Below are positions 1-64,000 of a stretch of 64,000 bases of DNA, piece by piece (position 1 is the first letter of the stretch; every line of letters begins with the position of its first letter). The notes below the pieces were generated by a model that did not search any database, had not been told where the DNA came from, and saw nothing but the letters and a program-made list of their open reading frames with translations. Source of the DNA: Streptomyces sp. V1I1. Lineage in GTDB: Bacteria > Actinomycetota > Actinomycetes > Streptomycetales > Streptomycetaceae. The stretch covers positions 1,054,001-1,118,000 of the forward strand of contig NZ_JAUSZH010000001.1 of the NCBI RefSeq assembly GCF_030817355.1, given 5' to 3'. The translations under genes were made by a program, and so were the position numbers.

Positions 1-2
1 GC

Positions 3-788
3 CAGAATCTGTACTACGGGATCACCGCGCAGTACGAGGACAAGGGAGTACCGGGCGTGCCCGCGCTCACCGGCTCCAGCTCGCTGACCCTGCGTACGAC
101 GTTCCGTGAGGCCGAGCACATGACCACCACCGGCGGCGCACACGCCGGGGTGGTGGTGGCGAGCCGCGCCGACGCCTCGGGCGGTAGGCGGCTGGCCGAG
201 ATCGAGGACGGCGACTGGATCAGCTTCGACCCCGTGCACCTGAAGGGGATCGAGTCGGTGACGGTCGGGGCGGCCTCCGGCGGCCTCGGCGGGGACGTGG
301 AGTTCCGCGCCGGATCACCGACAGGTCCGCTGCTGGGCAAGGTGACCGTCCCGAACACCGGGGACTGGGGCAACGTCGTCTCGCCCACGACCGCCCTCAG
401 GAACCCGGGCGGCACTGTGAAGCTGTACGCGGTCTTCACCAACCCGCAGTGGTCGGCCGAGAAGCCCGATCTGCTCGCCCTCGACTGGCTGCACTTCAAC
501 GGGAGGGGCGTCGAGAAGCACCCGGCGACCAAGGTCTCGCTGACGGCGACGCCCGCGACCGGGACCGCGCCGCTCGCGGTGCAGCTCGCGAGCAAGGTCG
601 AGCCGCTGCCCGGCCGCACCATCGCCTCGTACCACTGGGACTTCGGCGACAACGCCAAGCCCACCGCTCCTGAGGGAGCGACGGCGGCGCACAGCTACGC
701 CCGCCCCGGTGCGTACACCGCGCATCTGACCGTCACCGACAACAAGGGCGACACGACAGTCAACTACGTCCGAATCAGCGCGAGTTGA
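3..788 (+). CDS. Secreted CBM/PKD protein, C-terminal part (5' end outside window)
   Basis: The reading frame is open from the first bases, so the true start lies upstream; internal GTG or ATG codons are not convincing starts. The visible part has a beta-rich carbohydrate-binding (CBM6-like) region over roughly the first 170 residues, including the GDWGNV and LDWLHF segments. A PKD domain follows (TATPATGTAPLAVQL, then YHWDFGD and the closing AYTAHLTVTDNKGD), ending at the stop codon. Such tails are usual on large secreted Streptomyces proteins carrying ThuA or glucose/sorbosone dehydrogenase modules; which catalytic module is present here cannot be seen. The next gene lies 13 bases downstream and also encodes an exported sugar-type enzyme, which suggests co-transcription and extracellular glycoside processing. 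Confidence 0.8.
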   Translation, partial: QNLYYGITAQYEDKGVPGVPALTGSSSLTLRTTFREAEHMTTTGGAHAGVVVASRADASGGRRLAEIEDGDWISFDPVHLKGIESVTVGAASGGLGGDVEFRAGSPTGPLLGKVTVPNTGDWGNVVSPTTALRNPGGTVKLYAVFTNPQWSAEKPDLLALDWLHFNGRGVEKHPATKVSLTATPATGTAPLAVQLASKVEPLPGRTIASYHWDFGDNAKPTAPEGATAAHSYARPGAYTAHLTVTDNKGDTTVNYVRISAS

Positions 789-801
789 GAGGGAAGCAGA
801 C

Positions 802-1656
802 ATGAACGGCACACGACGTGCGTTCCTCGGCACGGCGCTGGGCGCCGCTGCGGCGACGGCCTTGAGCCGCCCGGCGTACGCCGCCGAGGGCGGCCGCCGA
901 CGACGCATCCCGCCCTCCGGCATCGGCATGCACCTCTACACGATGCGCACGCCCCTGGCGAAGGACTTCAAGGGGACCCTCGCGCGACTGGCGGGCATGG
1001 GGTACGCGACGGTCGGGGTCAGCGGCCGGCACGGCAACAGCGCGGCCGCGATCCGGGGCATGCTGGAGGAGACCCGCCTCAAGGCGGTGCTCGAGCATGT
1101 CGGCTACACCGTCGTCACCAGCGACGGTCTGCCGCAGGCACTCGATGACATCCACACCCTCGGCGCGCGATGGATCGTGGTGCCGAGCCTGCCCGGCTCG
1201 ATGCACACTCCGGCCGGATTCCGGGAAGCGGCACGGCAGTTCAACAAGGCCGGGCTCGCCGCCCGCGAGTCCGGTCTCGGTCCGCTGCTCTTCCACAATC
1301 ACGGCCTCGACCACGAGGTCGTCGACGGAGAGAATCTGTACGACATCCTCCTCAACGAGACCGACCCGGAGCTGGTGGCCTTCGAGCTGGATGTCTACTG
1401 GGCGGCGAAGGGCGGGGCGGATCCGCGTTCGCTGTTCGTGCGCCACCGGCGGCGCTTCCCCGCGCTGCACGTCAAGGACATGGCTCCGGACGGCGGCTTC
1501 GCCGATGTCGGCTCCGGAACCCTGGACTTCCCGTCGATGTTCGACACGGCGCGCAGCGGCCGTGTGAAGCAGTGGCTGGTCGAGCACGACTCGCCGGCCG
1601 ACCCGTTCACGACCGCGCAGAACAGCTACACGTACCTGGCGAACCTCAGGTACTGA
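802..1656 (+). CDS. Tat-exported sugar phosphate isomerase/epimerase-like TIM-barrel protein
   Basis: 284 residues. The N-terminus has a twin-arginine signal (TRRAFLG, Arg5-Arg6), an Ala-rich hydrophobic stretch and an AYA cleavage site near residue 27. The rest matches the xylose-isomerase-like TIM barrel (AP endonuclease family 2): IGMHLYTMR at the first strand, FHNHGLDHE, FELDVYW and LHVKDMAP supply the Asp/His metal ligands. The position that is often Glu in the last motif reads GSGTLDF. The start is supported by the upstream GAGGGAAG. Members act on sugars or 3-keto-sugars and are often found with ThuA and DUF1080 proteins; export by Tat fits the secreted PKD protein encoded just upstream. 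The substrate is not predictable. Confidence 0.88.
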   Translation: MNGTRRAFLGTALGAAAATALSRPAYAAEGGRRRRIPPSGIGMHLYTMRTPLAKDFKGTLARLAGMGYATVGVSGRHGNSAAAIRGMLEETRLKAVLEHVGYTVVTSDGLPQALDDIHTLGARWIVVPSLPGSMHTPAGFREAARQFNKAGLAARESGLGPLLFHNHGLDHEVVDGENLYDILLNETDPELVAFELDVYWAAKGGADPRSLFVRHRRRFPALHVKDMAPDGGFADVGSGTLDFPSMFDTARSGRVKQWLVEHDSPADPFTTAQNSYTYLANLRY

Positions 1657-1669
1657 CGGAGTCCCGAAC

Positions 1670-1898
1670 GGGGGCTCCGCCCCAGACCCCGCGCCTCAAT
1701 CGCCGGCGAGGCTGGCTTTCGGGGCTCCGCCCCGGACCCCGCTCCTCAATCTCCCCCAGACTTCGTCCGGGGGCCCCCACGGGGCTTGATTTGCCCGGAC
1801 GGGCTTGAAGTTCCGCCCGGACGGGCGGAACTTCAAGCCCGTCCGGCGATTGAGGACAACGCCCGAAGGGCGTACCGGGGGTCTGGGGCGGAGCCCCC
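1670..1898. repeat. Nested inverted repeats between convergent genes, probable bidirectional terminator
   Basis: This fills the 311-base gap between convergent genes. The outer arms are a perfect 21-base inverted pair at 1670-1690 and 1878-1898. Inside, CCTCAATCGCCGG near 1695 is mirrored by CCGGCGATTGAGG at 1843-1855. In the centre, 1795-1819 and 1822-1846 form a perfect 25-base inverted repeat with a 2-base loop. A direct variant of the GGGGCTCCGCCCC element also occurs near 1720. These units are the common Streptomyces intergenic repeats. I infer that the block terminates both transcripts. No gene is seen in it. Confidence 0.75.
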
Positions 1899-1967
1899 CA
1901 CGCGGCGGAGCCGCAAATCGATACAGCGGGAAGGGGCGGGGAGGGGAACAGCCCCGCCGGGCATCGG

Positions 1968-2807
1968 CTAGTCCTGCGCGGACGCCGCGCCGAGCAGACC
2001 CCGGATATGGGTGGTGGCCTCGCGGAATTCAGGTCGCCCCATCGTCTCGGTGTAGTCGCGCTCGGCGGGCAGTCCGACCTCGATGATCTCGGTGATGGTG
2101 CCGGGCCGCGGGCTCATCACCACGACCCGGTCGGCGAGATAGCACGCCTCCGAGATGGAGTGGGTGACCAGCAGCACTGTGGTGCCGGTCTCGCGCCAGA
2201 TGCGATTGAGCTCCATGTTCATCTGCTCGCGGGTCAGCGCGTCGAGCGCGCCGAACGGCTCGTCCATCAGCAGCACCGGCGGCTCGTGCAGCAGCGCGCG
2301 GCACAGCGCCACCCGCTGCTGCATACCGCCGGACAGCTCGTGCGGATAGGCGTCCTCGAAGCCGTCGAGTCCGGTCATGGCGATCAGTTGGTCCGCGCGC
2401 CCGTGGGCCACGGCGCCCGGCATCCTCCGCATCTCGGCCTGGAGCAGGATGTTGCGCCGCGCCGACCGCCACTCCAGCAGGGCCGCGCGCTGGAATACGT
2501 ATCCGATGTCGTGCCGTGGACCCTGCACCCGCTCGCCGTGCAGCCGGACGTCACCGATGGAGGGCTTGAGCAGGCCGGCGACGAGTTTGAGCAGCGTGGA
2601 CTTGCCGCAGCCCGAGGGTCCTACGATGGCGACGAACTCCCCCATCGCGACATCGAGGGAGACGTCGGTGAGCGCGGTGACGTCCCGGTTCTTGGTACGG
2701 AACCGTACAGCGACGTCCTCGATGCCGACCGCCGCGGTGGGCCCCTGGTGGCTGTCCTTGACCGTCACTGCCGGCTCCCGCACCGTCGTGTCTTCGCCCA
2801 TCGTCAT
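1968..2807 (-). CDS. ABC transporter ATP-binding protein, nitrate/sulfonate/taurine (SsuB/TauB) type
   Basis: 279 residues. The Walker A motif GPSGCGKST is at residues 63-71, the signature LSGGMQQRVALCRALL in mid-protein, Walker B is VLLMDEPFGALD, and the switch His is LLVTHSI. This matches ATPases of SsuB/TauB/ThiZ-type importers. It is the last gene of a three-gene minus-strand operon (permease, binding protein, ATPase) and its start overlaps the stop of the binding-protein gene by four bases. It energises uptake of whatever the NMT1-like protein binds. Expression is presumably controlled by the LacI operators upstream of the permease gene. Confidence 0.93.
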   Translation of the reverse strand: MTMGEDTTVREPAVTVKDSHQGPTAAVGIEDVAVRFRTKNRDVTALTDVSLDVAMGEFVAIVGPSGCGKSTLLKLVAGLLKPSIGDVRLHGERVQGPRHDIGYVFQRAALLEWRSARRNILLQAEMRRMPGAVAHGRADQLIAMTGLDGFEDAYPHELSGGMQQRVALCRALLHEPPVLLMDEPFGALDALTREQMNMELNRIWRETGTTVLLVTHSISEACYLADRVVVMSPRPGTITEIIEVGLPAERDYTETMGRPEFREATTHIRGLLGAASAQD

Positions 2808-3823
2808 CCCTTCAGTGCGGTGGCGCTGTCCCAGTAGTCCGTCACGGTCTTGGGGCTCTTGACCAGACCCGCCTCGGCGAAGACGTCGATGGTCTGCTGC
2901 CAGTCGGCGTCGGTGTTGACACCGGGGGCCTTGCCCTCGGTCGCCTGGGTGTGCAGCAGCGTCAGGGTCGTCTTGAACTGCTCGGACAGGACTTCCTTGG
3001 GCGGGAGTTGCTCGCTGGCGCCCTGCATCGCGGCGACGGCCGGCTCGGGCGCCTTCTCGGCGGCGGCGAAGGACTCGCTGACCGCCTTCACCATGCGCGC
3101 CGCGACATCCTTCTTGCCGGTCAGGAACTTCTGGCCGGTGATGAGGCCGTTGGAGTAGAAGTTGAGCCCGTTCTCCGAGAAGCGCAGATAACCGATTGGC
3201 TTCTTGGCCTTGTTCTGCATGGTCGGACCCTGGTCGCTGGCGTAGCCGAGCAGTCCGTCCGTCTTGCCGGAGATCACCGCGGCGATCTTGCCCGCGGGGT
3301 CGGTGTTCTGCACCTTGACGTCGGACTCCGCGAGATTGTTCTTCTTCAGGAAGATCGGGAACGTCTTGGAGAGCGCGTCGCCCGCGGTGCCCGCGATGGT
3401 CCTGCCCTTGAGGTCGGCGGGCGTCTTGATGCCCTTCGACTCGAAGAACTGCACGGAGGAGGGCGTCGTCTGCAGGAAGACGCCGAGGCTCTTCACCTTG
3501 ACGCCGGAGTCGACACCGGAGAGCAGCGCGGGGGTGTCGGCCCAGCCGAAGTCGGTCTGTCCGGCGCCGGTTGCCTGGACGGTCTTCTGGGAGCCCTGCC
3601 CGGCCTGGATGTTGATGTCGATGCCGTGCTTCTCGAATATCTTCTGCTGCTTGCCGTAGTAGAACGGCGCGTGTTCGCCGTACGGATACCAGTTGAGCGT
3701 CAGAGTGACCTTGTCGAGTTCCTTGCCGGAGTCGCTGGTGGTCTTGTCCGAGCCGTCCTCACCACAGGCCGTGGCGACCAGGAGCAGCGGAACGAGGCCG
3801 ATCAGAAGTCTGCGCGCAGTCAT
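2804..3823 (-). CDS. ABC transporter substrate-binding lipoprotein, NMT1/THI5-like
   Basis: 339 residues. The signal peptide ends in a lipobox (VATAC, Cys20), so the mature protein is a membrane-anchored lipoprotein. The sequence VTLTLNWYPYGEHAPFYYGK followed by an N-lobe GQG, QTDFGWADTPALL and a central AGDALSKTFP is typical of NMT1/THI5-like and SsuA-type binding proteins, which bind pyrimidines, sulfonates or aromatic acids. The gene lies between the permease and ATPase genes. The ligand cannot be read from sequence; the linked enolase-superfamily enzyme hints at a carboxylate catabolite. No TPP riboswitch motif was found upstream, which argues against a simple thiamine-precursor uptake role. 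Confidence 0.9.
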   Translation of the reverse strand: MTARRLLIGLVPLLLVATACGEDGSDKTTSDSGKELDKVTLTLNWYPYGEHAPFYYGKQQKIFEKHGIDINIQAGQGSQKTVQATGAGQTDFGWADTPALLSGVDSGVKVKSLGVFLQTTPSSVQFFESKGIKTPADLKGRTIAGTAGDALSKTFPIFLKKNNLAESDVKVQNTDPAGKIAAVISGKTDGLLGYASDQGPTMQNKAKKPIGYLRFSENGLNFYSNGLITGQKFLTGKKDVAARMVKAVSESFAAAEKAPEPAVAAMQGASEQLPPKEVLSEQFKTTLTLLHTQATEGKAPGVNTDADWQQTIDVFAEAGLVKSPKTVTDYWDSATALKG

Positions 3824-3898
3824 TGCTGGTCCTTCTCGTCAGCGTGGATCGTGCCGGTCAGTAGGTGGGCCGGTAGGTGGGCCGGTCGGTAGGGCCGG

Positions 3899-4762
3899 TC
3901 AGTAGCTGGTGGTGACGCCTGCCTCGCGGCGGCTGGCGTGCCACGGGAGCAGAAGCTTCTCGGCGATCTCGACGAGGACGAAGAGGATCACGCCGATCAG
4001 AGACATCACGAGCAGTCCCGCGAAGAGCATGGGGGTGTCGAGGTTTCCGTTGGCCTGGAGGATCACATAGCCGAGTCCCTCGTTCGCGCCGACGAACTCG
4101 CCTACGACGGCGCCGGTCACGGCCAGCGTGACGGCGACCTTGAGGCCGGAGAAGAGATGGGGCAGGGAGGCGGGGAGGCGGATCTTGACGAAGGTCTGCC
4201 AGGGGCTCGCGCCCATGGTCGACGACAGCTGGAGCATCTCCGGGTCGACGGCCTTGAGTCCGGTCACCATCGAAATGACAACGGGGAAGAAGGCGATGAG
4301 GACGGCGATGAGGATCTTCGGCGCGATGCCGAAACCGAGCCAGACGACGAACAGAGGGGCTATGGCGATCTTTGGGACGACCTGCGCGAAGAGCAGGATC
4401 GGGTAGAGCGTTTTCTCGACGGTCGACGAGTAGACCATGATCACCGCGGCGAGCACGCCGACCGCGACGGCGATCAGGAAACCGAGGAGCGTCTCGTAGG
4501 TGGTCACCCAGGTGTGCTGCCAGATGTAGTCGGTCTTCCCGGTCAGCACGTCCAGCGTCGCGCCGGGTGAGGGGACGAGGTACGGCTCGACCAGTTCGGC
4601 CGCGGCGATCACCCACCACACGCCGAAGCAGACCAGCAGCAGCGCAACGGGCCGCCAGCTCTGCTCGATCGCACGGACGGCGCGCTCCCCCGCGCCCGGC
4701 CTGTTCCGCGTGGCAACTCCCGCCACTTTCCGGGGTGCCGCCTTGATGGCGCTCTGGCTCAC
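3899..4762 (-). CDS. ABC transporter permease, SsuC/TauC type
   Basis: 287 residues from a GTG at 4762. About six membrane segments are visible (PVALLLVCFGVWWVI, FLIAVAVGVLAAVIMVY, ILIAVLIAFFPVVISMV and others) with the EAA loop around GASPWQTFVKIRLPASLPHL. The frame is also open up to a GTG at 4819, but that longer start has no ribosome-binding site and would place both LacI-type operators inside the coding sequence. The 4762 GTG has AGAGGAG a few bases upstream, so I prefer it. First gene of the importer operon, divergent from the lacI-type gene; the spacing to the next gene is 75 bases. Confidence 0.9.
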   Translation of the reverse strand: MSQSAIKAAPRKVAGVATRNRPGAGERAVRAIEQSWRPVALLLVCFGVWWVIAAAELVEPYLVPSPGATLDVLTGKTDYIWQHTWVTTYETLLGFLIAVAVGVLAAVIMVYSSTVEKTLYPILLFAQVVPKIAIAPLFVVWLGFGIAPKILIAVLIAFFPVVISMVTGLKAVDPEMLQLSSTMGASPWQTFVKIRLPASLPHLFSGLKVAVTLAVTGAVVGEFVGANEGLGYVILQANGNLDTPMLFAGLLVMSLIGVILFVLVEIAEKLLLPWHASRREAGVTTSY

Positions 4763-4777
4763 TGTCGACTCCTCTGG

Positions 4778-4802
4778 GAAAACGCTTTCAGAAAGCGCTT
4801 TC
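4778..4802. promoter_or_regulatory. Two tandem LacI-family operators
   Basis: GAAAACGCTTTC at 4778-4789 and the perfect 12-base palindrome GAAAGCGCTTTC at 4791-4802 lie side by side just upstream of the ribosome-binding site of the permease gene. They match the known LacI/GalR consensus with a central CG step. The divergent gene at 4877 encodes a LacI-family protein, the obvious candidate ligand. A weaker imperfect palindrome, CCGAAGTTTCGG at 4857-4868, overlaps the region in front of the regulator gene and could serve autoregulation. Confidence 0.8.
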
Positions 4803-4876
4803 TGATAAGGTGTCGCCACGCTAATGACTGCCTGTACGCACGGTCAATAGGTCGTCCCGAAGTTTCGGGGGGTGCA

Positions 4877-5944
4877 GTGAGTGAACGGCAAGCAACACCT
4901 GTCCATGTGACGCTGGACGTCGTCGCCCGCAGAGCGGGCGTCTCCCTGGCCACCGCGTCCCGTGCCCTCAACGGCACCACCCGGGTCCGGGAGGATCTGC
5001 GCCGGCGCGTGCGTGCGGCGGCCGATCTGCTCGGCTATATCCCCAACGCCCATGCCCAGGCGCTCGCCAGCGCCTCCAACAACACCGTGGGCCTCATCTG
5101 CCACGACGTCGGCGATCCGTACTTCGCCGCCATCGCGGACGGCGTGATGCGGGCGGCCGCCGAGCAGGATCTGCTCGTCATGCTCGCCAGCACCTTCCGG
5201 GAACCGGCCCGGGAGATCGCGTACGTCTCCACCCTGCGCGCACAGCGGGCCCGGGCCATCCTGCTGATCGGCTCGGGGTTCCAGGACCGGGCCTGGGAAC
5301 GGGCGCTGGCGGCCGAGCTGGAACCGTATGTCCGCGCGGGCGGCCGGGTCGCGGTCGTCAGCCGGCACCGCAGCCTGCGGGTGGATGCCGTACTGCCGGA
5401 GAACCGGGCCGGAGCCGCCGCCCTCGCCGGTGCCCTACTGGCCCTGGGACACCGGGAGTTCGCGGTGCTCAGCGGGCCGCCCGAGCTCACCACCGTCACC
5501 GACCGGCTCGCCGGGTTCCGGGAAGGCCTGGCACAGGCCGGGATCACGCTCGGGCCCGACAGGGTGGTGCGCGGCGCCTTCACCCGCGAGGGCGGTCATA
5601 CGGCCGCCCGTGAACTCCTCGCCCGTTCCACCCGGCCAACTTGCGTCTTCGCGGTCACCGATGTGATGGCGGTGGGCGCGCTCGCCGCCTTCCGGGAAGC
5701 GGGCGTCCGGGTGCCGCGGGACATCTCGCTCGCGGGCTTCGACGACATTCCCCTCGTACGGGAGCTGACTCCCCCGCTCACCACGGTGGCGCTGCCGCTG
5801 ACCGCCATGGGGCAGGAGGTGATCGCCCTCGCGCTGCGCGAACCGCGCGGCCCGCGTTCGCGGATGCTGCGGGTCGGCGGCGAGGTCGTCCTGCGCGCCA
5901 GCACCGCCCCACCGTCCACCCCGCTTACTGGAAGGACCAGTTGA
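4877..5944 (+). CDS. LacI-family transcriptional regulator
   Basis: 355 residues, GTG start shortly after a GGGGGGTG stretch. The N-terminal LacI helix-turn-helix (VTLDVVARRAGVSLATASRA, residues ~11-30) and hinge helix (YIPNAHAQALAS) are followed by a periplasmic-binding-type effector domain (GLICHDVGDPYFAAIADGV to ISLAGFDDIPLVRELTPPLT). It is divergent from the ABC importer operon and translationally coupled (ATGA overlap) to the enolase-superfamily gene. I infer that it represses both in the absence of the substrate, through the tandem operators at 4778-4802. Confidence 0.95.
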   Translation: MSERQATPVHVTLDVVARRAGVSLATASRALNGTTRVREDLRRRVRAAADLLGYIPNAHAQALASASNNTVGLICHDVGDPYFAAIADGVMRAAAEQDLLVMLASTFREPAREIAYVSTLRAQRARAILLIGSGFQDRAWERALAAELEPYVRAGGRVAVVSRHRSLRVDAVLPENRAGAAALAGALLALGHREFAVLSGPPELTTVTDRLAGFREGLAQAGITLGPDRVVRGAFTREGGHTAARELLARSTRPTCVFAVTDVMAVGALAAFREAGVRVPRDISLAGFDDIPLVRELTPPLTTVALPLTAMGQEVIALALREPRGPRSRMLRVGGEVVLRASTAPPSTPLTGRTS

Positions 5945-7083
5945 TGAACATCGAGCGCGTCGAGACCTTCGCGGTCGCCCTGCCCACCCGCCGCTCCTTC
6001 GGCGTTTCCGGTGGCGCGGTCGCCGTCGCCGGACAGCCGTCGCTGCGGGTGCTGGTGAAGGTGAGCACGGACGGTGTGCACGGCTGGGGCGAGGCGACGC
6101 CCATCCCTGCCTGGACGTACGAGACCGCCGAGTCCATCGTCACCACGGTCGACCGCTATCTCGCCCCGGCCATCGTCGGCAGGCCCGCCTGGAACCTGGA
6201 CGCCGTCGACAGCGCCTTCGACCGTGCCATCAGCCGCGGCTTCACCATCGGCGCGCCGCTGGCCAAGAGCGCGGTGGATGTGGCGTTGCACGATCTGCTG
6301 GGGCGGGCCGCCGGGGTGCCGCTCGGCGTGCTGTGGGGTCAGCGCAGGTCGGAGTCGATCGAGCTGGGGTGGATCGTGTCCGGGCAGTCCCCCGCCGAAG
6401 TCGGCGACAGTGTTGCGGAGGGCTCGGACGCCGGATACCGGGCGTTCAAGGTCAAGATCGGGCTGCACGACGAGGACACGGACGCGGCCGTGGTGGCGGC
6501 GGTGCGCGAACACGCGCCGGGTGCGCCGGTCTGGGTGGACGCCAACCAGGCGTACATCGTGGACGCCGCGCTGCGCATGGCGCGGCGGCTGGACGCGATC
6601 GGGATCACCGCCTTCGAGCAGCCGCTGCCCGCCAACGACATCGCGGGGCTGCGGCGGCTGCGCGAGCACTCCCCCGTGCCGGTGGCGCTCGACGAGAGTC
6701 TGCGGCACCCCACCGATCTCGCGACCTTCGTCCGTCTTGAGGCGGTGGACGTGGCGATAGCCAAGGTGCAGCGCAGCGGCGGGCTCACGCTGTCACGGCG
6801 ACTGTGTGCGCTCGCCGAGGACTGCGGGGTCCGGCTGATGGGGTCCGGGCTGACCGACTCCGATCTGGGGCTTGCAGCATCGCTGCATCTCTTCGCGGCG
6901 TACGGGATCGACACCCCGGTCGATCTGAATGGCCGTCAGTTCATTGAATCTCCGTACGCGGGGCAGACGGTGCGGGTGGAGAAGGGAGTGGCTCAGGTGC
7001 CCGACTCCCCAGGGCTGGGGGTCGAGGTGGACGAGGCAGTGGTGCGTGAGCTGGCCGTCGACGTACTGGAGCATCGCGCGTGA
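5944..7083 (+). CDS. Mandelate racemase/muconate lactonizing enzyme family protein (enolase superfamily)
   Basis: 379 residues. The ATG overlaps the regulator stop codon. The N-terminal capping domain is followed by the barrel with the KxK-type motif FKVKIG, metal ligands in WVDANQ, FEQPL and ALDES, and a second Lys in AIAKVQRSGG, the arrangement of the muconate-cycloisomerase subgroup (cycloisomerases, dipeptide epimerases, N-succinylamino-acid racemases). All three metal-binding acids and both Lys are present, so it should be catalytically competent. The reaction is not determined by sequence. The linked importer and LacI regulator indicate a dedicated uptake-and-conversion cassette for one carboxylate. 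Confidence 0.9.
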   Translation: MNIERVETFAVALPTRRSFGVSGGAVAVAGQPSLRVLVKVSTDGVHGWGEATPIPAWTYETAESIVTTVDRYLAPAIVGRPAWNLDAVDSAFDRAISRGFTIGAPLAKSAVDVALHDLLGRAAGVPLGVLWGQRRSESIELGWIVSGQSPAEVGDSVAEGSDAGYRAFKVKIGLHDEDTDAAVVAAVREHAPGAPVWVDANQAYIVDAALRMARRLDAIGITAFEQPLPANDIAGLRRLREHSPVPVALDESLRHPTDLATFVRLEAVDVAIAKVQRSGGLTLSRRLCALAEDCGVRLMGSGLTDSDLGLAASLHLFAAYGIDTPVDLNGRQFIESPYAGQTVRVEKGVAQVPDSPGLGVEVDEAVVRELAVDVLEHRA

Positions 7084-7578
7084 CAGCGCCCGGCGCGCGA
7101 GTACACCGAGTCGCGCGCCCCTGGCACCCCTTGTGCGCTTCGCGCGCCGGGCAGCACTCCCGTACGCCGGTACGGCCGACCTTCAAATCCGTCGCCCCTG
7201 CCCACAAGCGTTCTTTTCGGTCTGGGTCTGCGCCGGATCGGTTCTTCCGGTGTTCCGGGATGTCACCGTTGTGCACGTCTGAGGCTTCGTCTTGTCCCTC
7301 AGTGCCATATGCCCACGAAACCTTTGCCGATGGCATGTGGCAGAAACAAGCACAGGGGGAATGCCGTACGGCAGGACCGGACGGGCGTGTACCACACGGG
7401 ACACACCCTCAATCAAACGTCAACGGACTGCTTTTTGGACAAGGTTGGCGTCGATCTTGTGCCACTTGGAAACGATCAACACCATAATGTGGTCGGCCTG
7501 TTCGGGACGGGACCACTGCCGATGCACCACCTGCTCGAACAACAGCCCGAGCAGGCGTTTCGCAGAGGAGGGCTCGCG
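7084..7578. other. 495-base non-coding stretch
   Basis: Between the enolase-superfamily gene and the acyl-CoA dehydrogenase-like gene. The frame of the downstream gene stays open through much of it, but the translation looks non-coding until about 7520 and no ribosome-binding site supports a start there. The second half is less GC-rich than the flanks, as expected of a promoter region. I see a short inverted repeat CGTAC/GTACG near 7162-7175 and no clear hairpin terminator, RNA gene or small ORF. Confidence 0.5.
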
Positions 7579-8775
7579 ATGGACGGATACTTCGCCAGTC
7601 GACTGCATCATCAATTACGTGACCATGTCCGCGACTTCGCGGAGAGGGAGGTACGTCCGAGGATTCCCGCGATGGAGGCCGCCCGCTCGGTCCACCGCGA
7701 TCTGTCCCGGCTGATAGCCCGGCAGGGCTGGCTCGGCGCCACCATCAGCAAGGAGCACGGCGGGATGGGTGTCGGCCACCTCGCCAAGACCATCATCATC
7801 GAGGAACTGTCCCGGGTCAGCGGGGCGATGGGCGCGATGATCCAGGCCTCTCAGCTGGGCGTTGCCAAGATTGTCCATTTCGGCAGCGACCAGCAGAAGA
7901 AGACCTGGCTCCCATCCATCGCCGCCGGCGAATGCCTGCCGACAATCGCGGTCACGGAACCCGAGTCGGGCGGCCATGTGCTGGGCATGAGAGCCACCGC
8001 GGTGCGGGACGGCGACGACTACATCCTGAATGGCCGAAAGGTGTTCGTCGGCAACAGCCACGTGGGCGATCTGCACGGCGTGGTGGTCAGGACCGCTCCG
8101 GGATCGAAAGGGCTGACGGCCTTCCTGGTCGAGTCGGACCGCCCGGGGTTCGGAGTCGGCGAGCAGCGGCCGACGATGGGACTGCACGGCTTCAGCTTCG
8201 GTGAGCTGCACTTCCACAACTGCCGTGTCCCGGCCCCGAACCGGCTCGGCGAGGAGGGCGACGGTCTGTCCGTGGCGTACTCCTCCAGCGTGCTGTACGG
8301 CCGCGCCAACCTCACCGCCGTGTCACTCGGCATCCACCAGGCAATCCTGGAGGAGACCACCCGCTTCTGCGCGGAACGGCACCGGTATGGCGAGCCGCTC
8401 CATGAACTTCCGTCCATCAAGCTGAAGTTGGGAAAGCTGCAGTCACGGCTGATGACCGCCCGGCTCGCCGCGTACCACGCCGTGCACCTGCTCGACCAGG
8501 GACTGCCGTGCGACGCGGAGCTGATGAACGCCAAGCTGGTCAATGTCGAGTCGGCGATCGACTCCGCGCGCAACGCCATGGAGATCCATGCCGCTGCCGG
8601 GCTCTTCACCGACCGCCCCATCGAACGGTATCTGCGGGACGCGCTTCATATGTTCGCCCCCGCCGGGACCTCCGACATTCAGCTGCTGCGCCTGGCGGAG
8701 GTCGCGCTGGGCACGGCGAAGGGGCAGTGGTCGCAGCGGCTGGCCGACGAGGTCAGGCTGGAGCCGGCGCTTTGA
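7579..8775 (+). CDS. Acyl-CoA dehydrogenase family protein with an atypical active site
   Basis: 398 residues from the ATG at 7579, which has AGAGGAGGG six bases upstream; the frame is open further upstream but lacks support. Full-length ACAD fold: N-terminal helical domain, middle domain (ECLPTIAVTEPESGGHV, FVGNSHVGD, GFSFGELHFHNCRVP), C-terminal helices (RHRYGEPLHELPSIK). Near the C-terminus the motif that in medium-chain enzymes reads YEGT, holding the catalytic Glu, reads PAGT (Ala362). The alternative Glu position used by isovaleryl-CoA dehydrogenases (xER) reads GR. FAD-binding features are otherwise kept. It could be a desaturase using another base, or a non-dehydrogenase flavoprotein. 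It is transcribed alone. Confidence 0.88.
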   Translation: MDGYFASRLHHQLRDHVRDFAEREVRPRIPAMEAARSVHRDLSRLIARQGWLGATISKEHGGMGVGHLAKTIIIEELSRVSGAMGAMIQASQLGVAKIVHFGSDQQKKTWLPSIAAGECLPTIAVTEPESGGHVLGMRATAVRDGDDYILNGRKVFVGNSHVGDLHGVVVRTAPGSKGLTAFLVESDRPGFGVGEQRPTMGLHGFSFGELHFHNCRVPAPNRLGEEGDGLSVAYSSSVLYGRANLTAVSLGIHQAILEETTRFCAERHRYGEPLHELPSIKLKLGKLQSRLMTARLAAYHAVHLLDQGLPCDAELMNAKLVNVESAIDSARNAMEIHAAAGLFTDRPIERYLRDALHMFAPAGTSDIQLLRLAEVALGTAKGQWSQRLADEVRLEPAL

Positions 8776-8806
8776 CCCGTGGCTCCGCCCCGGACCCGAC
8801 TGAAGA

Positions 8807-8841
8807 CACTCCCCCTACGCCCTGCGGGCGTAGGGGGAGTG
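8807..8841. terminator. Bidirectional hairpin terminator
   Basis: A perfect 16-base inverted repeat (8807-8822 and 8826-8841) with a 3-base loop sits between the convergent ACAD-like and GAF genes. A second direct copy of the right arm, GGCGTAGGGGGAGTG, follows at 8845-8859, so an alternative hairpin can form. There is no long T-tract, as usual in Streptomyces. It would terminate transcripts from both sides. Confidence 0.85.
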
Positions 8842-8865
8842 CGTGGCGTAGGGGGAGTGCGCGGC

Positions 8866-9441
8866 TCAGATGCGGCCGTCCTCGCGCCGGTGGATCTGCT
8901 CGATCAGCTCCGCGGCCAGCGACTTGATGGTCTCCAGACCCGCACGCCCCCACGGCCGCGGCTCGGTGTCGACGACACAGATCGTGCCCAGCGCGATCCC
9001 TGTACGGTCGATCAAGGGCGCCCCCAGATAGGAACGGATGCCGATCTCGTCGACGACCGGGTTCCCCGCGAACCTCGGATAGTCGCAGACGTCCTCCAGC
9101 ACGAGCGCCTTGCGCCGTACGACCACATGCGGGCAGTAGCCGTGGTCGCGCGCCATGAAACGGCTGACGTCACCGCCGCCCGCCGCGGCCGCCGCGCCCA
9201 GATCGTTGCCACTGTGCGTACCGGCCGGGGTGTGCAGCCCGGCGAAGAACTGCCGGTTCTCATCGATGAAGTTGACCATCGAGTACGGCGCGCCGGTCAC
9301 CTCCGCGAGCCTGTGCGCGAATTCGTCGAAGGCGGGGTCGGGCCGGTCCCCGAAGCCGAGCTGGCGCAGCCGTCGCACACGGACGGGCGCTTCGCGGTCG
9401 ACGGGGGTCAGCAGCAGATGACCGGTCGGGTCATACGTCAT
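8866..9441 (-). CDS. GAF domain protein, last gene of the conservon
   Basis: 191 residues from the ATG at 9441, which overlaps the stop of the GTPase-like gene by four bases; longer upstream frames have no start support. A single GAF domain covers most of the protein (APYSMVNFIDENRQFFAGL, then SFLGAPL-like SYLGAPLIDRTGIALGTICV). This is the class of small GAF proteins related to phytochrome-type sensor modules. Conservon operons in Streptomyces often carry a fifth gene, frequently a cytochrome P450 or an accessory protein; here that slot holds a GAF sensor, which may bind a small ligand or respond to redox state and act on the upstream complex. Confidence 0.9.
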   Translation of the reverse strand: MTYDPTGHLLLTPVDREAPVRVRRLRQLGFGDRPDPAFDEFAHRLAEVTGAPYSMVNFIDENRQFFAGLHTPAGTHSGNDLGAAAAAGGGDVSRFMARDHGYCPHVVVRRKALVLEDVCDYPRFAGNPVVDEIGIRSYLGAPLIDRTGIALGTICVVDTEPRPWGRAGLETIKSLAAELIEQIHRREDGRI

Positions 9442-10052
9442 GTCGGTGCTCCGTAGCTCGGTGCCGGAGCCGGCACCGCGGTGGTGGTGAGCAGATGCTG
9501 GACGAGGGTGACCAGCGTCCCTGTCGCCGAGCCGGCGATCCGCGCGTCGCACAGCACGACCGGCACCTGGGGCTTCAGGCCGATCGCGGCCCGCACTTCC
9601 TCCGGTTCGTAGCGGTACGCGCCGTCGAACTCATTGACGGCGACGACGAATCCGATGCCGCGTCGCTCGAAGAAGTCAACGGCGGAGAACGAGTCCTCGA
9701 GCCGGCGGGTGTCGGCGAGGACGACCGCGCCGAGCGCGCCCTCGGAGAGTTCGTCCCACATGAACCAGAAGCGCTCCTGGCCCGGGGTGCCGAAGAGATA
9801 GAGCACATGGCTCTCGTCCAGCTTGATCCGGCCGAAGTCCATGGCGACCGTCGTGGTGGTCTTGGACTCGATGCCGTCCAGGCTGTCGGTGGCCACGCTG
9901 ACCTGCGTCAGCAGCTCCTCCGTACTCAGCGGTTCGATCTCGCTGACCGCTCCCACGAAGGTCGTCTTGCCCACCCCGAATCCCCCCGCTATGAGGATCT
10001 TCAGCGCGGTGGGGAAGAGGCCGTCGAGTTCAGAGCCGTCGTCGTAGGCCAT
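9438..10052 (-). CDS. Conservon GTPase-like ATP/GTP-binding protein (CvnD type)
   Basis: 204 residues. The P-loop GGFGVGKTT lies at about residues 18-26, followed by a Thr-rich switch region (ESKTTTTVAMDFGRI), the G3-like LFGTPGQERFWFMWDEL and the specificity motif AVNEFDG. This is the CvnD family of small Ras-like proteins, thought to work with the roadblock (CvnB) and DUF742 (CvnC) proteins at the membrane beneath the kinase-like CvnA. The start overlaps the end of the cvnC-type gene. Confidence 0.93.
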   Translation of the reverse strand: MAYDDGSELDGLFPTALKILIAGGFGVGKTTFVGAVSEIEPLSTEELLTQVSVATDSLDGIESKTTTTVAMDFGRIKLDESHVLYLFGTPGQERFWFMWDELSEGALGAVVLADTRRLEDSFSAVDFFERRGIGFVVAVNEFDGAYRYEPEEVRAAIGLKPQVPVVLCDARIAGSATGTLVTLVQHLLTTTAVPAPAPSYGAPT

Positions 10053-10407
10053 CGAGCACCGCCTCCAGCAAAGAACGGTCTGTGGGTGTGTTGCCGCAGC
10101 GGGGCGCCCGCGCGGTGACCGCGCCGCAGTCCACGAGATCGGAGAGCAGCACCTTGGTGACGACCGCCGGCAGCCTGAGGTGCGCCGAGATCTCGGCGAC
10201 CGAGGTAGGCCCGTCGCACAGGCCGAGCGCCAGGGCGTGCTCGGGACCTAAGTGCTTCTGTGGCACGGTCCCGGTGGCCATCACCAGCGAGAGCAGGTCC
10301 AGCGCGGTTGTCGGACGGGTGCGGCCGCCGCTCACCGTGTACGGGCGGATGAGTCGGCCGGCCGCGTCGTCTAGCAACGGCCCGTCCTTGGGGGACGGCA
10401 CTCTCAT
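10030..10407 (-). CDS. DUF742 protein (CvnC type)
   Basis: 125 residues matching DUF742: RLIRPYTVSGGRTRP near the N-terminus and a winged-helix-like segment (LGLCDGPTSVAEISAHLRLP, VVTKVLLSDLVDCG) behind it. The start codon overlaps the stop of the roadblock gene and its end overlaps the GTPase-like gene by 23 bases, so the four proteins are translationally coupled. In conservons this protein forms part of a membrane-associated complex with CvnA, B and D. Confidence 0.93.
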   Translation of the reverse strand: MRVPSPKDGPLLDDAAGRLIRPYTVSGGRTRPTTALDLLSLVMATGTVPQKHLGPEHALALGLCDGPTSVAEISAHLRLPAVVTKVLLSDLVDCGAVTARAPRCGNTPTDRSLLEAVLDGLRRRL

Positions 10408-10838
10408 TGTCCTGCGGCGCTCGGCGCCACCGCCGACTGTCTGGCCGGCGTGGTCAGGTAGGGCCGTACGCTCTTGACCAGCATCGCCATCTCGTACCCG
10501 AGGACCGCGGCGTCCGCCTCGCGCCCGGCGAGTACGGCGAGGCAGGTGCCGGAGCCGGCGGTGGAGACGAACAGCAGTGTGGAGTCGAGCTCCACCACCA
10601 CCTGGCGTACCTCTCCGCCGTCGCCGAAGCGCGCTCCGGCGCTGCGGCCCAGGGAGTAGAGGCCGGAGGCGAGTGCCGCCATGTGGTCGGCGCTGTCGGG
10701 GTCCAGGCCGTGCACGGATTTCACCAGCCCGTCGGAGGAGAGCAGTACCGCGTTACGGGTGTACGGCACGCGCTGGACCAGGCCGCTGAGCAGCCAGTCG
10801 AGGTCCGAGACATGACCGTTCGGCACATCGCTCGCCAT
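10404..10838 (-). CDS. Roadblock/LC7 domain protein (CvnB type)
   Basis: 144 residues with the Roadblock/LC7 fold over residues ~8-125 (DLDWLLSGLVQRVPYTRNAV, DGLVKSVHGLDPDSADHMAA, SGTCLAVLA). These proteins act as regulators or activators of the MglA/Ras-like partner, here the CvnD-type protein. The gene follows the kinase gene by seven bases and overlaps the DUF742 gene. Confidence 0.93.
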   Translation of the reverse strand: MASDVPNGHVSDLDWLLSGLVQRVPYTRNAVLLSSDGLVKSVHGLDPDSADHMAALASGLYSLGRSAGARFGDGGEVRQVVVELDSTLLFVSTAGSGTCLAVLAGREADAAVLGYEMAMLVKSVRPYLTTPARQSAVAPSAAGQ

Positions 10839-10845
10839 GGTGCAT

Positions 10846-12684
10846 CTACTCCTTGGAGGTGTTGTCGTGGCGCTGCGGTCCGGGCTGTGGGCCGGGGTCC
10901 GCGGGGGAATGGGACTCGGCCAGTCCGATGCCCCGCTGGAAGGCCGCCATCAAGCCCGGGTCGTGGAGGGCGTGGTCGTCGTCCTTGCGGGGCGACGGGG
11001 CGTCCCTGAGCTGGGGGACGAGGTGTTCCTGACTGCGGCGTCGGGGCAGTTGGGGGCGGCCCATGGTGCCGCGGACCACCCCGCCTGCGGGCGGCTCAGG
11101 GGTGGTGTGGGCGGACTCGGCGGGCGAACTCCCCTGGGGCGCCGAGTGGTCGGCGCCTGGGAGGGCGGCAGCCGGATTGGGCCTGTCGGCGTGCTCTCCA
11201 CGTACAGGAAGGGGTCCCGCGCCAAGTGTGGCGTGCGCCGTCTCGCGCTGCGGCTGTGACTGTGGCTGTGGCTGCGATTGCTGCCGGTGCTGCGGCTGGA
11301 GCTGATCCAGGTACGGCGGGGAGTGCGGCTGCTGCGGGATCGAGGGGGACTGCGCCGCGGCCGCCCGGGGGACGGCCGTCCGGCCGCTTGCGTCGTGCCC
11401 GGCTTCGGACGCCGCGGCCGCCACATCGGCCTCCTGAGCGAGTCGTTCCGGCTCGGATCCGAGCAGCCCCTGCGGCAGTACGAGGATGGCCTGGACGCCG
11501 CCGTAGATATTGGACTGGAGCCGGACCGCGATGCCGTGTCTGCGGGCCAGCGCCGAGACGACGAAGAGGCCGATCCGCCCGTCCTGCAGCAGATGGGCGA
11601 CATTCACCTGGTCGGGATCGGCGAGCAGGGCGTTCATCTTGTTCTGCTCGCCGACCGGCATGCCGAGGCCACGGTCCTCGACCTCGACGGCGAGTCCGGC
11701 CGTGACGTGCGAGGCGCGCAGCAGCACCTGGGTGTGCGGCGCGGAGAACAGCGTGGCGTTCTCGACCAGTTCGGCCAGCAGGTGGATCACGTCGGCGACG
11801 GCGTGACCGCGCAGTGTGCCGTCGATCGGCGGCACCAGTTTGACCCTGGGGTACTGCTCCACCTCGGCGATCGCGGAGCGGAGCACCTCCGTCATGGTGA
11901 CCGGGTTGGACCACTGCCGCCGGGAGATCGCGCCGCCGAGGACGGCGAGGTTCTCCGCGTGCCTGCGGATGCGGGTGGCGAGGTGATCGACGTGGAAGAG
12001 GCCCTTGAGCAGCTCGGGGTCCTCGACCTCGTTCTCCAGCTCGTCGAGGAGCTGGATCTCCCGGTGGACCAGCGACTGGAGCCGCCGGGCCAGATTGACG
12101 AAGACTTCGACCTTCTGTTCATTGCCGACGCTGCTGGAGAGACGGGACGCCTGCACCACCGCCGCCACCGCGGCTTCGTGCGAACGGCTCAACTCCTGGG
12201 TCAGCAGGTCGAATTCGTCCCCGCCGGGCGGGGCTGGCGAGGGCGTATCGCGGGCAGGCGGTCCCTCCCCCCGTCTGAGCTGCTCGACCACGGTGCGCAG
12301 GTCCGCCTGCCCGCGCGCGCTGGAGCGGCGCAGGTCGGCGCACCGGTCGAGTACGGACTTGGCCATGCGGTCCGCGCTCATGGCCGCCGCCGCCACGGCG
12401 GCCATGGCGACCAGGGCGGAGGCGGTGAGCACGGCCCACAGACTGGCGGACGGCTGAGGGGTGGCGATGCGGATCGTGAATATCACCGCGGCTGCGCCGC
12501 TGAGCGCGGCGACGACCGCCGGCAGGGCTGCGGTCCGCAGGAGTTGAGGGCGTATACGGGCTTCCGGCGACGACGGCACGGGATGCGACCTTCCCGCTGA
12601 CGACAGGGAGCGGGCGCCTGGCCGGCCGTGGCGCCCGCCCTCGCGGCGGTCTGGCCGCGCGGCGGGTGCGCGTAGTTGAGACAT
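10846..12684 (-). CDS. Nitrate/sulfonate-type sensor histidine kinase-like protein (CvnA type)
   Basis: 612 residues; ATG with AAGGA five bases upstream. Two membrane segments follow a short cytoplasmic N-terminus (LPAVVAALSGAAAVIFTIR and LWAVLTASALVAMAAVAAAA). Then come a coiled linker, a dimerisation region with LVHREIQLLDELENEVED, and a HATPase domain (LLAELVENATLFSAP, VEDRGLGMP, GIGLFVVSALARRHG-like). The last ~180 residues are disordered and rich in Pro/Gln (QPQ repeats). It heads the conservon and is the membrane sensor of the set. No response regulator gene is adjacent, as usual for conservons. Confidence 0.9.
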   Translation of the reverse strand: MSQLRAPAARPDRREGGRHGRPGARSLSSAGRSHPVPSSPEARIRPQLLRTAALPAVVAALSGAAAVIFTIRIATPQPSASLWAVLTASALVAMAAVAAAAMSADRMAKSVLDRCADLRRSSARGQADLRTVVEQLRRGEGPPARDTPSPAPPGGDEFDLLTQELSRSHEAAVAAVVQASRLSSSVGNEQKVEVFVNLARRLQSLVHREIQLLDELENEVEDPELLKGLFHVDHLATRIRRHAENLAVLGGAISRRQWSNPVTMTEVLRSAIAEVEQYPRVKLVPPIDGTLRGHAVADVIHLLAELVENATLFSAPHTQVLLRASHVTAGLAVEVEDRGLGMPVGEQNKMNALLADPDQVNVAHLLQDGRIGLFVVSALARRHGIAVRLQSNIYGGVQAILVLPQGLLGSEPERLAQEADVAAAASEAGHDASGRTAVPRAAAAQSPSIPQQPHSPPYLDQLQPQHRQQSQPQPQSQPQRETAHATLGAGPLPVRGEHADRPNPAAALPGADHSAPQGSSPAESAHTTPEPPAGGVVRGTMGRPQLPRRRSQEHLVPQLRDAPSPRKDDDHALHDPGLMAAFQRGIGLAESHSPADPGPQPGPQRHDNTSKE

Positions 12685-12927
12685 CAGCGTCCTTGGTACG
12701 TGGGGCCCCAGGAATCGGCGTACTGCACGTGGTCAGCTTCGGCTCAGCGGACGGCTCGGCATACGCGATATCGAACGAAAAATCGGTACGCAATATGAGC
12801 CGCCCGTTGATCACCGGCCACACACGGTAGTCGCCAAGCGGGCACGTGCGACGGGCAGTTGACAAACTTGCCCGACATTCGTCCCGCTCTGGTATGAGGC
12901 CCCGCACTGTTGCCCGAAAACGCTCGG

Positions 12928-12964
12928 CCGGCCCCCGTCGCGGGTCGGCGGCGGCGGGGGCCGG
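12928..12964 (-). terminator. GC-rich hairpin downstream of the metallo-hydrolase gene
   Basis: CCGGCCCCCG at 12928-12937 pairs with CGGGGGCCGG at 12955-12964 (10-base stem, 17-base loop), starting 27 bases beyond the stop of the minus-strand metallo-hydrolase gene. It is the only structured element I see in the 306-base gap 12685-12990; the remainder should hold the promoter of the conservon. No T-tract is present. Confidence 0.55.
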
Positions 12965-12990
12965 ACCGGCAGGGGCCGGACACTCGCGGA

Positions 12991-14178
12991 TCAGGCGGTC
13001 GGCGCCACCTCTGGGCTGCCCGTGCCGCCGGAAGTGGCCCAGCCTTCGACGGGCACGGTCGCCACCGCACGCCACCACAGCTCGGACGGAACGCCGCCCT
13101 CGGCGGTCGGCTCGAACGGCTCGCCCGGTCGCGGAAGGGCTATGGGCGCGCCCGCGGCGGCCGCGGCCGCGGCCGTACCCTCGCCAGGCTCGGCCCACGG
13201 GTGCGGCGCGAGGTTGAACGTCCCCCAGTGGATCGGCAGCATCACGCCGGACGGCTGCCCGCCCTGGAGGTCCAGGTGGGCGCGCATTCCCTCGGCGGGC
13301 GTCATATGGATGTCCGGCCAGTACTCGCTGTACGCGCCGATCTGGATCATGGTGGCGTCGAAGGGGCCGTGCTCGGCGCCGATGTCCTTGAAGCCGGGGA
13401 AGTATCCGGTGTCGCCGCTGTGGTAGATCCGGTGCTCCGGGCCGGTGACGGCCCAGGACGCCCAGAGTGTGTGCTGCTGGTTGCGCAGCCCGCGGCCGCA
13501 GAAGTGGCGGGCCGGGGTGGCGGTCAGCCGGATACCGGCGACTTCCGTCGACTCGTTCCAGTCCAGCTCACGCAGGCGGTCGGCGGGCACGCCCCAGCGC
13601 TCGAGGTGCGCGCCGACGCCCAGAGGCACCACGAAGACCGTGTCCGTGGAGGCCAGGGCGCGGATGCTGGGCAGATCGAGGTGGTCGTAGTGGTCGTGGG
13701 AGATGACGACGACATCGACCGGACCCAGGTCCGCGAGCGGCACGGGAACAGGGTGCAGCCGCTTGGGGCCGGCGAAGGAGAAGGGTGAGCAGCGCTCGCC
13801 CCAGACCGGGTCGAAGAGAACCCGCCGACCGTCGATCTCGGCGAGAACGCTGGAGTGACCGATCCAGGTGAGCCGCAGCCCGGAGGCCGGCGGTTTCGCC
13901 AGGTCGGCGAGGGTCGTGGGGTGCACGGGCACCACGCCGATGGGGGACCGGCGCGCCCGCGTCTCCTTGCGGAAGTAGATCTTGGCAAACTCGATCATGG
14001 AGCCGCCGGACGGCCGGGTTCTGGCTCCCACCGGGTTCTGGAAGGACCCGTCGGAGAAGTTGGGCGAGCGGCGGATCCGCTCCCACCGCTCTCCGGCCGG
14101 GTCGGCGCCGAACGCGGCGGGTCGCAGCGAGCGCAGCCGGGAGCTGAGAGGGGGGTGGGGGGAGTCAGCGCCGGTCAC
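12991..14178 (-). CDS. MBL-fold metal-dependent hydrolase, NAPE-PLD/UlaG-like
   Basis: 395 residues, GTG start with GGAGG five bases upstream. Metallo-beta-lactamase fold with the metal-binding motif SHDHYDHLD, a later His in ATPARHFCGRG, GDTGYFPGF (Asp ligand) and LPIHWGTF near the end. The N-terminal region RRSPNFSDGSFQNP and the overall length match the bacterial relatives of N-acyl-phosphatidylethanolamine phospholipase D. A membrane lipid or a phosphodiester substrate is possible; there is no pathway context here. It contains an Ala-rich insert (GEGTAAAAAAAG) near the C-terminus. Confidence 0.88.
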   Translation of the reverse strand: MTGADSPHPPLSSRLRSLRPAAFGADPAGERWERIRRSPNFSDGSFQNPVGARTRPSGGSMIEFAKIYFRKETRARRSPIGVVPVHPTTLADLAKPPASGLRLTWIGHSSVLAEIDGRRVLFDPVWGERCSPFSFAGPKRLHPVPVPLADLGPVDVVVISHDHYDHLDLPSIRALASTDTVFVVPLGVGAHLERWGVPADRLRELDWNESTEVAGIRLTATPARHFCGRGLRNQQHTLWASWAVTGPEHRIYHSGDTGYFPGFKDIGAEHGPFDATMIQIGAYSEYWPDIHMTPAEGMRAHLDLQGGQPSGVMLPIHWGTFNLAPHPWAEPGEGTAAAAAAAGAPIALPRPGEPFEPTAEGGVPSELWWRAVATVPVEGWATSGGTGSPEVAPTA

Positions 14179-14343
14179 GGCACCTCCAGGTGTCGGGTCT
14201 CTTCATTATGTGCGGGGGGTACGACAGTGCGAACGCGCCGGGACCGCACACCGTGCTCGTGCTGGTCGACGTCACCCTGGGTGTGTCAGCCGTCACCCTG
14301 GGTGTGCGGGCGGCGGTGGCGGCCACCGGCACCGGTGAAGGGC

Positions 14344-14793
14344 TCAGCGGCGCGGCTGGCCATAGGCCCGTTCGACGCGCAGCCGCAGAACGAGGCGCTT
14401 GTCGCGGACCATCGCGCGCCGGTAGTCGTCCCAGTCCGGGTGCTCGCCCTGCACGTCGCGGTAGAGGGTGATCAGCTCTTCGACGGTGGCGTCGTGCGGG
14501 TCGGCAGCGACCGGGGAGAGGTCGGCCGTGCCCTCGACGACCGTCCAGGCCCAGCGGTCGGGGCTGGTGACGTGGTAGCCGGCGCGCGGGTCGCGGCGCA
14601 GGTTCCTGGTCTTGGCCCGGTCGTCGGTGATGGACACCCGGATGATCCGCTCGTGCGGGTAGTAGGCGTGGTTCACATTGGACAGCTGTGGCCTGCCGTC
14701 CCGCTTGATGGTGACCAGCACACCTCCGTCGTACTCGGCGATCAGCTCGAGGAGGGCGTCCTCCGCGTCCTGCTCTGCGTCGATGTCCGTCAT
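14344..14793 (-). CDS. PPOX-class F420-dependent oxidoreductase
   Basis: 149 residues from ATG 14793; a GTG two codons upstream (14799) lies closer to a GGAGG and could be the real start. Split-barrel flavin/F420-binding fold of the Rv1155 group: LVTIKRDGRPQLSNVNHAYY, IIRVSITDDRAKTRNLRRDP, WAWTVVEGTADLSPV and the C-terminal DWDDYRRAMVRDKRLVLRLR. These proteins use F420H2 or bind flavin and reduce varied substrates. It is a single gene divergent from the carboxymuconolactone decarboxylase-family gene, with about 140 bases between starts. Confidence 0.9.
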   Translation of the reverse strand: MTDIDAEQDAEDALLELIAEYDGGVLVTIKRDGRPQLSNVNHAYYPHERIIRVSITDDRAKTRNLRRDPRAGYHVTSPDRWAWTVVEGTADLSPVAADPHDATVEELITLYRDVQGEHPDWDDYRRAMVRDKRLVLRLRVERAYGQPRR

Positions 14794-14932
14794 GACCACA
14801 GGAACGCCTGCCTCCGTGCCGGTGTTCCTGAAATTCCTTACCCCCTGCGATGTCACATCCGGGCCGAGCCGTCCGTCGTAGGCGTGAAAGGCCGTCGCCA
14901 TGGGGCGTCGACCACACGTCAGGAGGCTCGTC

Positions 14933-15502
14933 ATGGCCCGTATCTCGCTCACCCCGCGCCGCTCGCTCCTCTTCCGTGCCACGGAGTGGTACTCCAAGCG
15001 CGTGTACGGAAAGGTCCTCGACCCCGCCCGGGCGCTGGCCCACAACCCGCGGGTGCTGTGGTCGGATCTCCGTTTCGAGCAGTCGGTGGCGAAGTGGAAG
15101 AACCTCGACCCCACCCTCAAGACGCTGGCTGTGATGGCGTCGGCCGCCTCGATCGGGTGCAGCTGGTGCATGGACTTCGGCCACTGGGAGAGCCGGCGGC
15201 ACGGCATGGACGTGCGCAAGCTCCAGGATGTGCCGATGTGGCGCGACAGTGATGTCTACGCTCCGCTGGAGCGCGATGTCATGGAGTACGCGGAGGCGAT
15301 GACGGCCAATCCGCCGCGGGTCGAGGACGAGCTGGCGAAGCAGCTGCTCACGGCTCTCGGCGAGGCCGCGTTCGTCGAGCTGACCGCGATGGTGGCAGTG
15401 GAGAACCTGCGCTCGCGGATGAACTCCGCACTGGGGCTGACCAGCCAGGGCTTCAAGGACCACTGCGAGATTCCGGCCCGTCGGCGCTCGACGGCCGCCT
15501 GA
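14933..15502 (+). CDS. Carboxymuconolactone decarboxylase family protein (AhpD-like)
   Basis: 189 residues from the ATG at 14933, which has AGGAGG six bases upstream; an ATG at 14900 in the same frame lacks one. The core helix carries the AhpD-type redox motif GCSWCMDFGH (CxxC plus a His four residues on), and the preceding LKTLAVMASAASIG helix is typical of the family. Because the CxxC is intact it is more likely a peroxidase or thiol-disulfide protein than a true decarboxylase. In Streptomyces such genes are often paired with an ECF sigma factor; none is adjacent here. Confidence 0.88.
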   Translation: MARISLTPRRSLLFRATEWYSKRVYGKVLDPARALAHNPRVLWSDLRFEQSVAKWKNLDPTLKTLAVMASAASIGCSWCMDFGHWESRRHGMDVRKLQDVPMWRDSDVYAPLERDVMEYAEAMTANPPRVEDELAKQLLTALGEAAFVELTAMVAVENLRSRMNSALGLTSQGFKDHCEIPARRRSTAA

Positions 15503-15579
15503 CCGCGACGACCGTGCGGTCCGCTCGGCGAGTTTGTTGACGATCATGTTGACAGGGGAGCTCGCTCCTCCGGATACTG

Positions 15580-15593
15580 ACTGACGGTTCAGT
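15580..15593. promoter_or_regulatory. Possible TetR-type operator
   Basis: ACTGACGGTTCAGT has matching arms ACTGA/TCAGT around a CGGT centre, and a further GTCAGT follows at 15601-15606. It lies upstream of the decayed acyl-CoA dehydrogenase and of the TPP-enzyme operon, and a TetR-family gene is encoded at 18884. The assignment rests only on symmetry and position. Confidence 0.35.
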
Positions 15594-15624
15594 TACTGCG
15601 TCAGTCGTCGTGCCTGGAGGCACC

Positions 15625-15787
15625 ATGTCCGAGCTCCCCACCGAGCTGGTCCCGCTCAGGGCCGGACGCGTATGGGGGTGTTCGCGCGAGTTCCCCGTGG
15701 AGCCGTGGATGCGGGGACGCCAAGCTGGAGGAGATCGAGGAAGGCACCTCGGACACCATGCGGCTGATCATCTCGAGGAGCATGTGA
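15625..15787 (+). pseudogene. Remnant of an acyl-CoA dehydrogenase gene (start plus C-terminus, frameshifted)
   Basis: An ATG at 15625 follows a good GGAGG. After about 14 residues the frame reads GCSREFPVEPWMR, which is the ACAD C-terminal signature (GYSREYPVERWMRDAK in intact enzymes). At the G-run 15713-15716 there is one base too many: dropping one G restores DAKLEEIEEGTSDTMRLII followed by SRSM and a stop at 15785-15787, the classic ACAD ending including the EGT motif. So a start region is fused to the last ~40 codons, the middle (~330 codons) is missing, and a +1 shift breaks the rest. The stop is one base before the ATG of the TPP-enzyme gene, so the intact ancestor was probably the first gene of that operon. 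Confidence 0.75.
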
Positions 15788-15788
15788 C

Positions 15789-17588
15789 ATGGCGTCGACG
15801 ACTCTGACGGGCGGCGAAGCCGTCGTACGGGCGCTGGCGGCGCACGGCGTCACCCAGGCCTTCGGGATTCCGGGCACGCACAACCTGGAGATCTACCGGC
15901 ATCTCGCCGCCTACGGGGTCGCGCATGTGACGCCGCGCCATGAGCAGGGCGCGGGGTACGCGGCCGATGGGTACGCCCGGGTCAGCGGGCGGCCCGGGGT
16001 CGCGATCACCACCACGGGGCCCGCCCTGCTGAACATCGCGGCGGCGGTCGGCCAGGCCTACTCCGACAGCGTGCCGCTGCTCGTCGTCTCCCCCGGGATG
16101 CCGCTGCGCCACCCGCGCCAGTCGACCGGGCTGCTGCACGAGATGCGCAGCCAGAGCGAGGCGCTGCGGGGTGTCGCGGCGTTCAGCCACCGGGTGTCGA
16201 CGGTCGACGAGATCGGCGTGGCGGTCGCGCGGGCGTTCACGCTCTTCACCACGGAGCGGCCGAGGCCCGTGCACATCGAGATTCCGCTGGATCTGCTGGA
16301 GGCCGCGGAGCCGGTCGGAGCGGTACGGACCGCCCCGCCGGCCGGGTCCGCCGCGCCCACTTCGGGCGCGATCCGGCGGGCCGTCGATGCCCTGCGCGCG
16401 GCGCGGCGTCCCGCGCTCGTACTGGGCGGAGGTGCGCGTGGGGCCGCAGCTGAACTGCTCGCCCTGGCCGAGGAGTTGGCCGCGCCGGTGGTCACCACCG
16501 CCAACGGCAAGGGCGTCATGGACGAGTCCCATCCGCTGTCGCTCGGTGTCTCGCTGCACAGCCAGGTCGTCCAGAAGTGGCTGGCGCGGCGTGATGTGGT
16601 GCTGGCCGTGGGGACCGAGCTGGCGGAGTCCGATCTGTGGTCGGCGCCACCGACGTTGAACGGCACGCTGGTACGCGTCGACCTGGACCCCGCACAGATG
16701 TACGCGGCGATCCCGGCGGATGTGCCGCTGGTGGGCGACGCGCAGCGGGTGGTGGGCACGCTGCTGTCCGTGTACCGGAGCGGCGGAGGGGGTGGCGGCG
16801 AGCCGGGCGGGCGCGGCGTCAGCGCGCAGCGTCCGGCGCGGGATGCCTGGGTGATGATGCCGCGCGGTGCGGAACTGCGGCTCGTACGCGACACCGGGAG
16901 CGGCGACCGGGACACGGACGCCGGAAGCGGAACGGCCGGCGCCGCCGAGCTGCGGCTCGCTCCCGACGCCCGCGCCGAAGAAGCCGCCGCCCCGAGCGCC
17001 GCCGAGCAGGTCGCCGAGCTGCGCCTCGCGCGGGACGCCGAGACCCGGGACCGGGACGCCCGCTGGCTGCCGTGCCTCCGGGCGATCCGTGCCGTCCTCG
17101 CAGCCGATGCCGTCATCACCTCCGACAGCGCCCAGTGCTGCTACTACGGCGCGCTCCCGCATCTGCCCGTCGGACCCGACGCCCGCTATCTGCACCCCAC
17201 CGGGTTCGGCACCCTCGGCTACGCGCTGCCCGCCGCGATCGGCGCCAAGACCGCAGACCCGGACCGGCAGGTGGTCGCGCTCAGCGGCGACGGCGGACTG
17301 CAGTTCTCCGTGCAGGAACTGGCCACCGCCGCCCAGCTCCGGCTCCCGCTGCCCGTCGTCGTGTTCGACAACGGCGGCTACGGCGAGATCCGCGACGAGA
17401 TGGCCGCGCGCGGCGACGCCCCGGCCGCCGTCGACCTCGCGCCCGTCGACCTGCCCGCCCTCGCCCGCGCCTACGGCGGACACGGCGAGCGCGCCGCGAC
17501 CCCCGAAGCGCTCGCCGCCGCCCTCACCCGGGCCCTCGGCACCCCCGGCCCCACCGTGATCACCGTCCCCGAGGAGACCGCCCGATGA
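15789..17588 (+). CDS. Thiamine pyrophosphate-dependent enzyme, acetolactate synthase-like
   Basis: 599 residues. Three-domain TPP fold: the N-terminal pyrimidine domain carries the activating Glu in TPRHEQGAGYAADGYAR; the central domain follows (LVLGGGARGAAAELLALAEE); the C-terminal PP domain has LSGDGGLQFSVQEL and FDNGGYGE (GDG...N Mg/TPP motif). Between the last two domains, residues ~340-420, lies a low-complexity insert with three near-identical units (AELRLVRD, AELRLAPDA, AELRLARDAE) absent from typical family members. The acceptor substrate is unknown; acetolactate synthase itself is unlikely. It is coupled by ATGA to a Glu/Leu-type dehydrogenase, which suggests 2-oxo-acid or amino-acid catabolism. 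Confidence 0.88.
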   Translation: MASTTLTGGEAVVRALAAHGVTQAFGIPGTHNLEIYRHLAAYGVAHVTPRHEQGAGYAADGYARVSGRPGVAITTTGPALLNIAAAVGQAYSDSVPLLVVSPGMPLRHPRQSTGLLHEMRSQSEALRGVAAFSHRVSTVDEIGVAVARAFTLFTTERPRPVHIEIPLDLLEAAEPVGAVRTAPPAGSAAPTSGAIRRAVDALRAARRPALVLGGGARGAAAELLALAEELAAPVVTTANGKGVMDESHPLSLGVSLHSQVVQKWLARRDVVLAVGTELAESDLWSAPPTLNGTLVRVDLDPAQMYAAIPADVPLVGDAQRVVGTLLSVYRSGGGGGGEPGGRGVSAQRPARDAWVMMPRGAELRLVRDTGSGDRDTDAGSGTAGAAELRLAPDARAEEAAAPSAAEQVAELRLARDAETRDRDARWLPCLRAIRAVLAADAVITSDSAQCCYYGALPHLPVGPDARYLHPTGFGTLGYALPAAIGAKTADPDRQVVALSGDGGLQFSVQELATAAQLRLPLPVVVFDNGGYGEIRDEMAARGDAPAAVDLAPVDLPALARAYGGHGERAATPEALAAALTRALGTPGPTVITVPEETAR

Positions 17589-18763
17589 CCACTCCCCTGC
17601 TGTCGCTCACCTGGACCGACCATGTCACCGGCCGCCAGGGCCACTTGGTCGTCGACCGGCTCGTGCGCGGGGTCTCCAGCGGCGGTCTGCGGATGCGCGA
17701 GGGCTGCACGCTGGAGGAGGTGGCCGGGCTGGCCCGCGGGATGACGATGAAGGAGGCCCTGCACTACAACCCCGACGGCCGGTACATCCCGCTCGGCGGT
17801 GCGAAGGGCGGCATCGACTGCGACCCGCAGGACCCCCGGGCGTACGGCATCCTGGTCCGCTATCTGCGCGCCGTACGTCCGTACATCGAGACGATGTGGA
17901 CCACCGGCGAAGACCTCGGCCTCACCCAGGACATCGTCGACCGCGCAGCCGCAGAGGCAGGGCTCGTCTCCTCCATCCAGGCCGTCTACCCGCTGCTCGA
18001 CGACGAGGTGACCGCGCGCCGGCGGCTCGCGGACGCCTTCGCCGTCGAGGTCGACGGCATCGGGCTCGACGAGCTCGTGGGCGGCTGCGGCGTCGCCGAG
18101 TCCGTGCTGGTCGCGCTCGACCGGGCGGCTGTCGCGTACGAAGGAACGCGCGTCAGTGTCCAGGGACTTGGCACGATGGGCGGGGCCAGTGCCCGCTTCC
18201 TCGCCCGCGCCGGGCTGAAGATCGTCGCTGTCGCCGACGTCAAGGGCACCGTCGCCAACCCGGCCGGCCTGGACGTCGATGCGCTGCTGGCGGCCCGCGA
18301 CTCTTACGGCACGGTCGACCGGACGGCCCTGCGGCCGGACGACCTCGAGCTGCCGGGCGACGCGTGGCTGTCGATCGACGCGGAAGTACTGGTGCCGGCT
18401 GCCGTCTCGTACGCCGTCGACACCGCCAACCAGGCGCAGATCACGGCCCGTTGGATCGTCGAGGCGGCGAACATGCCGGTGCTGCCGGACGCGGAGGAGC
18501 TGCTCGCGCGGCGCGGCATCACCGTACTGCCGGACGTCGTCGTCAACTCCGGTACGAACGCGTGGTGGTGGTGGACGCTGTTCGGTGACATCGACGCCGA
18601 CGCGGACGAGGCCTTCGCGTATACGCGTCGCTCGATGCGCGCCCTGATCGACCAGATGCTGGCGCGCGCGGAGGCGGACGGGACGACTCCGCGGGCCGCG
18701 GCGCACGCGATCGTCGCCGACCGGCTGCCGGTGATCGCCGAGCGCTTCGGCTGGTACAGATGA
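17585..18763 (+). CDS. Glu/Leu/Phe/Val dehydrogenase family protein
   Basis: 392 residues from the ATG overlapping the TPP-enzyme stop. The dimerisation/catalytic domain contains GMTMKEALHYN and GGAKGGIDCDPQDP (catalytic Lys), then the Rossmann domain VSVQGLGTMGGASARFLARAG and the closing WIVEAANMPVLPDAEELL and VVNSGTNAWWWW. Members oxidatively deaminate amino acids to 2-oxo acids with NAD(P). The coupled TPP enzyme could use the 2-oxo acid formed. The sequence does not decide which amino acid is used. The TetR gene follows 120 bases later. Confidence 0.9.
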   Translation: MTTPLLSLTWTDHVTGRQGHLVVDRLVRGVSSGGLRMREGCTLEEVAGLARGMTMKEALHYNPDGRYIPLGGAKGGIDCDPQDPRAYGILVRYLRAVRPYIETMWTTGEDLGLTQDIVDRAAAEAGLVSSIQAVYPLLDDEVTARRRLADAFAVEVDGIGLDELVGGCGVAESVLVALDRAAVAYEGTRVSVQGLGTMGGASARFLARAGLKIVAVADVKGTVANPAGLDVDALLAARDSYGTVDRTALRPDDLELPGDAWLSIDAEVLVPAAVSYAVDTANQAQITARWIVEAANMPVLPDAEELLARRGITVLPDVVVNSGTNAWWWWTLFGDIDADADEAFAYTRRSMRALIDQMLARAEADGTTPRAAAHAIVADRLPVIAERFGWYR

Positions 18764-18818
18764 CGGCGCCGGGGGCCTCGCTCGAACTCCACGCGCACGG
18801 AGTGCGGGCACCGCCGGA

Positions 18819-18842
18819 CAGCCGCAGCCGCAGCCGCAGCCG
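18819..18842. repeat. Hexanucleotide tandem repeat (CAGCCG)4
   Basis: Four exact CAGCCG units in the 120-base gap upstream of the TetR-family gene. The unit length is six, so copy-number changes would alter promoter spacing by half a helical turn or more. No coding role is visible. Confidence 0.7.
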
Positions 18843-18883
18843 CCGCACAACGCCAGCCAAGATCGGCTGTGTAGGGTGATGCC

Positions 18884-19504
18884 GTGTCAAGAGTCCGGTT
18901 GAGTGTGGCGGAGCGGCGTGAGGAGCTGCTCAGTGCTGCCGTGGAGCAGATCGAGGAACGTGGTGTGGCGGCCGTGCGCATCGCCGATGTCGCCTCCGCC
19001 CTCGGCGTGAGCAATGCCCTGGTTCTCTACCACTTCTCGACCAAGGAGAAGCTCGTCGCGGCCGCCTTCACCTACGCCGCCGACGGTGACCTTGCCCATC
19101 TGAGCAAACTGCTGGGCCGCCGCACATCCGCGCTGCGCCGGCTGCGGGCCGCGGTCCGCTGGTACGCGCCGACGGGGACGGCCAAGGGCTGGCGGCTGTG
19201 GATCGAGGGCTGGGCGGCCGCGCTGCGCGAGCCGACGCTGCGGGAGGTCGCCCGCGATCTCGACCAGCAGTGGAAGGCCGCCCTGACCGAGGTCATCGCG
19301 GAGGGCGCGGCTGCGGGCGAGTTCCCGTGCGAGGACCCGGCGGCAACGGCCTGGCGGCTGACGGCGTTTCTGGACGGGCTCGCCGTGCAGATGACCTCGT
19401 ACGCGGGATCGCTGTCGCGCGCGGCGATGCTGGAATGGACCGACGACGCGCTCGCCCGTGAGCTTGGCGTGGATCGCGCCGAGCTCACTGCCGCCGCTCG
19501 CTGA
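18884..19504 (+). CDS. TetR-family transcriptional regulator
   Basis: 206 residues, GTG start with AGGGTG seven bases upstream. The N-terminal HTH is clear (GVAAVRIADVASALGVSNALVLYHF, residues ~26-50), and the C-terminal ligand domain resembles TetR_C_6/BetI-type regulators (WRLWIEGWAAALREPTLREV, LTAFLDGLAVQM). It follows the TPP enzyme and dehydrogenase genes and precedes a sugar-kinase-like gene, so it probably controls this run, possibly through the imperfect palindrome at 15580. Confidence 0.92.
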   Translation: MSRVRLSVAERREELLSAAVEQIEERGVAAVRIADVASALGVSNALVLYHFSTKEKLVAAAFTYAADGDLAHLSKLLGRRTSALRRLRAAVRWYAPTGTAKGWRLWIEGWAAALREPTLREVARDLDQQWKAALTEVIAEGAAAGEFPCEDPAATAWRLTAFLDGLAVQMTSYAGSLSRAAMLEWTDDALARELGVDRAELTAAAR

Positions 19505-19546
19505 ACGGCCGTACGCGCACAGGCTCTTCCCCCATACTTGGCAACT

Positions 19547-20506
19547 GTGTCTCAGCAGCCGCGGTCTCCGTCTCACTCTCACTCTCACTCTCACTCTCAG
19601 CAGACAGATCCTCTCCCTCACGATGTACTGGTCGTCGGCGGCAGCGGCGTGGACACGGTCGTCCGCGTCGACTCCCTGCCGGTCCCGCTCTCGGACTCCG
19701 TCGGAGTCGGCCCGATCCGCGAATCGCCGGGCCACACCGGCGGCAATGTGGCCCTGGGCTGCCGGGCCCTCGGGCTGAATGTCACCCTCCTCGACTACAT
19801 CGGCGACGACTGGCCGGGCCAGCAGGTCCGCGCACGGCTCGCCGAAGGCGGGGTGGCCTTCGAGCCGCTCCTCTCCCCCACCGGGACCCGCCGCGCGGTC
19901 AACCTCGTCGACCCCGCGGGCCGCCGCATGTCCTTCTACGACGCCCGTGATCCGGGGGAGTTGCGGATGCCGCGGGACTTCTACCTCCCGCATCTGCGGC
20001 GGGCCCGCCACGTCCATCTCTCGATCGTGAACTTCGCGCGGTTCCTCTACGACGACATCGAGGCGCTCGGCGTACCCGTCTCCACCGACCTGCACGACTG
20101 GGACGGACTGGCCGACCACCACCGGGAGTTCGCGCTCCGCTCGGACCTGGTCTTCCTGAGCACGGTGGGCGCGCGCGAGCGGATAGCCTCGGTGATGCGG
20201 GAGATCCTGCGCGACGGAAGGGCCCAGGCGGTGGTCGCGACGGCGGGCGCCGGCGGCTCGTACCTTCTCACCCGCGACGGCAGCAGCACCCCACGCCCGA
20301 TCCCCGCGGCGGTTCCACCCGCACCGGTGGTGGACTCCAACGGCGCGGGTGACGCATATGTTTGCGGCTTCCTGTACGGGCGGCTGTCCGGCCTCGACCT
20401 GGAGGAGAGCGCGAGGCTGGGGGCACTGGCGGGCGCCCACGCCTGCACGGCCGAGGGCAGCGGGGCACTGATCGGCCCCGCCGGACTCGTCTCGCCTCAG
20501 GTCTGA
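19547..20506 (+). CDS. PfkB-family carbohydrate kinase
   Basis: About 319 residues from the GTG at 19547; a TTG at 19538 is an alternative and neither has a strong ribosome-binding site. A Ser/His dipeptide repeat (SHSHSHSHS) lies in the N-terminal tail, encoded by a hexamer repeat. The kinase begins at HDVLVVGGSGVDT, with the PfkB signature HTGGNVALGCRALG and the C-terminal DSNGAGDAYVCGFLYG (catalytic Asp and anion hole). Substrate is likely a sugar, sugar acid or nucleoside; specificity is unclear. It ends tail-to-tail with the DUF6745-like gene, overlapping it by ten bases. Confidence 0.9.
   Translation: MSQQPRSPSHSHSHSHSQQTDPLPHDVLVVGGSGVDTVVRVDSLPVPLSDSVGVGPIRESPGHTGGNVALGCRALGLNVTLLDYIGDDWPGQQVRARLAEGGVAFEPLLSPTGTRRAVNLVDPAGRRMSFYDARDPGELRMPRDFYLPHLRRARHVHLSIVNFARFLYDDIEALGVPVSTDLHDWDGLADHHREFALRSDLVFLSTVGARERIASVMREILRDGRAQAVVATAGAGGSYLLTRDGSSTPRPIPAAVPPAPVVDSNGAGDAYVCGFLYGRLSGLDLEESARLGALAGAHACTAEGSGALIGPAGLVSPQV
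19571..19600 (+). repeat. Hexanucleotide repeat (TCTCAC)4-TCTCAG inside the kinase N-terminus
   Basis: Five consecutive units encode the Ser-His run of the PfkB-type protein. Copy-number change stays in frame and would only lengthen or shorten the SH tail. The repeat lies before the first structured residue of the kinase fold. Confidence 0.8.
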
Positions 20507-21549
20507 CGCACCGGTTCGTACGCTTCCGCCTCCAGCCCGAAGGTCCAGGCGACACCCTCCTTCGCGGTCCGGGTCGTGGGCGGCACCCGCAGCCAGTAGG
20601 TGCGGTGGGTGCCGTCCGGCTCGGGGGTGGAGTTGACCACTTCGACCATCGCCACGTCCTCGTCGTCGTCCAGCGCGATCCGCCACAGAATGCCTGTCTC
20701 GTCCCGGTGCACGGGCTGGGCGTCCGACTCGGCGAGATAGCGGTCGTAGCCGTAGTACTCGAGCATCACGCGCCGCAGTTCGGCGTTCTCCTCGCTGCGT
20801 ATGCGCTGTGGGGTGAGCGAGGTCAGTTCGCCGAGGAAGTCTGCGGGCACCGGCATGCCGCGCCAGGCGTACAGGGCGAAGCCGTCGGGGAATGCCAGCG
20901 CCGGACCGTCGCCCCTGTCGAGCCGGCCGGCCTCGTCCCGGTGGAGCTCCACCGGCCGCTCGCAGATCACCACCGCCTTTTCGTACGGCCACCACCAGCC
21001 GGCGTGGGCCGCGACCCTGACCAGCCCTTGGAGCCGGTCGCTACGGCCGTCGAAACCGGCGAGCCAGGCCGCGTCGTGCTGGCCGAGCACCGCGTCGAGC
21101 AGGGTCAGCCGGACCTCGGTCTCTGTCGCCGTCGCGTCCCCGATGTCCGCCGTATCCACCGTGTGTGCCGTGTCTGCTGTGTCCTGAACGGCCAGCGCGT
21201 CCACCACCCCTGCCCGTATCCGCTCGGCCAGTGCCCGCGTGGTGTCCCAGAGCCGGGCGCCGGTGAGGCTCCACAGCTCGGCCCAGCCGGCCGGCCCCAA
21301 CTCGTCGTGGATACGGCGGCGTTCCTCCGCCCAGGGGCGGGTGCGCACCTCGTCGCGCACCGAACGGCCGGGGTCGTCGAGCGAGCGGACGGCGGCCACA
21401 CCGGACCGCGGAGAGCCCACCCATACGATCCGCTCCGGTTCGGCGAGCCCGGCCGTGCGGTAGGCGAGGCGCACACCTTCCTCGGCGGCGGCCCGGTCCG
21501 CCGGTCCGGTCGCCGCCGCAACGGCCCGCCACTTGTCCACGTACTGCAT
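20497..21549 (-). CDS. DUF6745-like protein of unknown function
   Basis: 350 residues, soluble, no signal peptide. The C-terminal half is the recognisable part: WWWPYEKAVVICERPVELHR, GRLDRGDGPALAFPDGFALY, AWRGMPVPADF and a final segment YWLRVPPTTRTAKEGVAWTF. I associate it with DUF6745, usually next to leucine-rich-repeat proteins, but this is from memory. The N-terminal half is Ala/Arg-rich with a Thr/Asp-rich stretch (TADTAHTVDTADIGD). It is the second gene of a minus-strand pair behind the 108-residue protein, divergent from the STM4015-type cassette, so a linked function is likely. No catalytic motif is evident. Confidence 0.8.
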   Translation of the reverse strand: MQYVDKWRAVAAATGPADRAAAEEGVRLAYRTAGLAEPERIVWVGSPRSGVAAVRSLDDPGRSVRDEVRTRPWAEERRRIHDELGPAGWAELWSLTGARLWDTTRALAERIRAGVVDALAVQDTADTAHTVDTADIGDATATETEVRLTLLDAVLGQHDAAWLAGFDGRSDRLQGLVRVAAHAGWWWPYEKAVVICERPVELHRDEAGRLDRGDGPALAFPDGFALYAWRGMPVPADFLGELTSLTPQRIRSEENAELRRVMLEYYGYDRYLAESDAQPVHRDETGILWRIALDDDEDVAMVEVVNSTPEPDGTHRTYWLRVPPTTRTAKEGVAWTFGLEAEAYEPVRQT

Positions 21550-21607
21550 GTGATGCCCCGTCCCCTGTCGTCCTGAATCGGTCTGTTGCTTTGCCGCTCG
21601 TCGTCAT

Positions 21608-21934
21608 TCAGTCGGCGACGATGCGGACCGCGCCCGGCAGGTACTCGCGCTGCCGCACCACGCGGTACCAGCCCTTCGGCAGCGGTATGGCCGCATGCTC
21701 CTCGTGCACCACCCGGCCGCCTTCGGGCAGATGCAGAAGCATCGGGCCGAACGGGCCCGGCTCGCGCACCAGTCGGCCCGGGCCGGCCACGGCGTGCGCG
21801 TGACCCGTGACCTCACCGAGTGCGAGCACCAGACGCCCTCGCGCGTCCCTTGCCTCGCTCGGCGCGTCCACGGCATGCGACGGCACGGCTTCGTCCGTGA
21901 CGGGCACGATGAGCACGTCTCCCTGCCGGTACAT
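21608..21934 (-). CDS. Small beta-rich protein linked to the DUF6745-like gene
   Basis: 108 residues from the ATG at 21934, preceded by GAGGAGAG. A longer open frame upstream is not supported. The pattern MYRQGDVLIVPV, LALGEVTGHAHAV, MLLHLPEGGRVVHEEHAAI and GWYRVVRQREY suggests a small all-beta domain with several conserved His, perhaps a cupin-like or capping domain. I do not recognise a named family. It sits 58 bases upstream of the DUF6745-like gene in the same orientation and shares a 219-base divergent promoter region with the STM4015-type gene. Confidence 0.75.
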   Translation of the reverse strand: MYRQGDVLIVPVTDEAVPSHAVDAPSEARDARGRLVLALGEVTGHAHAVAGPGRLVREPGPFGPMLLHLPEGGRVVHEEHAAIPLPKGWYRVVRQREYLPGAVRIVAD

Positions 21935-22153
21935 GGCTCTCCTCTCCACGCCCGGCACCGAGTGCGCCGAACCTGGAAAAGACGCTAACGGGAGGGTCTG
22001 ACAACGGGCCCGGCGCAGGCCGCGGCACAGGACCCGGGCCCGGCACAGGCTCCGCCGTCCCCCGACCGGCCCCGTGACGGCAGTTGTCAGTGCGGCTTGG
22101 TAGAACTGCTGGCACATCAGCCGATCAACACTGTCCGGTGTCTGGAGCCCGTC

Positions 22154-23107
22154 ATGACCATTTCGGACCATCTGCAGGAGCTGCACGGCCTGCCCGTGTT
22201 CGACTTCCCCGACGCCGAGTCGAAGGTCGAGCTGCCGCAAGCGGCTTCCGTGGCCTGGCGGATCACTGTCGATGCGTACGACAGCGATGAGGAGTGGGAG
22301 GGAGCCTTCGCCCGCTTCCTCGCCGCGGTGGACACCACCCAGGTGCGGGCGCTGGTCGTCGGTGCGTGGAGCGATGTGTACGACTCGGCGCCCGACGCCG
22401 TCATCACCGCGCTGCTCGACGCACGGGAGCAACTGCCCGCTCTGCGGGCGCTCTTCCTCGGGGACATCACCTATGAGGAGTGCGAGATCTCCTGGATCAA
22501 CCAGGGGCTGGTGACGCCGCTGCTCGACGCGTTCCCCGAGCTGCTGCAGTTCGGGGTTCGCGGCGGCCAGGAGCTGAAGTTCCCCGCCGTCCGGCACGAG
22601 AAGCTCCGTTCGCTGACCGTCGAGACAGGCGGGCTCGACGCTGAGGTCGTGCGCGGCATCGCGGCCAGCGACCTGCCCGCGCTGGAGCATCTCGACGTCT
22701 GGCTCGGCACCTCCTGGTACGGAGGGAACGCCGAGGTGTCCGATCTGGAGCCGATCCTCTCCGGCGTCCGCCTTCCTCGTCTGCGGTCTCTGGCCCTGCG
22801 CAACAGCGAGATCCAGGACCAGATAGCCGTCGCAATCTCCGGCGCCCCGGTCGTCGCCGGTCTGGGCACGCTCGATCTGTCGATGGGCACCCTTGGCGAC
22901 GAAGGCGCGGAGGCCCTGCTGAACGGACAGCCGCTGACCCATCTGGAGAAGCTCGACCTCCACCATCACTTCCTCAGCGAGCCGATGGTGCAGCGCCTGA
23001 CCAAGACCTTCGAAGCCGCAGGCGTGGAGGTCGACCTCTCCGAAAGCGAGGTTGCGGAGAGGGACTCCGAAGGCGGGGAAGAGCGCTATACCGCTGTCGC
23101 GGAATGA
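22154..23107 (+). CDS. STM4015-family leucine-rich-repeat-like protein
   Basis: 317 residues from the ATG at 22154 (TGGAG seven bases upstream); an earlier GTG frame extension lacks support. The protein shows repeating LRR-like units: LPALRALFLGDITYEE, FPELLQFGVRGGQEL, HEKLRSLTVETGGLD, LPALEHLDVWLGTSWYGG, LPRLRSLALRNSEI, LGTLDLSMGTLGDEGAEAL and LEKLDLHHHFLSE. This matches the STM4015 family. It is probably a scaffold or recognition subunit. It is the first gene of a five-gene run with ATGA-type overlaps and ends four bases into the ATP-grasp gene. Confidence 0.88.
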   Translation: MTISDHLQELHGLPVFDFPDAESKVELPQAASVAWRITVDAYDSDEEWEGAFARFLAAVDTTQVRALVVGAWSDVYDSAPDAVITALLDAREQLPALRALFLGDITYEECEISWINQGLVTPLLDAFPELLQFGVRGGQELKFPAVRHEKLRSLTVETGGLDAEVVRGIAASDLPALEHLDVWLGTSWYGGNAEVSDLEPILSGVRLPRLRSLALRNSEIQDQIAVAISGAPVVAGLGTLDLSMGTLGDEGAEALLNGQPLTHLEKLDLHHHFLSEPMVQRLTKTFEAAGVEVDLSESEVAERDSEGGEERYTAVAE

Positions 23108-24258
23108 CCGGGATGCGGGCGCTACCGGGCCTGAGAACAGACCTCCGTCTCGCCGTCGTCGGCAATCCGGCCAACCGGCGCGTCGCGCTCCTCCAGGACG
23201 CCGTGCGCGCCGCCGGGCTGCCCGCCGCACGCGTCGTGCCCTGGCTCGATGTGCTGCGGGGGCGGGCGGAGTTCCGGCCGGGCGAGCGGGTGCGGATCGA
23301 CTCGCCCGGCGAGGACCCACTGGTGGAACGGGAGTTGCGCGGTACGAACGACCCGACCCGGGTGGAGGGAACTGCCCGCTGGTACGCGCGCTTCACCTCT
23401 GCCGTGCGGGATGTGGCCGATCTGACGGCGGCCGGCGGGGCAATGCTGCTCGACGATCCGCACGAGCTGGCGGTGCTGTTCGACAAGCGGCTGTGCCATG
23501 GCGTGCTGCGGCGGGCCGGGGTGCCCGTGCCCAAGTCGCCCACGTCCGGCGCCGGCGCCCCTGCCGTACGCGGGTGGGACGACGTCCGTGCGCTGACGGA
23601 GCAGACCGGTCTGCGCCGGATATTCGTCAAACTGGCGCACGGCTCGTCGGCCTCCGGCGTACTCGCCGTGGAGACGGCGGGCCGCGGGCGGGTACAAGCG
23701 GCCACCTCGGTCGAGCGTGACGTGGACGGTCGGCTCTTCAACTCCCTGCGCGTGCGCCGATATTCGACCGAGCTTGAGGTCGGCGCGCTGATCGATGCCC
23801 TGGCGCCGGACGGTCTGCATATCGAGCGCTGGCTGCCCAAGGCATCGCAGGACGGCCGGGTCGCGGATCTGCGGGTCGTCGTCATCGCGGGCCGCGCCAC
23901 CCACGCGGTCGTCAGGACGAGCCGCTCCCCCATGACCAACCTCCACCTCGGCGGCGCCCGGGGAGACCTCATCGCGGCGCGAGCGGCCACCGAAGCCGCC
24001 GGCGGCAGCTGGGCCGACACGCTCGGCATCTGCGAACGGGCCGCGGCCTGTTTCCCCGGAGCCCTGCGCGTGGGCGTCGATCTGCTGCCCGCCATCGGGT
24101 GGCGCCGCTTCGCCGTCGGCGAGGTCAACGCCTTCGGGGATCTGCTGCCGCGCCTCACCGGCCTGCCGGGCAGCGGCGCCGAGGGCCAGGACACCTATGC
24201 GGCGCAGGTTGCCGCCGTACTGAGCAGAGCAAGGAACCGCCATCGTGCAAGCGCCTGA
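23104..24258 (+). CDS. STM4014-family ATP-grasp-like protein
   Basis: 384 residues, ATG overlapping the previous stop. After an N-terminal domain (LRLAVVGNPANRRVALLQDA) the ATP-grasp fold is visible: FDKRLCHGVLRRAGVPVPKS, IFVKLAHGSSASGVLAV (glycine-rich loop), DLRVVVIAGRATHAVVR, LRVGVDLLP and the Mg-binding FAVGEVNAFGD (Glu...Asn). ATP-grasp enzymes ligate a carboxylate to an amine or thiol through an acyl-phosphate. The substrate is unknown; in the cassette it may extend a scaffold that the hydrolase and radical SAM enzymes then modify. It overlaps the next gene by 14 bases. Confidence 0.88.
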   Translation: MTGMRALPGLRTDLRLAVVGNPANRRVALLQDAVRAAGLPAARVVPWLDVLRGRAEFRPGERVRIDSPGEDPLVERELRGTNDPTRVEGTARWYARFTSAVRDVADLTAAGGAMLLDDPHELAVLFDKRLCHGVLRRAGVPVPKSPTSGAGAPAVRGWDDVRALTEQTGLRRIFVKLAHGSSASGVLAVETAGRGRVQAATSVERDVDGRLFNSLRVRRYSTELEVGALIDALAPDGLHIERWLPKASQDGRVADLRVVVIAGRATHAVVRTSRSPMTNLHLGGARGDLIAARAATEAAGGSWADTLGICERAAACFPGALRVGVDLLPAIGWRRFAVGEVNAFGDLLPRLTGLPGSGAEGQDTYAAQVAAVLSRARNRHRASA

Positions 24259-25120
24259 CACCCCCGCGCGCCAGGACGGCCCGGCCACCGGGGACATGAC
24301 CGACGCCCCGGACATGACCGAGGTCGTCGGCCGCGACGACCTGCTGCTCGTCACCCTCGACACACTGCGCTTCGACGTCGCCGCCGAGCTGGCCGCCGCG
24401 GGCCGGATCCCGAATCTCGCCCGCCATCTGCCCGGCGGCGTCTGGGAGAAACGGCACGCCCCGGGCAGTTTCACCTACGCCTCCCACCAGGCGATCTTCG
24501 CCGGCTTCCTGCCCACTCCGGCGGCCCCGGGGCCGCATCCACGTCTGTTCGCCGCGCGCTTCCCGGGCAGTGAGACCACCGCAGCCCGCACCTTCGTCTT
24601 CGACAACCCGGACCTTGTCTCGGGTCTCGCGGACACCGGTTACCGCACGGTTTGCATCGGTGGCGTCGGCTTCTTCAACAAGCTGGGACCGCTCGGCTCC
24701 GTACTGCCGGGAATGTTCCAGGAGAGCCATTGGGACCCGGAGTTCGGGGTGGCGTCACCCACCTCCTTCGAGGCCCAGGTGGACCTGGCCGAGAAGGTCG
24801 TCGCCGGACTCCCGTACGACCAGCGGCTGTTCCTGTTCGTCAACGTGCCGTCGCTGCACCAGCCGAATTGGTTCCACCTCCCCGGCGCCACTCGGGACGC
24901 GGGTGATTCGCGCGAGACGCACGCTGCCGCCCTTGAGTACGTCGACCGGCACATCGGGCGTCTCTTCGCCGCCGCGAGCAGCCGCCGCCGCTGCTTCGCG
25001 ATTGTCTGTTCCGACCATGGCACGGCGTACGGGGACGACGGCTTCACCGGCCACCGGCTCGGCCACGACGTGGTCTGGACGGTTCCCTACGCCCACTTCT
25101 TCCTCGAGGCCGCAGCATGA
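24245..25120 (+). CDS. STM4013/SEN3800-family alkaline phosphatase-superfamily hydrolase
   Basis: 291 residues, GTG start with AAGGAA upstream; the ATGs at 24297 and 24315 are alternatives. Motifs of the sulfatase/alkaline phosphatase fold: LLLVTLDTLRFD (metal Asp), APGSFTYASHQAIFAGFLP (likely Thr nucleophile), FVNVPSLHQPN, and VCSDHGTAYGDD followed by GHRLGHD (distal Asp/His metal ligands). It lacks a signal peptide, so it acts in the cytoplasm, unlike most sulfatases. The likely reaction is a phosphate or sulfate mono- or diester cleavage, or a phosphotransfer. It overlaps the HemN-like gene by four bases. Confidence 0.88.
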   Translation: MQAPDTPARQDGPATGDMTDAPDMTEVVGRDDLLLVTLDTLRFDVAAELAAAGRIPNLARHLPGGVWEKRHAPGSFTYASHQAIFAGFLPTPAAPGPHPRLFAARFPGSETTAARTFVFDNPDLVSGLADTGYRTVCIGGVGFFNKLGPLGSVLPGMFQESHWDPEFGVASPTSFEAQVDLAEKVVAGLPYDQRLFLFVNVPSLHQPNWFHLPGATRDAGDSRETHAAALEYVDRHIGRLFAAASSRRRCFAIVCSDHGTAYGDDGFTGHRLGHDVVWTVPYAHFFLEAAA

Positions 25121-26466
25121 GCAGCATTCCCCGGAGCGGCGCACCCCGCCCGTACCAGAGTTATGTCTACGCCTATCCGCACAAGACGGCCTACCGGCCC
25201 TTCCCGGAGGGCGGACGGCCCGCGCTGCGCGAGCGCTGGGCGGGGGAACGCAAGGACGCGCTCGCCCTCTATCTCCACATACCGTTCTGCGAGGTCCGCT
25301 GCGGTTTCTGCAATCTCTTCACGCGGATCGGCGCTCCCGACGAGCTCACCACGCGCTATCTCGACGCGCTCGACCGCCAGGCGACCGCGGTGCGCGACGC
25401 CCTCGGGGACGCCGAGCCGGTACGTTTCGCCGCGGCGGCGTTCGGGGGCGGCACCCCCACCTTCCTCACAGCCGGGGAACTGGACCGGCTCTGCGACATC
25501 GCCGAGAAGCGCATGGGCGCCGATCTGCGCGCTGTCCCGCTCTCCGTCGAGACGTCCCCCGCCACCGCGACCGCCGACCGGCTCACCGTCCTCGCCGACC
25601 GGGGCGCCACCCGGCTCAGCATCGGCGTGCAGAGCTTCGTCGACGAGGAGGCCAGGGCGGCCGTACGCCCGCAGCGCCGCGCCGATGTCGAGTCGGCCCT
25701 GGCCCGGATCCGCGACGCCCGCATCCCCGTCCTCAACATCGATCTCATATACGGCATAGACGGCCAGACCGAGCACACCTGGCGACGGTCACTGGACGCG
25801 GCGCTCGCCTGGCAGCCCGAGGAGCTGTATCTCTACCCCCTGTATGTGCGGCCGCTGACCGGTCTGGGCCGTGCCGGCGAGGCCGGCGATCAGGCGTGGG
25901 ACGCCCAGCGGCTGCTCCTGTACCGCAAGGGCCGCGACCATCTGCTCTCGCACGGCTACGAGCAGGTGTCGATGCGGATGTTCCGCCGCACGGACGCTCC
26001 ACCGCAGGGCGCGGACGACTACGCCTGCCAGACCGACGGCATGATCGGTCTCGGCTGCGGCGCCCGCTCCTACACCTCGACCCTGCACTACTCCTTCGAC
26101 TACGCCGTCGACATGCGCGAGATACGCGGCATCATCGACACCTACACGGCGACCGAGGACTTCAGCCGTGCCGAAGTGGGGCGCGAGGTCGACGAGGGCG
26201 AGGCGCGCCGCCGCCATCTCCTCCAGTCGCTCCTCCAGGCCGAAGGCATGGAAGTGGCCGGATACCGTGAGCGGTTCGGCCGCCACCCGGTCGAGGACTT
26301 CCGGTTCGAGCTCGACCGCTTCGCCGCCCTCGGCTGGCTCGACGAGAACGCTGGGCCCGACCGGCTGAGGCTGACCGCCGAGGGTCTGGCCTACTCCGAC
26401 GCCGTGGGCCCGGAGCTCTTCTCCCCCGCCGTGCGCGCCGACATGGCCGCGTACGAACTCAAGTGA
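25117..26466 (+). CDS. STM4012-family radical SAM protein (HemN-like)
   Basis: 449 residues. The radical SAM cluster motif is HIPFCEVRCGFCN (CxxxCxxC) near residue 55, followed by the HemN-type segments FGGGTPTFL, RLSIGVQSF and LNIDLIYGIDGQT and a C-terminal HemN-like helical region (GYRERFGRHPVEDFRFELDR). It resembles coproporphyrinogen III dehydrogenases/HemW but is a distinct family. The chemistry is unknown. Overlaps in the cassette point to equimolar production with the hydrolase. Confidence 0.9.
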   Translation: MSSIPRSGAPRPYQSYVYAYPHKTAYRPFPEGGRPALRERWAGERKDALALYLHIPFCEVRCGFCNLFTRIGAPDELTTRYLDALDRQATAVRDALGDAEPVRFAAAAFGGGTPTFLTAGELDRLCDIAEKRMGADLRAVPLSVETSPATATADRLTVLADRGATRLSIGVQSFVDEEARAAVRPQRRADVESALARIRDARIPVLNIDLIYGIDGQTEHTWRRSLDAALAWQPEELYLYPLYVRPLTGLGRAGEAGDQAWDAQRLLLYRKGRDHLLSHGYEQVSMRMFRRTDAPPQGADDYACQTDGMIGLGCGARSYTSTLHYSFDYAVDMREIRGIIDTYTATEDFSRAEVGREVDEGEARRRHLLQSLLQAEGMEVAGYRERFGRHPVEDFRFELDRFAALGWLDENAGPDRLRLTAEGLAYSDAVGPELFSPAVRADMAAYELK

Positions 26467-26475
26467 GGCTGAGCC

Positions 26476-27399
26476 GTGGACCTGACGATCCTCTACCGGG
26501 GCCCGCTGGCCTCCTGCGACTACGACTGCCCGTACTGCCCCTTCGCCAAGCGGCACGACAGCTCCGAGCAACTGCGTGCCGACCGCTCCGCGCTCGAACG
26601 CTTCGCCGCCTGGGCGTCCGAGCAGACGGACGACCAGCTGTCGATTCTGTTCACGCCGTGGGGCGAGGGTCTGGTCCGCTCCTGGTACCGCCGCACCCTC
26701 ACCGAGCTTTCCCGGCTGCCGCACATCCGCCGGGTCGCCATCCAGACGAACCTCAGCTGCCGCACCGGCTGGGTCGCGGACGCCGATCTCGACGCCCTCG
26801 CGCTCTGGTGCACGTACCACCCGGGCCAGACTCCGTACGACCGCTTCCTCGGCAAGTGCCGTGACCTGTCCGGGCGCGGGGTCCGGTTCAGCGTCGGGGT
26901 CGTCGGCTTCCCCGGGCATTTGGCCCAGGCCCGCCGCCTGCGCGCCGATCTGCCCTCGCCCGTCTACCTCTGGGTGAACGCGGCCGAGGGACGCAGCTAC
27001 ACCGACGCCGAGGCCGCCGAGTGGACGGACATCGACCCGTTCTTCCCGTACAGCCGCGATCCGCACCGCTCGGCAGGGCTCCCGTGCCGGACGGGCGAAT
27101 CGGTGATCTCGGTAGACGGTGACGGCACGGTGCGGCGCTGCCACTTCGTGCGGGACGAGCTGGGCAATCTCTACGACGGCTCCTACCGGCGGGCGCTGCG
27201 CCCGCGCGGCTGTCCGTCGGCCGTCTGCGACTGCCATATCGGCTATGTCCATCTGGAGGCGCTGCCGCTGTACGACGTGTTCGCGGGCGGTGTCCTGGAG
27301 CGGATCCCGGCCGTGCCCGCCGCTACTCAGCCGTCGTGCGGAGCGGGAAAGCCGATCCCCGTCAGCCTCACAGCACCTCGGCGCGCAGCCGGTGCATAG
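26476..27399 (+). CDS. STM4011-family radical SAM protein
   Basis: 307 residues, GTG start nine bases after the preceding stop. The N-terminal LLYRGPLASCDYDCPYCPF-type region, here ASCDYDCPYCPFAKR, holds the CxxxCxxC Fe-S cluster motif. Further Cys occur near the C-terminus (RRCHFVRDE, RGCPSAVCDCHIGY), which may bind an auxiliary cluster as in SPASM/Twitch enzymes. It is the last gene of the cassette. Two different radical SAM enzymes with an ATP-grasp and a hydrolase suggest biosynthesis or modification of an unknown small molecule or peptide. Confidence 0.9.
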   Translation: MDLTILYRGPLASCDYDCPYCPFAKRHDSSEQLRADRSALERFAAWASEQTDDQLSILFTPWGEGLVRSWYRRTLTELSRLPHIRRVAIQTNLSCRTGWVADADLDALALWCTYHPGQTPYDRFLGKCRDLSGRGVRFSVGVVGFPGHLAQARRLRADLPSPVYLWVNAAEGRSYTDAEAAEWTDIDPFFPYSRDPHRSAGLPCRTGESVISVDGDGTVRRCHFVRDELGNLYDGSYRRALRPRGCPSAVCDCHIGYVHLEALPLYDVFAGGVLERIPAVPAATQPSCGAGKPIPVSLTAPRRAAGA

Positions 27400-27451
27400 C
27401 GGCCGTGCCGCGGTCGGGGTCGCGGGCGCCGCGCACCCCGCCCCGCTGCCG

Positions 27452-28243
27452 TCACAGGGGCAGCAGGTTCGGGCGCTTGGCCTCGACGTGGTCGCCGGAG
27501 CTCTCGCCGCGCAGCCGTCGGCCGATCCACGGCACCAGGTGCTCGCGCGCCCAGTGGATGTCGTCACGGCGCACTTCGAGCGGGCCGCGCGGCGGCTGGG
27601 GCGGCCACGGCTGGTCGGGGTCGGCGGGCACATCGAGTCCGAGTACCTGGGCGGCGCGCAGCGCGACCCGGGTGTGTCCCTCGGGCGACAGATGCAGCCG
27701 GTCGGTGTCCCAGGCCCGCCTGTCCTGGACCGACTTGAGCGACCAGAGGTCGAGCACGGGGCAGTCGTAGCGGTCGGCAATGGCCCGTACATGCGCGGTG
27801 TACGTGGCGATCTTGCCGCGCAGATGGCGCAGCACCGGCACCCCGCGCGTGTCGAATCCGGTGGTCACCATGACCGTGCCGATCGCGCTCGTGAGGTCGG
27901 CGACGGCGCGCTCGAAGCGCTCGGCCACGTCGTCGGGGTCGGTGCCAGGCCGGATGATGTCGTTGCCGCCGGCGCAGAACGTCACCAGATCCGGGGCGAG
28001 TTCCTTCGCCCTCGGCACCTGCTCCTCGACGATCTGGTCGAGGAGACGCCCGCGTACGGCGAGGTTCGCGTACCTGAAGGTGTGCTCCGGCGTCCGGTCG
28101 TCGAGCAGGACCGCGAACCGGTCCGCCCAGCCGACGTACATCCCGGTCGGACCCGGGTCTCCGACGCCTTCGGTGAAGCTGTCACCGATAGCCGCGTACG
28201 ACCCGAATGCACCCTTTTTCCCTGTTCTCGAATCGTCTGCCAC
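27452..28243 (-). CDS. SGNH/GDSL-type hydrolase
   Basis: 263 residues. Block I YAAIGDSFTEGVGDP (nucleophile Ser), block III FCAGGNDII and block V DRLHLSPEGHTRVA (Asp...His) define an SGNH esterase; no signal peptide is evident. The C-terminal tail (PWPPQPPRGPLEVRRDDIHW) is typical of the Streptomyces version. It probably hydrolyses an ester or acetyl group on a lipid or glycan. It faces the STM4011-type gene tail-to-tail with 52 bases between. Confidence 0.92.
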   Translation of the reverse strand: MADDSRTGKKGAFGSYAAIGDSFTEGVGDPGPTGMYVGWADRFAVLLDDRTPEHTFRYANLAVRGRLLDQIVEEQVPRAKELAPDLVTFCAGGNDIIRPGTDPDDVAERFERAVADLTSAIGTVMVTTGFDTRGVPVLRHLRGKIATYTAHVRAIADRYDCPVLDLWSLKSVQDRRAWDTDRLHLSPEGHTRVALRAAQVLGLDVPADPDQPWPPQPPRGPLEVRRDDIHWAREHLVPWIGRRLRGESSGDHVEAKRPNLLPL

Positions 28244-28403
28244 GAGGCCACATCTTTCCCTTACGGATGTGACCTACGCGACCGTAAGGAAGGGTTGACG
28301 AGGGGTGATCTTTGCCACCGGTCAAGTTTCGTCCAACCCGGAATACGCCGACTCCCCCGCGCCGCCGGACGGGGGGAGTCGAGAACGGTGTGCTGTCTGT
28401 GCC

Positions 28404-29366
28404 TCAGATGGAGACGCCGTACTGGCGCAGGTACGCCAGCGGGTCGACGTCCGAGCCGTAGCTCGGGCCGGTGCGGATCTCGAAGTGCAGGTGCGGGCCG
28501 CTGGAGTTGCCGGTGGAACCGGAGAGGCCGATCTGCTGGCCGCCGCTCACGCTCTGGCCGGCGGATACGGCGAGCGAGGAGAGGTGGGCGTACTGCGAGT
28601 AGGTGCCGTCGCTGTGCTGGATGACGACCTCGTTGCCGTACGCGCCGCCCCAGCCGGCGGAGACGACGGTGCCCGCGCCGACGGCCTTGACGGTGGTGCC
28701 GGAAGAGGCCGCGAAGTCGACACCGGTGTGGTAGCCGCTGGACCACATGGCGCCGGTCATGCGGTAGGGGGTGGTGACGTTCGCGCCGTCGACGGGGGCG
28801 GTGAAGCCGGAGCTGCTGATCTGCGAGGCGCTCGCGGAGTCGCCGGAGGAGGACTGCGCGGAGGAGTCCGAGCCGGAGTCGGAGGAGCCCTTGGACTTCG
28901 ACTTGGCCTTCGACTCGGCCTTCGACTCGGCCTTGGACTCGGACCGGTCCTGGCTCTCCTGGCGCGGCTGCGCCTTCTCCGGAGCCTTCGCCTTCGACTT
29001 CGCGCCGAGGGTCAGCTTGAGGCCCGGGTGGATCAGCGACGGGTTGTCGCCGACCTGCTCACGGTTGTCCTCGTACAGCTTCTTCCAGCCGCCGCGCACA
29101 TCGTGCTCCTTGGCGATCTTGGCCAGGTAGTCACCGGAGACGACGGAGTACGTGGTGGGGACGGCGGCCGGCTTGGCTGCCGCCGGGGCCGCGGCGGCGG
29201 TCACTGCCGTAGCGGGCGCCACGGCGGGAGCGGCCTTGCCCGCCGCGTGGGCGCCGGTGGCACCCATCAGCGGAAGCGCGATGGCGGCGCCACCCGTGCC
29301 GGCGGCGACGAAGCCGCGCGTGATCGGGCTGGTCTTGGGACGGCGGTGCTTACCCTTTGCGGGCAT
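28404..29366 (-). CDS. Secreted LysM/M23 peptidoglycan endopeptidase
   Basis: 320 residues. The N-terminus is a signal-type region (basic residues to ~14, hydrophobic ALPLMGATGAHA with an AHA cleavage site). A LysM domain follows (TYSVVSGDYLAKIAKEHDV to PGLKLTLG), then a Lys/Glu/Ser-rich linker (ESKAESKAESKAKSKSKG) and an M23 domain with YHTGVDFAA, VVIQHSDGTYSQYAHLS and PHLHFEIR (HxxxD, HxH zinc ligands). It should cut peptidoglycan cross-bridges during growth or germination. Its 5' leader carries a c-di-AMP riboswitch, the control known for several Streptomyces cell-wall hydrolases. Confidence 0.93.
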   Translation of the reverse strand: MPAKGKHRRPKTSPITRGFVAAGTGGAAIALPLMGATGAHAAGKAAPAVAPATAVTAAAAPAAAKPAAVPTTYSVVSGDYLAKIAKEHDVRGGWKKLYEDNREQVGDNPSLIHPGLKLTLGAKSKAKAPEKAQPRQESQDRSESKAESKAESKAKSKSKGSSDSGSDSSAQSSSGDSASASQISSSGFTAPVDGANVTTPYRMTGAMWSSGYHTGVDFAASSGTTVKAVGAGTVVSAGWGGAYGNEVVIQHSDGTYSQYAHLSSLAVSAGQSVSGGQQIGLSGSTGNSSGPHLHFEIRTGPSYGSDVDPLAYLRQYGVSI

Positions 29367-29383
29367 GGCGCATTCCTCTCCGG

Positions 29384-29550
29384 CGCCTACGAGGTGAGCT
29401 GTCGGGTTCGGGCTGGAGATGCCCGGCCGCGCAAATGCGCGACTTAACCCCGAGCCGTCCGGAACTCCGGAATGGCGAACTACCTGGGTCCCCCGCTCCT
29501 GCCACGCGTGGGTGGATTTTTCGAATTCCGGTCGGCGGCAGGATTAGGCG
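29384..29550 (-). ncRNA. c-di-AMP riboswitch (ydaO-yuaA type) of the M23 peptidase gene
   Basis: On the minus strand the leader starts with CGCCTA (29550-29545) and ends with TAGGCG (29389-29384), which pair as the closing P1 helix. In between is the hallmark CGGGGGACCCAGGTA (29495-29481), and the 3' part contains GAACCCGACAGCTCACCTCG just before P1. These are the conserved blocks of the actinobacterial ydaO-type riboswitch. The 3' end lies 17 bases from the ATG, leaving room only for the ribosome-binding site, so control could act on transcription read-through or ribosome access. High c-di-AMP is expected to turn such genes off. Confidence 0.88.
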
Positions 29551-30220
29551 GTCCGTCCGGATTGACGGGAACGTAAGCGAGACGGACGGGCGGGTACAAG
29601 CCATCACTTTCCCGGGCCAATGATCCGTGCGATATCGCCGCAGAATTCCGGTTACGCTCCGTAAAATGTGGATCTCGACCGGATCTCAACTACCCTTCCG
29701 GCAACGGAGTTCGGCTCCGACGGACCACCACACACCGTCACGGATATGATCCTGCTCACGGGCCGGACCCCATCTCCCCTGTATACGGGGCACGTTATGC
29801 CGAACGGGCCAATTCGGACAGAAGCGTCATTTAATGACGATCGACCGATCACTCTCACTTGCCCCCTATTCCTGCCAGCATCGCAGGAATTCTTCCGCGA
29901 ACCGCCACCCCCGCTCGGCGACTAGCCCCCCTCCTCTACCGCAAAACTGGACAAAATGCCGTCGTCGACGATCGACGGGGTCTCCGAAGGGTGGAGCCGG
30001 TCCGCGGAGGCCACGGGGGCGTCGTAGCGAAGGACGCCGCGATCGCGCCGAACCGGAGGTGCCCGCGGCGCGCGGGATGAGTGCAGGACGAAGATCCTGA
30101 ATTCGGTGTCGCCGAAGGCGAAAATCGGTTCCTCGAAATCCGCGGCAGGCTTGAGCCGGAGCAGTCGCCGAAATTCGTTGCAGCGGGCTACGGAGGTAAG
30201 CCGCGCCCCGGCGAGTCGAA
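29551..30220. other. 670-base region without a confident gene
   Basis: The promoter of the riboswitch transcript must lie here. The part around 29660-29880 is clearly less GC-rich than the flanks. On the minus strand a frame at about 30115-30040 reads PAADFEEPIFAFGDTEFRIF, faintly like the end of a DUF397-type protein, and on the plus strand the same DNA reads EFGVAEGENRFLEIRGRLE. Neither has a start with a ribosome-binding site or length enough to call. It may be the scar of a lost gene. Confidence 0.45.
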
Positions 30221-32311
30221 TCAGCGGCGGCGCAGCCGGATCACGGTGGCGTCCATGTCGCCCTTGAGCCCGGGGTGCAATCCGTGGTGCAGGAGTACGG
30301 CCCCCCGGTGTACGGCGCCGGTGTCCAGGCACTCGTAGGCGGCTGCCGGGTCGAGGCCGCGCAGCCTGAGCCTGGGCGGCTGCTCGCCGTAGTGCTGTGC
30401 CTGGAGCCAGGCGAGGACAACGCTCTCGTCGCCGCGTACGTACTGCACGGCGCTCAGCCCGCCCTCGGGCGCCCGCAGCCGATGCAGCTCGCCGTGCTGC
30501 ACCAGCGGCCTGATCTTCTTGTACAGGTCCACCCAGCCGCGTGCCTCGGCGAGTTCCTCATCGGTCCACTCGGTGAGGTCGCCGCCGACCCCGAGAACAC
30601 CGGCCATCGCGCTGACGAAGCGGAAGCGGAGCGTGCTGAACCGGCCGTTGAGCTGGACGTTGGGGCTGTCGGTGACCCAGGCCGCCATGACCCGAGCCGG
30701 GTGCAGCTGGGTGAAGCCCTGCTGGATGGCGAGGCGGTCCAGCGGATCGGTGTTGTCGGAGGTCCACACCTGGTCGGTGCGGGAGAGGATGCCGAGGTCG
30801 ATCCGGCCGCCGCCGCCCGAGCACGACTCGAAGGCGACGGACGGATGCGCGGCCCGCAGCCGGTCAAGGAGTGCGTACAGCGCGTGCACATGCTCGACCC
30901 ACAGCTTCTGCGGGTACTCCTCGCCGGGCCAGCCGGCGTCCGTGAAGCAGCGGTTGAAGTCCCACTTCACATAGTCGATGGGCGCGCTGCTGAGCAGCGT
31001 GTCCAACTGCTCCCAGAGATAGGCCTGTACGTCCTCGCGCGCGAGGTTCAGCACGAGCTGGTTGCGGAATTCGGTCCTGGCGCGGCCCGGGTGGTGCTGC
31101 ACCCAGTCGGGGTGCGCGCGGTAGAGGTCGCTGTCTGCGTTGACCATCTCCGGCTCGACCCAGATGCCGAACTGCATTCCCAGCGCGTGCACTTCGTCGG
31201 CGAGCGGCCCCAGCCCCTTCGGGAAGCGCTCGGCGTTGGGCGTCCAGTCGCCGAGCCCGGCGCGGTCGCTGGTGCGCTGCCCGAACCACGCGTCGTCCAC
31301 CACGAACAGCTCGACGCCCATGGCCGCGGCCCGCTGCGCGAGCGCCCGCTGCTGCTCCTCGGAGATGTCGAAACCGGTCGCTTCCCAGGAGTTGTAAAGG
31401 ACGGGCCGCTCGGTCGCCGCGTCGGGGATGACATGCGCCAGCTGCCAGGCGTGCCAGGCCCGGCTGGCCCCGCCGAATCCGCCGTCGGTCCACAGCCCGG
31501 CGAAGACGGGCGAGGTGTACGACTGCCCGGGCGCGAGCCGCAGCAGTCCCGATTCGTCGTAGCCCGCGCCGCCGGTGATCTGCACGAGACCGTCGGGCAG
31601 CTGCTGTACGGAGATCCGCCAGGACCCGGACCAGCCGAGGGCACAGGCGTACACCTCGCCTCGCTCCTCCGTGGCCCCCTCCGCGTCCAGCGCGACCCAC
31701 GGCAGATGCTGGTGCCCGGTGTGGCCGCGACGGCTGCCGATCACCTTCTCGCCGTACGTCAGCTCCGACCGTACGAGCAGCGACTCGGCGGCCCAGCGGC
31801 CGTGCAGCTGGCTGAGCCGCCAGCGGTCGCGCTGCGGCAGCGTCCAGGCGGCGGCGTCGGCCCGCAGCAGCTCCAGGTCGGGGCCGTCGCCCTCGTGGGC
31901 GACGGTGACCCAGCGCTCGATGATGTCCGCGTCGTCGCGCATCCGGTGGTGCAGGGTGAGGCCGAGGCCGTGTACGGCATCGGTGAAGCGGAGCCGCAGT
32001 TCGTCGCCGTCCACCGCGTGACCGGCGAAGGTCCACTCCGTGCCGCGTACTTCTGGCGTACGGACGGAGAGCGCCGGGCGTACGAAGCGGGGTCCGCCCT
32101 CGACCGGGTACTCCTCGTGCCCGTCGAGCTGCGACTCGAAGGGCCAGTAGGGCGGCAGTACCCGGTCCGCGAGCGCCTCCGCGTCGGCGCCGGAAATCCG
32201 GGAGCCCCAATGGAGATGCAGCAGTTCGTCGTCGTCCGTGAGGTGCAGCGCATAACTGCTCGTGGGTCCGGAGAGAACCCACGTACGCCCCTTGCCAACG
32301 CTCTCGATCAT
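30221..32311 (-). CDS. Alpha-galactosidase, GH36 family
   Basis: 696 residues, cytoplasmic (no signal peptide). N-terminal beta-supersandwich (YALHLTDDDELLHLHWG) then the barrel: FVVDDAWFGQR, QFGIWVEPEMVN, the nucleophile Asp in YVKWDFNRC, and the acid/base Asp in TSDNTD preceded by ESCSGGGGRIDLG. All the catalytic positions of GH36 are intact. It would release galactose from raffinose-type oligosaccharides. No dedicated transporter gene is adjacent; the gene is transcribed divergently from the tyrosine phosphatase gene with about 180 bases between the starts. Confidence 0.95.
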   Translation of the reverse strand: MIESVGKGRTWVLSGPTSSYALHLTDDDELLHLHWGSRISGADAEALADRVLPPYWPFESQLDGHEEYPVEGGPRFVRPALSVRTPEVRGTEWTFAGHAVDGDELRLRFTDAVHGLGLTLHHRMRDDADIIERWVTVAHEGDGPDLELLRADAAAWTLPQRDRWRLSQLHGRWAAESLLVRSELTYGEKVIGSRRGHTGHQHLPWVALDAEGATEERGEVYACALGWSGSWRISVQQLPDGLVQITGGAGYDESGLLRLAPGQSYTSPVFAGLWTDGGFGGASRAWHAWQLAHVIPDAATERPVLYNSWEATGFDISEEQQRALAQRAAAMGVELFVVDDAWFGQRTSDRAGLGDWTPNAERFPKGLGPLADEVHALGMQFGIWVEPEMVNADSDLYRAHPDWVQHHPGRARTEFRNQLVLNLAREDVQAYLWEQLDTLLSSAPIDYVKWDFNRCFTDAGWPGEEYPQKLWVEHVHALYALLDRLRAAHPSVAFESCSGGGGRIDLGILSRTDQVWTSDNTDPLDRLAIQQGFTQLHPARVMAAWVTDSPNVQLNGRFSTLRFRFVSAMAGVLGVGGDLTEWTDEELAEARGWVDLYKKIRPLVQHGELHRLRAPEGGLSAVQYVRGDESVVLAWLQAQHYGEQPPRLRLRGLDPAAAYECLDTGAVHRGAVLLHHGLHPGLKGDMDATVIRLRRR

Positions 32312-32493
32312 CCCGACCCCTCAGATACTCACAGGTCCGCACAGGCCCGCACATCATCCGACGTGGACCGCTGCCGGTGCAACGGCCTTGCGGGAGACGG
32401 TCGAGATGATTGCCTGATGAAGCGGTGTCGTATCGTCGGGAACGCGCCATCGTCGGCGAGCAGCGCCGACGGCAGTTCACTTCAGGAGCCCCC

Positions 32494-33306
32494 GTGACGC
32501 AGCAGCTGCCGCAGGTCCCGTCGACAGAGCCGGAACTGGCCGGAGTGCGCAACTTCCGGGACGTGGGCGGCCTGCCGACAGTGGACGGCAGGAAAGTGCG
32601 GCACGGCCGGCTCTTCCGCAGCGGCCATCTCGCGCACGCGACCGGGTCCGACGCCTCGTTCCTCAGCACGCTGGGCCTGCACACGATCTTCGACTTCCGC
32701 AACGCGGCGGACATGCGGCTGGAGGGCCCCGACGTCGAGCTGCCCGGCGTACGCAATGTGAATCTGCCGCTGACCGACCCGGCCGACGGCGCCGAGTTCT
32801 GGAAGATGGTCCGGGACGGCGACCTCGACCAGCTGCGGTCGATCCTCGCGGACGGCAAGGCGGCGGGGCGGATGTCGGCCTCGTACCGGACGATCATCAA
32901 GCAGCGCACCGCCGAGCACAGCAGGGTCCTGCACGCGCTCGCGGAGGACAGCGTCCCGGCCCTGATGCACTGCGCGGCGGGCAAGGACCGCGCCGGTCTG
33001 TCGGTAGCCGTCTCGCTGCTGGCGGTCGGCGTCGAGCGGGAGGCCATCGAGGCGGACTACCTCAAGTCCAATGACCCGCACCGCCGTTACCTCGTCCGGC
33101 GCAGCGACAATTCCCCGGCCGCGACGTCCCCGGAAGTGATGGAGCTGCTGTCCCCGCTCTTCGACGCGCGGGCCGAGTACCTGAGCGCGGCCTTCGAAAC
33201 GATCGAGCAGACCTGGGGCACCACCGAGCGCTACCTCACCGAGGGCCTGAAGGTGAGCCCGCAGACGCGCGAGCGGCTGCGCGACCGGCTCCTCGACGAG
33301 GCCTGA
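32494..33306 (+). CDS. Tyrosine-protein phosphatase (DSP/PTP-like)
   Basis: 270 residues from the GTG at 32494, which has AGGAG five bases upstream; the longer upstream frame is unsupported. The N-terminal GVRNFRDVGGLPT and RLFRSGHL and the catalytic loop HCAAGKDRAG (CX5R) are those of the MptpB/IphP group of tyrosine phosphatases, which also act on phosphoinositides. The family is sometimes secreted in pathogens; no signal peptide is visible here. The gene ends 21 bases from the oppositely oriented DUF6126 gene. Confidence 0.93.
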   Translation: MTQQLPQVPSTEPELAGVRNFRDVGGLPTVDGRKVRHGRLFRSGHLAHATGSDASFLSTLGLHTIFDFRNAADMRLEGPDVELPGVRNVNLPLTDPADGAEFWKMVRDGDLDQLRSILADGKAAGRMSASYRTIIKQRTAEHSRVLHALAEDSVPALMHCAAGKDRAGLSVAVSLLAVGVEREAIEADYLKSNDPHRRYLVRRSDNSPAATSPEVMELLSPLFDARAEYLSAAFETIEQTWGTTERYLTEGLKVSPQTRERLRDRLLDEA

Positions 33307-33327
33307 GCCGGGCTCACCGGTTCCGCG

Positions 33328-33459
33328 CTACTGGTTCTGGCCGCCCAGCAGGAAGAGCAGATAGAGGAAGGCGGCGAAGAGATGACCCGCCACCAGGTAG
33401 GCGAAGAGCCGGATCACCAGCCCTCGGGGGAACTTCCCCTCTTCGTTGTGCTTGGACAT
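33328..33459 (-). CDS. DUF6126-like small membrane protein
   Basis: 43 residues. ATG at 33459 with GAGAGG six bases upstream. The basic N-terminus (MSKHNEEGKFPRGL) is followed by one membrane segment (LVAGHLFAAFLYLLFLL) and a short GGQNQ tail. It lies 19 bases behind the XRE-cupin regulator gene in the same direction, so the two are probably co-transcribed. I recall such 40-50-residue proteins regularly following this regulator next to hopanoid operons; the function is unknown. Confidence 0.85.
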   Translation of the reverse strand: MSKHNEEGKFPRGLVIRLFAYLVAGHLFAAFLYLLFLLGGQNQ

Positions 33460-33478
33460 AGCAGACCTCTCACGTGTG

Positions 33479-34069
33479 TCAGGCATGCGGATGGATGTCG
33501 GGGCTCTGCAGCAGCGTGTGTACGAAGAGCAGCCGGACCCCGTCGGGCGTGGCCGCCGCGATGCGGTGCGGGGTCATGGAGTCGAAGTGCGCGCTGTCCC
33601 CGGGGCTCAGATCGTGCACCGCTTCGCCCAGGCCCAGCCGCAGCCGCCCGTCGAGGACATACAGCCACTCCTCGCCGGGATGCACCCGGACCACATCGCC
33701 CTGGCTGCCGTACGGGACCACCAGCCGCAGGGCCTGCATCGCCCGGCCGGGGCCGCCTGCCCGGTGGTACGTCCAGCCGTCGGCCGCCGCGGTCTCCCCG
33801 CGACCGGCGCGGATGATGGGCTCGTGTTCCGGCGCCGACTCGCCGAGGAGCTCGGCGACCGTCGTACCGTAGATACGGGCAAGTCCCAGCAGCATCGGCA
33901 GCGACGGCTGGCGGTGTCCCGTCTCCAGTCGGGAGAGGTGGGCGGGCGAGAGGCCCGCCCGCTGGGCGGCCGCTTCCAGGGTGAGACCGCGACGGCGGCG
34001 CAGTTCGCGCAGCCGTGGTGCGACATCGGGCAGCGAGGTGTCCGCCGCCCCTCCGGCAGGGGTGCTCAT
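33479..34069 (-). CDS. XRE-family regulator with C-terminal cupin domain
   Basis: 196 residues. The helix-turn-helix lies at residues ~16-70 (LRELRRRRGLTLEAAAQRAG, LSPAHLSRLETGHRQPSLPM), followed by a cupin sensor (YGSQGDVVRVHPGEEWLYVL, LSPGDSAHFDSMTPHRIAA). It resembles SutR/PuuR-like regulators that bind a small ligand in the cupin. Two palindromes just upstream are likely its own operators. The hopanoid operon ends 68 bases before its start and reads in the same direction, so read-through is possible. Confidence 0.92.
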   Translation of the reverse strand: MSTPAGGAADTSLPDVAPRLRELRRRRGLTLEAAAQRAGLSPAHLSRLETGHRQPSLPMLLGLARIYGTTVAELLGESAPEHEPIIRAGRGETAAADGWTYHRAGGPGRAMQALRLVVPYGSQGDVVRVHPGEEWLYVLDGRLRLGLGEAVHDLSPGDSAHFDSMTPHRIAAATPDGVRLLFVHTLLQSPDIHPHA

Positions 34070-34090
34070 ATGCCCATTGGGCCAGGAACC

Positions 34091-34123
34091 TGCCTCTGAG
34101 GCAAATTTATTGCCTCAGGGGCA
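34091..34123. promoter_or_regulatory. Tandem 13-base palindromes, probable operators of the XRE-cupin regulator
   Basis: TGCCTCTGAGGCA (34091-34103) is a perfect palindrome around a central T, and TGCCTCAGGGGCA (34111-34123) is the same with one mismatch. Centre spacing is 20 bases, about two helical turns, so two dimers could bind the same face. They lie 22-54 bases upstream of the regulator start. AT-rich DNA (AAATTTATT) between them may include the -10 region. Confidence 0.75.
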
Positions 34124-34136
34124 AAAGTGCCGAAAG

Positions 34137-35549
34137 TCAGCGGTTGGCGACCGCCTGCTTGACCAGCGTCTTGCCGAAGTCCCACATCAGCCCGCCGCCG
34201 CCGTGGGCGTCGTCCATCACGGCCGTGAAGGCCGCCACGAACCGGTCGACCTCCCGCTCACCGATGGTCAGCGGCGGAATCAACTTGATCACTTCCAGAT
34301 GGTCCCCGGAGACCTGGGTGAGGATCCGGTGCTTCTGCAGCAGAGGCACCACGACCATCTGCGCGAAGAGACCCTTGCGGGCCGCCTGAAGCATGGTCCA
34401 GCGACTGCGCAGCTTGATCGAGTCGGGCCGGCCGAACTCGATGCCGACCATCAGGCCGCGCCCCCGCACCTCGTGCAGCAGCTCATAGCGGTCGACGAGC
34501 GCCGCCAGCCGGGAGCGCAGCAGCTCGCCGGTCACCCGCGCATTGGCGACGACCTGCTCGTCCTCGATCACCGAGAGGACGGCGAGCCCGGCGGCCATCG
34601 CCTGGGCGTTGGATCCGAAGCTCGCCGAGTGCACCAGCACCCGGTCCATCGACGAGTAGACCTTCTTGAAGATCCAGTCCTTGCCGAGGGTCGCTCCGAC
34701 CGGTACGTAACCGCCCGAGAGCGCCTTCGCCACACAGACCAGATCCGGCTCGACCCCTTCCTCGTACTGGTACGCGTAGAAGTCGCCGGTCCTGCCCAGG
34801 CCCGTCTGTACCTCGTCCGCGATCAGCAGCGCCTTGTGCTTGTGCAGCAGCTCCTGGGCCGCGTACAGGAACCCGGGGGGCGTCGCGTGCACGCCCTTGC
34901 CCTGGATCGGCTCCACGACGAAGCCCGCCACATCGCCGCGCGTCAGCTCCCGCTCCAGCGCGGCCAGATCGCCGAGCCCGATCGCGGTGTCGGGCAGCAG
35001 CGGCGCGAATCCGTCCCGGAACCCCGCCTCCCCGTTGACCGACAGGGATCCGGTGGTCAGCCCGTGGAAGGCGTGCGAGCAGTACAGGATCCTCGGCTTC
35101 CCGGTGGCGTACCGGGCGAACTTCAGCGCGGTCTCCACCGCCTCCGTACCGCTGTTGCCGAAGAACACCCGGTCCAGGTGCGGACTGTGCGCCAGCAGCT
35201 TCTCCGCGAGCAGCCCGGGCAGCGGCTGGCAGTCGAAGCGCGTGAGGTCCGCGAGCGAGGCGTCCAGGACGTCGTGCAGCGCCTTGCGTACGACCGGGTG
35301 GTGCCGGCCGAGCCCCATCACCCCGAAGCCCGCGAGCATGTCGAGATAGTCGTTGCCGTCGGCGTCCCAGAAGTACGCGCCCTCGGCCCGTTCGTAGATC
35401 TTGTCGAAGCCGATGGTGTGCAGCATGCGCGGCAGCTGGTGGTTGAGATGTCGCGCATGCAGCTCATAGCGCTCTGCCCCGCGCTCCGCGAGGAGTCCGG
35501 CCAGATCGAAGCCCTTGAGCGGCTCGGTGCCCGTCGGCGGCTCGGTCAT
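34137..35549 (-). CDS. Class-III aminotransferase, probable aminobacteriohopanetriol-forming enzyme
   Basis: 470 residues. Class-III PLP fold: [48 protein letters not shown], and [14 protein letters not shown] with the PLP-binding Lys. It is the last gene of the hopanoid operon, coupled to dxs by a four-base overlap. In bacteria making aminobacteriohopanetriol, HpnO, an ornithine-type aminotransferase, aminates ribosylhopane. I infer that role from position and class. The family is broad and the symbol hpnO is therefore not assigned. Confidence 0.85.
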
Positions 35550-37432
35550 TCCTCAGCTCTCCTCTCCTTGACCGCCATGGCGGCACTGATCCGTCCTGCG
35601 ATCTCCACCGGGGTGAGCCCGATGTCGGCGAGTACCTCGCCGCGTTTGGCGTGCGCGAGGAACTGCTCGGGGATGCCGTAGGTACGCAGCGGCACATCCA
35701 CGCCGGCGTCCCGCAGTGCCTGTCCGACGGCCGAACCGACCCCGCCGTTGCGGCTGTTGTCCTCCACCACGGCCACCAGACGGTGCTGCGCGGCGAGCGG
35801 CGCGAGCTGTTCGTCGACGGGCTTGACCCAGCGCGGGTCCACAACGGTGCAGGCGATGCCGCGGCCCTTGAGCAGCTCGACACTCTGCAGGCAGACGGAC
35901 GCGAGCGCGCCCACCGACACCAGCAGCACATCGGCGTCGTCCGCCCGGTGCAGTACGTCCATCCCGCCGATCCGCCCGATCGCCCCGACCGGCTCGCCCA
36001 CCGACTCCTTCGGGAAGCGCAGCACGGTCGGCGCGTCGTCCGCATCGACTGCCTCGCGCAGCTCCGCACGCAGCCGGTCGGCGTCGCGCGGCGCGGCGAT
36101 CCGCAGCCCGGGCACGACCTGGAGGATCGACATGTCCCACATGCCGTTGTGGGACGGACCGTCGACGCCGGTGACGCCCGCCCGGTCGAGTACGAATGTC
36201 ACCCCGCACTTGTGCAGGGCGACGTCCATCAGCAGCTGATCGAAGGCACGGTTGAGGAAGGTGGCGTACACAGCGACGACGGGATGCAGCCCGCCGGTGG
36301 CGAGCCCGGCCGCGGAGACCACGGCGTGCTGCTCGGCGATCCCGACGTCCCACACCCGGTCGGGGAACCGCTCGGCGAACTTCGTCAGACCGACGGGGTG
36401 CAGCATCGCGGCCGTGATCGCCACGACGTCCGGCCGCTCGGCCCCGATCGCGGCGATCTCGTCCCCGAACACCGAAGTCCAGGACGGCCCGTTGGACGGC
36501 GCGAGCGGCTCGCAGGTCAGCGGGTCCATCACCCCGACGGTGTGGAAGCGGTCGGCCTCGTCCTCCAGGGCCGGCTGGTAGCCGCGGCCCTTCTCGGTCA
36601 GGCAGTGCACCAGTACGGGCCCGTGGAAGCGCTTGGCCCGGCGCAGCGCGGATTCGACGGCCGCGATGTCGTGCCCGTCTATCGGCCCCAGGTACTTCAG
36701 GCCGAGATCCTCGAACATTCCCTGTGGCGCGAAGGCGTCCTTGAACCCCTTCTTCGCGCCGTGCAGCGATTCGTACAGCGGCTTCCCGACGACGGGGGTG
36801 TGCTGCAGAACGTCCTTGCCCCAGGCCAGCACCCGTTCGTAGCCGTCGGTCGTACGGAGTGTGGCGAGGTGGTTGGCGAGTCCGCCGATCGTCGGGGCGT
36901 ACGAGCGCTCGTTGTCGTTGACGACGATGATCAGCGGCCGGTCCTTCGCCGCGGCGATGTTGTTGAGCGCCTCCCAGGCCATGCCGCCGGTGAGCGCGCC
37001 GTCCCCGATGACCGCGACGACATGATCACTGCTGCCCAGCACCTGATGCGCCTTGGCAAGACCGTCCGCCCAGCCGAGGACCGTCGACGCGTGGGAGTTC
37101 TCTATGACGTCGTGCTCGGACTCCTCGCGGGAGGGGTAGCCGGAGAGCCCGCCCTTGCCCCGCAGCTTGGAGAAGTCCTGTCGGCCGGTGAGCAGTTTGT
37201 GTACGTAGCTCTGGTGCCCGGTGTCCCACAGAATGCGGTCGACGGGCGAGTCGAAGACCCGGTGCAGGGCGACGGTCAGTTCCACCACCCCGAGGTTGGG
37301 ACCCAGATGCCCCCCAGTCCTGGCCACCGCGTGCACCAGGAACTCTCTGATCTCCTTGGCGAGTTCTTCGAGTTCGCCATCGGTCAGCGCCTTGACATCG
37401 CGCGGCCCCCGGATGCTCTCAAGAATCGTCAC
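35546..37432 (-). CDS. dxs: 1-deoxy-D-xylulose-5-phosphate synthase
   Basis: 628 residues. TPP-dependent fold: [34 protein letters not shown] (GDG), [15 protein letters not shown], and in the transketolase-like half [16 protein letters not shown] and [15 protein letters not shown]. It condenses pyruvate and glyceraldehyde 3-phosphate in the first step of the MEP pathway. Streptomyces genomes usually have a second dxs elsewhere; this copy is tied to the hopanoid operon and lies between ispG and the aminotransferase gene. Confidence 0.96.
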
Positions 37433-37456
37433 GGTCGGACCCCCTTCACATGCTGT

Positions 37457-38626
37457 TCAGCTCACGGTGACGGCGGGCGGCCCTGAGGCCGCCCCTGCGT
37501 CCTCCATGGATTCGGCGATCTTCATCGCCTCTTCGATGAGGGTCTCGACGATCTTCGACTCGGGCACGGTCTTGATGACCTCACCCTTGACGAAGATCTG
37601 ACCCTTCCCATTGCCCGACGCCACTCCGAGGTCCGCTTCCCTCGCCTCGCCCGGGCCGTTGACGACACACCCCATGACGGCGACGCGCAGCGGCACCTCC
37701 ATGCCTTCGAGGCCGGCCGTGACCTGGTCGGCGAGCTTGTAGACATCGACCTGGGCACGGCCGCAGGAGGGGCAGGAGACGATCTCCAGGCGGCGCTGCT
37801 TGAGGTTGAGGGACTCCAGGATCTGGATGCCGACCTTGACCTCTTCGGCCGGCGGGGCGGACAGCGAGACCCGGATGGTGTCGCCGATGCCCTCGCTGAG
37901 CAGCGCGCCGAAGGCGACGGCCGACTTGATCGTGCCCTGGAAGGCGGGTCCGGCCTCCGTCACGCCGAGATGCAGCGGATAGTCGCAGGCGGCCGCCAGC
38001 TGCCGGTAGGCGCCCACCATCACGACCGGGTCGTTGTGCTTGACCGAGATCTTGATGTCGCGGAAGCCGTGCTCCTCGAAGAGCGACGCCTCCCACAGCG
38101 CCGACTCGACGAGCGCCTCCGGCGTCGCCTTCCCGTACTTGGCGAGCAGCCTCCGGTCCAGCGAACCGGCGTTCACCCCGATCCGGATCGGAATCCCCGC
38201 ATCCGACGCGGCGCGGGCGATCTCCTTGACCTTGTCGTCGAACTGCTTGATGTTGCCCGGGTTCACCCGCACCGCCGCACACCCGGCGTCGATCGCCGCG
38301 AACACGTACTTCGGCTGGAAGTGAATGTCCGCGATCACCGGGATCTGCGACTTGCGCGCGATGGTGGCAAGCGCGTCCGCGTCGTCCTGGGTCGGACACG
38401 CCACCCGTACGATCTGGCAGCCGGACGCGGTCAGTTCCGCAATCTGCTGCAACGTCGCGCCGATGTCCGAAGTGCGCGTGGTCGTCATCGACTGCACCGA
38501 TACGGGAGCGTCCCCGCCGACGGCCACCGGCCCGACCTGGATACGCCGCGAGGTGCGGCGCATCGCGATCGGCCGGGCCGGCAGCTCCGGGAGCCCCAGT
38601 GCGACTGGCTCTCCTGCGGACATCAC
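37457..38626 (-). CDS. ispG: Flavodoxin-dependent HMBPP synthase
   Basis: 389 residues. N-terminal TIM barrel ([38 protein letters not shown] region) and the C-terminal 4Fe-4S domain with Cys in CPSCGR and [16 protein letters not shown]. It converts MEcPP to HMBPP, the second-last MEP step. It starts one base after the hpnH stop, so the pair is tightly coupled. Like dxs it is probably a second, pathway-dedicated copy. Confidence 0.96.
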
Positions 38627-38627
38627 G

Positions 38628-39650
38628 TCACCCGCGGTTTCCCGAGACGGTTTCGCGGGCCGCCCTGAGGGACTCCTTGAGGGAGCCCATGGTGGCGAGG
38701 ACGGCGGTGGGCTCGTAGCCGCAGTGCGCCATGCAGTTGGCGCAGCGCGGGTCCTTGCCGCGGCCGTACTTGCTCCAGTCGGTCTCCTCGATGAGCTCCC
38801 GGTAGGTGGGGACGTATCCGTCGCTCATCAGATAGCAGGGGCGCTGCCAGCCGAAGAGCGAGTAGTTCGGGATCGCCCACGCCGTGCACGGGAAGTCCGC
38901 CTTGCCCTCGAGGAAGTCGAGGAAGAGCGGCGAGTGGTTGAGCCGCCAGCGCCGCCGGTTGCCGCCCGCGAAGGACTTCTTGAAGAGCTCGCGGGTCTGC
39001 TCCACGCCGAGGAAGTGCTCCTGGTCGGGCGCCTTCTCGTAGGCGTACGCGGGCGAGATCATCATCTCGTCCACCTTCAGGTCGTCATTGAGGTAGTTGA
39101 GCACCTCGATGACGGTCTGCGGGGTGTCGGTGTTGAAGAAGGTGGAGTTGGTGGTGACCCTGAAGCCGCGCTTCTTGGCCTCCTTGATCGCCTCCACCGC
39201 CTCGTCGAACACGCCTTCCTTGGCAACCGACTCGTCGTGCCGCTCGCGCAGCCCGTCGATGTGCACGGCGAAGGCGAAGTAGGGAGAAGGGGTGAACTCC
39301 TCGATCTTCTTGCGCAGCAGCATGGCATTGGTGCAGAGGAATACGTACTTCTTCTTGGCCACCAATTGCCGCACGATTTCATCGATCTGAGGGTGCATCA
39401 GCGGCTCGCCGCCCGCGATCGAGACCATTGGGGCCCCTGACTCGAGCACCGCCCCGACTGCCTGCGCGACCGGCATGCGCTGCTTCAGAATCCCGGCCGG
39501 GTGCTGGATCTTCCCGCAGCCCTCGCACTTCAAATTGCAGGCGAAGAGCGGCTCCAGCTCGACGATGAGCGGAAACTTCTCACGCTTGCGGAGCTTCTGT
39601 TCAATGAGGTACGTCCCGACCCTGATGGTCTGACGGAGCGGCATGGCCAT
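38628..39650 (-). CDS. hpnH: Adenosyl-hopene transferase, radical SAM
   Basis: 340 residues. The radical SAM motif is [12 protein letters not shown] (CxxxCxxC), followed by [22 protein letters not shown] region (here [14 protein letters not shown]) and a C-terminal Cys cluster ([17 protein letters not shown]). HpnH links the 5'-deoxyadenosyl group to diploptene, giving adenosylhopane and starting the C35 side chain. The order hpnG-hpnH and their five-base gap fit successive steps. Confidence 0.95.
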
Positions 39651-39655
39651 CTAGC

Positions 39656-40315
39656 TCACCTCCTGGGGAGCAGAAAAGAACGGTGCCATTCAAAGAAAGC
39701 AGGAAGGACGGCACGAAGAACACGGAAAGCTGATATTCCACCGTGGACCGTGCTAATCCGGACGAGTTCATGCTCGGGAGCGTCCACGACCACCCGGACG
39801 GCCGCAACCGGACGGGATCCGGTGCTCAGGGCACCGCGCAGCGTGGCCGCGGACTCCATGTCCACGGCGATCGCCCCGGTGGCGCGCAGGTCGGCCCGCT
39901 CGTGACCCCGCACGACATGGTCGGACCCGATCAGCGGGCCGGTGTGCACGGTGCGTCCGGGCACGGCCCTGGCCACCGCCTTGACCAGCAGTTCCGTATC
40001 CGTACAGGCCGTGGCGCCGGCGGCGTGCCGGGTCTCGTCGGCGACGACCAGGTCCCCGGGGTGCATCCCGGGGGCGAGCCCGGCACAGAAGCCGGAGGCG
40101 ACGACCGCCGCGTTCCGCAGCGGCCCGTCACCGCCCAGCGCGCCCAGCACGGCACGCTCCGCGTTGTGCGGCCCCATGCCGGTACGGAGCACCGTCACCG
40201 GGCCGAGTGCGCCGCTGCGGTCGCCGCTGCGCAGGGCGAGCTTCTCGATGCCGAGCGCACAGGCGATCAGCAGCGGCGCGGCGGAGCCGGACGACGGCTC
40301 CGGGGATCCTTCCAT
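39656..40315 (-). CDS. hpnG: Adenosylhopane nucleosidase/phosphorylase
   Basis: 219 residues from the ATG at 40315, which overlaps the shc stop codon (TGATG). PNP/UDP phosphorylase fold: TVLRTGMGPHNAERA, VVASGFCAGLAPGMHPGDLV and the nucleoside-site AIAVDMESAA (Glu and Asp). HpnG removes adenine from adenosylhopane to give ribosylhopane. Protein length and position between shc and hpnH agree with the hopanoid version rather than a general MTA/SAH nucleosidase. Confidence 0.92.
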   Translation of the reverse strand: MEGSPEPSSGSAAPLLIACALGIEKLALRSGDRSGALGPVTVLRTGMGPHNAERAVLGALGGDGPLRNAAVVASGFCAGLAPGMHPGDLVVADETRHAAGATACTDTELLVKAVARAVPGRTVHTGPLIGSDHVVRGHERADLRATGAIAVDMESAATLRGALSTGSRPVAAVRVVVDAPEHELVRISTVHGGISAFRVLRAVLPAFFEWHRSFLLPRR

Positions 40316-42357
40316 CAGCCCCCCTCGCGGCTGTCTGCGCGGTCGGCGAAGGGCTCCCCGTGCACGTAGCGGCCCAGGGCCGTGAGCGGGAAGACCTGCC
40401 GGTAGAGGTGGTAGTTGATGGAGAAGTCCCAGGGGAAACCGGTGCCGGTGAAGTACGGCTCGTCCCAGGACCCGTCCGCCTGCTGGGTCTCGGCGAGCCA
40501 GGCCACGCCCCGCTCGACCGACTTGCTCTCCCGCTCCCCCGCCGCGAGCAGCGCGAGCAGCGCCCAGGCGGTCTGGGAGGCGGTGGAGGCGCCGTGGCCG
40601 ATCCACTGCTGCATGGGGGTCCCCCCAGGACGAAGTCTCTGGGGGAGGTAGGAGCGCAGGTCCTCGCCCCAGCCTCCGTCGTCGTTCTGGACGGATTCGA
40701 GCCAGCGGACGGCCCGGCGGATCGCGGGGTGCGAGACCGGCAGTCCGGCCGCGGTCAGCGCGGGGACCACCGAGCCTGTTCCGTACACGTAGTTGACACC
40801 CCAGCGGCCGAACCAGGCGCCGCTGAGCTCCTGTTCGGCCAGCAGCCACTCGATACCGCGCCGGGTACGGGGGTGTTGGGCCTTGCCCTCGTAGGCCAGC
40901 ATCTCGACGACATGCGCGGTGACGTCCGCCGACGGCGGGTCGATGACCTCACCGAAGTCGCAGAACGGCAGCCGGTTGGGGAAAGCACTGGTGTTGTCGG
41001 CGTCGAACGCGGCCCAGGCACCATTCCTGGACTGCATCCCGAGGGTCCAGGCGCCGGCCCGCGCGACCGCCGCGTCGACCGACTGCGGATCGGGGTGTTT
41101 GACCCGTCGCAGGGCGAGGATCACCTCGGCCGTGTCGTCGATGTCCGGGTAGTTGTCGTTGTGGAACTCGAACGCCCAGCCGCTGGGCGAGAGTTGAGGT
41201 CTGCGTACGGCCCAGTCGCCGGGCCGTACGATCTCCTCGGCCAGCATCCAGTCGGCGGCCTTGACCAGCGCGGGGTGATCCGCCGGCAGCCCGGCGTCGG
41301 CGAGGGCGATGGTGGCCAGGCAGGTGTCCCAGACGGGCGACTGACAGGCCTCGATCATCCGCGCACCGTCCTCGCGCCATAAGGCGAACCGGTCGAGCGA
41401 CTCAAGACCGGCCCGCATCACGGGGTGCTGAAGGTCGTAGCCGAGCAGATGCAGGGCGATCACGGAGTAGACGGCGGGCGGCTGGATGCCACCCCAGCAG
41501 CCGTCGTTCTCCTGGCGCTCGATGATCCAGCGCGCTGCGGCGTTCATGGCCGCTCCGCGCAGCCGGCGCGGTGCGACCTTGTGGTACGCATGCAGCGCCT
41601 TGTCGGCGCGCTGGAAGAATCCGTCCCAACTCGCCGCGGAAGCAAGGGGCTTGGGCGGGTTCGGCACCCGGGCGTCGGTGTGCAGCTCGTCGAGCGCGAA
41701 TGGCGCGGGCCGCACCGGCCGCTTCGCCGAGACGACGGTGAGCGGCACGATGGTCTGGCGCGCCCAGCAGCCGAAGTCGTAGATGTTGAGCGGGAACCAC
41801 TTGGGCAGGAAGATCAGTTCGGGCGGCAGTTCGGGAAGGTCGTCCCACTTCCACCAGCCGAACAGCGCCAGCCAGATCCGGGTGAAGACCCGGCTCGCCG
41901 CGATGCCGCCCCGTTGCCTGATCCAGGCGGAGGCGCGCGCCATGTGCGGATCGTCCGGCCTGTCGCCGGCCAGCCGGAGCGCGACGTATGCCTCGATGGT
42001 GGTGGAGAGTTCGCCGGGCCCGCCGTAGAAGGTGGCCCAGGTGCCGTCCTCACGCTGCTCGCCCCGGATGAAGCGGGCGGCCGCCTCGGTGATGCGCGAG
42101 TCCTGGATGCCGAGGAACTGACGGAGCAGCAGATCCTCGGCGTCCATCGTCACATTGGTCTCGAGGTCGCCCTTCCACCAGCCCTGGGCGTCCTGGCGAC
42201 CGAGCAGATGCTCCACGGAGCGTTGTGCGGCCCGTCCGGCGGCTTCGAGGACGTCACTCGCAGCGGGGCGGTCGGCAGGATGAGTGTCGGTTGTTCTGCT
42301 GGCCGCGGCTGCGCCGGCCCCCGCGGGCCCGCTGCTTCCGTCGGTCGTCGCTGTCAT
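40315..42357 (-). CDS. shc: Squalene-hopene cyclase
   Basis: 680 residues. It has many QW repeats (e.g. QDAQGWWKGDLE, QREDGTWATFYGG, QNDDGGWGEDLRSY, QADGSWDEPYFTG) and the catalytic DxDD in YPDIDDTAEVILA. It cyclises squalene to hopene and hopanol at the membrane. Unusual: within the QW repeat near residue 570 the segment SYLPQRLRPGGTPMQQWIG is ~10 residues longer than the usual SY..xxxW.G turn, and its DNA matches a common intergenic repeat. The DxDD and the C-terminal part are intact, so activity may be kept. It lies after the polyprenyl synthase gene with a 141-base gap. Confidence 0.95.
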   Translation of the reverse strand: MTATTDGSSGPAGAGAAAASRTTDTHPADRPAASDVLEAAGRAAQRSVEHLLGRQDAQGWWKGDLETNVTMDAEDLLLRQFLGIQDSRITEAAARFIRGEQREDGTWATFYGGPGELSTTIEAYVALRLAGDRPDDPHMARASAWIRQRGGIAASRVFTRIWLALFGWWKWDDLPELPPELIFLPKWFPLNIYDFGCWARQTIVPLTVVSAKRPVRPAPFALDELHTDARVPNPPKPLASAASWDGFFQRADKALHAYHKVAPRRLRGAAMNAAARWIIERQENDGCWGGIQPPAVYSVIALHLLGYDLQHPVMRAGLESLDRFALWREDGARMIEACQSPVWDTCLATIALADAGLPADHPALVKAADWMLAEEIVRPGDWAVRRPQLSPSGWAFEFHNDNYPDIDDTAEVILALRRVKHPDPQSVDAAVARAGAWTLGMQSRNGAWAAFDADNTSAFPNRLPFCDFGEVIDPPSADVTAHVVEMLAYEGKAQHPRTRRGIEWLLAEQELSGAWFGRWGVNYVYGTGSVVPALTAAGLPVSHPAIRRAVRWLESVQNDDGGWGEDLRSYLPQRLRPGGTPMQQWIGHGASTASQTAWALLALLAAGERESKSVERGVAWLAETQQADGSWDEPYFTGTGFPWDFSINYHLYRQVFPLTALGRYVHGEPFADRADSREGG
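40611..40651. repeat. Small palindromic repeat element inserted in frame in shc
   Basis: The stretch 40611-40651 has CCCCCCAG...CTGGGGGAG arms plus an adjacent GGGGGTCCCCCC palindrome. On the minus strand it reads CTCCCCCAGAGACTTCGTCC, almost identical to the intergenic sequence CTCCCCCAGACTTCGTCCGG at 1751-1770. It encodes LPQRLRPGGTP, residues that homologous cyclases do not have at this turn (from memory of Streptomyces Shc). I infer insertion of a short repeat of a multiple of three bases. Confidence 0.65.
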
Positions 42358-42498
42358 GGCTTCCCCTTCGTTGCAGTGGCTCTCTGCTGTGCTGGGGTCT
42401 GACGTCGGCCGGCGCCCGGTTTCCCGTGCACCGGCCGGCGACTGCTTGGGGGCCTGGGGGCTAGCCCCCAGAAGACACGCGTATACGGGCGATGGTGA

Positions 42499-43608
42499 TC
42501 ATCTCTTCCGTACGACGACGAAGTCCGCGAGTGCGATGAGCTGCGCCCTCACCTGTTCCGGCATGTCGACGCGGCCCAGCGCCTCGATCGCGACGGCGTG
42601 CTGCCTGCGGGCCTCCTGGGAGGTCCAGTCGCGGCCGCCCGCTTTTTCGATCAGGGCCGCCCTGGTAGCGAATTCTTCCTCGGAGAAGCTGTCGAAGTCA
42701 TTGCTCTTGGCGTCGGCCGCGAGCAGCTCTCCGAGGCGCTGTGAGGCCGGTCCGCCCGCGGCGAGCGCGGCGACGACCGGAAGGGACTTCTTGCGCTGGC
42801 GCAGATCGCTCCAGGTCTGCTTGCCGGTGGACTCCGGGTCGCCCCAGATGCCCAGCAGATCGTCCACGGCCTGGAAGGCGAGACCGAGGTGGTAGCCGTA
42901 CGCCTCCAGCGTGTCGGCCGTGCGGTCGTCCGCCCCGCCGAGCACCGCGCCGATGGAGACGGCGCAGGCCAGCAGCGCGCCGGTCTTGTTGCCCTCCATC
43001 TCCAGGCACTCCTCGACGGTGACCCGCTCGCGGTGCTCGTAGGAGATGTCCTGGGCCTGGCCGTCGATGAGCTTGCGCGTGGCGGTGGTCAGCCGGCGCG
43101 TGGCGCGGCCCGCCTCGACGGTGCCGAGCTCCAGCAGGACTTCGCCCGCGAGCGCGAACAGCGCGTCGCCGACGAGGATCGCCTGGGCCGGTCCGTGCAC
43201 CTTCCAGACGGTGTCGCGGTGGCGGCGCTGCTCGTCGCCGTCCATCAGGTCGTCGTGCAGCAGCGAGAAGTTGTGCACCAGCTCCACGGCCACGGCGCCG
43301 GGGATGCCGACCTCGGGGGCGGCGCCGGCCGCCTCGGCGGACAGCAGCGCGAGCGCGGGGCGTACGGCCTTGCCGCCGTCCCCGTCGGCGGGCCGTCCTT
43401 GCGCGTCGATCCAGCCGAAGTGGTAGGCGGCGACGGTGTCCATGGGCGGCGCGAGCCTGTCCACGGCTGCGCGCAGCACGGGGGTGGACATGGTCCGCCC
43501 GCGCTCCAGCAGTGCGACGATGTCGACTCCCGCTGCGGTGTCATCAGCAGGGCTCGCCGAGGGCACAGTCGGCACGGTCTCTCCTCTTGTTCCAGTACTG
43601 AAGCTCAC
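42499..43608 (-). CDS. Polyprenyl diphosphate synthase (farnesyl diphosphate synthase-type)
   Basis: 369 residues. First Asp-rich motif LLHDDLMDGD with RRHRDTVW behind it, second FQAVDDLLGIWGDPESTGK, and the KxxDLRQRKKS loop: all features of trans-prenyltransferases. It supplies FPP for HpnD. The long N-terminal tail before residue 45 is disordered. The start overlaps the hpnE stop by four bases. Chain length cannot be stated from the sequence with certainty. Confidence 0.92.
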   Translation of the reverse strand: MSFSTGTRGETVPTVPSASPADDTAAGVDIVALLERGRTMSTPVLRAAVDRLAPPMDTVAAYHFGWIDAQGRPADGDGGKAVRPALALLSAEAAGAAPEVGIPGAVAVELVHNFSLLHDDLMDGDEQRRHRDTVWKVHGPAQAILVGDALFALAGEVLLELGTVEAGRATRRLTTATRKLIDGQAQDISYEHRERVTVEECLEMEGNKTGALLACAVSIGAVLGGADDRTADTLEAYGYHLGLAFQAVDDLLGIWGDPESTGKQTWSDLRQRKKSLPVVAALAAGGPASQRLGELLAADAKSNDFDSFSEEEFATRAALIEKAGGRDWTSQEARRQHAVAIEALGRVDMPEQVRAQLIALADFVVVRKR

Positions 43609-44990
43609 GCCGCCTCCTTGAGCGGATGTTCATGGTGGCGGCCGAGCGCGGAGAGTGCGGCGCCCGCGGCGCTGAATCCGCTGCGTACGGCGCTCTCCAT
43701 GGTCGCGGGCCACCCGGTGGCGGTCCACGAGCCCGCAAGGTACAGGCCGGGGGCCCGGGTGCGCGCACCCGGTCGCAGCCGGCCGACGCCTGGGGCCGGG
43801 GCGAAGGTCGCCGTCCGCTCCCGGGTGACGAAGAAGTCGCTTACCCGGGCGCCTCGCGCGGCGGGCAGCAGCCGCTCCAGCTCGGGCAGATACCGCTCGC
43901 GCAGTGCGGCGACGGGCGCATCGATCTCGTCCTCGGCGGCTGACTGGGACAGCGCCAGATACTGGCCGTCCCGCAGTCCGGAGGCCTCGGTGCGGTCGAA
44001 GACCCACTGGACCGGGGTGCCGAGCGCGGCGAAGAAGGGGCGGCGCAGCACCTTGCGGTCGTACAGGACATGGATGTTGAGGATCGGCGCGGTGCCGATG
44101 TCGAGCAGCCGGTCGGGGTCGTCGAGGGCCCCTTCGGGCAGCAGCGCATGGGCCTCGCGCTGCGGTACGGCGAGGACGACGGTGTCCGCGTCCAGTTGCT
44201 CGCCGTCCACCTCGACCTGCCAACGCCCGAGGCCCGCGCGGGAGATGCTCCGTACCCGGGTCGAGAGCTCGGTGCGTACGCCGGCCGAGTCGAGGGCCTT
44301 GCGGGCCAGCGTGTCGTGCAGGTCCCCGAGCGGCACACGGGCCCAGCCGATGTCGGCGGCGCCGGGCTCGGAGAGCAGTCCGGTCTTGAAGACCATGGCG
44401 GCGAGGCCCATCGAGGCGTTCGGCGCGGTGGCGTTCAGCGTCGCCACGCCGACCAGGTCCCAGAGGGCTTCGACGGTGCGCTGGGACTGGCCGTGGCGGC
44501 CCAGCCAGGTGGCGAAGTCGATGCCGTCCAGCGCCGGGTCGGCCGGGTCCAGCTTCCCGAGCGCGAGTGCGGCGCGCCCGACGGACGCGCGCTCGGCGAG
44601 CGAGAGGTGCGGATAGGTGGCGAGTCCGGCGGCGAGGTGCAGCGGTACGGGCAGCGCGGTGCGGCGCAGCCGTCCGAGACGCGGTCCGCGAGCCGGTGCG
44701 ACGTCCAGTACGGGCACGTCCAACCGGTCCTGGAGCGGGGCGAGATGAGCGCCGTCCACTCGGTCGAGGAACCAGCGGTACGCGGTGCAGCAGCGCAGGT
44801 ACACATGCTGGCCGTTGTCGACGGTGAGGTCTCCGCGGCGGAAGGAGAAGGCGAGGCCGCCCAGACGCGGGCGGCCTTCGAGGAGGGTGACGCCGACTCC
44901 CGCGTCGGCGAGTTGCAGCGCCGCGGTGACTCCGGCGAGTCCTCCGCCGATAACCACCGCGTGCCGGGACCGCGTGTCGTCGTCCGTCAT
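43605..44990 (-). CDS. hpnE: Hydroxysqualene dehydroxylase (FAD-dependent)
   Basis: 461 residues from the ATG at 44990 (GGGAGG just upstream); the longer open frame beyond is not coding. The Rossmann motif VVIGGGLAGVTAALQLADAG and DNGQHVYLRCCTAYRWFLDR, and the C-terminal GLYLAGSWTATGWPATMESA, are of the phytoene-desaturase/amine-oxidase family, HpnE branch. It reduces hydroxysqualene to squalene. It starts 82 bases after the hpnD stop, the largest gap within the early genes of the operon. Confidence 0.94.
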   Translation of the reverse strand: MTDDDTRSRHAVVIGGGLAGVTAALQLADAGVGVTLLEGRPRLGGLAFSFRRGDLTVDNGQHVYLRCCTAYRWFLDRVDGAHLAPLQDRLDVPVLDVAPARGPRLGRLRRTALPVPLHLAAGLATYPHLSLAERASVGRAALALGKLDPADPALDGIDFATWLGRHGQSQRTVEALWDLVGVATLNATAPNASMGLAAMVFKTGLLSEPGAADIGWARVPLGDLHDTLARKALDSAGVRTELSTRVRSISRAGLGRWQVEVDGEQLDADTVVLAVPQREAHALLPEGALDDPDRLLDIGTAPILNIHVLYDRKVLRRPFFAALGTPVQWVFDRTEASGLRDGQYLALSQSAAEDEIDAPVAALRERYLPELERLLPAARGARVSDFFVTRERTATFAPAPGVGRLRPGARTRAPGLYLAGSWTATGWPATMESAVRSGFSAAGAALSALGRHHEHPLKEAA

Positions 44991-45072
44991 GCGACCTCCC
45001 CTCGGGCCGTTGCAGTCTGGGACGCCGCGCCGCACCGGAGGGTTGCGCACCGCTTGTCCGCGTTCGCCCGCA

Positions 45073-46023
45073 TCAGACACGCCCCCTGAGCTTCTTCCGG
45101 GTGACATGCCGGGCGTCGAGTCCGGAAAGCCCGCGCACTGCGACGTACGCCTTCTCGCGCCCGGGCAGGGACACGCGGCCGCGCAGCACCGCCTCGGGGT
45201 CGCGTTCGATGCGGTCGAGGAGGCGGCGGTAGATGCCGGCCATCGCGGCGACGCAGGCGCCGCTGCGCCGGTCGAGCATCGGCAGCAGCCGGTAGCCCTC
45301 GGCGAACAGGGCACGGGCGCGCCGTACTTCGAAGTGCACAAGGCCCGCGAAGTCGGAGCCGGGCGGCGGGGTGGCGCTGCGGAAGCCCGCGGAACAGCCG
45401 AACTTGGCGAGGTCGTCGGCGGGCAGATAGGTGCGGCCGTTGCCCGCGTCCTCGCGAACGTCCCTGAGGATGTTGGTGAGTTGGAGGGCGAGTCCAAGCG
45501 TGTCGGCGTACTCGGGGGCGCGTTCGGCGCCACGCGCGCCGGGCTGGGTGCCGAACACGCCGAGCGAGAGCCGCCCGATCGCGCCGGCGACACACCGGCA
45601 GTACGTCTTGAGGTCGTCCCAGGTCTCGTAGCTCTCGCCGCGTACGTCCATCAGCACGCCGTCGATGAGCTCGTCGAGCCCGCCGAGCGGAAGCGGGAAC
45701 CGGCGCGCCGCGTCCGCGAGGGCGACCGCGACCGGGTCGATGTCGTCCTCGTCGACCGCGCCCTGGCGGATCCGCTTCAAAAGTTCCCGTGTCCCTTCGA
45801 GCCGGTCTCGCTTGGCCTCCAGGGCGAGCGTGCCGTCGCCGATGTCGTCGACCCGCCGCGAGAACGAGTACAGCGCCGACATGGCCTGCCGCTTGTCGGT
45901 CGGCAGGAGCCTGATCCCGTAGGCGAAATTGCGCGCCTGCTGCCCGGTGACGGCCTCGCAGTAGCTGTACGCAGCCTGCACCGGCGCGGGTACCTCCGTC
46001 GGTCCCTGCATCGTCCGGCTCAC
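45073..46023 (-). CDS. hpnD: Presqualene diphosphate synthase
   Basis: 316 residues, GTG start overlapping the hpnC stop (GTGA); the ATG four codons later is an alternative. Squalene/phytoene-synthase fold with both Asp-rich regions: SRRVDDIGDG and LTNILRDVREDAGNGRTYLP, and YCRCVAGAIGRLSL. HpnD condenses two FPP to presqualene diphosphate. The N-terminal YSYCEAVTGQQARNFAYGIR is typical of HpnD. Confidence 0.94.
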   Translation of the reverse strand: MSRTMQGPTEVPAPVQAAYSYCEAVTGQQARNFAYGIRLLPTDKRQAMSALYSFSRRVDDIGDGTLALEAKRDRLEGTRELLKRIRQGAVDEDDIDPVAVALADAARRFPLPLGGLDELIDGVLMDVRGESYETWDDLKTYCRCVAGAIGRLSLGVFGTQPGARGAERAPEYADTLGLALQLTNILRDVREDAGNGRTYLPADDLAKFGCSAGFRSATPPPGSDFAGLVHFEVRRARALFAEGYRLLPMLDRRSGACVAAMAGIYRRLLDRIERDPEAVLRGRVSLPGREKAYVAVRGLSGLDARHVTRKKLRGRV

Positions 46024-46937
46024 CTCTCTCTACGCGCTCTTCGCAAGACAGCTCCCACCTCACGCAGCAGATGCGCCTTGGTGGGCTTGGGCGGTCCGGG
46101 CAGGACGTCGTTTCCGGCAGCCGCGATCGCGGTGAGCACCGCGCGCCCCCCGGCGACGAACCCGGCCAGCAGCAGCCGCAGTCTGCCGTGGACGCTACCC
46201 ACCAGCGGTGTGCCTTCATTCAGCAGTTGCAGGGCGCGTTCCGCTTCGTACGCGACCAGTGAGCGCACCGACGCGCCCCCGGTCCTCGCGGCCAGGTCGG
46301 CCTCGGTGACATGGAAGCGGTGCATGTCCTCGGCGGGCAGATAGATCCGGTCGCGCCTCAGGTCCTCGGCCACGTCCTGGAGGTGCTCGACGATCTGGAG
46401 GGCGGTGCAGACGGCGTCGGAGCGGCGGACGCGCTCGGGGCTGGCGGTCCCGGTGATCTGCAGCACCAGGCGGCCGACGGGGTTGGCGGACAGTTCGCAG
46501 TACGCGAGGAGTTCGTCGTACGTCTTGTAGCGCCGCACCAACTGGTCCTGGCGGTTGGCCTCGATCAGGCCGAGGAAGGGCTCGGGGGTGAGCGAGCAGC
46601 GGCGCACACTCGGTCGGAGGGAGTGCAACAGGGGGTGACGCGGGTCGGCGTCGGCGGCGAAGACGCGGCGCAGATCGGCCTCGAAGGCGTCGAGCATCGC
46701 GAGCCGGTCGTCGGCCTGCGCGGGGTCGACGCCGAGGTGGCGGGCGTCGGCGCCGCCGGGCGCGAGGTCACCGTCGCCGATGTCGTCGACGAGGCGGGCG
46801 TAGCCGTACACCGCCATCAGGTCGTCGCGCCATGCGCGCGGCAGGAAGAAGGGGGCCACCGGGAAGTTCTCGTCGGATGCCTTGTCGAGGGTGGCGCGCG
46901 CGGAGGCCTCGCGGCGCGCCTGCCGGGTGCCCGTCAT
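46020..46937 (-). CDS. hpnC: Hydroxysqualene synthase HpnC
   Basis: 305 residues. Squalene/phytoene-synthase fold: ENFPVAPFFLPRAWRDDLMA, YARLVDDIGDGDLAPGG, YCELSANPVGRLVL and LQDVAEDLRRDRIYLP. In the HpnCDE route it converts presqualene diphosphate to hydroxysqualene. First enzyme gene of the operon; its ATG overlaps the stop of a 20-codon upstream ORF, which implies coupling. Confidence 0.94.
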   Translation of the reverse strand: MTGTRQARREASARATLDKASDENFPVAPFFLPRAWRDDLMAVYGYARLVDDIGDGDLAPGGADARHLGVDPAQADDRLAMLDAFEADLRRVFAADADPRHPLLHSLRPSVRRCSLTPEPFLGLIEANRQDQLVRRYKTYDELLAYCELSANPVGRLVLQITGTASPERVRRSDAVCTALQIVEHLQDVAEDLRRDRIYLPAEDMHRFHVTEADLAARTGGASVRSLVAYEAERALQLLNEGTPLVGSVHGRLRLLLAGFVAGGRAVLTAIAAAGNDVLPGPPKPTKAHLLREVGAVLRRARRER

Positions 46938-46996
46938 ACGGGACAGCCCGGTGCGGGGACGGCGAAAGCCTCGCGGACCTGGAGATTTTCCGTCAT
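46934..46996 (-). CDS. Putative 20-residue leader peptide of the hopanoid operon
   Basis: ATG at 46996 on the minus strand, GGGAG 11 bases upstream, reading MTENLQVREAFAVPAPGCPV and a stop that overlaps the hpnC ATG as ATGA. Without it hpnC has no ribosome-binding site of its own, because the bases in front of its ATG form the end of this ORF. The peptide has no run of a single amino acid that would point to attenuation. Expression is inferred only. Confidence 0.5.
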   Translation of the reverse strand: MTENLQVREAFAVPAPGCPV

Positions 46997-47147
46997 TGCC
47001 GTCACATCTCCCGTTCTACACTGCCGACCCAATACATCCTATTTCGGACACGCCGCCGGTCCTCCCGACTGAGGGGGCGCCGCCTGGCGGACGGGATGCC
47101 TAGGGTGTATCGCCCCACTTGCCGCGATTCAGCACCGGTACAGCTTA

Positions 47148-47159
47148 CGTTGTACAACG
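47148..47159. promoter_or_regulatory. Perfect 12-base palindrome upstream of the hopanoid operon
   Basis: CGTTGTACAACG lies about 150-210 bases in front of the hopanoid genes, in the 361-base gap 46997-47357. It has no match I can name, but a perfect, relatively AT-rich palindrome in an otherwise GC-rich promoter region is a credible operator. On the minus strand its TTGTAC could also act as a -35 element. Apart from this and the hairpin at 47309, I see nothing in the gap. Confidence 0.4.
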
Positions 47160-47308
47160 CCCAGTGATACGCCGGGGTGTTGCGCGCATTACAAGAACAC
47201 TCCAATCGTCGCCAACCTTCCCCCGGGCCCTGGGAATTGACCTCCACTTGACGATCCGGCCCGATCGCCGCGCCCCGGCGAGGGTGCCGCTGCTCCCAGA
47301 GACGCAGC

Positions 47309-47340
47309 AGGCCCCCGCCCGGATGCCTCGGCGGGGGCCT
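47309..47340 (-). terminator. Hairpin terminator downstream of the ABC exporter gene
   Basis: AGGCCCCCGCC/GGCGGGGGCCT-type arms (47309-47319 and 47330-47340, 11 bases, 10-base loop) begin 18 bases beyond the stop of the minus-strand ATPase gene at 47358. It separates the surface-polymer operon from the hopanoid operon. No T-tract follows on the minus strand. Confidence 0.8.
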
Positions 47341-47357
47341 TTGGAACCGGCGGCGGA

Positions 47358-48164
47358 CTACCTGCCGCTCTCCTTCTCGTACGCCTTGATGACCTCGTCG
47401 GTCGGGCCGTCCATCAGCAGCTCGCCCTTCTCCAGCCACAGGACGCGGTCGCAGGTGTCCCTGATCGAGCTGTTGCTGTGGCTGACCAGGAAGACCGTGC
47501 CGGCTTCCTTGCGCAGCTCACGGATACGCTCCTCGGAGCGCCGCTGGAACTTCCGGTCACCGGTGGCCAGCGCCTCGTCGATCATCAGGACGTCGTGGTC
47601 CTTGGCCGCGGCGATGGAGAAGCGGAGTCTGGCCCCCATGCCGGAGGAGTACGTGCGCATCGGAAGGGTGATGAAGTCGCCCTTCTCGTTGATCCCGGAG
47701 AAGTCCACGATCCCCTGGTAGCGCTCGCGGACCTCCTCACGCGTCATGCCCATGGCCAGACCGCCGAGGATGACATTGCGCTCACCGGTCAGATCGCCCA
47801 TCAGCGCGGCGTTGACGCCGAGGAGGGAAGGCTGGCCGTCGGTGTAGACCTTGCCGCTCTCCGTCGGCAGCAGACCCGCTATGGCGCGCAGCAGGGTCGA
47901 CTTGCCGGAGCCGTTGGTGCCGATCAGGCCGATCGCCTCGCCGCGGTACGCGGTGAAGGAGACGCCGCGTACGGCGTGCACCTTGCGCACTCCCCGCGAC
48001 TCGCCCTTGTCCCGCCGCACGATCCGGCTCAGCGCGGCGGTGGCGCTGCCCTTGCCGCCGCTGCCGCCGTGCACGCGGTACACGATGTGCACATCGTCGG
48101 CGATCACGGTGGGAACGCGGGTGCCATCGCCGGTTCTCTGGTCGTTCTTTTCGAGATCAGCCAC
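47358..48164 (-). CDS. ABC exporter ATP-binding protein, TagH/Wzt-like
   Basis: 268 residues. Walker A IGTNGSGKSTLLRAI, signature YSSGMGARLRFSIAAA and Walker B VLMIDEALATGDRKF are diagnostic of polysaccharide/teichoic-acid exporters (TagH, Wzt, RfbE). It lacks the long C-terminal carbohydrate-binding domain of some Wzt proteins. It overlaps the permease gene by eight bases. The pair should export a lipid-linked glycan or polyol-phosphate polymer made by the genes upstream. Confidence 0.94.
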   Translation of the reverse strand: MADLEKNDQRTGDGTRVPTVIADDVHIVYRVHGGSGGKGSATAALSRIVRRDKGESRGVRKVHAVRGVSFTAYRGEAIGLIGTNGSGKSTLLRAIAGLLPTESGKVYTDGQPSLLGVNAALMGDLTGERNVILGGLAMGMTREEVRERYQGIVDFSGINEKGDFITLPMRTYSSGMGARLRFSIAAAKDHDVLMIDEALATGDRKFQRRSEERIRELRKEAGTVFLVSHSNSSIRDTCDRVLWLEKGELLMDGPTDEVIKAYEKESGR

Positions 48165-49086
48165 GGCCGTACCGTTCCTCAGCCTTCCAGAAATACACGA
48201 ACCCGGCGATGCCGAACAGGATCGCCCAGCCGAGCGCGAAGGCCCAGATGTGCGGAGGCAGGTTCTCGGAGCCGTAACCGTCGATCAGCGCGAACCGGAC
48301 GAGGTCCATGTAGACGGCGGCCGGATTCCACTGCAGGACATCGGCGATCCAGGCCGGCTTGTCCTTGAGCATCATCGGGATGGAGAACATGACGCCGGAC
48401 GCATACATCCAGGTGCGCATGATGAACGGCATCAGCTGGGCGAGGTCGGGCGTCTTACTGCCAAGACGGGCCATGATCATCGCCATGCCGGTGTTGAACA
48501 CGAACTGCATTGCCAGCGCGGGAATGATCAGCAGCCAGGAGAGCTTCGGGTAGCTGCCGAAGCCGATCGCGATCAGGAACAGCACCAGCATCGAGAACAG
48601 CAGCTGCTGGAGCTGCTGGAGCGCGAAGGAGATGGGCAGGGCGGCGCGCGGGAAGTGCAGCGCGCGGACAAGACCGAGGTTGCCCGAGATCGCCCGGACG
48701 CCCGCCATCACCGAGCTCTGGGTGAAGGTGAAGACGAAGACGCCGGTCACCAGGAACGGGACGAAAACCTCGTTGGGGATCCCCTCCCGGGTCCCCAGGA
48801 TGAGCCCGAAGATCAAGTAGTAGACGAGCGCGTTGAGCAGCGGCGTCGCCACCTGCCACAGCTGGCCGAGCTTCGCCTGGCTGTACTGGGCCGTCAGCTT
48901 GGCCTGCGAGAAGGCCAGAATGAAGTGGCGCCGGCCCCACAGCTGCCGGATGTACTCGGCGAGCCCCGGTCGGGCACCGCTCACCGACAGGCCGTACTTG
49001 GCGGCCAGCTCCGCCGGGGTCAGACCGTCGTCGGGCGACGGGCGAACGCTGGTCGCGATCGCGCCGTCTTGGGTCGTGTCACTCAC
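48157..49086 (-). CDS. ABC-2 type exporter permease, TagG/Wzm-like
   Basis: 309 residues with about six membrane segments (LLNALVYYLIFGLILG, VFVPFLVTGVFVFTFTQSSV, MLVLFLIAIGFGSYPKLSWLL, YASGVMFSIPMML, IWAFALGWAILFGIAGFVYFW). The N-terminal amphipathic region SQAKLTAQYSQAKLGQLWQV is typical of TagG. It is coupled to the ATPase gene. The cargo is inferred from the linked biosynthetic genes. Confidence 0.93.
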   Translation of the reverse strand: MSDTTQDGAIATSVRPSPDDGLTPAELAAKYGLSVSGARPGLAEYIRQLWGRRHFILAFSQAKLTAQYSQAKLGQLWQVATPLLNALVYYLIFGLILGTREGIPNEVFVPFLVTGVFVFTFTQSSVMAGVRAISGNLGLVRALHFPRAALPISFALQQLQQLLFSMLVLFLIAIGFGSYPKLSWLLIIPALAMQFVFNTGMAMIMARLGSKTPDLAQLMPFIMRTWMYASGVMFSIPMMLKDKPAWIADVLQWNPAAVYMDLVRFALIDGYGSENLPPHIWAFALGWAILFGIAGFVYFWKAEERYGRG

Positions 49087-49182
49087 AAGTTGAAACTTTC
49101 GTGTTCAAGATGCGCGGCAGTAGGGCTCTCAGGTGGCGGCCAGGTCCCGGAGGTACGCCCGATTTTCTCAGAACCGAGCTTG

Positions 49183-50067
49183 TCAGATGACGGGAGGTCG
49201 GCCCAGTCGGGTGAGCCGCCATACCGTACGCCATTTCATCGGACGGCGCGGACCGCAGGGCGTCCGCCAGCCCTCCTTGAAGCCACCGAACCATGCCTTC
49301 AGGGCGGGCAGCGAGGGGCGCCGGGCCAGTGTGAGCAGCACCCAGACACCGATGTAGACGGGGACCAGGGGCGCGGGCAGATTGCGGCGGGCGAGCCAGA
49401 CCCGGTTGCGGGCCACCATCCGGTGGTAGACCGCGTGCCGGGACGGCGGCATCGTCGGGTGGAACAGCACCATGTCCGCGCGGTAGTCGATCGCCCAGCC
49501 GGCGTCCAGCGCCCGCCAGGCGAGGTCCGTCTCCTCATGGGCGTAGAAAAACTCGTCGGGCAGTGCCCCGACCTCGGCGAGCACCTTCGTACGCACGGCA
49601 TTGGCGCCGCCGAGGAAGGTCGTCACCCGCGAGGAGCGCAGCGGGTCGGAGGCGCGCAGCCGCGGGACGTGGCGGCGCTGGGTGAGCCCGGTCTCCGGGT
49701 CGGCGATCCGGAAGCTGATGATGCCCAGCCCGGGATCGGCCGCGAAGGCCTGGCGCACCAGCTCAGCGGTGTCGCTGTTCGGCAGCAGACCGTCGTCGTC
49801 GAGGAAGAGCAGCGCGTCGACCCCGGAGCCGGACGGGCCGAAGGCCTCGATGCCGACGTTGCGGCCGCCGGGGATGCCCAGGTTGTCGGGCAGGTTCACG
49901 GTGCGTACGCCCTCGGGGACGTCGACCACCGGGGCGCCGTTGCCGACGACGACCACCTCGATCGGGTCGCCGTCCTGCTTGGCGACCGAGTCGAGGAGGG
50001 CGCGCAGGTCGTCCGGCCGGTTGCCCATCGTGATGATGACCGCGCCGAGCTTCAGCGGCGCCGTCAC
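49183..50067 (-). CDS. Glycosyltransferase family 2 protein
   Basis: 294 residues from the GTG at 50067, overlapping the next gene's stop as GTGA; the longer open frame is not coding. GT-A fold: AVIITMGNRPDDLRALLDSV, LLFLDDDGLLP (metal-binding DDD), FLGGANAVRTK and YAHEETDLAWRAL (catalytic ED). A C-terminal hydrophobic segment (VYIGVWVLLTLA) may anchor it. It resembles rhamnosyl/galactofuranosyl-type transferases; the donor is unknown. Confidence 0.92.
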   Translation of the reverse strand: MTAPLKLGAVIITMGNRPDDLRALLDSVAKQDGDPIEVVVVGNGAPVVDVPEGVRTVNLPDNLGIPGGRNVGIEAFGPSGSGVDALLFLDDDGLLPNSDTAELVRQAFAADPGLGIISFRIADPETGLTQRRHVPRLRASDPLRSSRVTTFLGGANAVRTKVLAEVGALPDEFFYAHEETDLAWRALDAGWAIDYRADMVLFHPTMPPSRHAVYHRMVARNRVWLARRNLPAPLVPVYIGVWVLLTLARRPSLPALKAWFGGFKEGWRTPCGPRRPMKWRTVWRLTRLGRPPVI

Positions 50068-50843
50068 TTGAGCCTGCTGGACGCGAGGATCGACACGAGG
50101 TGCAGCAGCGTCTGGACGACCGCGATACCGGCGAGGATCGCGATGCCGAGACGGGTGAAGAACAGATCGCCCTGGATCATGTCGAGGATGGCCACAACCA
50201 GGATGAAGAGGCTGGCCTCGATGCCGCCGACGAGCCGGTGGAACTTCAGCGCGGCCGCGGCACGCCGGGCCAGCGCCAGACCGGAGGAACGGGGCACGGA
50301 AGCCTCGTCCTTCACGGCGGGCAGACCGCTGCGCTGACGGGCCACGTCGACCAGGTCGGTCTCGGCCTTGATCAGGATCGCGCCGAGGGCGGCGACCGTG
50401 CCGAGGAAGGCCCACAGCCACTCGGCCCGTCCGTCGCCGAACACGTCCGCGCCGCGCACGCCGAAGCCGACCAGCAGGGCCGCCTCACAGAGGTAGTGGC
50501 CGATCCGGTCGAGGTAGACGCCGGTGATCGAGGTCTGCTTGCGCCAGCGGGCGACCTCGCCGTCCACGCAGTCGAGCAGCAGATAGATCTGGAAGAGCAC
50601 CACGGCGAGTATCGCGCCGGTCAGTCCCGGGATCAGCAGGGCAGCGCCGCCGAGCACACCCACCACGACCATGAGGTAGGTGAGCTGGTTCGGCGTGATC
50701 TTGGTGTTCACCAGGTACGGGTCGATGTGCAGCGAGATCTCTCGCATGTACAGGCGCCCGGCCCAGTGCTCGCCGCTTCGCCGGTCCTTCACTCCCTCCG
50801 GGTGAACGACCGGACGGAGTTCAGCTACTGATGGTCTTGGCAT
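50064..50843 (-). CDS. CDP-alcohol phosphatidyltransferase family protein, variant active site
   Basis: 259 residues from an ATG at 50843 that overlaps the end of the dehydrogenase gene by 23 bases; no ribosome-binding site is evident, so coupling is likely. Several membrane helices follow YLVNTKITPNQLTYLMVVVG. The family motif appears as DCVDGEVARWRKQ then TGVYLDRIGHY: the last Asp of the DxxDGxxAR...GxxxDxxxD motif is His here. That Asp is the usual catalytic base, so mechanism or function may differ. The second family member in this locus keeps it. Confidence 0.88.
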   Translation of the reverse strand: MPRPSVAELRPVVHPEGVKDRRSGEHWAGRLYMREISLHIDPYLVNTKITPNQLTYLMVVVGVLGGAALLIPGLTGAILAVVLFQIYLLLDCVDGEVARWRKQTSITGVYLDRIGHYLCEAALLVGFGVRGADVFGDGRAEWLWAFLGTVAALGAILIKAETDLVDVARQRSGLPAVKDEASVPRSSGLALARRAAAALKFHRLVGGIEASLFILVVAILDMIQGDLFFTRLGIAILAGIAVVQTLLHLVSILASSRLK

Positions 50844-51882
50844 AGTCGGCGTACGCGTCCCTGATCTGGTCGGTGGAGAGGTCGAGGTGCTCAAGGATGG
50901 TGAAGCGGCCCGGACGGGTCTGCGGCGCGTATTCGACGGCTCTGACGAATTCGTCCACGCTGAAGCCGATCTCCTCCGGCAGCACCGGCAGGCCGTGCCT
51001 GCGCAGCACTTCGGCGAAGAGTCCGGACTGGTCGCGTGCACCGCGCAGGTGCATGGCGAAGGCGGCGCCGATGCCGACCTGCTCGCCGTGGCTGGCGGCG
51101 CGTTTGGGGTGGAGCAGGTCGAAGGCGTGGCTGATCTCGTGGCAGGCGCCGGACGAGGGGCGGGTGTCTCCGCTGATCGACATCGCGATGCCGGAGAGCA
51201 CGAGCGCCTCGGCGAGGACCGTGAGGAACTCGTCGTCGCCGACTCCTCCCGGGTGGCGCAGTACGGCCTCGCCGGCGGTGCGGCCCATGGCGGCGGCGAG
51301 GCCGTCGACGGGTTCGCCGTTGACGCGGTGGGACAGCTCCCAGTCCGCGATCGCCGAGATGTTGGAGATCGCCTCGCCGATGCCGGAGCGTACGAAGCGG
51401 ACCGGTGCCTCACGGATGACGTCGAGGTCGATGACCATGGCGATGGGTGTGGGGACGCCGTAGGAGCCGCGGCCGTTGTCGTTGTCCAGCGTGGCGACCG
51501 GGGAGCAGATGCCGTCGTGCGAGAGGTTCGTCGCGACGGCCACCATCGGCAGGCCGACACGGGCCGCCGCGTACTTCGTGACATCGATGATCTTGCCGCC
51601 GCCGAGGCCGACCACGGCGTCGTACCGCTTGCCCTTGATGTCGTCGGCGAGCTTGACGGCGGAGTCGATGGTGCCGCCGGCGACTTCGAACCAGGTGGCG
51701 CCGGGAAGCACCGGCGAGAGCTTCTCGCGCAGCGCCTGGCCCGAGCCGCCGCTGATCGCGATCGCGAGCTTGCCGGAGGAGGAGATCCGCTGGTCGGCGA
51801 GGAGGCCGGCCAGATCGTCCAGGGCGCCGCGGGCGATGTCGACGACGACCGGGGACGGGATCAGTCGGGTCAGTACAGGCAC
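50821..51882 (-). CDS. Glycerol-1-phosphate dehydrogenase-like (iron-containing alcohol dehydrogenase family)
   Basis: 353 residues. Rossmann part: VGLGGGKIIDVTKYAA; metal site: NLSHDGICSPVA, SSGACHEISHAFD and SHGEQVGIGAAF. This pattern is closest to archaeal EgsA and Bacillus AraM, which reduce dihydroxyacetone phosphate to sn-glycerol 1-phosphate; 3-dehydroquinate synthases are more distant. I infer G1P, or a related polyol phosphate, as product, feeding the adjacent nucleotidyltransferase. It overlaps the nucleotidyltransferase gene by 13 bases. Confidence 0.85.
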   Translation of the reverse strand: MPVLTRLIPSPVVVDIARGALDDLAGLLADQRISSSGKLAIAISGGSGQALREKLSPVLPGATWFEVAGGTIDSAVKLADDIKGKRYDAVVGLGGGKIIDVTKYAAARVGLPMVAVATNLSHDGICSPVATLDNDNGRGSYGVPTPIAMVIDLDVIREAPVRFVRSGIGEAISNISAIADWELSHRVNGEPVDGLAAAMGRTAGEAVLRHPGGVGDDEFLTVLAEALVLSGIAMSISGDTRPSSGACHEISHAFDLLHPKRAASHGEQVGIGAAFAMHLRGARDQSGLFAEVLRRHGLPVLPEEIGFSVDEFVRAVEYAPQTRPGRFTILEHLDLSTDQIRDAYADYAKTISS

Positions 51883-52607
51883 GCGATCTCACGGCCCTTC
51901 GCGAGGTCGTCGTGGTTGTCGATCTCGACCCACTTGACGTCGCCGATGGGGGCCACGTCCACGGTGAAGCCGCGGTTCACGAGCTCCTGGTAGCCGTCCT
52001 CGTAGTAGAGGTCGGGGTCGCGCTCGAAGGTGGTCTTCAGCGCGTCGGCGAGCTCGTCGGCGGCCTCGGGCTCGATGAGGGTGACGCCGATGTACTCACC
52101 GGTGGCGGTGGCCGGGTCCATCAGCTTGGTGATGCGCTGCACACCCTTGTCGCCGTCGGTGATGACCTTCATCTCCTCGTCGGCGAGATGCTTCACCGTG
52201 TCGAGGGCGAGGATGATCTTCTGGCCGTTGCCGCGGGCGGCAAGCAGGGTCTGCTCGACGGAGACGGGGTGCACGGTGTCGCCGTTGGCGAGGATGACGC
52301 CCTGCTTTATGACGTCACGGGCGCACCACAGGGAGTAGGCGTTGTTCCACTCCTCGGCCTTGTCGTTGTCGACGAGGGTGAGCTTCAGGCCGTACTTCGC
52401 CTCCAGGGCTGCCTTGCGCTCGTAGACGGCCTCCTTGCGGTAGCCGACGACGACGGCGGCCTCGGTGAGCCCGATCTGGGCGAAGTTCCCCAGGGTGAGG
52501 TCGAGGACGGTGGTGTCGCCGTCGACGGGCACGAGGGCCTTCGGGAGCGTGTCGGTGTAGGGGCGAAGACGCCGTCCGGCACCGGCTGCCAGTACGAGGC
52601 CGATCAT
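51870..52607 (-). CDS. Sugar/polyol-phosphate nucleotidyltransferase
   Basis: 245 residues. The N-terminal nucleotide-binding motif is LVLAAGAGRRLRPYTDTLPK, followed by VVVGYRKEAVYE, EWNNAYSLWCARD and ILANGDTVHP. The NNAYSL signature is shared with CTP:phosphocholine and CTP:inositol-1-phosphate cytidylyltransferases, so CDP-activation is the best guess. With the neighbouring dehydrogenase and CDP-alcohol transferases, a path from DHAP to a CDP-glycerol-like donor is plausible but unproven. Confidence 0.88.
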   Translation of the reverse strand: MIGLVLAAGAGRRLRPYTDTLPKALVPVDGDTTVLDLTLGNFAQIGLTEAAVVVGYRKEAVYERKAALEAKYGLKLTLVDNDKAEEWNNAYSLWCARDVIKQGVILANGDTVHPVSVEQTLLAARGNGQKIILALDTVKHLADEEMKVITDGDKGVQRITKLMDPATATGEYIGVTLIEPEAADELADALKTTFERDPDLYYEDGYQELVNRGFTVDVAPIGDVKWVEIDNHDDLAKGREIACLY

Positions 52608-54556
52608 GCGGGTTCTCCTTCGTCATGTACGGCGGGTGCTCCGGAGGACACCCAGAAGCGGATGCTCTCCACAAGCACCACGAGTGCGACGACCACAGCG
52701 AGGGCCGTCAGCGCGATGGTGAAGTCTGCGTCGGCGACCACCGCGGCCAGCAGCGCGACTGCCAGGACCCGCCCCTCGTGCCCGCCGGTCGCCCGCACCA
52801 GCCAGTGCGGCGGCGCGCCCGTTCCGCCGCGGATGCGGTACACCGTGTCGTAGTGATGGTAGGCGACCGCCGCCACCAGTCCGAAGGCCGCGGGCAACGC
52901 TCCGTTCACCTCTGCCCGGGCGGCGAGCGCCAGGACGGTGCAGTATTCGGCGGCCCGGAACACCGGCGGGACGAGCCAGTCGAGGGAGCCCTTGAGGGGG
53001 CGGGCGACGGCTGTGCCCGAGGTGATGACATACGCCACAGCTGCGACGACCGGCCAGAGTGAGCCGTAGTCGGTGAACGTGGCACTTGCCACAAGAGCGG
53101 CGCCGCCGGCCAGCGCAATCGCGAGCGGCCCGAACGCGGGAAGCTTCCGGGCGGCCGTCGTGAAGGCGCGCGCGGCGCTCTCGGCGAGCGGGCCCGAGTC
53201 GGCCAGGTCGGCGAGCGCCTGGGCGGCCCGGTCGGTCCTGCGCGCCTTGCGGGTCAGCGAGCGCAGGACGCGGCCCGCCGTGGTGTAGCAGGCGGCGAAG
53301 GCGCAGCCGATGAGCAGGGCGTAGAAGACGATCCGGGGCGTGGCCACGGCCGTCAGCACGGCGATCATGGCCCAGCGCTCGCCGATCGGCAGCACGATCA
53401 TGCGTCGCAGCCAGACCGTCCAGCCGACGCTGTCGAGCTTCTCGGAGAGCGCGGCGGTGGGGCTGCCAGTCACGGATTTACCAACGGCCGTCGCGTCGTG
53501 GTTCGCCTCGTAGAAGGAGAAGTCCACGACATGGCGGCAGGTCTGCAGCACCATCGCGCCAAGTGCCAGCGCCCATACGTCGTCGCCGCCGCGGGCGGCA
53601 CCGAGGGCGAGACCGGCGTAGTACGCGTACTCCTTGGCGCGGTCGAACGTCGCGTCCAGCCAGGCGCCCATCGTCGAGTACTGCAGCGAGTAACGGGCCA
53701 GCTGCCCGTCGGTGCAGTCCAGGACGAAGGAGAAGAGCAGCAGCACGCCCGCCGCGATGTAGCCGCCGCGGGTGCCGGTGGCCGCGCTGCCGGCCGCGAT
53801 CAGGGCGGTGAGCAGCGAGGCGGTGGTGACCTGGTTCGGGGTCAGTCCGCGCCGCGCACACCAGCGGGCGAGATAGCGGGAGTACGGACTGATGCAGAAG
53901 GTGGTGAAGAAGCCGTCGCGGGCCTTCACGGCGGAGCGCAGCCGTACCGCCTCGTCGTCGACCGCGGCGACGGCCTGCCGGGCCTCGTTACGGGTCTGGG
54001 GATCAGCGGGCACAGTCGCCACGAGCGACCCCAGCTCGGGCCGGTGCACGGCGGTGCCCTCGGCGTCGAGCGCGTCGGCGAGCGCGTCGGGCACTACCGG
54101 CGTCCCCGCGCCCGTGCTGCCTGCGGCGGGCCGCACCGCGGCCCGGACAGCCGACAGGGAGTCACTGTCGTCGGCCGCGTCGCCTGCCCCTGCGGCGATC
54201 GCCGCCTCGGCGGCATCGGACGGTGCGGGTCCGGCCACGCCGGACGGGGTCCCTGTGCCCACCGCGACCGACAGAGCCCGGGTCAGAGCAGCCCGTGCCT
54301 GAGGCTGCACTGTCAGTGCGCCCGGGACCGCGGCGGCCGGGAAGCGGGGGTCCGTCAGCGCCAGCCGCAGGGCGTGAACGTGCCCCACGAAGCGGGGGTC
54401 GACGACGGCGACGCGGTCGGTGCCCGGCACCGCTGCGACCAGCGCTGCGGTGTCCTGGGCGCCCGAGGCGACCCGGACGTCGAAGCCCAGCGACCGCAGA
54501 TCGCCCTCGAGCGACGATCCGGGTACCGGCGGACCGGTGACGATGGCGGTCGACAG
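52604..54556 (-). CDS. DUF5941 / CDP-alcohol phosphatidyltransferase membrane protein, probable CTG start
   Basis: 650 residues if translation starts at CTG 54556. Downstream of a stop codon the coding frame continues without an ATG, GTG or TTG until 54430, yet the 42 codons before that (STAIVTGPPVPGSSLEGDLR, LGFDVRVASG) look coding and resemble the usual N-terminus of DUF5941 proteins as I recall them. AAGGAG stands nine bases before the CTG. Middle part: CDP-alcohol transferase motif DCTDGQLARYSLQYSTMGAW with LDATFDR (all Asp present), then many membrane helices. It overlaps the nucleotidyltransferase gene by four bases and heads the operon. Confidence 0.82.
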   Translation of the reverse strand: MSTAIVTGPPVPGSSLEGDLRSLGFDVRVASGAQDTAALVAAVPGTDRVAVVDPRFVGHVHALRLALTDPRFPAAAVPGALTVQPQARAALTRALSVAVGTGTPSGVAGPAPSDAAEAAIAAGAGDAADDSDSLSAVRAAVRPAAGSTGAGTPVVPDALADALDAEGTAVHRPELGSLVATVPADPQTRNEARQAVAAVDDEAVRLRSAVKARDGFFTTFCISPYSRYLARWCARRGLTPNQVTTASLLTALIAAGSAATGTRGGYIAAGVLLLFSFVLDCTDGQLARYSLQYSTMGAWLDATFDRAKEYAYYAGLALGAARGGDDVWALALGAMVLQTCRHVVDFSFYEANHDATAVGKSVTGSPTAALSEKLDSVGWTVWLRRMIVLPIGERWAMIAVLTAVATPRIVFYALLIGCAFAACYTTAGRVLRSLTRKARRTDRAAQALADLADSGPLAESAARAFTTAARKLPAFGPLAIALAGGAALVASATFTDYGSLWPVVAAVAYVITSGTAVARPLKGSLDWLVPPVFRAAEYCTVLALAARAEVNGALPAAFGLVAAVAYHHYDTVYRIRGGTGAPPHWLVRATGGHEGRVLAVALLAAVVADADFTIALTALAVVVALVVLVESIRFWVSSGAPAVHDEGEPA

Positions 54557-54781
54557 ACGAACTCACTCCTTGGAACTGACAGTGCGGGTGCGCGGCGGCT
54601 CGGCCCGTATGCGGGCGGCGGCACGTCGGCAGAGGCTATCGGATGCACGGAGGCGGGAGTTCACTGGCCGTTTACGTCCCGCTCGACATGGCCGGGGCCC
54701 AGGAGGGCCCGCCGAGATCATCATCGTCGATCGGTGCCTCGGCCCACAAACCGCGGGTCCGCAGGGCCTAGGCTGACCGGC

Positions 54782-55765
54782 ATGACTTGGCTGATCACAG
54801 GTGGAGCGGGGTATATCGGCGCGCATGTGGCGCGGGCCATGACAGCGGCGGGTGAGCGGGTCGTCGTCCTCGACGATGTCTCGTCGGGCATACCCGAGCG
54901 ACTGCCCCAGGAGATTCCGCTGGTCCGCGGCGCGGTCCTGGACCGGGAGCTGCTCGACCGCACCCTCGCCGAGCACGCCGTCACCGGTGTCGTACATCTC
55001 GCGGCGAAGAAGCAGGTCGGGGAGTCCGTCGAGCAGCCGCTGCGCTACTACCGGGAGAATGTGCACGGTCTGACGGTGCTCCTCGAGGCGGTCGTCGCGG
55101 CAGGTGTGCGGCGCTTCCTGTTCTCCTCCTCGGCCGCCGTATACGGCGTGCCCGAGATGGACCTGATCCCCGAGTCCGCTCCGTGCGAACCGATCAGTCC
55201 GTATGGCGAGACCAAGCTGGCGGGCGAGTGGCTGGTACGGGCGACAGGCCACGCGCACTCCATGGCCACAGCCTGTCTGCGCTACTTCAATGTGGCGGGC
55301 TCTGCCCGGCCGGAGCTGGCCGATACCGGAGTGTTCAACATCATCCCGATGTTCTTCGACCGGATCACCCGTGGTGAGGCCCCGCGGATCTTCGGCGCCG
55401 ACTACCCGACGCCGGACGGCACCTGCATCCGTGACTACATCCATGTCGCGGACCTGGCGGACGCCCATCTCGCGGTGGCCCGCCGGCTGGCCGAGCAGGA
55501 CGAGGCCGGGGATCTGACGGTCAACATCGGCCGGGGCGTCGGCGTCTCGGTGCGCGAACTGGCCGATCTGGTGGGCGAGGTCACGGGGTACGGCGAGGCG
55601 CCGGTGATCGAGCAGCGCCGTCCGGGCGATGCCGCCAAGGCCGTCGCCTCGGTAGATCTGATCGCCAAGGAGCTGGGCTGGACGGCGTCGCGCGGGGTGC
55701 GCGAGATGGTCGAGTCGGCCTGGGAGGGCTGGTGCCTGCGGCACCCCGGAGCCCGCATCAAGTGA
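54782..55765 (+). CDS. galE: UDP-glucose 4-epimerase-like NAD-dependent epimerase
   Basis: 327 residues from the ATG at 54782; the frame is open far upstream but the extension is not coding. Extended SDR fold: ITGGAGYIGAHVARAM, VHLAAKKQVGESVEQ, FSSSAAVYGVP and the catalytic SPYGETK (Tyr...Lys). It probably interconverts UDP-Glc and UDP-Gal for a glycan, since it is divergent from the surface-polymer operon. Other UDP-sugar epimerisations are possible. Confidence 0.9.
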   Translation: MTWLITGGAGYIGAHVARAMTAAGERVVVLDDVSSGIPERLPQEIPLVRGAVLDRELLDRTLAEHAVTGVVHLAAKKQVGESVEQPLRYYRENVHGLTVLLEAVVAAGVRRFLFSSSAAVYGVPEMDLIPESAPCEPISPYGETKLAGEWLVRATGHAHSMATACLRYFNVAGSARPELADTGVFNIIPMFFDRITRGEAPRIFGADYPTPDGTCIRDYIHVADLADAHLAVARRLAEQDEAGDLTVNIGRGVGVSVRELADLVGEVTGYGEAPVIEQRRPGDAAKAVASVDLIAKELGWTASRGVREMVESAWEGWCLRHPGARIK

Positions 55766-55777
55766 TCTTGTCAGCGC

Positions 55778-55808
55778 CCTGACCTGCAGGTCGTTTCCGC
55801 AGGTCAGG
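55778..55808 (+). terminator. Hairpin terminator after the epimerase gene
   Basis: CCTGACCTGC (55778-55787) and GCAGGTCAGG (55799-55808) form a perfect 10-base stem with an 11-base loop, starting 12 bases after the stop codon at 55765. A short GTTAC follows rather than a T-tract. Confidence 0.85.
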
Positions 55809-55907
55809 CGTTACGACAACGGTGTTCAGTGCCGTGTTGCCTGATACCCCCCACCCGTAGTTGACTGAGGTCTCGGCAGATCATCCGACGACCTGGAGGC
55901 GTCTCGC

Positions 55908-56849
55908 ATGGGGGCTGGGCACGACCACGGGCATTCGCACGGCGGGCCGCCGCCGACCGGCACCGCGGCCTCGGCCTACAAGGGACGGCTGCGCATCGCG
56001 CTCGCCATCACGCTGAGCGTGATGGTCCTGGAGATCGTCGGCGGCATCCTCTCCGACTCCCTCGCCCTCATCGCCGACGCCGCCCATATGGCGACGGACG
56101 CGGTCGGTCTCGCGATGGCGCTGCTGGCGATCCACTTCGCCAACCGGCCCGCCGGACTGAACCGCACCTTCGGCTTCGCCCGGGCCGAGATCCTGGCCGC
56201 GCTCGCCAACTGCCTGCTGCTGCTCGGCGTCGGCGGCTATCTGCTCTTCGAGGCGGTGGAGCGCTTCATCACCCCGGCCGAGACCAAGGGCTGGCTGACG
56301 ATCGCGTTCGCCGTGGTCGGCCTGCTGGCCAACATGGTCTCGCTCTCGATCCTGGTGCGGGGTCAGAAGGAGAGCCTCAATGTGCGCGGGGCGTATCTGG
56401 AGGTGCTCGCGGACACGCTCGGCTCGCTGATGGTGCTGGTCTCGGCCGCCATCATCCTCGCGACCGGCTGGCTGCCGGCCGACCCCATCGCATCACTCGT
56501 CATCGGCCTGATGATCGTGCCGCGCACCTGGAAGCTGCTGCGGGAGACCCTCAACGTCCTGCTGGAGGCGGCTCCGAAGGGCGTCGACATGGGCGAGGTA
56601 CGGGCCCACATAGTGGCGCTCCCCGGCGTGGAGGACGTCCACGATCTGCACGCCTGGACGATCACTTCCGGGATGCCGGTGCTCTCCGCGCATGTGGTGG
56701 TGAGCCAGCACATCCTGGACGCGGTCGGGCACGAGAAGATGCTGCACGATCTGCAGGGGTGCATCGGGGGCCACTTCGACGTGGAGCACTGCACCTTCCA
56801 GCTGGAGCCGGTCGGCCATGCGGAGCACGAGGCCAGGCTCTGTCACTGA
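55908..56849 (+). CDS. Cation diffusion facilitator family metal exporter
   Basis: 313 residues. His-rich N-terminus (GHDHGHSHGG), six membrane segments, TM2 metal site DAAHMATD, TM5 site LEVLADTLGS, and a C-terminal cytoplasmic domain (VHDLHAWTITSGMPVLSAHV) with His residues. This is the ZitB/CzcD type that exports Zn or related divalent ions in exchange for protons. The TM5 position that is His in ZitB is Glu here, a common variant that may alter metal choice. Confidence 0.93.
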   Translation: MGAGHDHGHSHGGPPPTGTAASAYKGRLRIALAITLSVMVLEIVGGILSDSLALIADAAHMATDAVGLAMALLAIHFANRPAGLNRTFGFARAEILAALANCLLLLGVGGYLLFEAVERFITPAETKGWLTIAFAVVGLLANMVSLSILVRGQKESLNVRGAYLEVLADTLGSLMVLVSAAIILATGWLPADPIASLVIGLMIVPRTWKLLRETLNVLLEAAPKGVDMGEVRAHIVALPGVEDVHDLHAWTITSGMPVLSAHVVVSQHILDAVGHEKMLHDLQGCIGGHFDVEHCTFQLEPVGHAEHEARLCH

Positions 56850-56908
56850 GGGCGGCTGTTAGTCTTACCGGCCAGTCTTGCCAGCACGCTTGAGAGGAGC
56901 TGAGGTTG

Positions 56909-56977
56909 ATGACCGTCGCGGCGAACGCTGCCCAGCGCAGCGCCCGGTCCATCCTCGGCTTCCGGGCTGCCGGCTGA
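56909..56977 (+). CDS. Putative 22-residue upstream ORF
   Basis: ATG at 56909 preceded by GAGGAGCTGAGG, reading MTVAANAAQRSARSILGFRA and ending AG-stop at 56975-56977. It lies 60 bases after the CDF gene and 63 bases before the TTG of the methyltransferase fusion. The strong ribosome-binding site suggests it is translated, perhaps as a leader peptide. A direct repeat CTCGTACGTC (twice, near 56986-57007) lies in between. Function unknown. Confidence 0.45.
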   Translation: MTVAANAAQRSARSILGFRAAG

Positions 56978-57040
56978 CCCTTTGCTCGTACGTCTTCTCG
57001 TACGTCGGCCGGAGCCCGCACACACTCAAGGGTTCCCACG

Positions 57041-58288
57041 TTGTCCGACAACGCTCTTCATGACGCCTTCTTCGCCCTGCACCACGGCCTTCCGCGGCAG
57101 GGTCCCGGCTCCGACTCCACCTCCCGTCGGCTGCTCGCCCTCGCCGGGCCGCTGCCGGCGCGTCCCCGCGTGCTCGATCTGGGCTGCGGCCCCGGCCGCA
57201 GCGCGCTGCTGCTGGCCGACGAGGCCGGTGCACAGGTGACGGCCGTCGATCTGCACGAGCCGTTCCTCGACGAACTGCGCCACACCGCCGAGGCCCGCGG
57301 GCTCGGCGACGCGATCCGCACCGTCAAGGCCGATATGGCCGAACTCCCCTGCCCCGACGGCTCGTTCGACCTCGTCTGGGCGGAGAGCTCCGCGTACAAC
57401 ATCGGCTTCGACACCGCTCTGCGGCAGTGGCGGCGGCTGCTCGCCCCGGGCGGCTCGCTCGTCATCACCGAATGCGAGTGGACGGCCGGGGATCCCTCGG
57501 CCCAAGCCCGCGCCTTCTGGGACCAGCACTATGCGCTGCGTACGAGCGCCGCGAACATCTCGGCGGCCGTCGCGGCGGGCTACACCGTCCTCGGGGTGCA
57601 CCGGCAGCCCGAGAGCGACTGGGAGGAGTACTACGGCCCGCTCGGCGAGCGGGCCGACGCGGCGGACGCCTCGGCTCCGGGCATGGCGCAGGCGCTTGCC
57701 GCCACCTGGGCGGAGATCGCGATGCGCCGTGACCACGGCACGGAGTACGGCTACACGGGCTATGTCCTGCGGCCCGCCGACCGGCGCTGGCGCACCAGGC
57801 CGGAGACGACGGCCGACATTCCGGCCGTGCGTGCCGTCAATGCCGCGGCCTTCCCGACCGCCGAGGAGGCGGGCCTTGTCGACGAGCTGCGCCGGGACGG
57901 CGATGCGTGGCTGCCCGGGATGTCGTACGTCGCCGAGGCGGCGGACGGCTCGGTCGCGGCGTACGCACTGCTCACCCGCTGCCATGTCGGGGACGTCCCC
58001 GCGGTGGCGCTGGCTCCGGTCGCGGTGGCTCCCGAACACCAGCGGGGCGGCGCGGGGCAGGCGGTCGTCCGGGCGGTGCTCGATGTGGCAAGAATCCGCC
58101 AGGAGCGGCTCGTCCTGGTCCTCGGGCATCCCGGGTACTACCCGAGGTTCGGCTTCGAGCCGGCGTCACGGTACGGAATCAGGCCAACCTTCCAGGTGCC
58201 CGACGCGGCCATGCTGGCCCTTGTGCTGGACGGTTCCCGAGGCGTGCCGCAGGGCACGATCCGCTATCCGGCGGCCTTCGGTGTCTGA
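57041..58288 (+). CDS. Fusion of SAM-dependent methyltransferase and GNAT acetyltransferase
   Basis: 415 residues, TTG start with AAGGG upstream. Residues ~1-245 are a class I methyltransferase: VLDLGCGPGRSALLLADEAG (motif I), VTAVDLHEPFLDEL, DLVWAESSAYNIGF and WRRLLAPGGSLVITE. After a WRTRPETT linker comes a GNAT domain, residues ~250-415, with VAPVAVAPEHQRGGAGQAVV (acetyl-CoA loop) and LVLGHPGYYPRFGFEPASR. The GNAT part matches stand-alone N-acetyltransferases of the YhbS group. The two activities could modify one substrate. Confidence 0.9.
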   Translation: MSDNALHDAFFALHHGLPRQGPGSDSTSRRLLALAGPLPARPRVLDLGCGPGRSALLLADEAGAQVTAVDLHEPFLDELRHTAEARGLGDAIRTVKADMAELPCPDGSFDLVWAESSAYNIGFDTALRQWRRLLAPGGSLVITECEWTAGDPSAQARAFWDQHYALRTSAANISAAVAAGYTVLGVHRQPESDWEEYYGPLGERADAADASAPGMAQALAATWAEIAMRRDHGTEYGYTGYVLRPADRRWRTRPETTADIPAVRAVNAAAFPTAEEAGLVDELRRDGDAWLPGMSYVAEAADGSVAAYALLTRCHVGDVPAVALAPVAVAPEHQRGGAGQAVVRAVLDVARIRQERLVLVLGHPGYYPRFGFEPASRYGIRPTFQVPDAAMLALVLDGSRGVPQGTIRYPAAFGV

Positions 58289-58430
58289 TGAGTTCTGGTG
58301 AGTGATGTCCCCCCGCCGCGAGCCGACGCGGCGGGGGACATGCCCAGGCTGCCGAAGTGCGGACAAGCCGCTTTTGTACGGCACACTGGGCAGGCCCCCG
58401 ATGGGCCGAGGACCGATGCGAAGGATGGTT

Positions 58431-59024
58431 ATGCCGATCTCACCAGCCACCGCGGCGAACAGCTCGTCGAACGGCGCTCCCCAAGCGATCCTGCTCGAGC
58501 TGGTCGACGAGCACGGCAATACCATCGGCACCGCGGAGAAACTCTCCGCCCATCAGGCGCCCGGGCAGCTGCACCGGGCGTTCTCCGTCTTCCTCTTCGA
58601 CGAGCACGGGCGGCTGCTGCTGCAGCGCCGTGCACTGGGCAAGTACCACTCCCCCGGCGTCTGGTCGAACACCTGCTGCGGACATCCGTTCCCGGGTGAG
58701 GCCCCCTTCGCGGCCGCCGCCCGGCGTACGCACGAGGAGCTCGGGGTCTCGCCCTCACTGCTCGCCGAGGCGGGCACGGTCCGCTACAACCACCCGGACC
58801 CGGACTCGGGGCTGGTGGAGCAGGAGTACAACCACCTCTTCGTGGGTCTGGTGCAGGCTCCACTGCGGCCGGACCCGGACGAGGTCGGTGAGACGGCCTT
58901 CGTGACGCCGAAGGAACTGACGGACCGGCATGCCGAGGCGCCGTTCTCGGCGTGGTTCATGACGGTGCTGGACGCGGCCCGCCCAGCGATCAAGGAGCTC
59001 ACGGGCCCCTCCGGCGGCTGGTGA
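58431..59024 (+). CDS. idi: Isopentenyl-diphosphate delta-isomerase, type 1
   Basis: 197 residues from the ATG at 58431, with AAGGATGG upstream; an earlier open frame from 58302 lacks homology. Nudix-like fold with WSNTCCGHPFPGE (catalytic Cys), RRTHEELGVSP and the catalytic Glu in EQEYNHLFVG. It interconverts IPP and DMAPP and supports FPP formation for the hopanoid operon 11 kb away. As it is not essential with the MEP pathway, its presence near hpn genes suggests adjustment of precursor ratio. Confidence 0.95.
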   Translation: MPISPATAANSSSNGAPQAILLELVDEHGNTIGTAEKLSAHQAPGQLHRAFSVFLFDEHGRLLLQRRALGKYHSPGVWSNTCCGHPFPGEAPFAAAARRTHEELGVSPSLLAEAGTVRYNHPDPDSGLVEQEYNHLFVGLVQAPLRPDPDEVGETAFVTPKELTDRHAEAPFSAWFMTVLDAARPAIKELTGPSGGW

Positions 59025-59061
59025 GACGGACGGGCACGGCGCCCAACAGCGGCTGGAGCGG

Positions 59062-59532
59062 CTAGAGCGGCGTGGTGCCGCCGGTCGGTCTCAGCGGCAG
59101 TGCGGCCCAGATGATCTTGCCGCCGCTCGCGGTGTGCTCGACGTCGCAGGATCCGCCGGCTTCCAGGGTGATCTCGCGCACGAGCAGCAGACCACGGCCG
59201 CCGGTCTGCCCGTAATCGGTCACCAGCGCCTTGGGCCGGTAGGGGTGGTTGTCCTCCACGGACACCCGGATCCACTCCGCGCCGATGGCGACCTCGACGG
59301 CGATCTCGGGCGAGAGCAGGGCCGCGTGCCGTACGGCATTGGTGACCAGCTCGGAGACGATCAGCAGCAGCCCCTGGACGAGATCGTCCTCGGCGGGCAC
59401 GCCTTGGCGGTTCAGCAGATCCCGTACGGCGTGCCGGGCCTGCGGGACGGACACGTCGAGGGCAGGGGCGGTGAAACGCCAGACGCCCTCGTACGACAGT
59501 GGCCGGGCCGGGACGCTCCCGCGGCTCTCCAT
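59062..59532 (-). CDS. ATP-binding anti-sigma-type regulator (HATPase_c_2)
   Basis: 156 residues from the ATG at 59532; longer frame extension to 59631 has no support. GHKL/HATPase fold of the RsbW/SpoIIAB family: LLLIVSELVTNAVRHAAL (N box), VSVEDNHPYRP (G1 box) and GQTGGRGLLLVREI (G2 box). It lacks an adjacent sigma factor or anti-anti-sigma gene, so its partner is unknown; Streptomyces genomes hold many such orphans. Confidence 0.9.
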   Translation of the reverse strand: MESRGSVPARPLSYEGVWRFTAPALDVSVPQARHAVRDLLNRQGVPAEDDLVQGLLLIVSELVTNAVRHAALLSPEIAVEVAIGAEWIRVSVEDNHPYRPKALVTDYGQTGGRGLLLVREITLEAGGSCDVEHTASGGKIIWAALPLRPTGGTTPL

Positions 59533-59769
59533 AGTCCGGCACCCACCCTCGGCTCGACTGCCCCCGACCCTCGAGTAATTAGTGTTGGGAGTCGGTTGGT
59601 CCGGACCGGCCCGCTGAACAGAAGTAAGCACCTATCGACGCTTTCTGGCCGTGTGCGTATGACAGCATCAGTGGTTCGACTGTTCCTGATCTTCTTCTGC
59701 CCGGTTCTCCGGCTCTGTGACCATACTGCCGATCCGGCGGCCGCCGGATCGGCGGATAGCATCCGGCGC

Positions 59770-60531
59770 ATGGAGCAGAGGGAGCGGTCGCAGCCGCAGT
59801 TGACCCACACCGTTGCGGACGGGGTCGCCACCGTCGTCATCAGCAATCCCGACAAGCGCAATGCCATGACCGCGGGGATGTGGCGGGCGCTTCCCGAACT
59901 GCTCGCGCGGCTGGCGGCGGATACGGCGGTACGCGCGCTGGTGCTGACCGGCCAGGGCGCGACTTTTTGCGCCGGCGCCGACATCTCCTCGCTGCGGGAG
60001 CCCGGCGAGACCCCTCAGACCCTTGCCGTACGCGCCGAGGAGGCGCTCGCCGCGTTCCCGAAGCCGACGCTCGCCGCCGTCCGCGGCTACTGCGTGGGCG
60101 GCGGCTGCCAGCTCGCCGCGGCCTGCGATCTGCGGTTCGCGGAACAGGACGCGCTGTTCGGGGTGACTCCGGCGAAGCTCGGGATCGTCTATCCGGCCTC
60201 GACGACCCGGCGGCTGGTCTCGCTGGTGGGTCCCGCCGCCGCGAAGTATCTGCTCTTCTCGGGCGAGTTGATCGACACGGAACGGGCGCTGCGCACCGGT
60301 CTGGTGGACGAGGTGCTGCCGAGGGGCGAACTGGGCAAGCGCACCGCGGAGTTCACCAGGGTCGTCACCTCGCGCTCGCAGCTCACCCAGGCCGCGGCGA
60401 AGGAGTTCGCCACGGGCCGTACCGACCGGGACGCCCACTGGGCTGAGCTGGCGCGCGCGAGCGGCGACCCCGCGGAGGGGGTCGCCGCCTTCCTGGAGCG
60501 CAGGGCACCCCGTTTCACCTGGAGTGTGTGA
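59770..60531 (+). CDS. Enoyl-CoA hydratase/isomerase family protein
   Basis: 253 residues from ATG 59770; the frame is open upstream but not coding. Crotonase fold: VVISNPDKRNAMTAGMW, LTGQGATFCAGADISSL (oxyanion hole) and GYCVGGGCQLAAACDLRF; both catalytic Glu positions of classical hydratases are not fully evident (GIVYPAS segment), so it could be another crotonase type. Ends tail-to-tail with the DJ-1-like gene, overlapping by 17 bases. Confidence 0.9.
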   Translation: MEQRERSQPQLTHTVADGVATVVISNPDKRNAMTAGMWRALPELLARLAADTAVRALVLTGQGATFCAGADISSLREPGETPQTLAVRAEEALAAFPKPTLAAVRGYCVGGGCQLAAACDLRFAEQDALFGVTPAKLGIVYPASTTRRLVSLVGPAAAKYLLFSGELIDTERALRTGLVDEVLPRGELGKRTAEFTRVVTSRSQLTQAAAKEFATGRTDRDAHWAELARASGDPAEGVAAFLERRAPRFTWSV

Positions 60532-61177
60532 TCTTCTCCGCCTGGCCGCGCCAGTGCGCGACGATCTCGGCCGGCGCCTTCTCCGGCGAGCCTGCGTCGT
60601 ACGGCGGCTGCGGGTCGTACTCCGTGAGCAGCTGCACGGTCTGGGCGACCTCGTCGCCCGCGATCCGGCCGAGCAGATGCAGGGCCATGTCGATGCCGGA
60701 GGACACACCCGCCGCCGTGACGTACTTGCCGTCGAAGACGACCCGTTCGCCGGTCGGCTCGGCGCCGAGGGGCGCCAGATCGTCGAGCGCCAGCCAGTGC
60801 GTGGTGGCGCGGCGCCCCTTCAGCAGACCGGCGCCGGCGAGCACCAGCGAGCCGGTGCACACCGAGGTGGTCCAGGTGCTGGTGGCATCCGCCGTACGCA
60901 GCCAGTTGAGGATCGTCTCGTCGTGCATGGCCTCGCGGGAGCCGGGGCCGCCGGGCACCAGGACGATGTCGGGGCGCGGCACCTCTGCCAGGGTGCGGTC
61001 GGCGACCAGGGCGAGGCTGCCCTGGTCGCCCCGGACCGGACCGGTCTCCTTCGCCACGAACACGGTCTCGGCTCCGGGCAGCCGGGCGAGCAGCGTGCCG
61101 TAGCCGGCCGCGCGCGAGACCTCCTCGACCCCGTCGGCGGTCTCCTCCAGCGTGTTCCAGCCGGACCCGGTCGACAT
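60515..61177 (-). CDS. DJ-1/PfpI-like protein with a replaced N-terminus (probably non-functional)
   Basis: 220-residue ORF. From LARLPGAETVFVAKETGPV on it is a normal DJ-1/PfpI amidotransferase-like protein: PDIVLVPGGPGSR, TSVCTGSLVLAGAGLLKGRR (nucleophile-elbow Cys) and YVTAAGVSSGIDMALHLLG. The usual N-terminal strand-helix (IAFVLFDxFTALDAxGPYEV) is missing. In its place stand ~25 residues (NTLEETADGVEEVSRAAGYG) that are the second half of an AraC-type HTH from the neighbouring glxA remnant. So the ORF is a deletion fusion of two genes. No ribosome-binding site precedes the ATG. Confidence 0.75.
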   Translation of the reverse strand: MSTGSGWNTLEETADGVEEVSRAAGYGTLLARLPGAETVFVAKETGPVRGDQGSLALVADRTLAEVPRPDIVLVPGGPGSREAMHDETILNWLRTADATSTWTTSVCTGSLVLAGAGLLKGRRATTHWLALDDLAPLGAEPTGERVVFDGKYVTAAGVSSGIDMALHLLGRIAGDEVAQTVQLLTEYDPQPPYDAGSPEKAPAEIVAHWRGQAEKITHSR

Positions 61178-61631
61178 AGCGGCCCGGTGTCATGCCCGTC
61201 TCCTCCCGGAAGGCGCGGGCGAAGTGGCGTGGCGAGAGCCTGGCGCGGGCGGCGAGAGCCTCGATGGAGAGATCCTCTTCCGGGTGCTCGGTGATGTGGT
61301 GCTGCACGTCGCGAAGCGGCTCTCGGCGCGCGGTCTGGGCGGCCAGCTGGGCGCTGAACTGCGCCTGGCTTCCCGGGCGTCGGCGGGTACGGGTGCCGGG
61401 GCCGCCGGGCACGATCAGCGTGTGGGGGACGGCGGCCTCGGCGAGGCTGCTGTCCGGGACGAGGGTGAGGCCGCTCGAGGTGCGGACCGGGGCGCCGTCC
61501 AGCGACGCGGTGCGGATCTCGTACGCGCGGCCGGCGGCCCTGTCGGCGCCCGCGAAGACCTCGACCGGGACGGTCACGTCGAGGCTCTGCAGGTCGTCGA
61601 AGAGGATGACGAGTACGGATCGCTGGGTCAT
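61094..61631 (-). pseudogene. Decayed GlxA-family regulator (DJ-1 domain plus AraC HTH)
   Basis: ATG at 61631 begins a good DJ-1-like domain (SVLVILFDDLQSLDVTVPVE, HTLIVPGGPGTR). It then jumps directly to RRRPGSQAQFSAQLAAQTAR, the linker found ~95 residues later in intact GlxA proteins, so the Cys-bearing core is deleted in frame. The first AraC helix-turn-helix (ALAARARLSPRHFARAFREE and GMTPGRYVDRVRLE) follows. Near 61150 the frame shifts (about 10 bases missing) and the second HTH half continues in the frame of the DJ-1-like ORF until GYGT at 61094, where it joins that gene. It cannot encode a working regulator. Confidence 0.75.
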
Positions 61632-61744
61632 GGCTTCCATCCTTGGCGGCGGCGGAGATGGCCGCAATGACGGAGTACCCCACCTTTCCTGCCATCCGGG
61701 CCCCGGTCTTCACGGCGTACCGACCAGTCGGTAACGTGCCGGGT

Positions 61745-62608
61745 ATGACCTCTCTGCCTCCGCGCGCGGGACGCCGCTGCCACAACGCCCTCAACCCGCT
61801 GCACTCGACGGTCTACTTCTCGCCGGACTTCACCGACCAGCTCGCGCAGCTCGGCATCGAGGACGCGAGGGCCGCCTACTTCGCCGGGCGCGGCGCCGCG
61901 ATGGGCGCCGTCGGGCCGGGTGCGGTCACCGCGGCCTTCTACAACTTCAACCACGAACTGGTCGCCCGGCATCTGCCCGCCGTGTGGGACATCGCGTCCC
62001 CCGAGGCCGTCCTGGAGGCCCGGCTGCGCGCCGCCGACAGCACGCTGCGGCGGCTGCTGGGCGACGAGGTCATCGCATCGGAGGAGCTGGCGGAAGCGGC
62101 GCGGCTCGCGCTGCGCGCCGCCGAGGCGTGCACGCGGCACGCCCGGCCGCTGTACGCCGCGCATGCCGACCTGACGGTCCCCGAGGAGCCGCATCTCGCC
62201 TACTGGCATGCCGCGACCCTGCTGCGCGAGCACCGCGGCGACGGCCACCTCATGGCGCTGCTCTCCGCAGAGCTCGACCCCGTCGAGGCGCTGGTGAGCC
62301 ACACAGCCACCGGCAAGGGCATGGCGCCGCGCTGGATTCTGGCCACGCGCGGCTGGCGGCGCGCCGACTGGGAGGCCGCCCAGGGGCGGCTGCGGGAGCG
62401 TGGAATCCTGGACGCCGAGGGCGAGTTGACCGAGGATGGCGTACGGCTGCGGGCGGAGCTGGAGGAGCACACGGACCGCATCGACCTCGCCCCGTACGAG
62501 CATCTGGGGGCCGAGGATGTCGAGCGGCTGACCGAGCTGGGGCGCGGCTTCCTGACGACCGCGGCGGCCTCCGGCGCCTTCCCCGCGGACCTCAGCGGCA
62601 AGGGCTGA
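61745..62608 (+). CDS. SCO6745-family protein
   Basis: 287 residues from ATG 61745. Almost all-helical, no signal peptide: RAGRRCHNALNPLHSTVYFS, YFAGRGAAMGAVGPGAVTA, FYNFNHELVARHLPAVWD, HLAYWHAATLLREHRGDGHL and a C-terminal winged-helix-like part (GRLRERGILDAEGELTEDGV). It matches the actinobacterial SCO6745 family. The C-terminal part looks like a MarR-type fold, and a DNA-binding or ligand-binding role is possible. It is divergent from the glxA remnant, with 113 bases between starts. Confidence 0.88.
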   Translation: MTSLPPRAGRRCHNALNPLHSTVYFSPDFTDQLAQLGIEDARAAYFAGRGAAMGAVGPGAVTAAFYNFNHELVARHLPAVWDIASPEAVLEARLRAADSTLRRLLGDEVIASEELAEAARLALRAAEACTRHARPLYAAHADLTVPEEPHLAYWHAATLLREHRGDGHLMALLSAELDPVEALVSHTATGKGMAPRWILATRGWRRADWEAAQGRLRERGILDAEGELTEDGVRLRAELEEHTDRIDLAPYEHLGAEDVERLTELGRGFLTTAAASGAFPADLSGKG

Positions 62609-62669
62609 CGTTTACCACGGCCCTCCAGGGCAACCCGGGAGACATCAGTCACCGACCCTGGAGGTGCCC

Positions 62670-62804
62670 TTGTTCCGCGCAGTCGCAGACGCACTCCGAA
62701 TGATCGGCTCAGCGATCGCCACCGTGGTGACGCTGCCCTTCCGGATGCTCGCCCGACTCTTCGGCGGAGCCTCGCGCGGCGGAGGCCGAACTCGCCGCGT
62801 CTGA
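62670..62804 (+). CDS. LPFR-motif small protein
   Basis: 44 residues, TTG start with GGAGG five bases upstream. It reads MFRAVADALRMIGSAIATVV, then TLPFRMLARLFGGAS and a basic Gly/Arg tail (RGGGRTRRV). One amphipathic or membrane-associated helix is likely. I recall a conserved family of Streptomyces small proteins with an LPFR motif; no function is known. It stands between the SCO6745-family gene and tex. Confidence 0.75.
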   Translation: MFRAVADALRMIGSAIATVVTLPFRMLARLFGGASRGGGRTRRV

Positions 62805-62886
62805 AGCGGCAGGCGACACGGCCCCCGGCCACCCGGCACAATGCACTCTCAAGCACAGCCAGCATGAGAAGGCGAGTCGGGGAACC

Positions 62887-64000
62887 GTGACGACGTCCAT
62901 CGAAGGCAGGATCGCCGAGGAGCTCGGCGTACGGGAGCGGCAGGTGACGGCGGCCGTCGAGCTGCTCGACGGCGGGTCGACCGTGCCGTTCATCGCGCGC
63001 TACCGCAAAGAAGCGACCGAGATGCTCGACGACGCGCAGCTGCGCACGCTCGAGGAGCGGCTGCGGTATCTGCGGGAGCTGGAGGAACGGCGGACCGCGA
63101 TCCTGGAGTCCGTGCGCGAGCAGGGCAAGCTGGACGAGGCGCTGGAGGCGCAGATCCGGGCCGCCGACACCAAGGCGCGCCTTGAGGACATCTACCTGCC
63201 GTTCAAGCCGAAGCGGCGTACCAAGGCGCAGATCGCACGTGAGGCGGGTCTTGAGCCGCTGGCCGACGGGCTGCTCGGCGACCCGTCGGTGGAGCCGCTC
63301 GCGGCCGCCGCGGCCTTCGTGGACGAAGCCTTGGGCGTCGCAGACGCCGCCGCGGCGCTGGAGGGCGCGCGGGCGATCTTGACGGAGCGTTTCTCCGAGG
63401 ATGCCGACCTGATCGGCGAGCTGCGCGAGCGGATGTGGACGCGCGGCCGGCTGGCGGCGAAGGTGCGCGACGGCAAGGAGGAGGCGGGCGCGAAGTTCGC
63501 CGACTACTTCGACTTCGCGGAGCCGTTCAAGGAACTGCCTTCGCACCGGGTACTCGCCATGTTCCGGGGCGAGAAGGAGGACATCCTCGACCTGGTGCTG
63601 GAGCCGGAGGAGCCGGGCGAGCAGCCGGGCCCTTCGACGTACGAGGGGATGATCGCCCGGCGCTTCGACGTCGCCGACCGCGGACGTCCCGGCGACAAGT
63701 GGCTCGCCGACACCGTGCGTTGGGCGTGGCGGACGCGGATCCTGGTGCATCTGGGGATCGACCTGCGACTGCGGCTCCGTACGGCGGCGGAGGACGAGGC
63801 GGTCCGGGTCTTCGCGGCGAACCTGCGGGATCTGCTGCTTGCCGCGCCGGCGGGCACGCGGGCGACGCTGGGGCTCGACCCCGGTTTCCGTACGGGCGTG
63901 AAGGTCGCCGTCGTCGACTCGACCGGCAAGGTCGTCGCCACGGACGTCATCTACCCGCACGTCCCGGCGAACAAGTGGGACGAGTCGCTGGCGAAACTGG
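62887..64000 (+). CDS. tex: Tex-family RNA-binding transcription accessory protein (3' end outside window)
   Basis: GTG start at 62887; 371 codons are visible and the frame runs off the window end. The N-terminal Tex region (IAEELGVRERQVTAAVELLD, GSTVPFIARYRKEATEML, DDAQLRTLEERLRYLRELEE) and the following LEDIYLPFKPKRRTKAQIAR are well conserved. The YqgF domain begins near the window edge at TLGLDPGFRTGVKVAVVDST. The S1 RNA-binding domain lies beyond. Tex associates with transcription and translation machinery; its precise role is unclear. Confidence 0.95.
   Translation, partial: MTTSIEGRIAEELGVRERQVTAAVELLDGGSTVPFIARYRKEATEMLDDAQLRTLEERLRYLRELEERRTAILESVREQGKLDEALEAQIRAADTKARLEDIYLPFKPKRRTKAQIAREAGLEPLADGLLGDPSVEPLAAAAAFVDEALGVADAAAALEGARAILTERFSEDADLIGELRERMWTRGRLAAKVRDGKEEAGAKFADYFDFAEPFKELPSHRVLAMFRGEKEDILDLVLEPEEPGEQPGPSTYEGMIARRFDVADRGRPGDKWLADTVRWAWRTRILVHLGIDLRLRLRTAAEDEAVRVFAANLRDLLLAAPAGTRATLGLDPGFRTGVKVAVVDSTGKVVATDVIYPHVPANKWDESLAKL

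Follow-up and report, generated by a model that had tools for sequence, protein, structure and literature searches.

The question raised by this locus, which lies in a 64,000-nucleotide window of the Streptomyces sp. V1I1 genome, is what the five genes of the STM4011-STM4015 cassette do together, and whether the two divergent genes beside them belong to the same system. In the literature searched we found no published pathway for this cassette, which combines two radical SAM enzymes, an ATP-grasp ligase and a phosphatase-like hydrolase, and the idea of the original prediction that it encodes a biosynthetic or modification pathway appeared plausible.

The core consists of five genes on the forward strand, and each of the five proteins exceeded its curated NCBIfam cut-off in profile searches: STM4015, an LRR protein of 317 aa ending in ...ERYTAVAE (22154..23107; NF038076, 397 bits); STM4014, an ATP-grasp ligase with RimK/LysX-type motifs (23104..24258; NF038074, 450 bits); STM4013, an alkaline-phosphatase-superfamily hydrolase with NPP/sulfatase matches in the PDB (24245..25120; NF038075, 422 bits), whose start is ambiguous between GTG 24245 and an internal ATG near 24296; STM4012, a HemN-like radical SAM enzyme with a CX3CX2C motif (25117..26466; PRK08208 (NF006067), 641 bits); and STM4011, a radical SAM enzyme (26476..27399; NF038073, 411 bits) whose C-terminal cysteine-rich, SPASM/twitch-like part matched the PDB profile of SkfB (6efn, E 4e-4). 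From STM4015 to STM4011 the genes are joined by overlaps of 4, 14 and 4 bases and then by a 9-base gap; both this layout and the five family names had been given correctly from the letters alone. On the reverse strand lie the genes for a DUF6745 protein of 350 aa ending in ...YEPVRQT (20497..21549) and for s108, a 108-aa protein with invariant GE-TGH-H and H-EH motifs and a C-terminal Asp (21608..21934). The former had been called DUF6745-like, which named the right family but was too weak a label for a Pfam match of 393 bits to PF20530. No Pfam or NCBIfam match was obtained for s108, which showed a 51-bit match to PHROG 27831 and an AF2 model with a mean pLDDT of 83 and a tail below 50 (segments 98-100 and 103-108). 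PADLOC profiles gave no match for six of the seven cassette and pair proteins, and the 27 bits of STM4012 to the candidate PDC-M51A may reflect only the radical SAM fold.

All five core genes occurred together in 99 fetched loci, counted as profile matches to all five (a few loci, e.g. L028 and L147, have split or partial genes). Chance grouping is thus excluded, and the co-conservation for which a neighbourhood check had been proposed was found. These loci belonged mainly to Streptomyces, with Deinococcus, Paenibacillus, Salmonella and Methylobacterium also represented; one search behind this set kept the best 80 of 575, sampling outside Actinomycetota consisted of plasmid records, and the locus sets overlap, with at least one contig counted twice (L089 and L238 are apparently the same contig of one genome). 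In Bacteroides, STM4011 and a HAD-like domain form one fused protein (HAD assigned by sequence inspection), and a HAD gene adjoins STM4011 in Salmonella.

The DUF6745/s108 pair adjoined 87 of the 99 five-gene loci, and across 41 related genomes there were 16 strong s108 matches, each no more than 6 kb from an STM4011 match (15 over the cut-off, one a remnant). The proposed tie between pair and cassette was therefore far above chance, but it was not obligatory: among the 99 loci the pair was missing beside the cassette in Paenibacillus, Salmonella and others. Soil viral contigs carried the pair alone, a core gene being present in 0 of 80 viral loci (a count that includes short duplicate loci), and a Deinococcus ficus plasmid also had the pair without the cassette. 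Since it is not obligatory and occurs alone on these viral contigs and this plasmid, the pair is a recruited module. In one related genome (G036) a strong s108 adjoined STM4014 and STM4011 on a contig with no STM4015 match, and in another (G033) the STM4015 adjoining s108 was partial.

The promoter region that pair and cassette had been suggested to share proved real and was conserved across divergent regions. A pattern search based on TTGTCRG-N10-TANNNT, which we take to be the RecA-NDp/PafBC consensus, revealed TTGTCAG-N10-TAGCGT facing s108 (21982..22004, reverse strand) and a TTGTCAGTG-N8-TA motif facing STM4015 (22084..22102, forward strand), whose second half is TAGAACT, not TANNNT; these were the only two such motifs in the window. 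Among 75 divergent regions, TTGTCRG-N10-TA faced s108 in 65 and a motif faced STM4015 in 51. The relaxed motif preceded s108 in 95 of 98 actinobacterial loci versus 57 of 20,000 random stretches, and it was also present in 5 of 14 STM4015 loci of order relatives that lacked the full core. The strict pattern occurred in 74 of 85 loci with core and pair, 7 of 8 core-only loci and 0 of 20 other loci, and of the 18 class-level cassettes only 4 had it; the relaxed pattern was found in 14/14 of the class-level sample, a result that is not independent because the first base had been loosened after inspecting those same loci. The STM4015-facing motif fitted TANNNT in 0 of 79 loci (the largest set), the last T being missing.

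Outside actinobacteria, a search pattern that we presume to represent the RDRM found RDRM-like operators before s108 in all four Deinococcus loci fetched (mismatches of the best match: L011, 1; L286, 1; L285, 2; L019, 3). According to the accessible text of PMC8533742, the D. radiodurans RDRM consensus is TATGYYHTTARCRKA. Paenibacillus had only a weak LexA-like match with 2 mismatches, and no damage-type operator was recognised in the Salmonella and Methylobacterium cassette loci. The findings in these three genera, the low class-level count of the strict motif and the lack of TANNNT before STM4015 count against the explanation that we favour below.

A further trend was observed at the C-termini. 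STM4015 ended in Glu in 154 of 157 copies from the five-gene loci, in 121/121 and 119/120 copies of two further sets (the exception lacks one residue at its end and lies on a 1,112-base contig) and in 46/46 of a class-level sample, these four sets overlapping. Across the 99 five-gene loci, the entropy of the last residue was 0.14 bits for STM4015, compared with 3.04 for STM4014, 2.31 for STM4013, 2.88 for STM4011 and 0.75 for STM4012, so that the last residue is free to vary in the first three of these partners and less so in STM4012. The Glu follows an acidic stretch. It was kept in a cyanobacterial orphan homologue and in 104 of 120 Bacteroidota-type homologues, where two of the 104 lack the tail and nearly every one of the 16 other ends looks truncated or frame-broken (P0305 has ...YMYPYIN). 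In the five-gene loci s108 ended in Asp in 87/87 and DUF6745 in Thr in 86 of 89 copies. Neither these C-termini nor the DNA-damage-type promoters figured in the original prediction.

The gene next to STM4015 encodes a protein whose top PDB profile matches were to the RimK/LysX group as a whole rather than specifically to LysX (E about 3e-5), and alignment with E. coli RimK showed that STM4014 keeps the motifs DxR, (S/T)NLH, GVD and EVN. At nine places in order relatives, an STM4015 gene adjoined a divergent, putative STM4014-like ATP-grasp gene (L136 and L236 were read in detail).

Our best explanation, to which we assign a probability of about 40% on the basis of these sequences, is that the cassette encodes a pathway induced by DNA damage, of a modification or carrier-protein type, which uses the C-terminus of STM4015 as its base. 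Expression would be controlled by PafBC in actinomycetes and probably by DdrO in Deinococcus. STM4015 would serve as an LRR scaffold with its C-terminal Glu as the point of action, and STM4014 would activate this Glu and attach an amino compound to it; the HemN-like STM4012 and the SPASM-like STM4011 could then rework the group tethered there, and phosphate or sulfate may be taken off by STM4013, joined in some lineages by a HAD phosphatase. The product would be either released or kept as a modified protein end, and the phage-borne s108/DUF6745 pair, with its near-invariant C-terminal Asp and Thr, may act as an accessory driven by promoters of the same type. Three tandem STM4015 paralogues that end in Ala and five lone STM4015 loci (L138, L143-L146) without an STM4014 match count against this explanation.

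The main rival, which we consider possible if somewhat unlikely, is that the terminal Glu is structural: the tail would bend back to cap or latch the LRR body, the substrate of the enzymes would be a different protein or a free small molecule, and STM4015 would be an adaptor. The AF2 model of STM4015 (pLDDT 96.9) places the tail confidently (about 93), and the homologue PDB 2ra8 (E 5e-80), where the matched part stops at residue 354 of 362 with ...YPMITE, has 351 of its 362 residues in the model, unlike a flexible arm. Body positions 36 and 136 are basic in 98% and 96% and could hold the tail; the terminal-Glu figure of that alignment is biased for its Bacteroidota part, because only TE or SE enders were kept there. 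However, only the final residue is invariant and the positions next to it vary (V/I/L; A/G/S/T), no basic body residue falls in invariant or 90% columns, and the partner STM4014 resembles ligases that act on a C-terminal Glu.

If the promoters are taken at face value but the carrier is not, the cassette might be a damage-induced small-molecule or cofactor pathway, with STM4015 as the sensor of the damage signal or the protein that positions it. The HAD fusion or adjacency and the WGR domain (PF05406), which is annotated in 88 of the 120 Bacteroidota-type homologues shown, would also suit this idea, which is nevertheless improbable, as it leaves three separate near-invariant C-terminal residues unexplained. 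It seems less probable still that another activator reads the promoter motif and that the cassette answers a different stress. Such a reading could draw on the consensus letters, which are our assumption, but the host genome contained 39 motif sites versus 4 for the reversed pattern, some of them preceding recA, uvrB, ruvC, NAD-dependent DNA ligase, uracil-DNA glycosylase and others, and RDRM-like operators in Deinococcus also speak against it. Of the 38 sites elsewhere in the genome, 35 had a downstream reading frame and 20 were scanned, 10 chosen for the repair-gene look and 10 others; among these 10 others, S6 and HAD-IA matches exceeded the cut-off and none was named as a repair gene. Two WYL genes (6804596 and 6805558), 2-3 kb downstream of a Pup ligase family gene (6801189), are presumably pafBC, judging from gene order. 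The literature points both ways: in the accessible parts of these papers, a published initial search saw no conservation of the M. smegmatis PafBC motif in S. venezuelae (PMC9380542), whereas RecA-NDp is reported at S. coelicolor recA and SCO6735 (PMC5087735).

Several known systems resemble the proposed STM4015 pathway in part. RimK glutamylates ribosomal protein S6, which parallels the ATP-grasp motifs of STM4014 and a C-terminal Glu acceptor, whereas here the acceptor would be an LRR protein and radical SAM and hydrolase steps are added. In the LysW/LysX (ArgW/ArgX) systems, LysX joins the substrate to the C-terminal Glu of LysW, within its EDWGE motif (available text of PMC10433800 and PMC9303977). 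The likeness lies in an acidic tail with an invariant C-terminal Glu beside a RimK/LysX-type ATP-grasp enzyme, and in later enzymes acting on the tethered group, as proposed for the cassette. However, LysW is small and zinc-binding, and in the cassette the place of the lysine/arginine enzymes is taken by two radical SAM enzymes and an AlkP-fold hydrolase, with promoters of the DNA-damage type; Pfam revealed neither a LysK-like releasing peptidase nor a LysW fold in the seven genes and three neighbours. The chemistry of pearlins likewise takes place at the C-terminal end of a gene-encoded carrier (PMC9303977, available text), and SPASM radical SAM RiPP systems share the radical SAM tailoring, but the cassette has a folded LRR protein; Pfam detected no PEARL (LanB-like) ligase domain in the ten proteins tested, and none of the genes tested encodes a short precursor peptide. 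PDB 2ra8 (Q64V53_BACFR, WGR-LRR protein), whose entry title names no function, is a true STM4015 homologue with a Glu-ended match, differing in a longer N-terminal part, with a WGR domain (PF05406) in its 99%-identical protein P0243. Motifs of the PafBC/RecA-NDp regulon in actinobacteria and the RDRM/DdrO regulon in Deinococcus precede s108 and often STM4015. The accessible text of the literature on these damage responses made no mention of the cassette; one radical SAM gene in it, vnz_31145, is described as like thymine-crosslink repair enzymes (PMC9380542).

The cassette is kept together from Salmonella to Streptomyces, and its promoters would place it in the DNA-damage response of two phyla. 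In a broader and rather doubtful version, the LRR protein may be a carrier or target protein of a new class, which upon damage would be charged on its C-terminal Glu by a RimK-like ligase and on which a radical SAM pair would build a new group, while the phage-spread s108/DUF6745 pair would use the same C-terminal logic, a so far undescribed damage-response chemistry common to bacteria and some phages. If the carrier reading is wrong, membership in the damage regulon can still be tested simply and on its own. The near-invariant terminal residues make this long-unassigned cassette directly testable and single out the C-terminal Glu of STM4015 as the precise position to study.

Re-reading of the sequence bore out the positions and overlaps of all seven genes in the original prediction, and each of the five core proteins scored over its NCBIfam cut-off: the LRR protein STM4015 with 397 bits, the ATP-grasp protein STM4014 with 450, the hydrolase STM4013 with 422, and the radical SAM enzymes STM4012 and STM4011 with 641 and 411, respectively. 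The divergent gene that had been called DUF6745-like matched DUF6745 itself (PF20530, 393 bits), and the 108-residue protein paired with it (s108) had no family match in Pfam or NCBIfam. The nearest named relative of the STM4015 protein came from Streptomyces lunaelactis (90% identity). A short isolated stretch similar to the STM4013 C-terminal region was present elsewhere in the genome (G000:C1:5339077-5339271).

A search with profiles made from seed alignments matched all five core genes in 99 fetched loci; the proposed co-conservation of the cassette in other genomes was thus observed. At least two STM4015 copies were found in 52 of these loci, and the gene order STM4015-4014-4013-4012-4011 was identical in Deinococcus, Paenibacillus, Salmonella and Methylobacterium. 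The suggestion that the divergent pair belongs with the cassette held in part: both s108 and DUF6745 were present in 87 of the 99 loci, and the pair adjoined the cassette in Methylobacterium and three Deinococcus records (L011, L019 and L286), whereas it was not found beside the cassette in Paenibacillus or Salmonella. Among 41 related genomes, STM4015 and STM4011 each exceeded the cut-off in 18 and STM4014 in 17, with all three together in 17; a DUF6745 match adjoined all 20 s108 matches, and an STM4011 match (15 over the cut-off, one a remnant in genome G027) lay within 6 kb of all 16 strong s108 matches. A second sample, 20 loci of other actinomycete families, contained 18 complete cassettes, 14 of them with the pair. 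Apparently decayed cassettes, whose STM4011 matches lacked the N-terminal part, occurred at G016:C3:711993 (with a DUF6745 fragment) and G027:C379:43521 (with the pair), which suggests loss. On a Bacteroides finegoldii plasmid (L244), a large deletion inside the cassette affected STM4013 and STM4012.

An s108 relative was also encoded on 115 viral-contig stretches, 80 of which were kept for analysis (L151-L230). A DUF6745 BLAST cluster, 55 members of which had the profile match, was its recurrent neighbour and reached 78 of the 80 loci; every other neighbour cluster occurred in at most 11, the two at 11 overlapping s108 on the opposite strand, and no core gene was found in any of the 80. Eight of the ten phage records with s108 were named Microcystis phages. 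The D. ficus plasmid pDFI2 (L285) carried the pair, with no cassette within the 18 kb shown: s108 and DUF6745 were followed by a VWA protein and, farther on, by a glutathionylspermidine synthase-like gene, an ATP-grasp relative, and an RDRM-like site lay upstream. Since viral contigs and this plasmid hold the pair without the cassette, s108 and DUF6745 are a separate module, kept beside the cassette by actinomycetes and Deinococcus.

In the whole window, the motif TTGTCRG-N10-TA occurred only twice, back to back in the region 21935-22153: at 21986-22004 on the reverse strand, facing s108 and also fitting TANNNT, and at 22084-22102 on the forward strand, facing STM4015. These letters correspond to the RecA-NDp consensus of the actinobacterial DNA-damage promoter, attributed to Gamulin et al. 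(2004); passages in the literature on these damage responses name the motif without its letters. Of 75 divergent intergenic regions, 65 had the motif pointing toward s108, 51 toward STM4015 and 44 both ways. When any first base was allowed, the full motif lay at most 150 bases from s108 in 70/72, 11/12 and 14/14 loci of three sets (versus 57 of 20,000 random stretches), and TGTCRG-N10-TA lay within 200 bases of the first STM4015 of a complete cassette in 75/79, 4/13 and 9/18. The motif was in none of the 78 viral s108 copies tested.

Across the genome, 39 sites fitted the motif, versus 4 for the reversed pattern. Downstream genes, ten of them picked by eye, included RecA, UvrB, RuvC, NAD-dependent DNA ligase, a DNA polymerase III DnaX-type protein, an MgsA-type ATPase, uracil-DNA glycosylase, a DinG-like helicase and an exonuclease with a BRCT domain; ten others that were scanned yielded no repair gene. 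The 38 other RecA-NDp-type sites provide a candidate DNA-damage gene list, in which several scanned genes had no family match. A Pup ligase family gene, with two WYL genes 2-3 kb on, represents the pafA-pafBC arrangement, and this gene order makes the WYL genes putative pafBC. RecA-NDp is placed at S. coelicolor recA and SCO6735 in a passage of PMC5087735; counting against the RecA-NDp reading, a passage of PMC9380542 describes an initial search in which conservation of the M. smegmatis motif in S. venezuelae was not found. For Salmonella, an excerpt of PMC3844500 lists a sigma-54 binding site at STM4013.S.

The Deinococcus damage regulator is DdrO, with a 17-bp RDRM palindrome (passages of PMC5552922 and PMC8533742). 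An RDRM-like place was located 25-50 bases upstream of s108 in all four fetched Deinococcus records with s108, the only one in about 18 kb when up to 2 mismatches (L011) or up to 3 (L019, L286 and L285) were allowed. It had 1 mismatch in L011 (reached by 0 of 200 shuffles), 3 in L019 (5 of 200), 1 in L286 (2 of 200) and 2 in L285 (0 of 200), the last two on both strands. With RecA-NDp-type motifs in actinobacteria and RDRM-like sites in Deinococcus, the same pair appears to have come under two unrelated damage regulons.

STM4015 ended in Glu in 121/121, 119/120, 154/157 (five-gene loci) and 46/46 proteins of overlapping sets covering Actinomycetota, Deinococcota, Bacillota and Pseudomonadota, and also in Bacteroidota-type proteins and a cyanobacterial orphan. 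The three exceptions in five-gene loci were copies of a single tandem paralogue, one in each of three related arrays (L130, L131 and L132); these copies ended in RRYVGIGA or RRYLGIGA and had array neighbours ending in Glu. Across the 99 five-gene loci, the terminal residue varied freely in STM4014, STM4013 and STM4011 (entropy 3.04, 2.31 and 2.88 bits) and was moderately conserved in STM4012 (Lys 86/100, 0.75 bits). All 92 non-viral and 81 viral s108 matches ended in Asp; of 75 non-viral DUF6745 matches, 73 had a terminal Thr, and the viral ones ended in Thr (23), Ser (7) or Trp (1). AF2 predicted a beta-rich s108 fold with a tail at very low confidence, and its invariant residues (A38, G40, E41, T43, G44, H47, H77, H80 and D108) suggest a metal site and a free C-terminal signal.

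RimK/LysX chains ranked first when the STM4014 profile was compared with PDB (E about 3e-5), and the RimK ATP-grasp motifs were retained. STM4012 was HemN-like, the C-terminal part of STM4011 matched the RiPP enzyme SkfB, STM4013 matched NPP phosphodiesterases and sulfatases, and the Bacteroides WGR-LRR protein 2ra8 (WGR noted as PF05406) was an STM4015 homologue. A HAD-like domain fused to the STM4011 C-terminus in Bacteroides (L244) and a HAD gene adjoining in Salmonella hint at a phosphorylated intermediate. A divergent STM4013-like hydrolase occurred in a different cluster (L013, L018 and L148) with a MoaA-like radical SAM gene (L018, L148), a kinase-like gene (L018), a small protein containing VPIPVND and a NUDIX gene (L013, L018), and a lasso B2 gene (L013); names other than lasso B2 are our own reading.

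In order relatives, STM4015 had only a divergent ATP-grasp alongside at nine sites, two of which (L136 and L236) were read in detail, and therefore an STM4014-type ligase plus the LRR protein may be the smallest unit; no STM4014 match was present for five further lone copies of STM4015. In the LysW system, the C-terminal Glu of the EDWGE motif is described as the substrate attachment point for LysX (passages of PMC10433800 and PMC9303977). Because LysX acts on this Glu and an acidic run likewise precedes the terminal Glu of STM4015, we tentatively propose (probability about 0.4) that ligation would occur at the STM4015 C-terminal Glu and that the radical SAM enzymes would then work upon the attached group. 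The best argument against this proposal is the AF2 model of STM4015 (pLDDT 96.9), in which the tail is predicted to be ordered. By membership tests, the cassette is outside the LysW and pearlin systems, although it may work as LysW, pearlin or RimK/S6 systems do. If LysX-type ligation at the terminal Glu is true, the cassette would be a new variant of carrier-protein chemistry.
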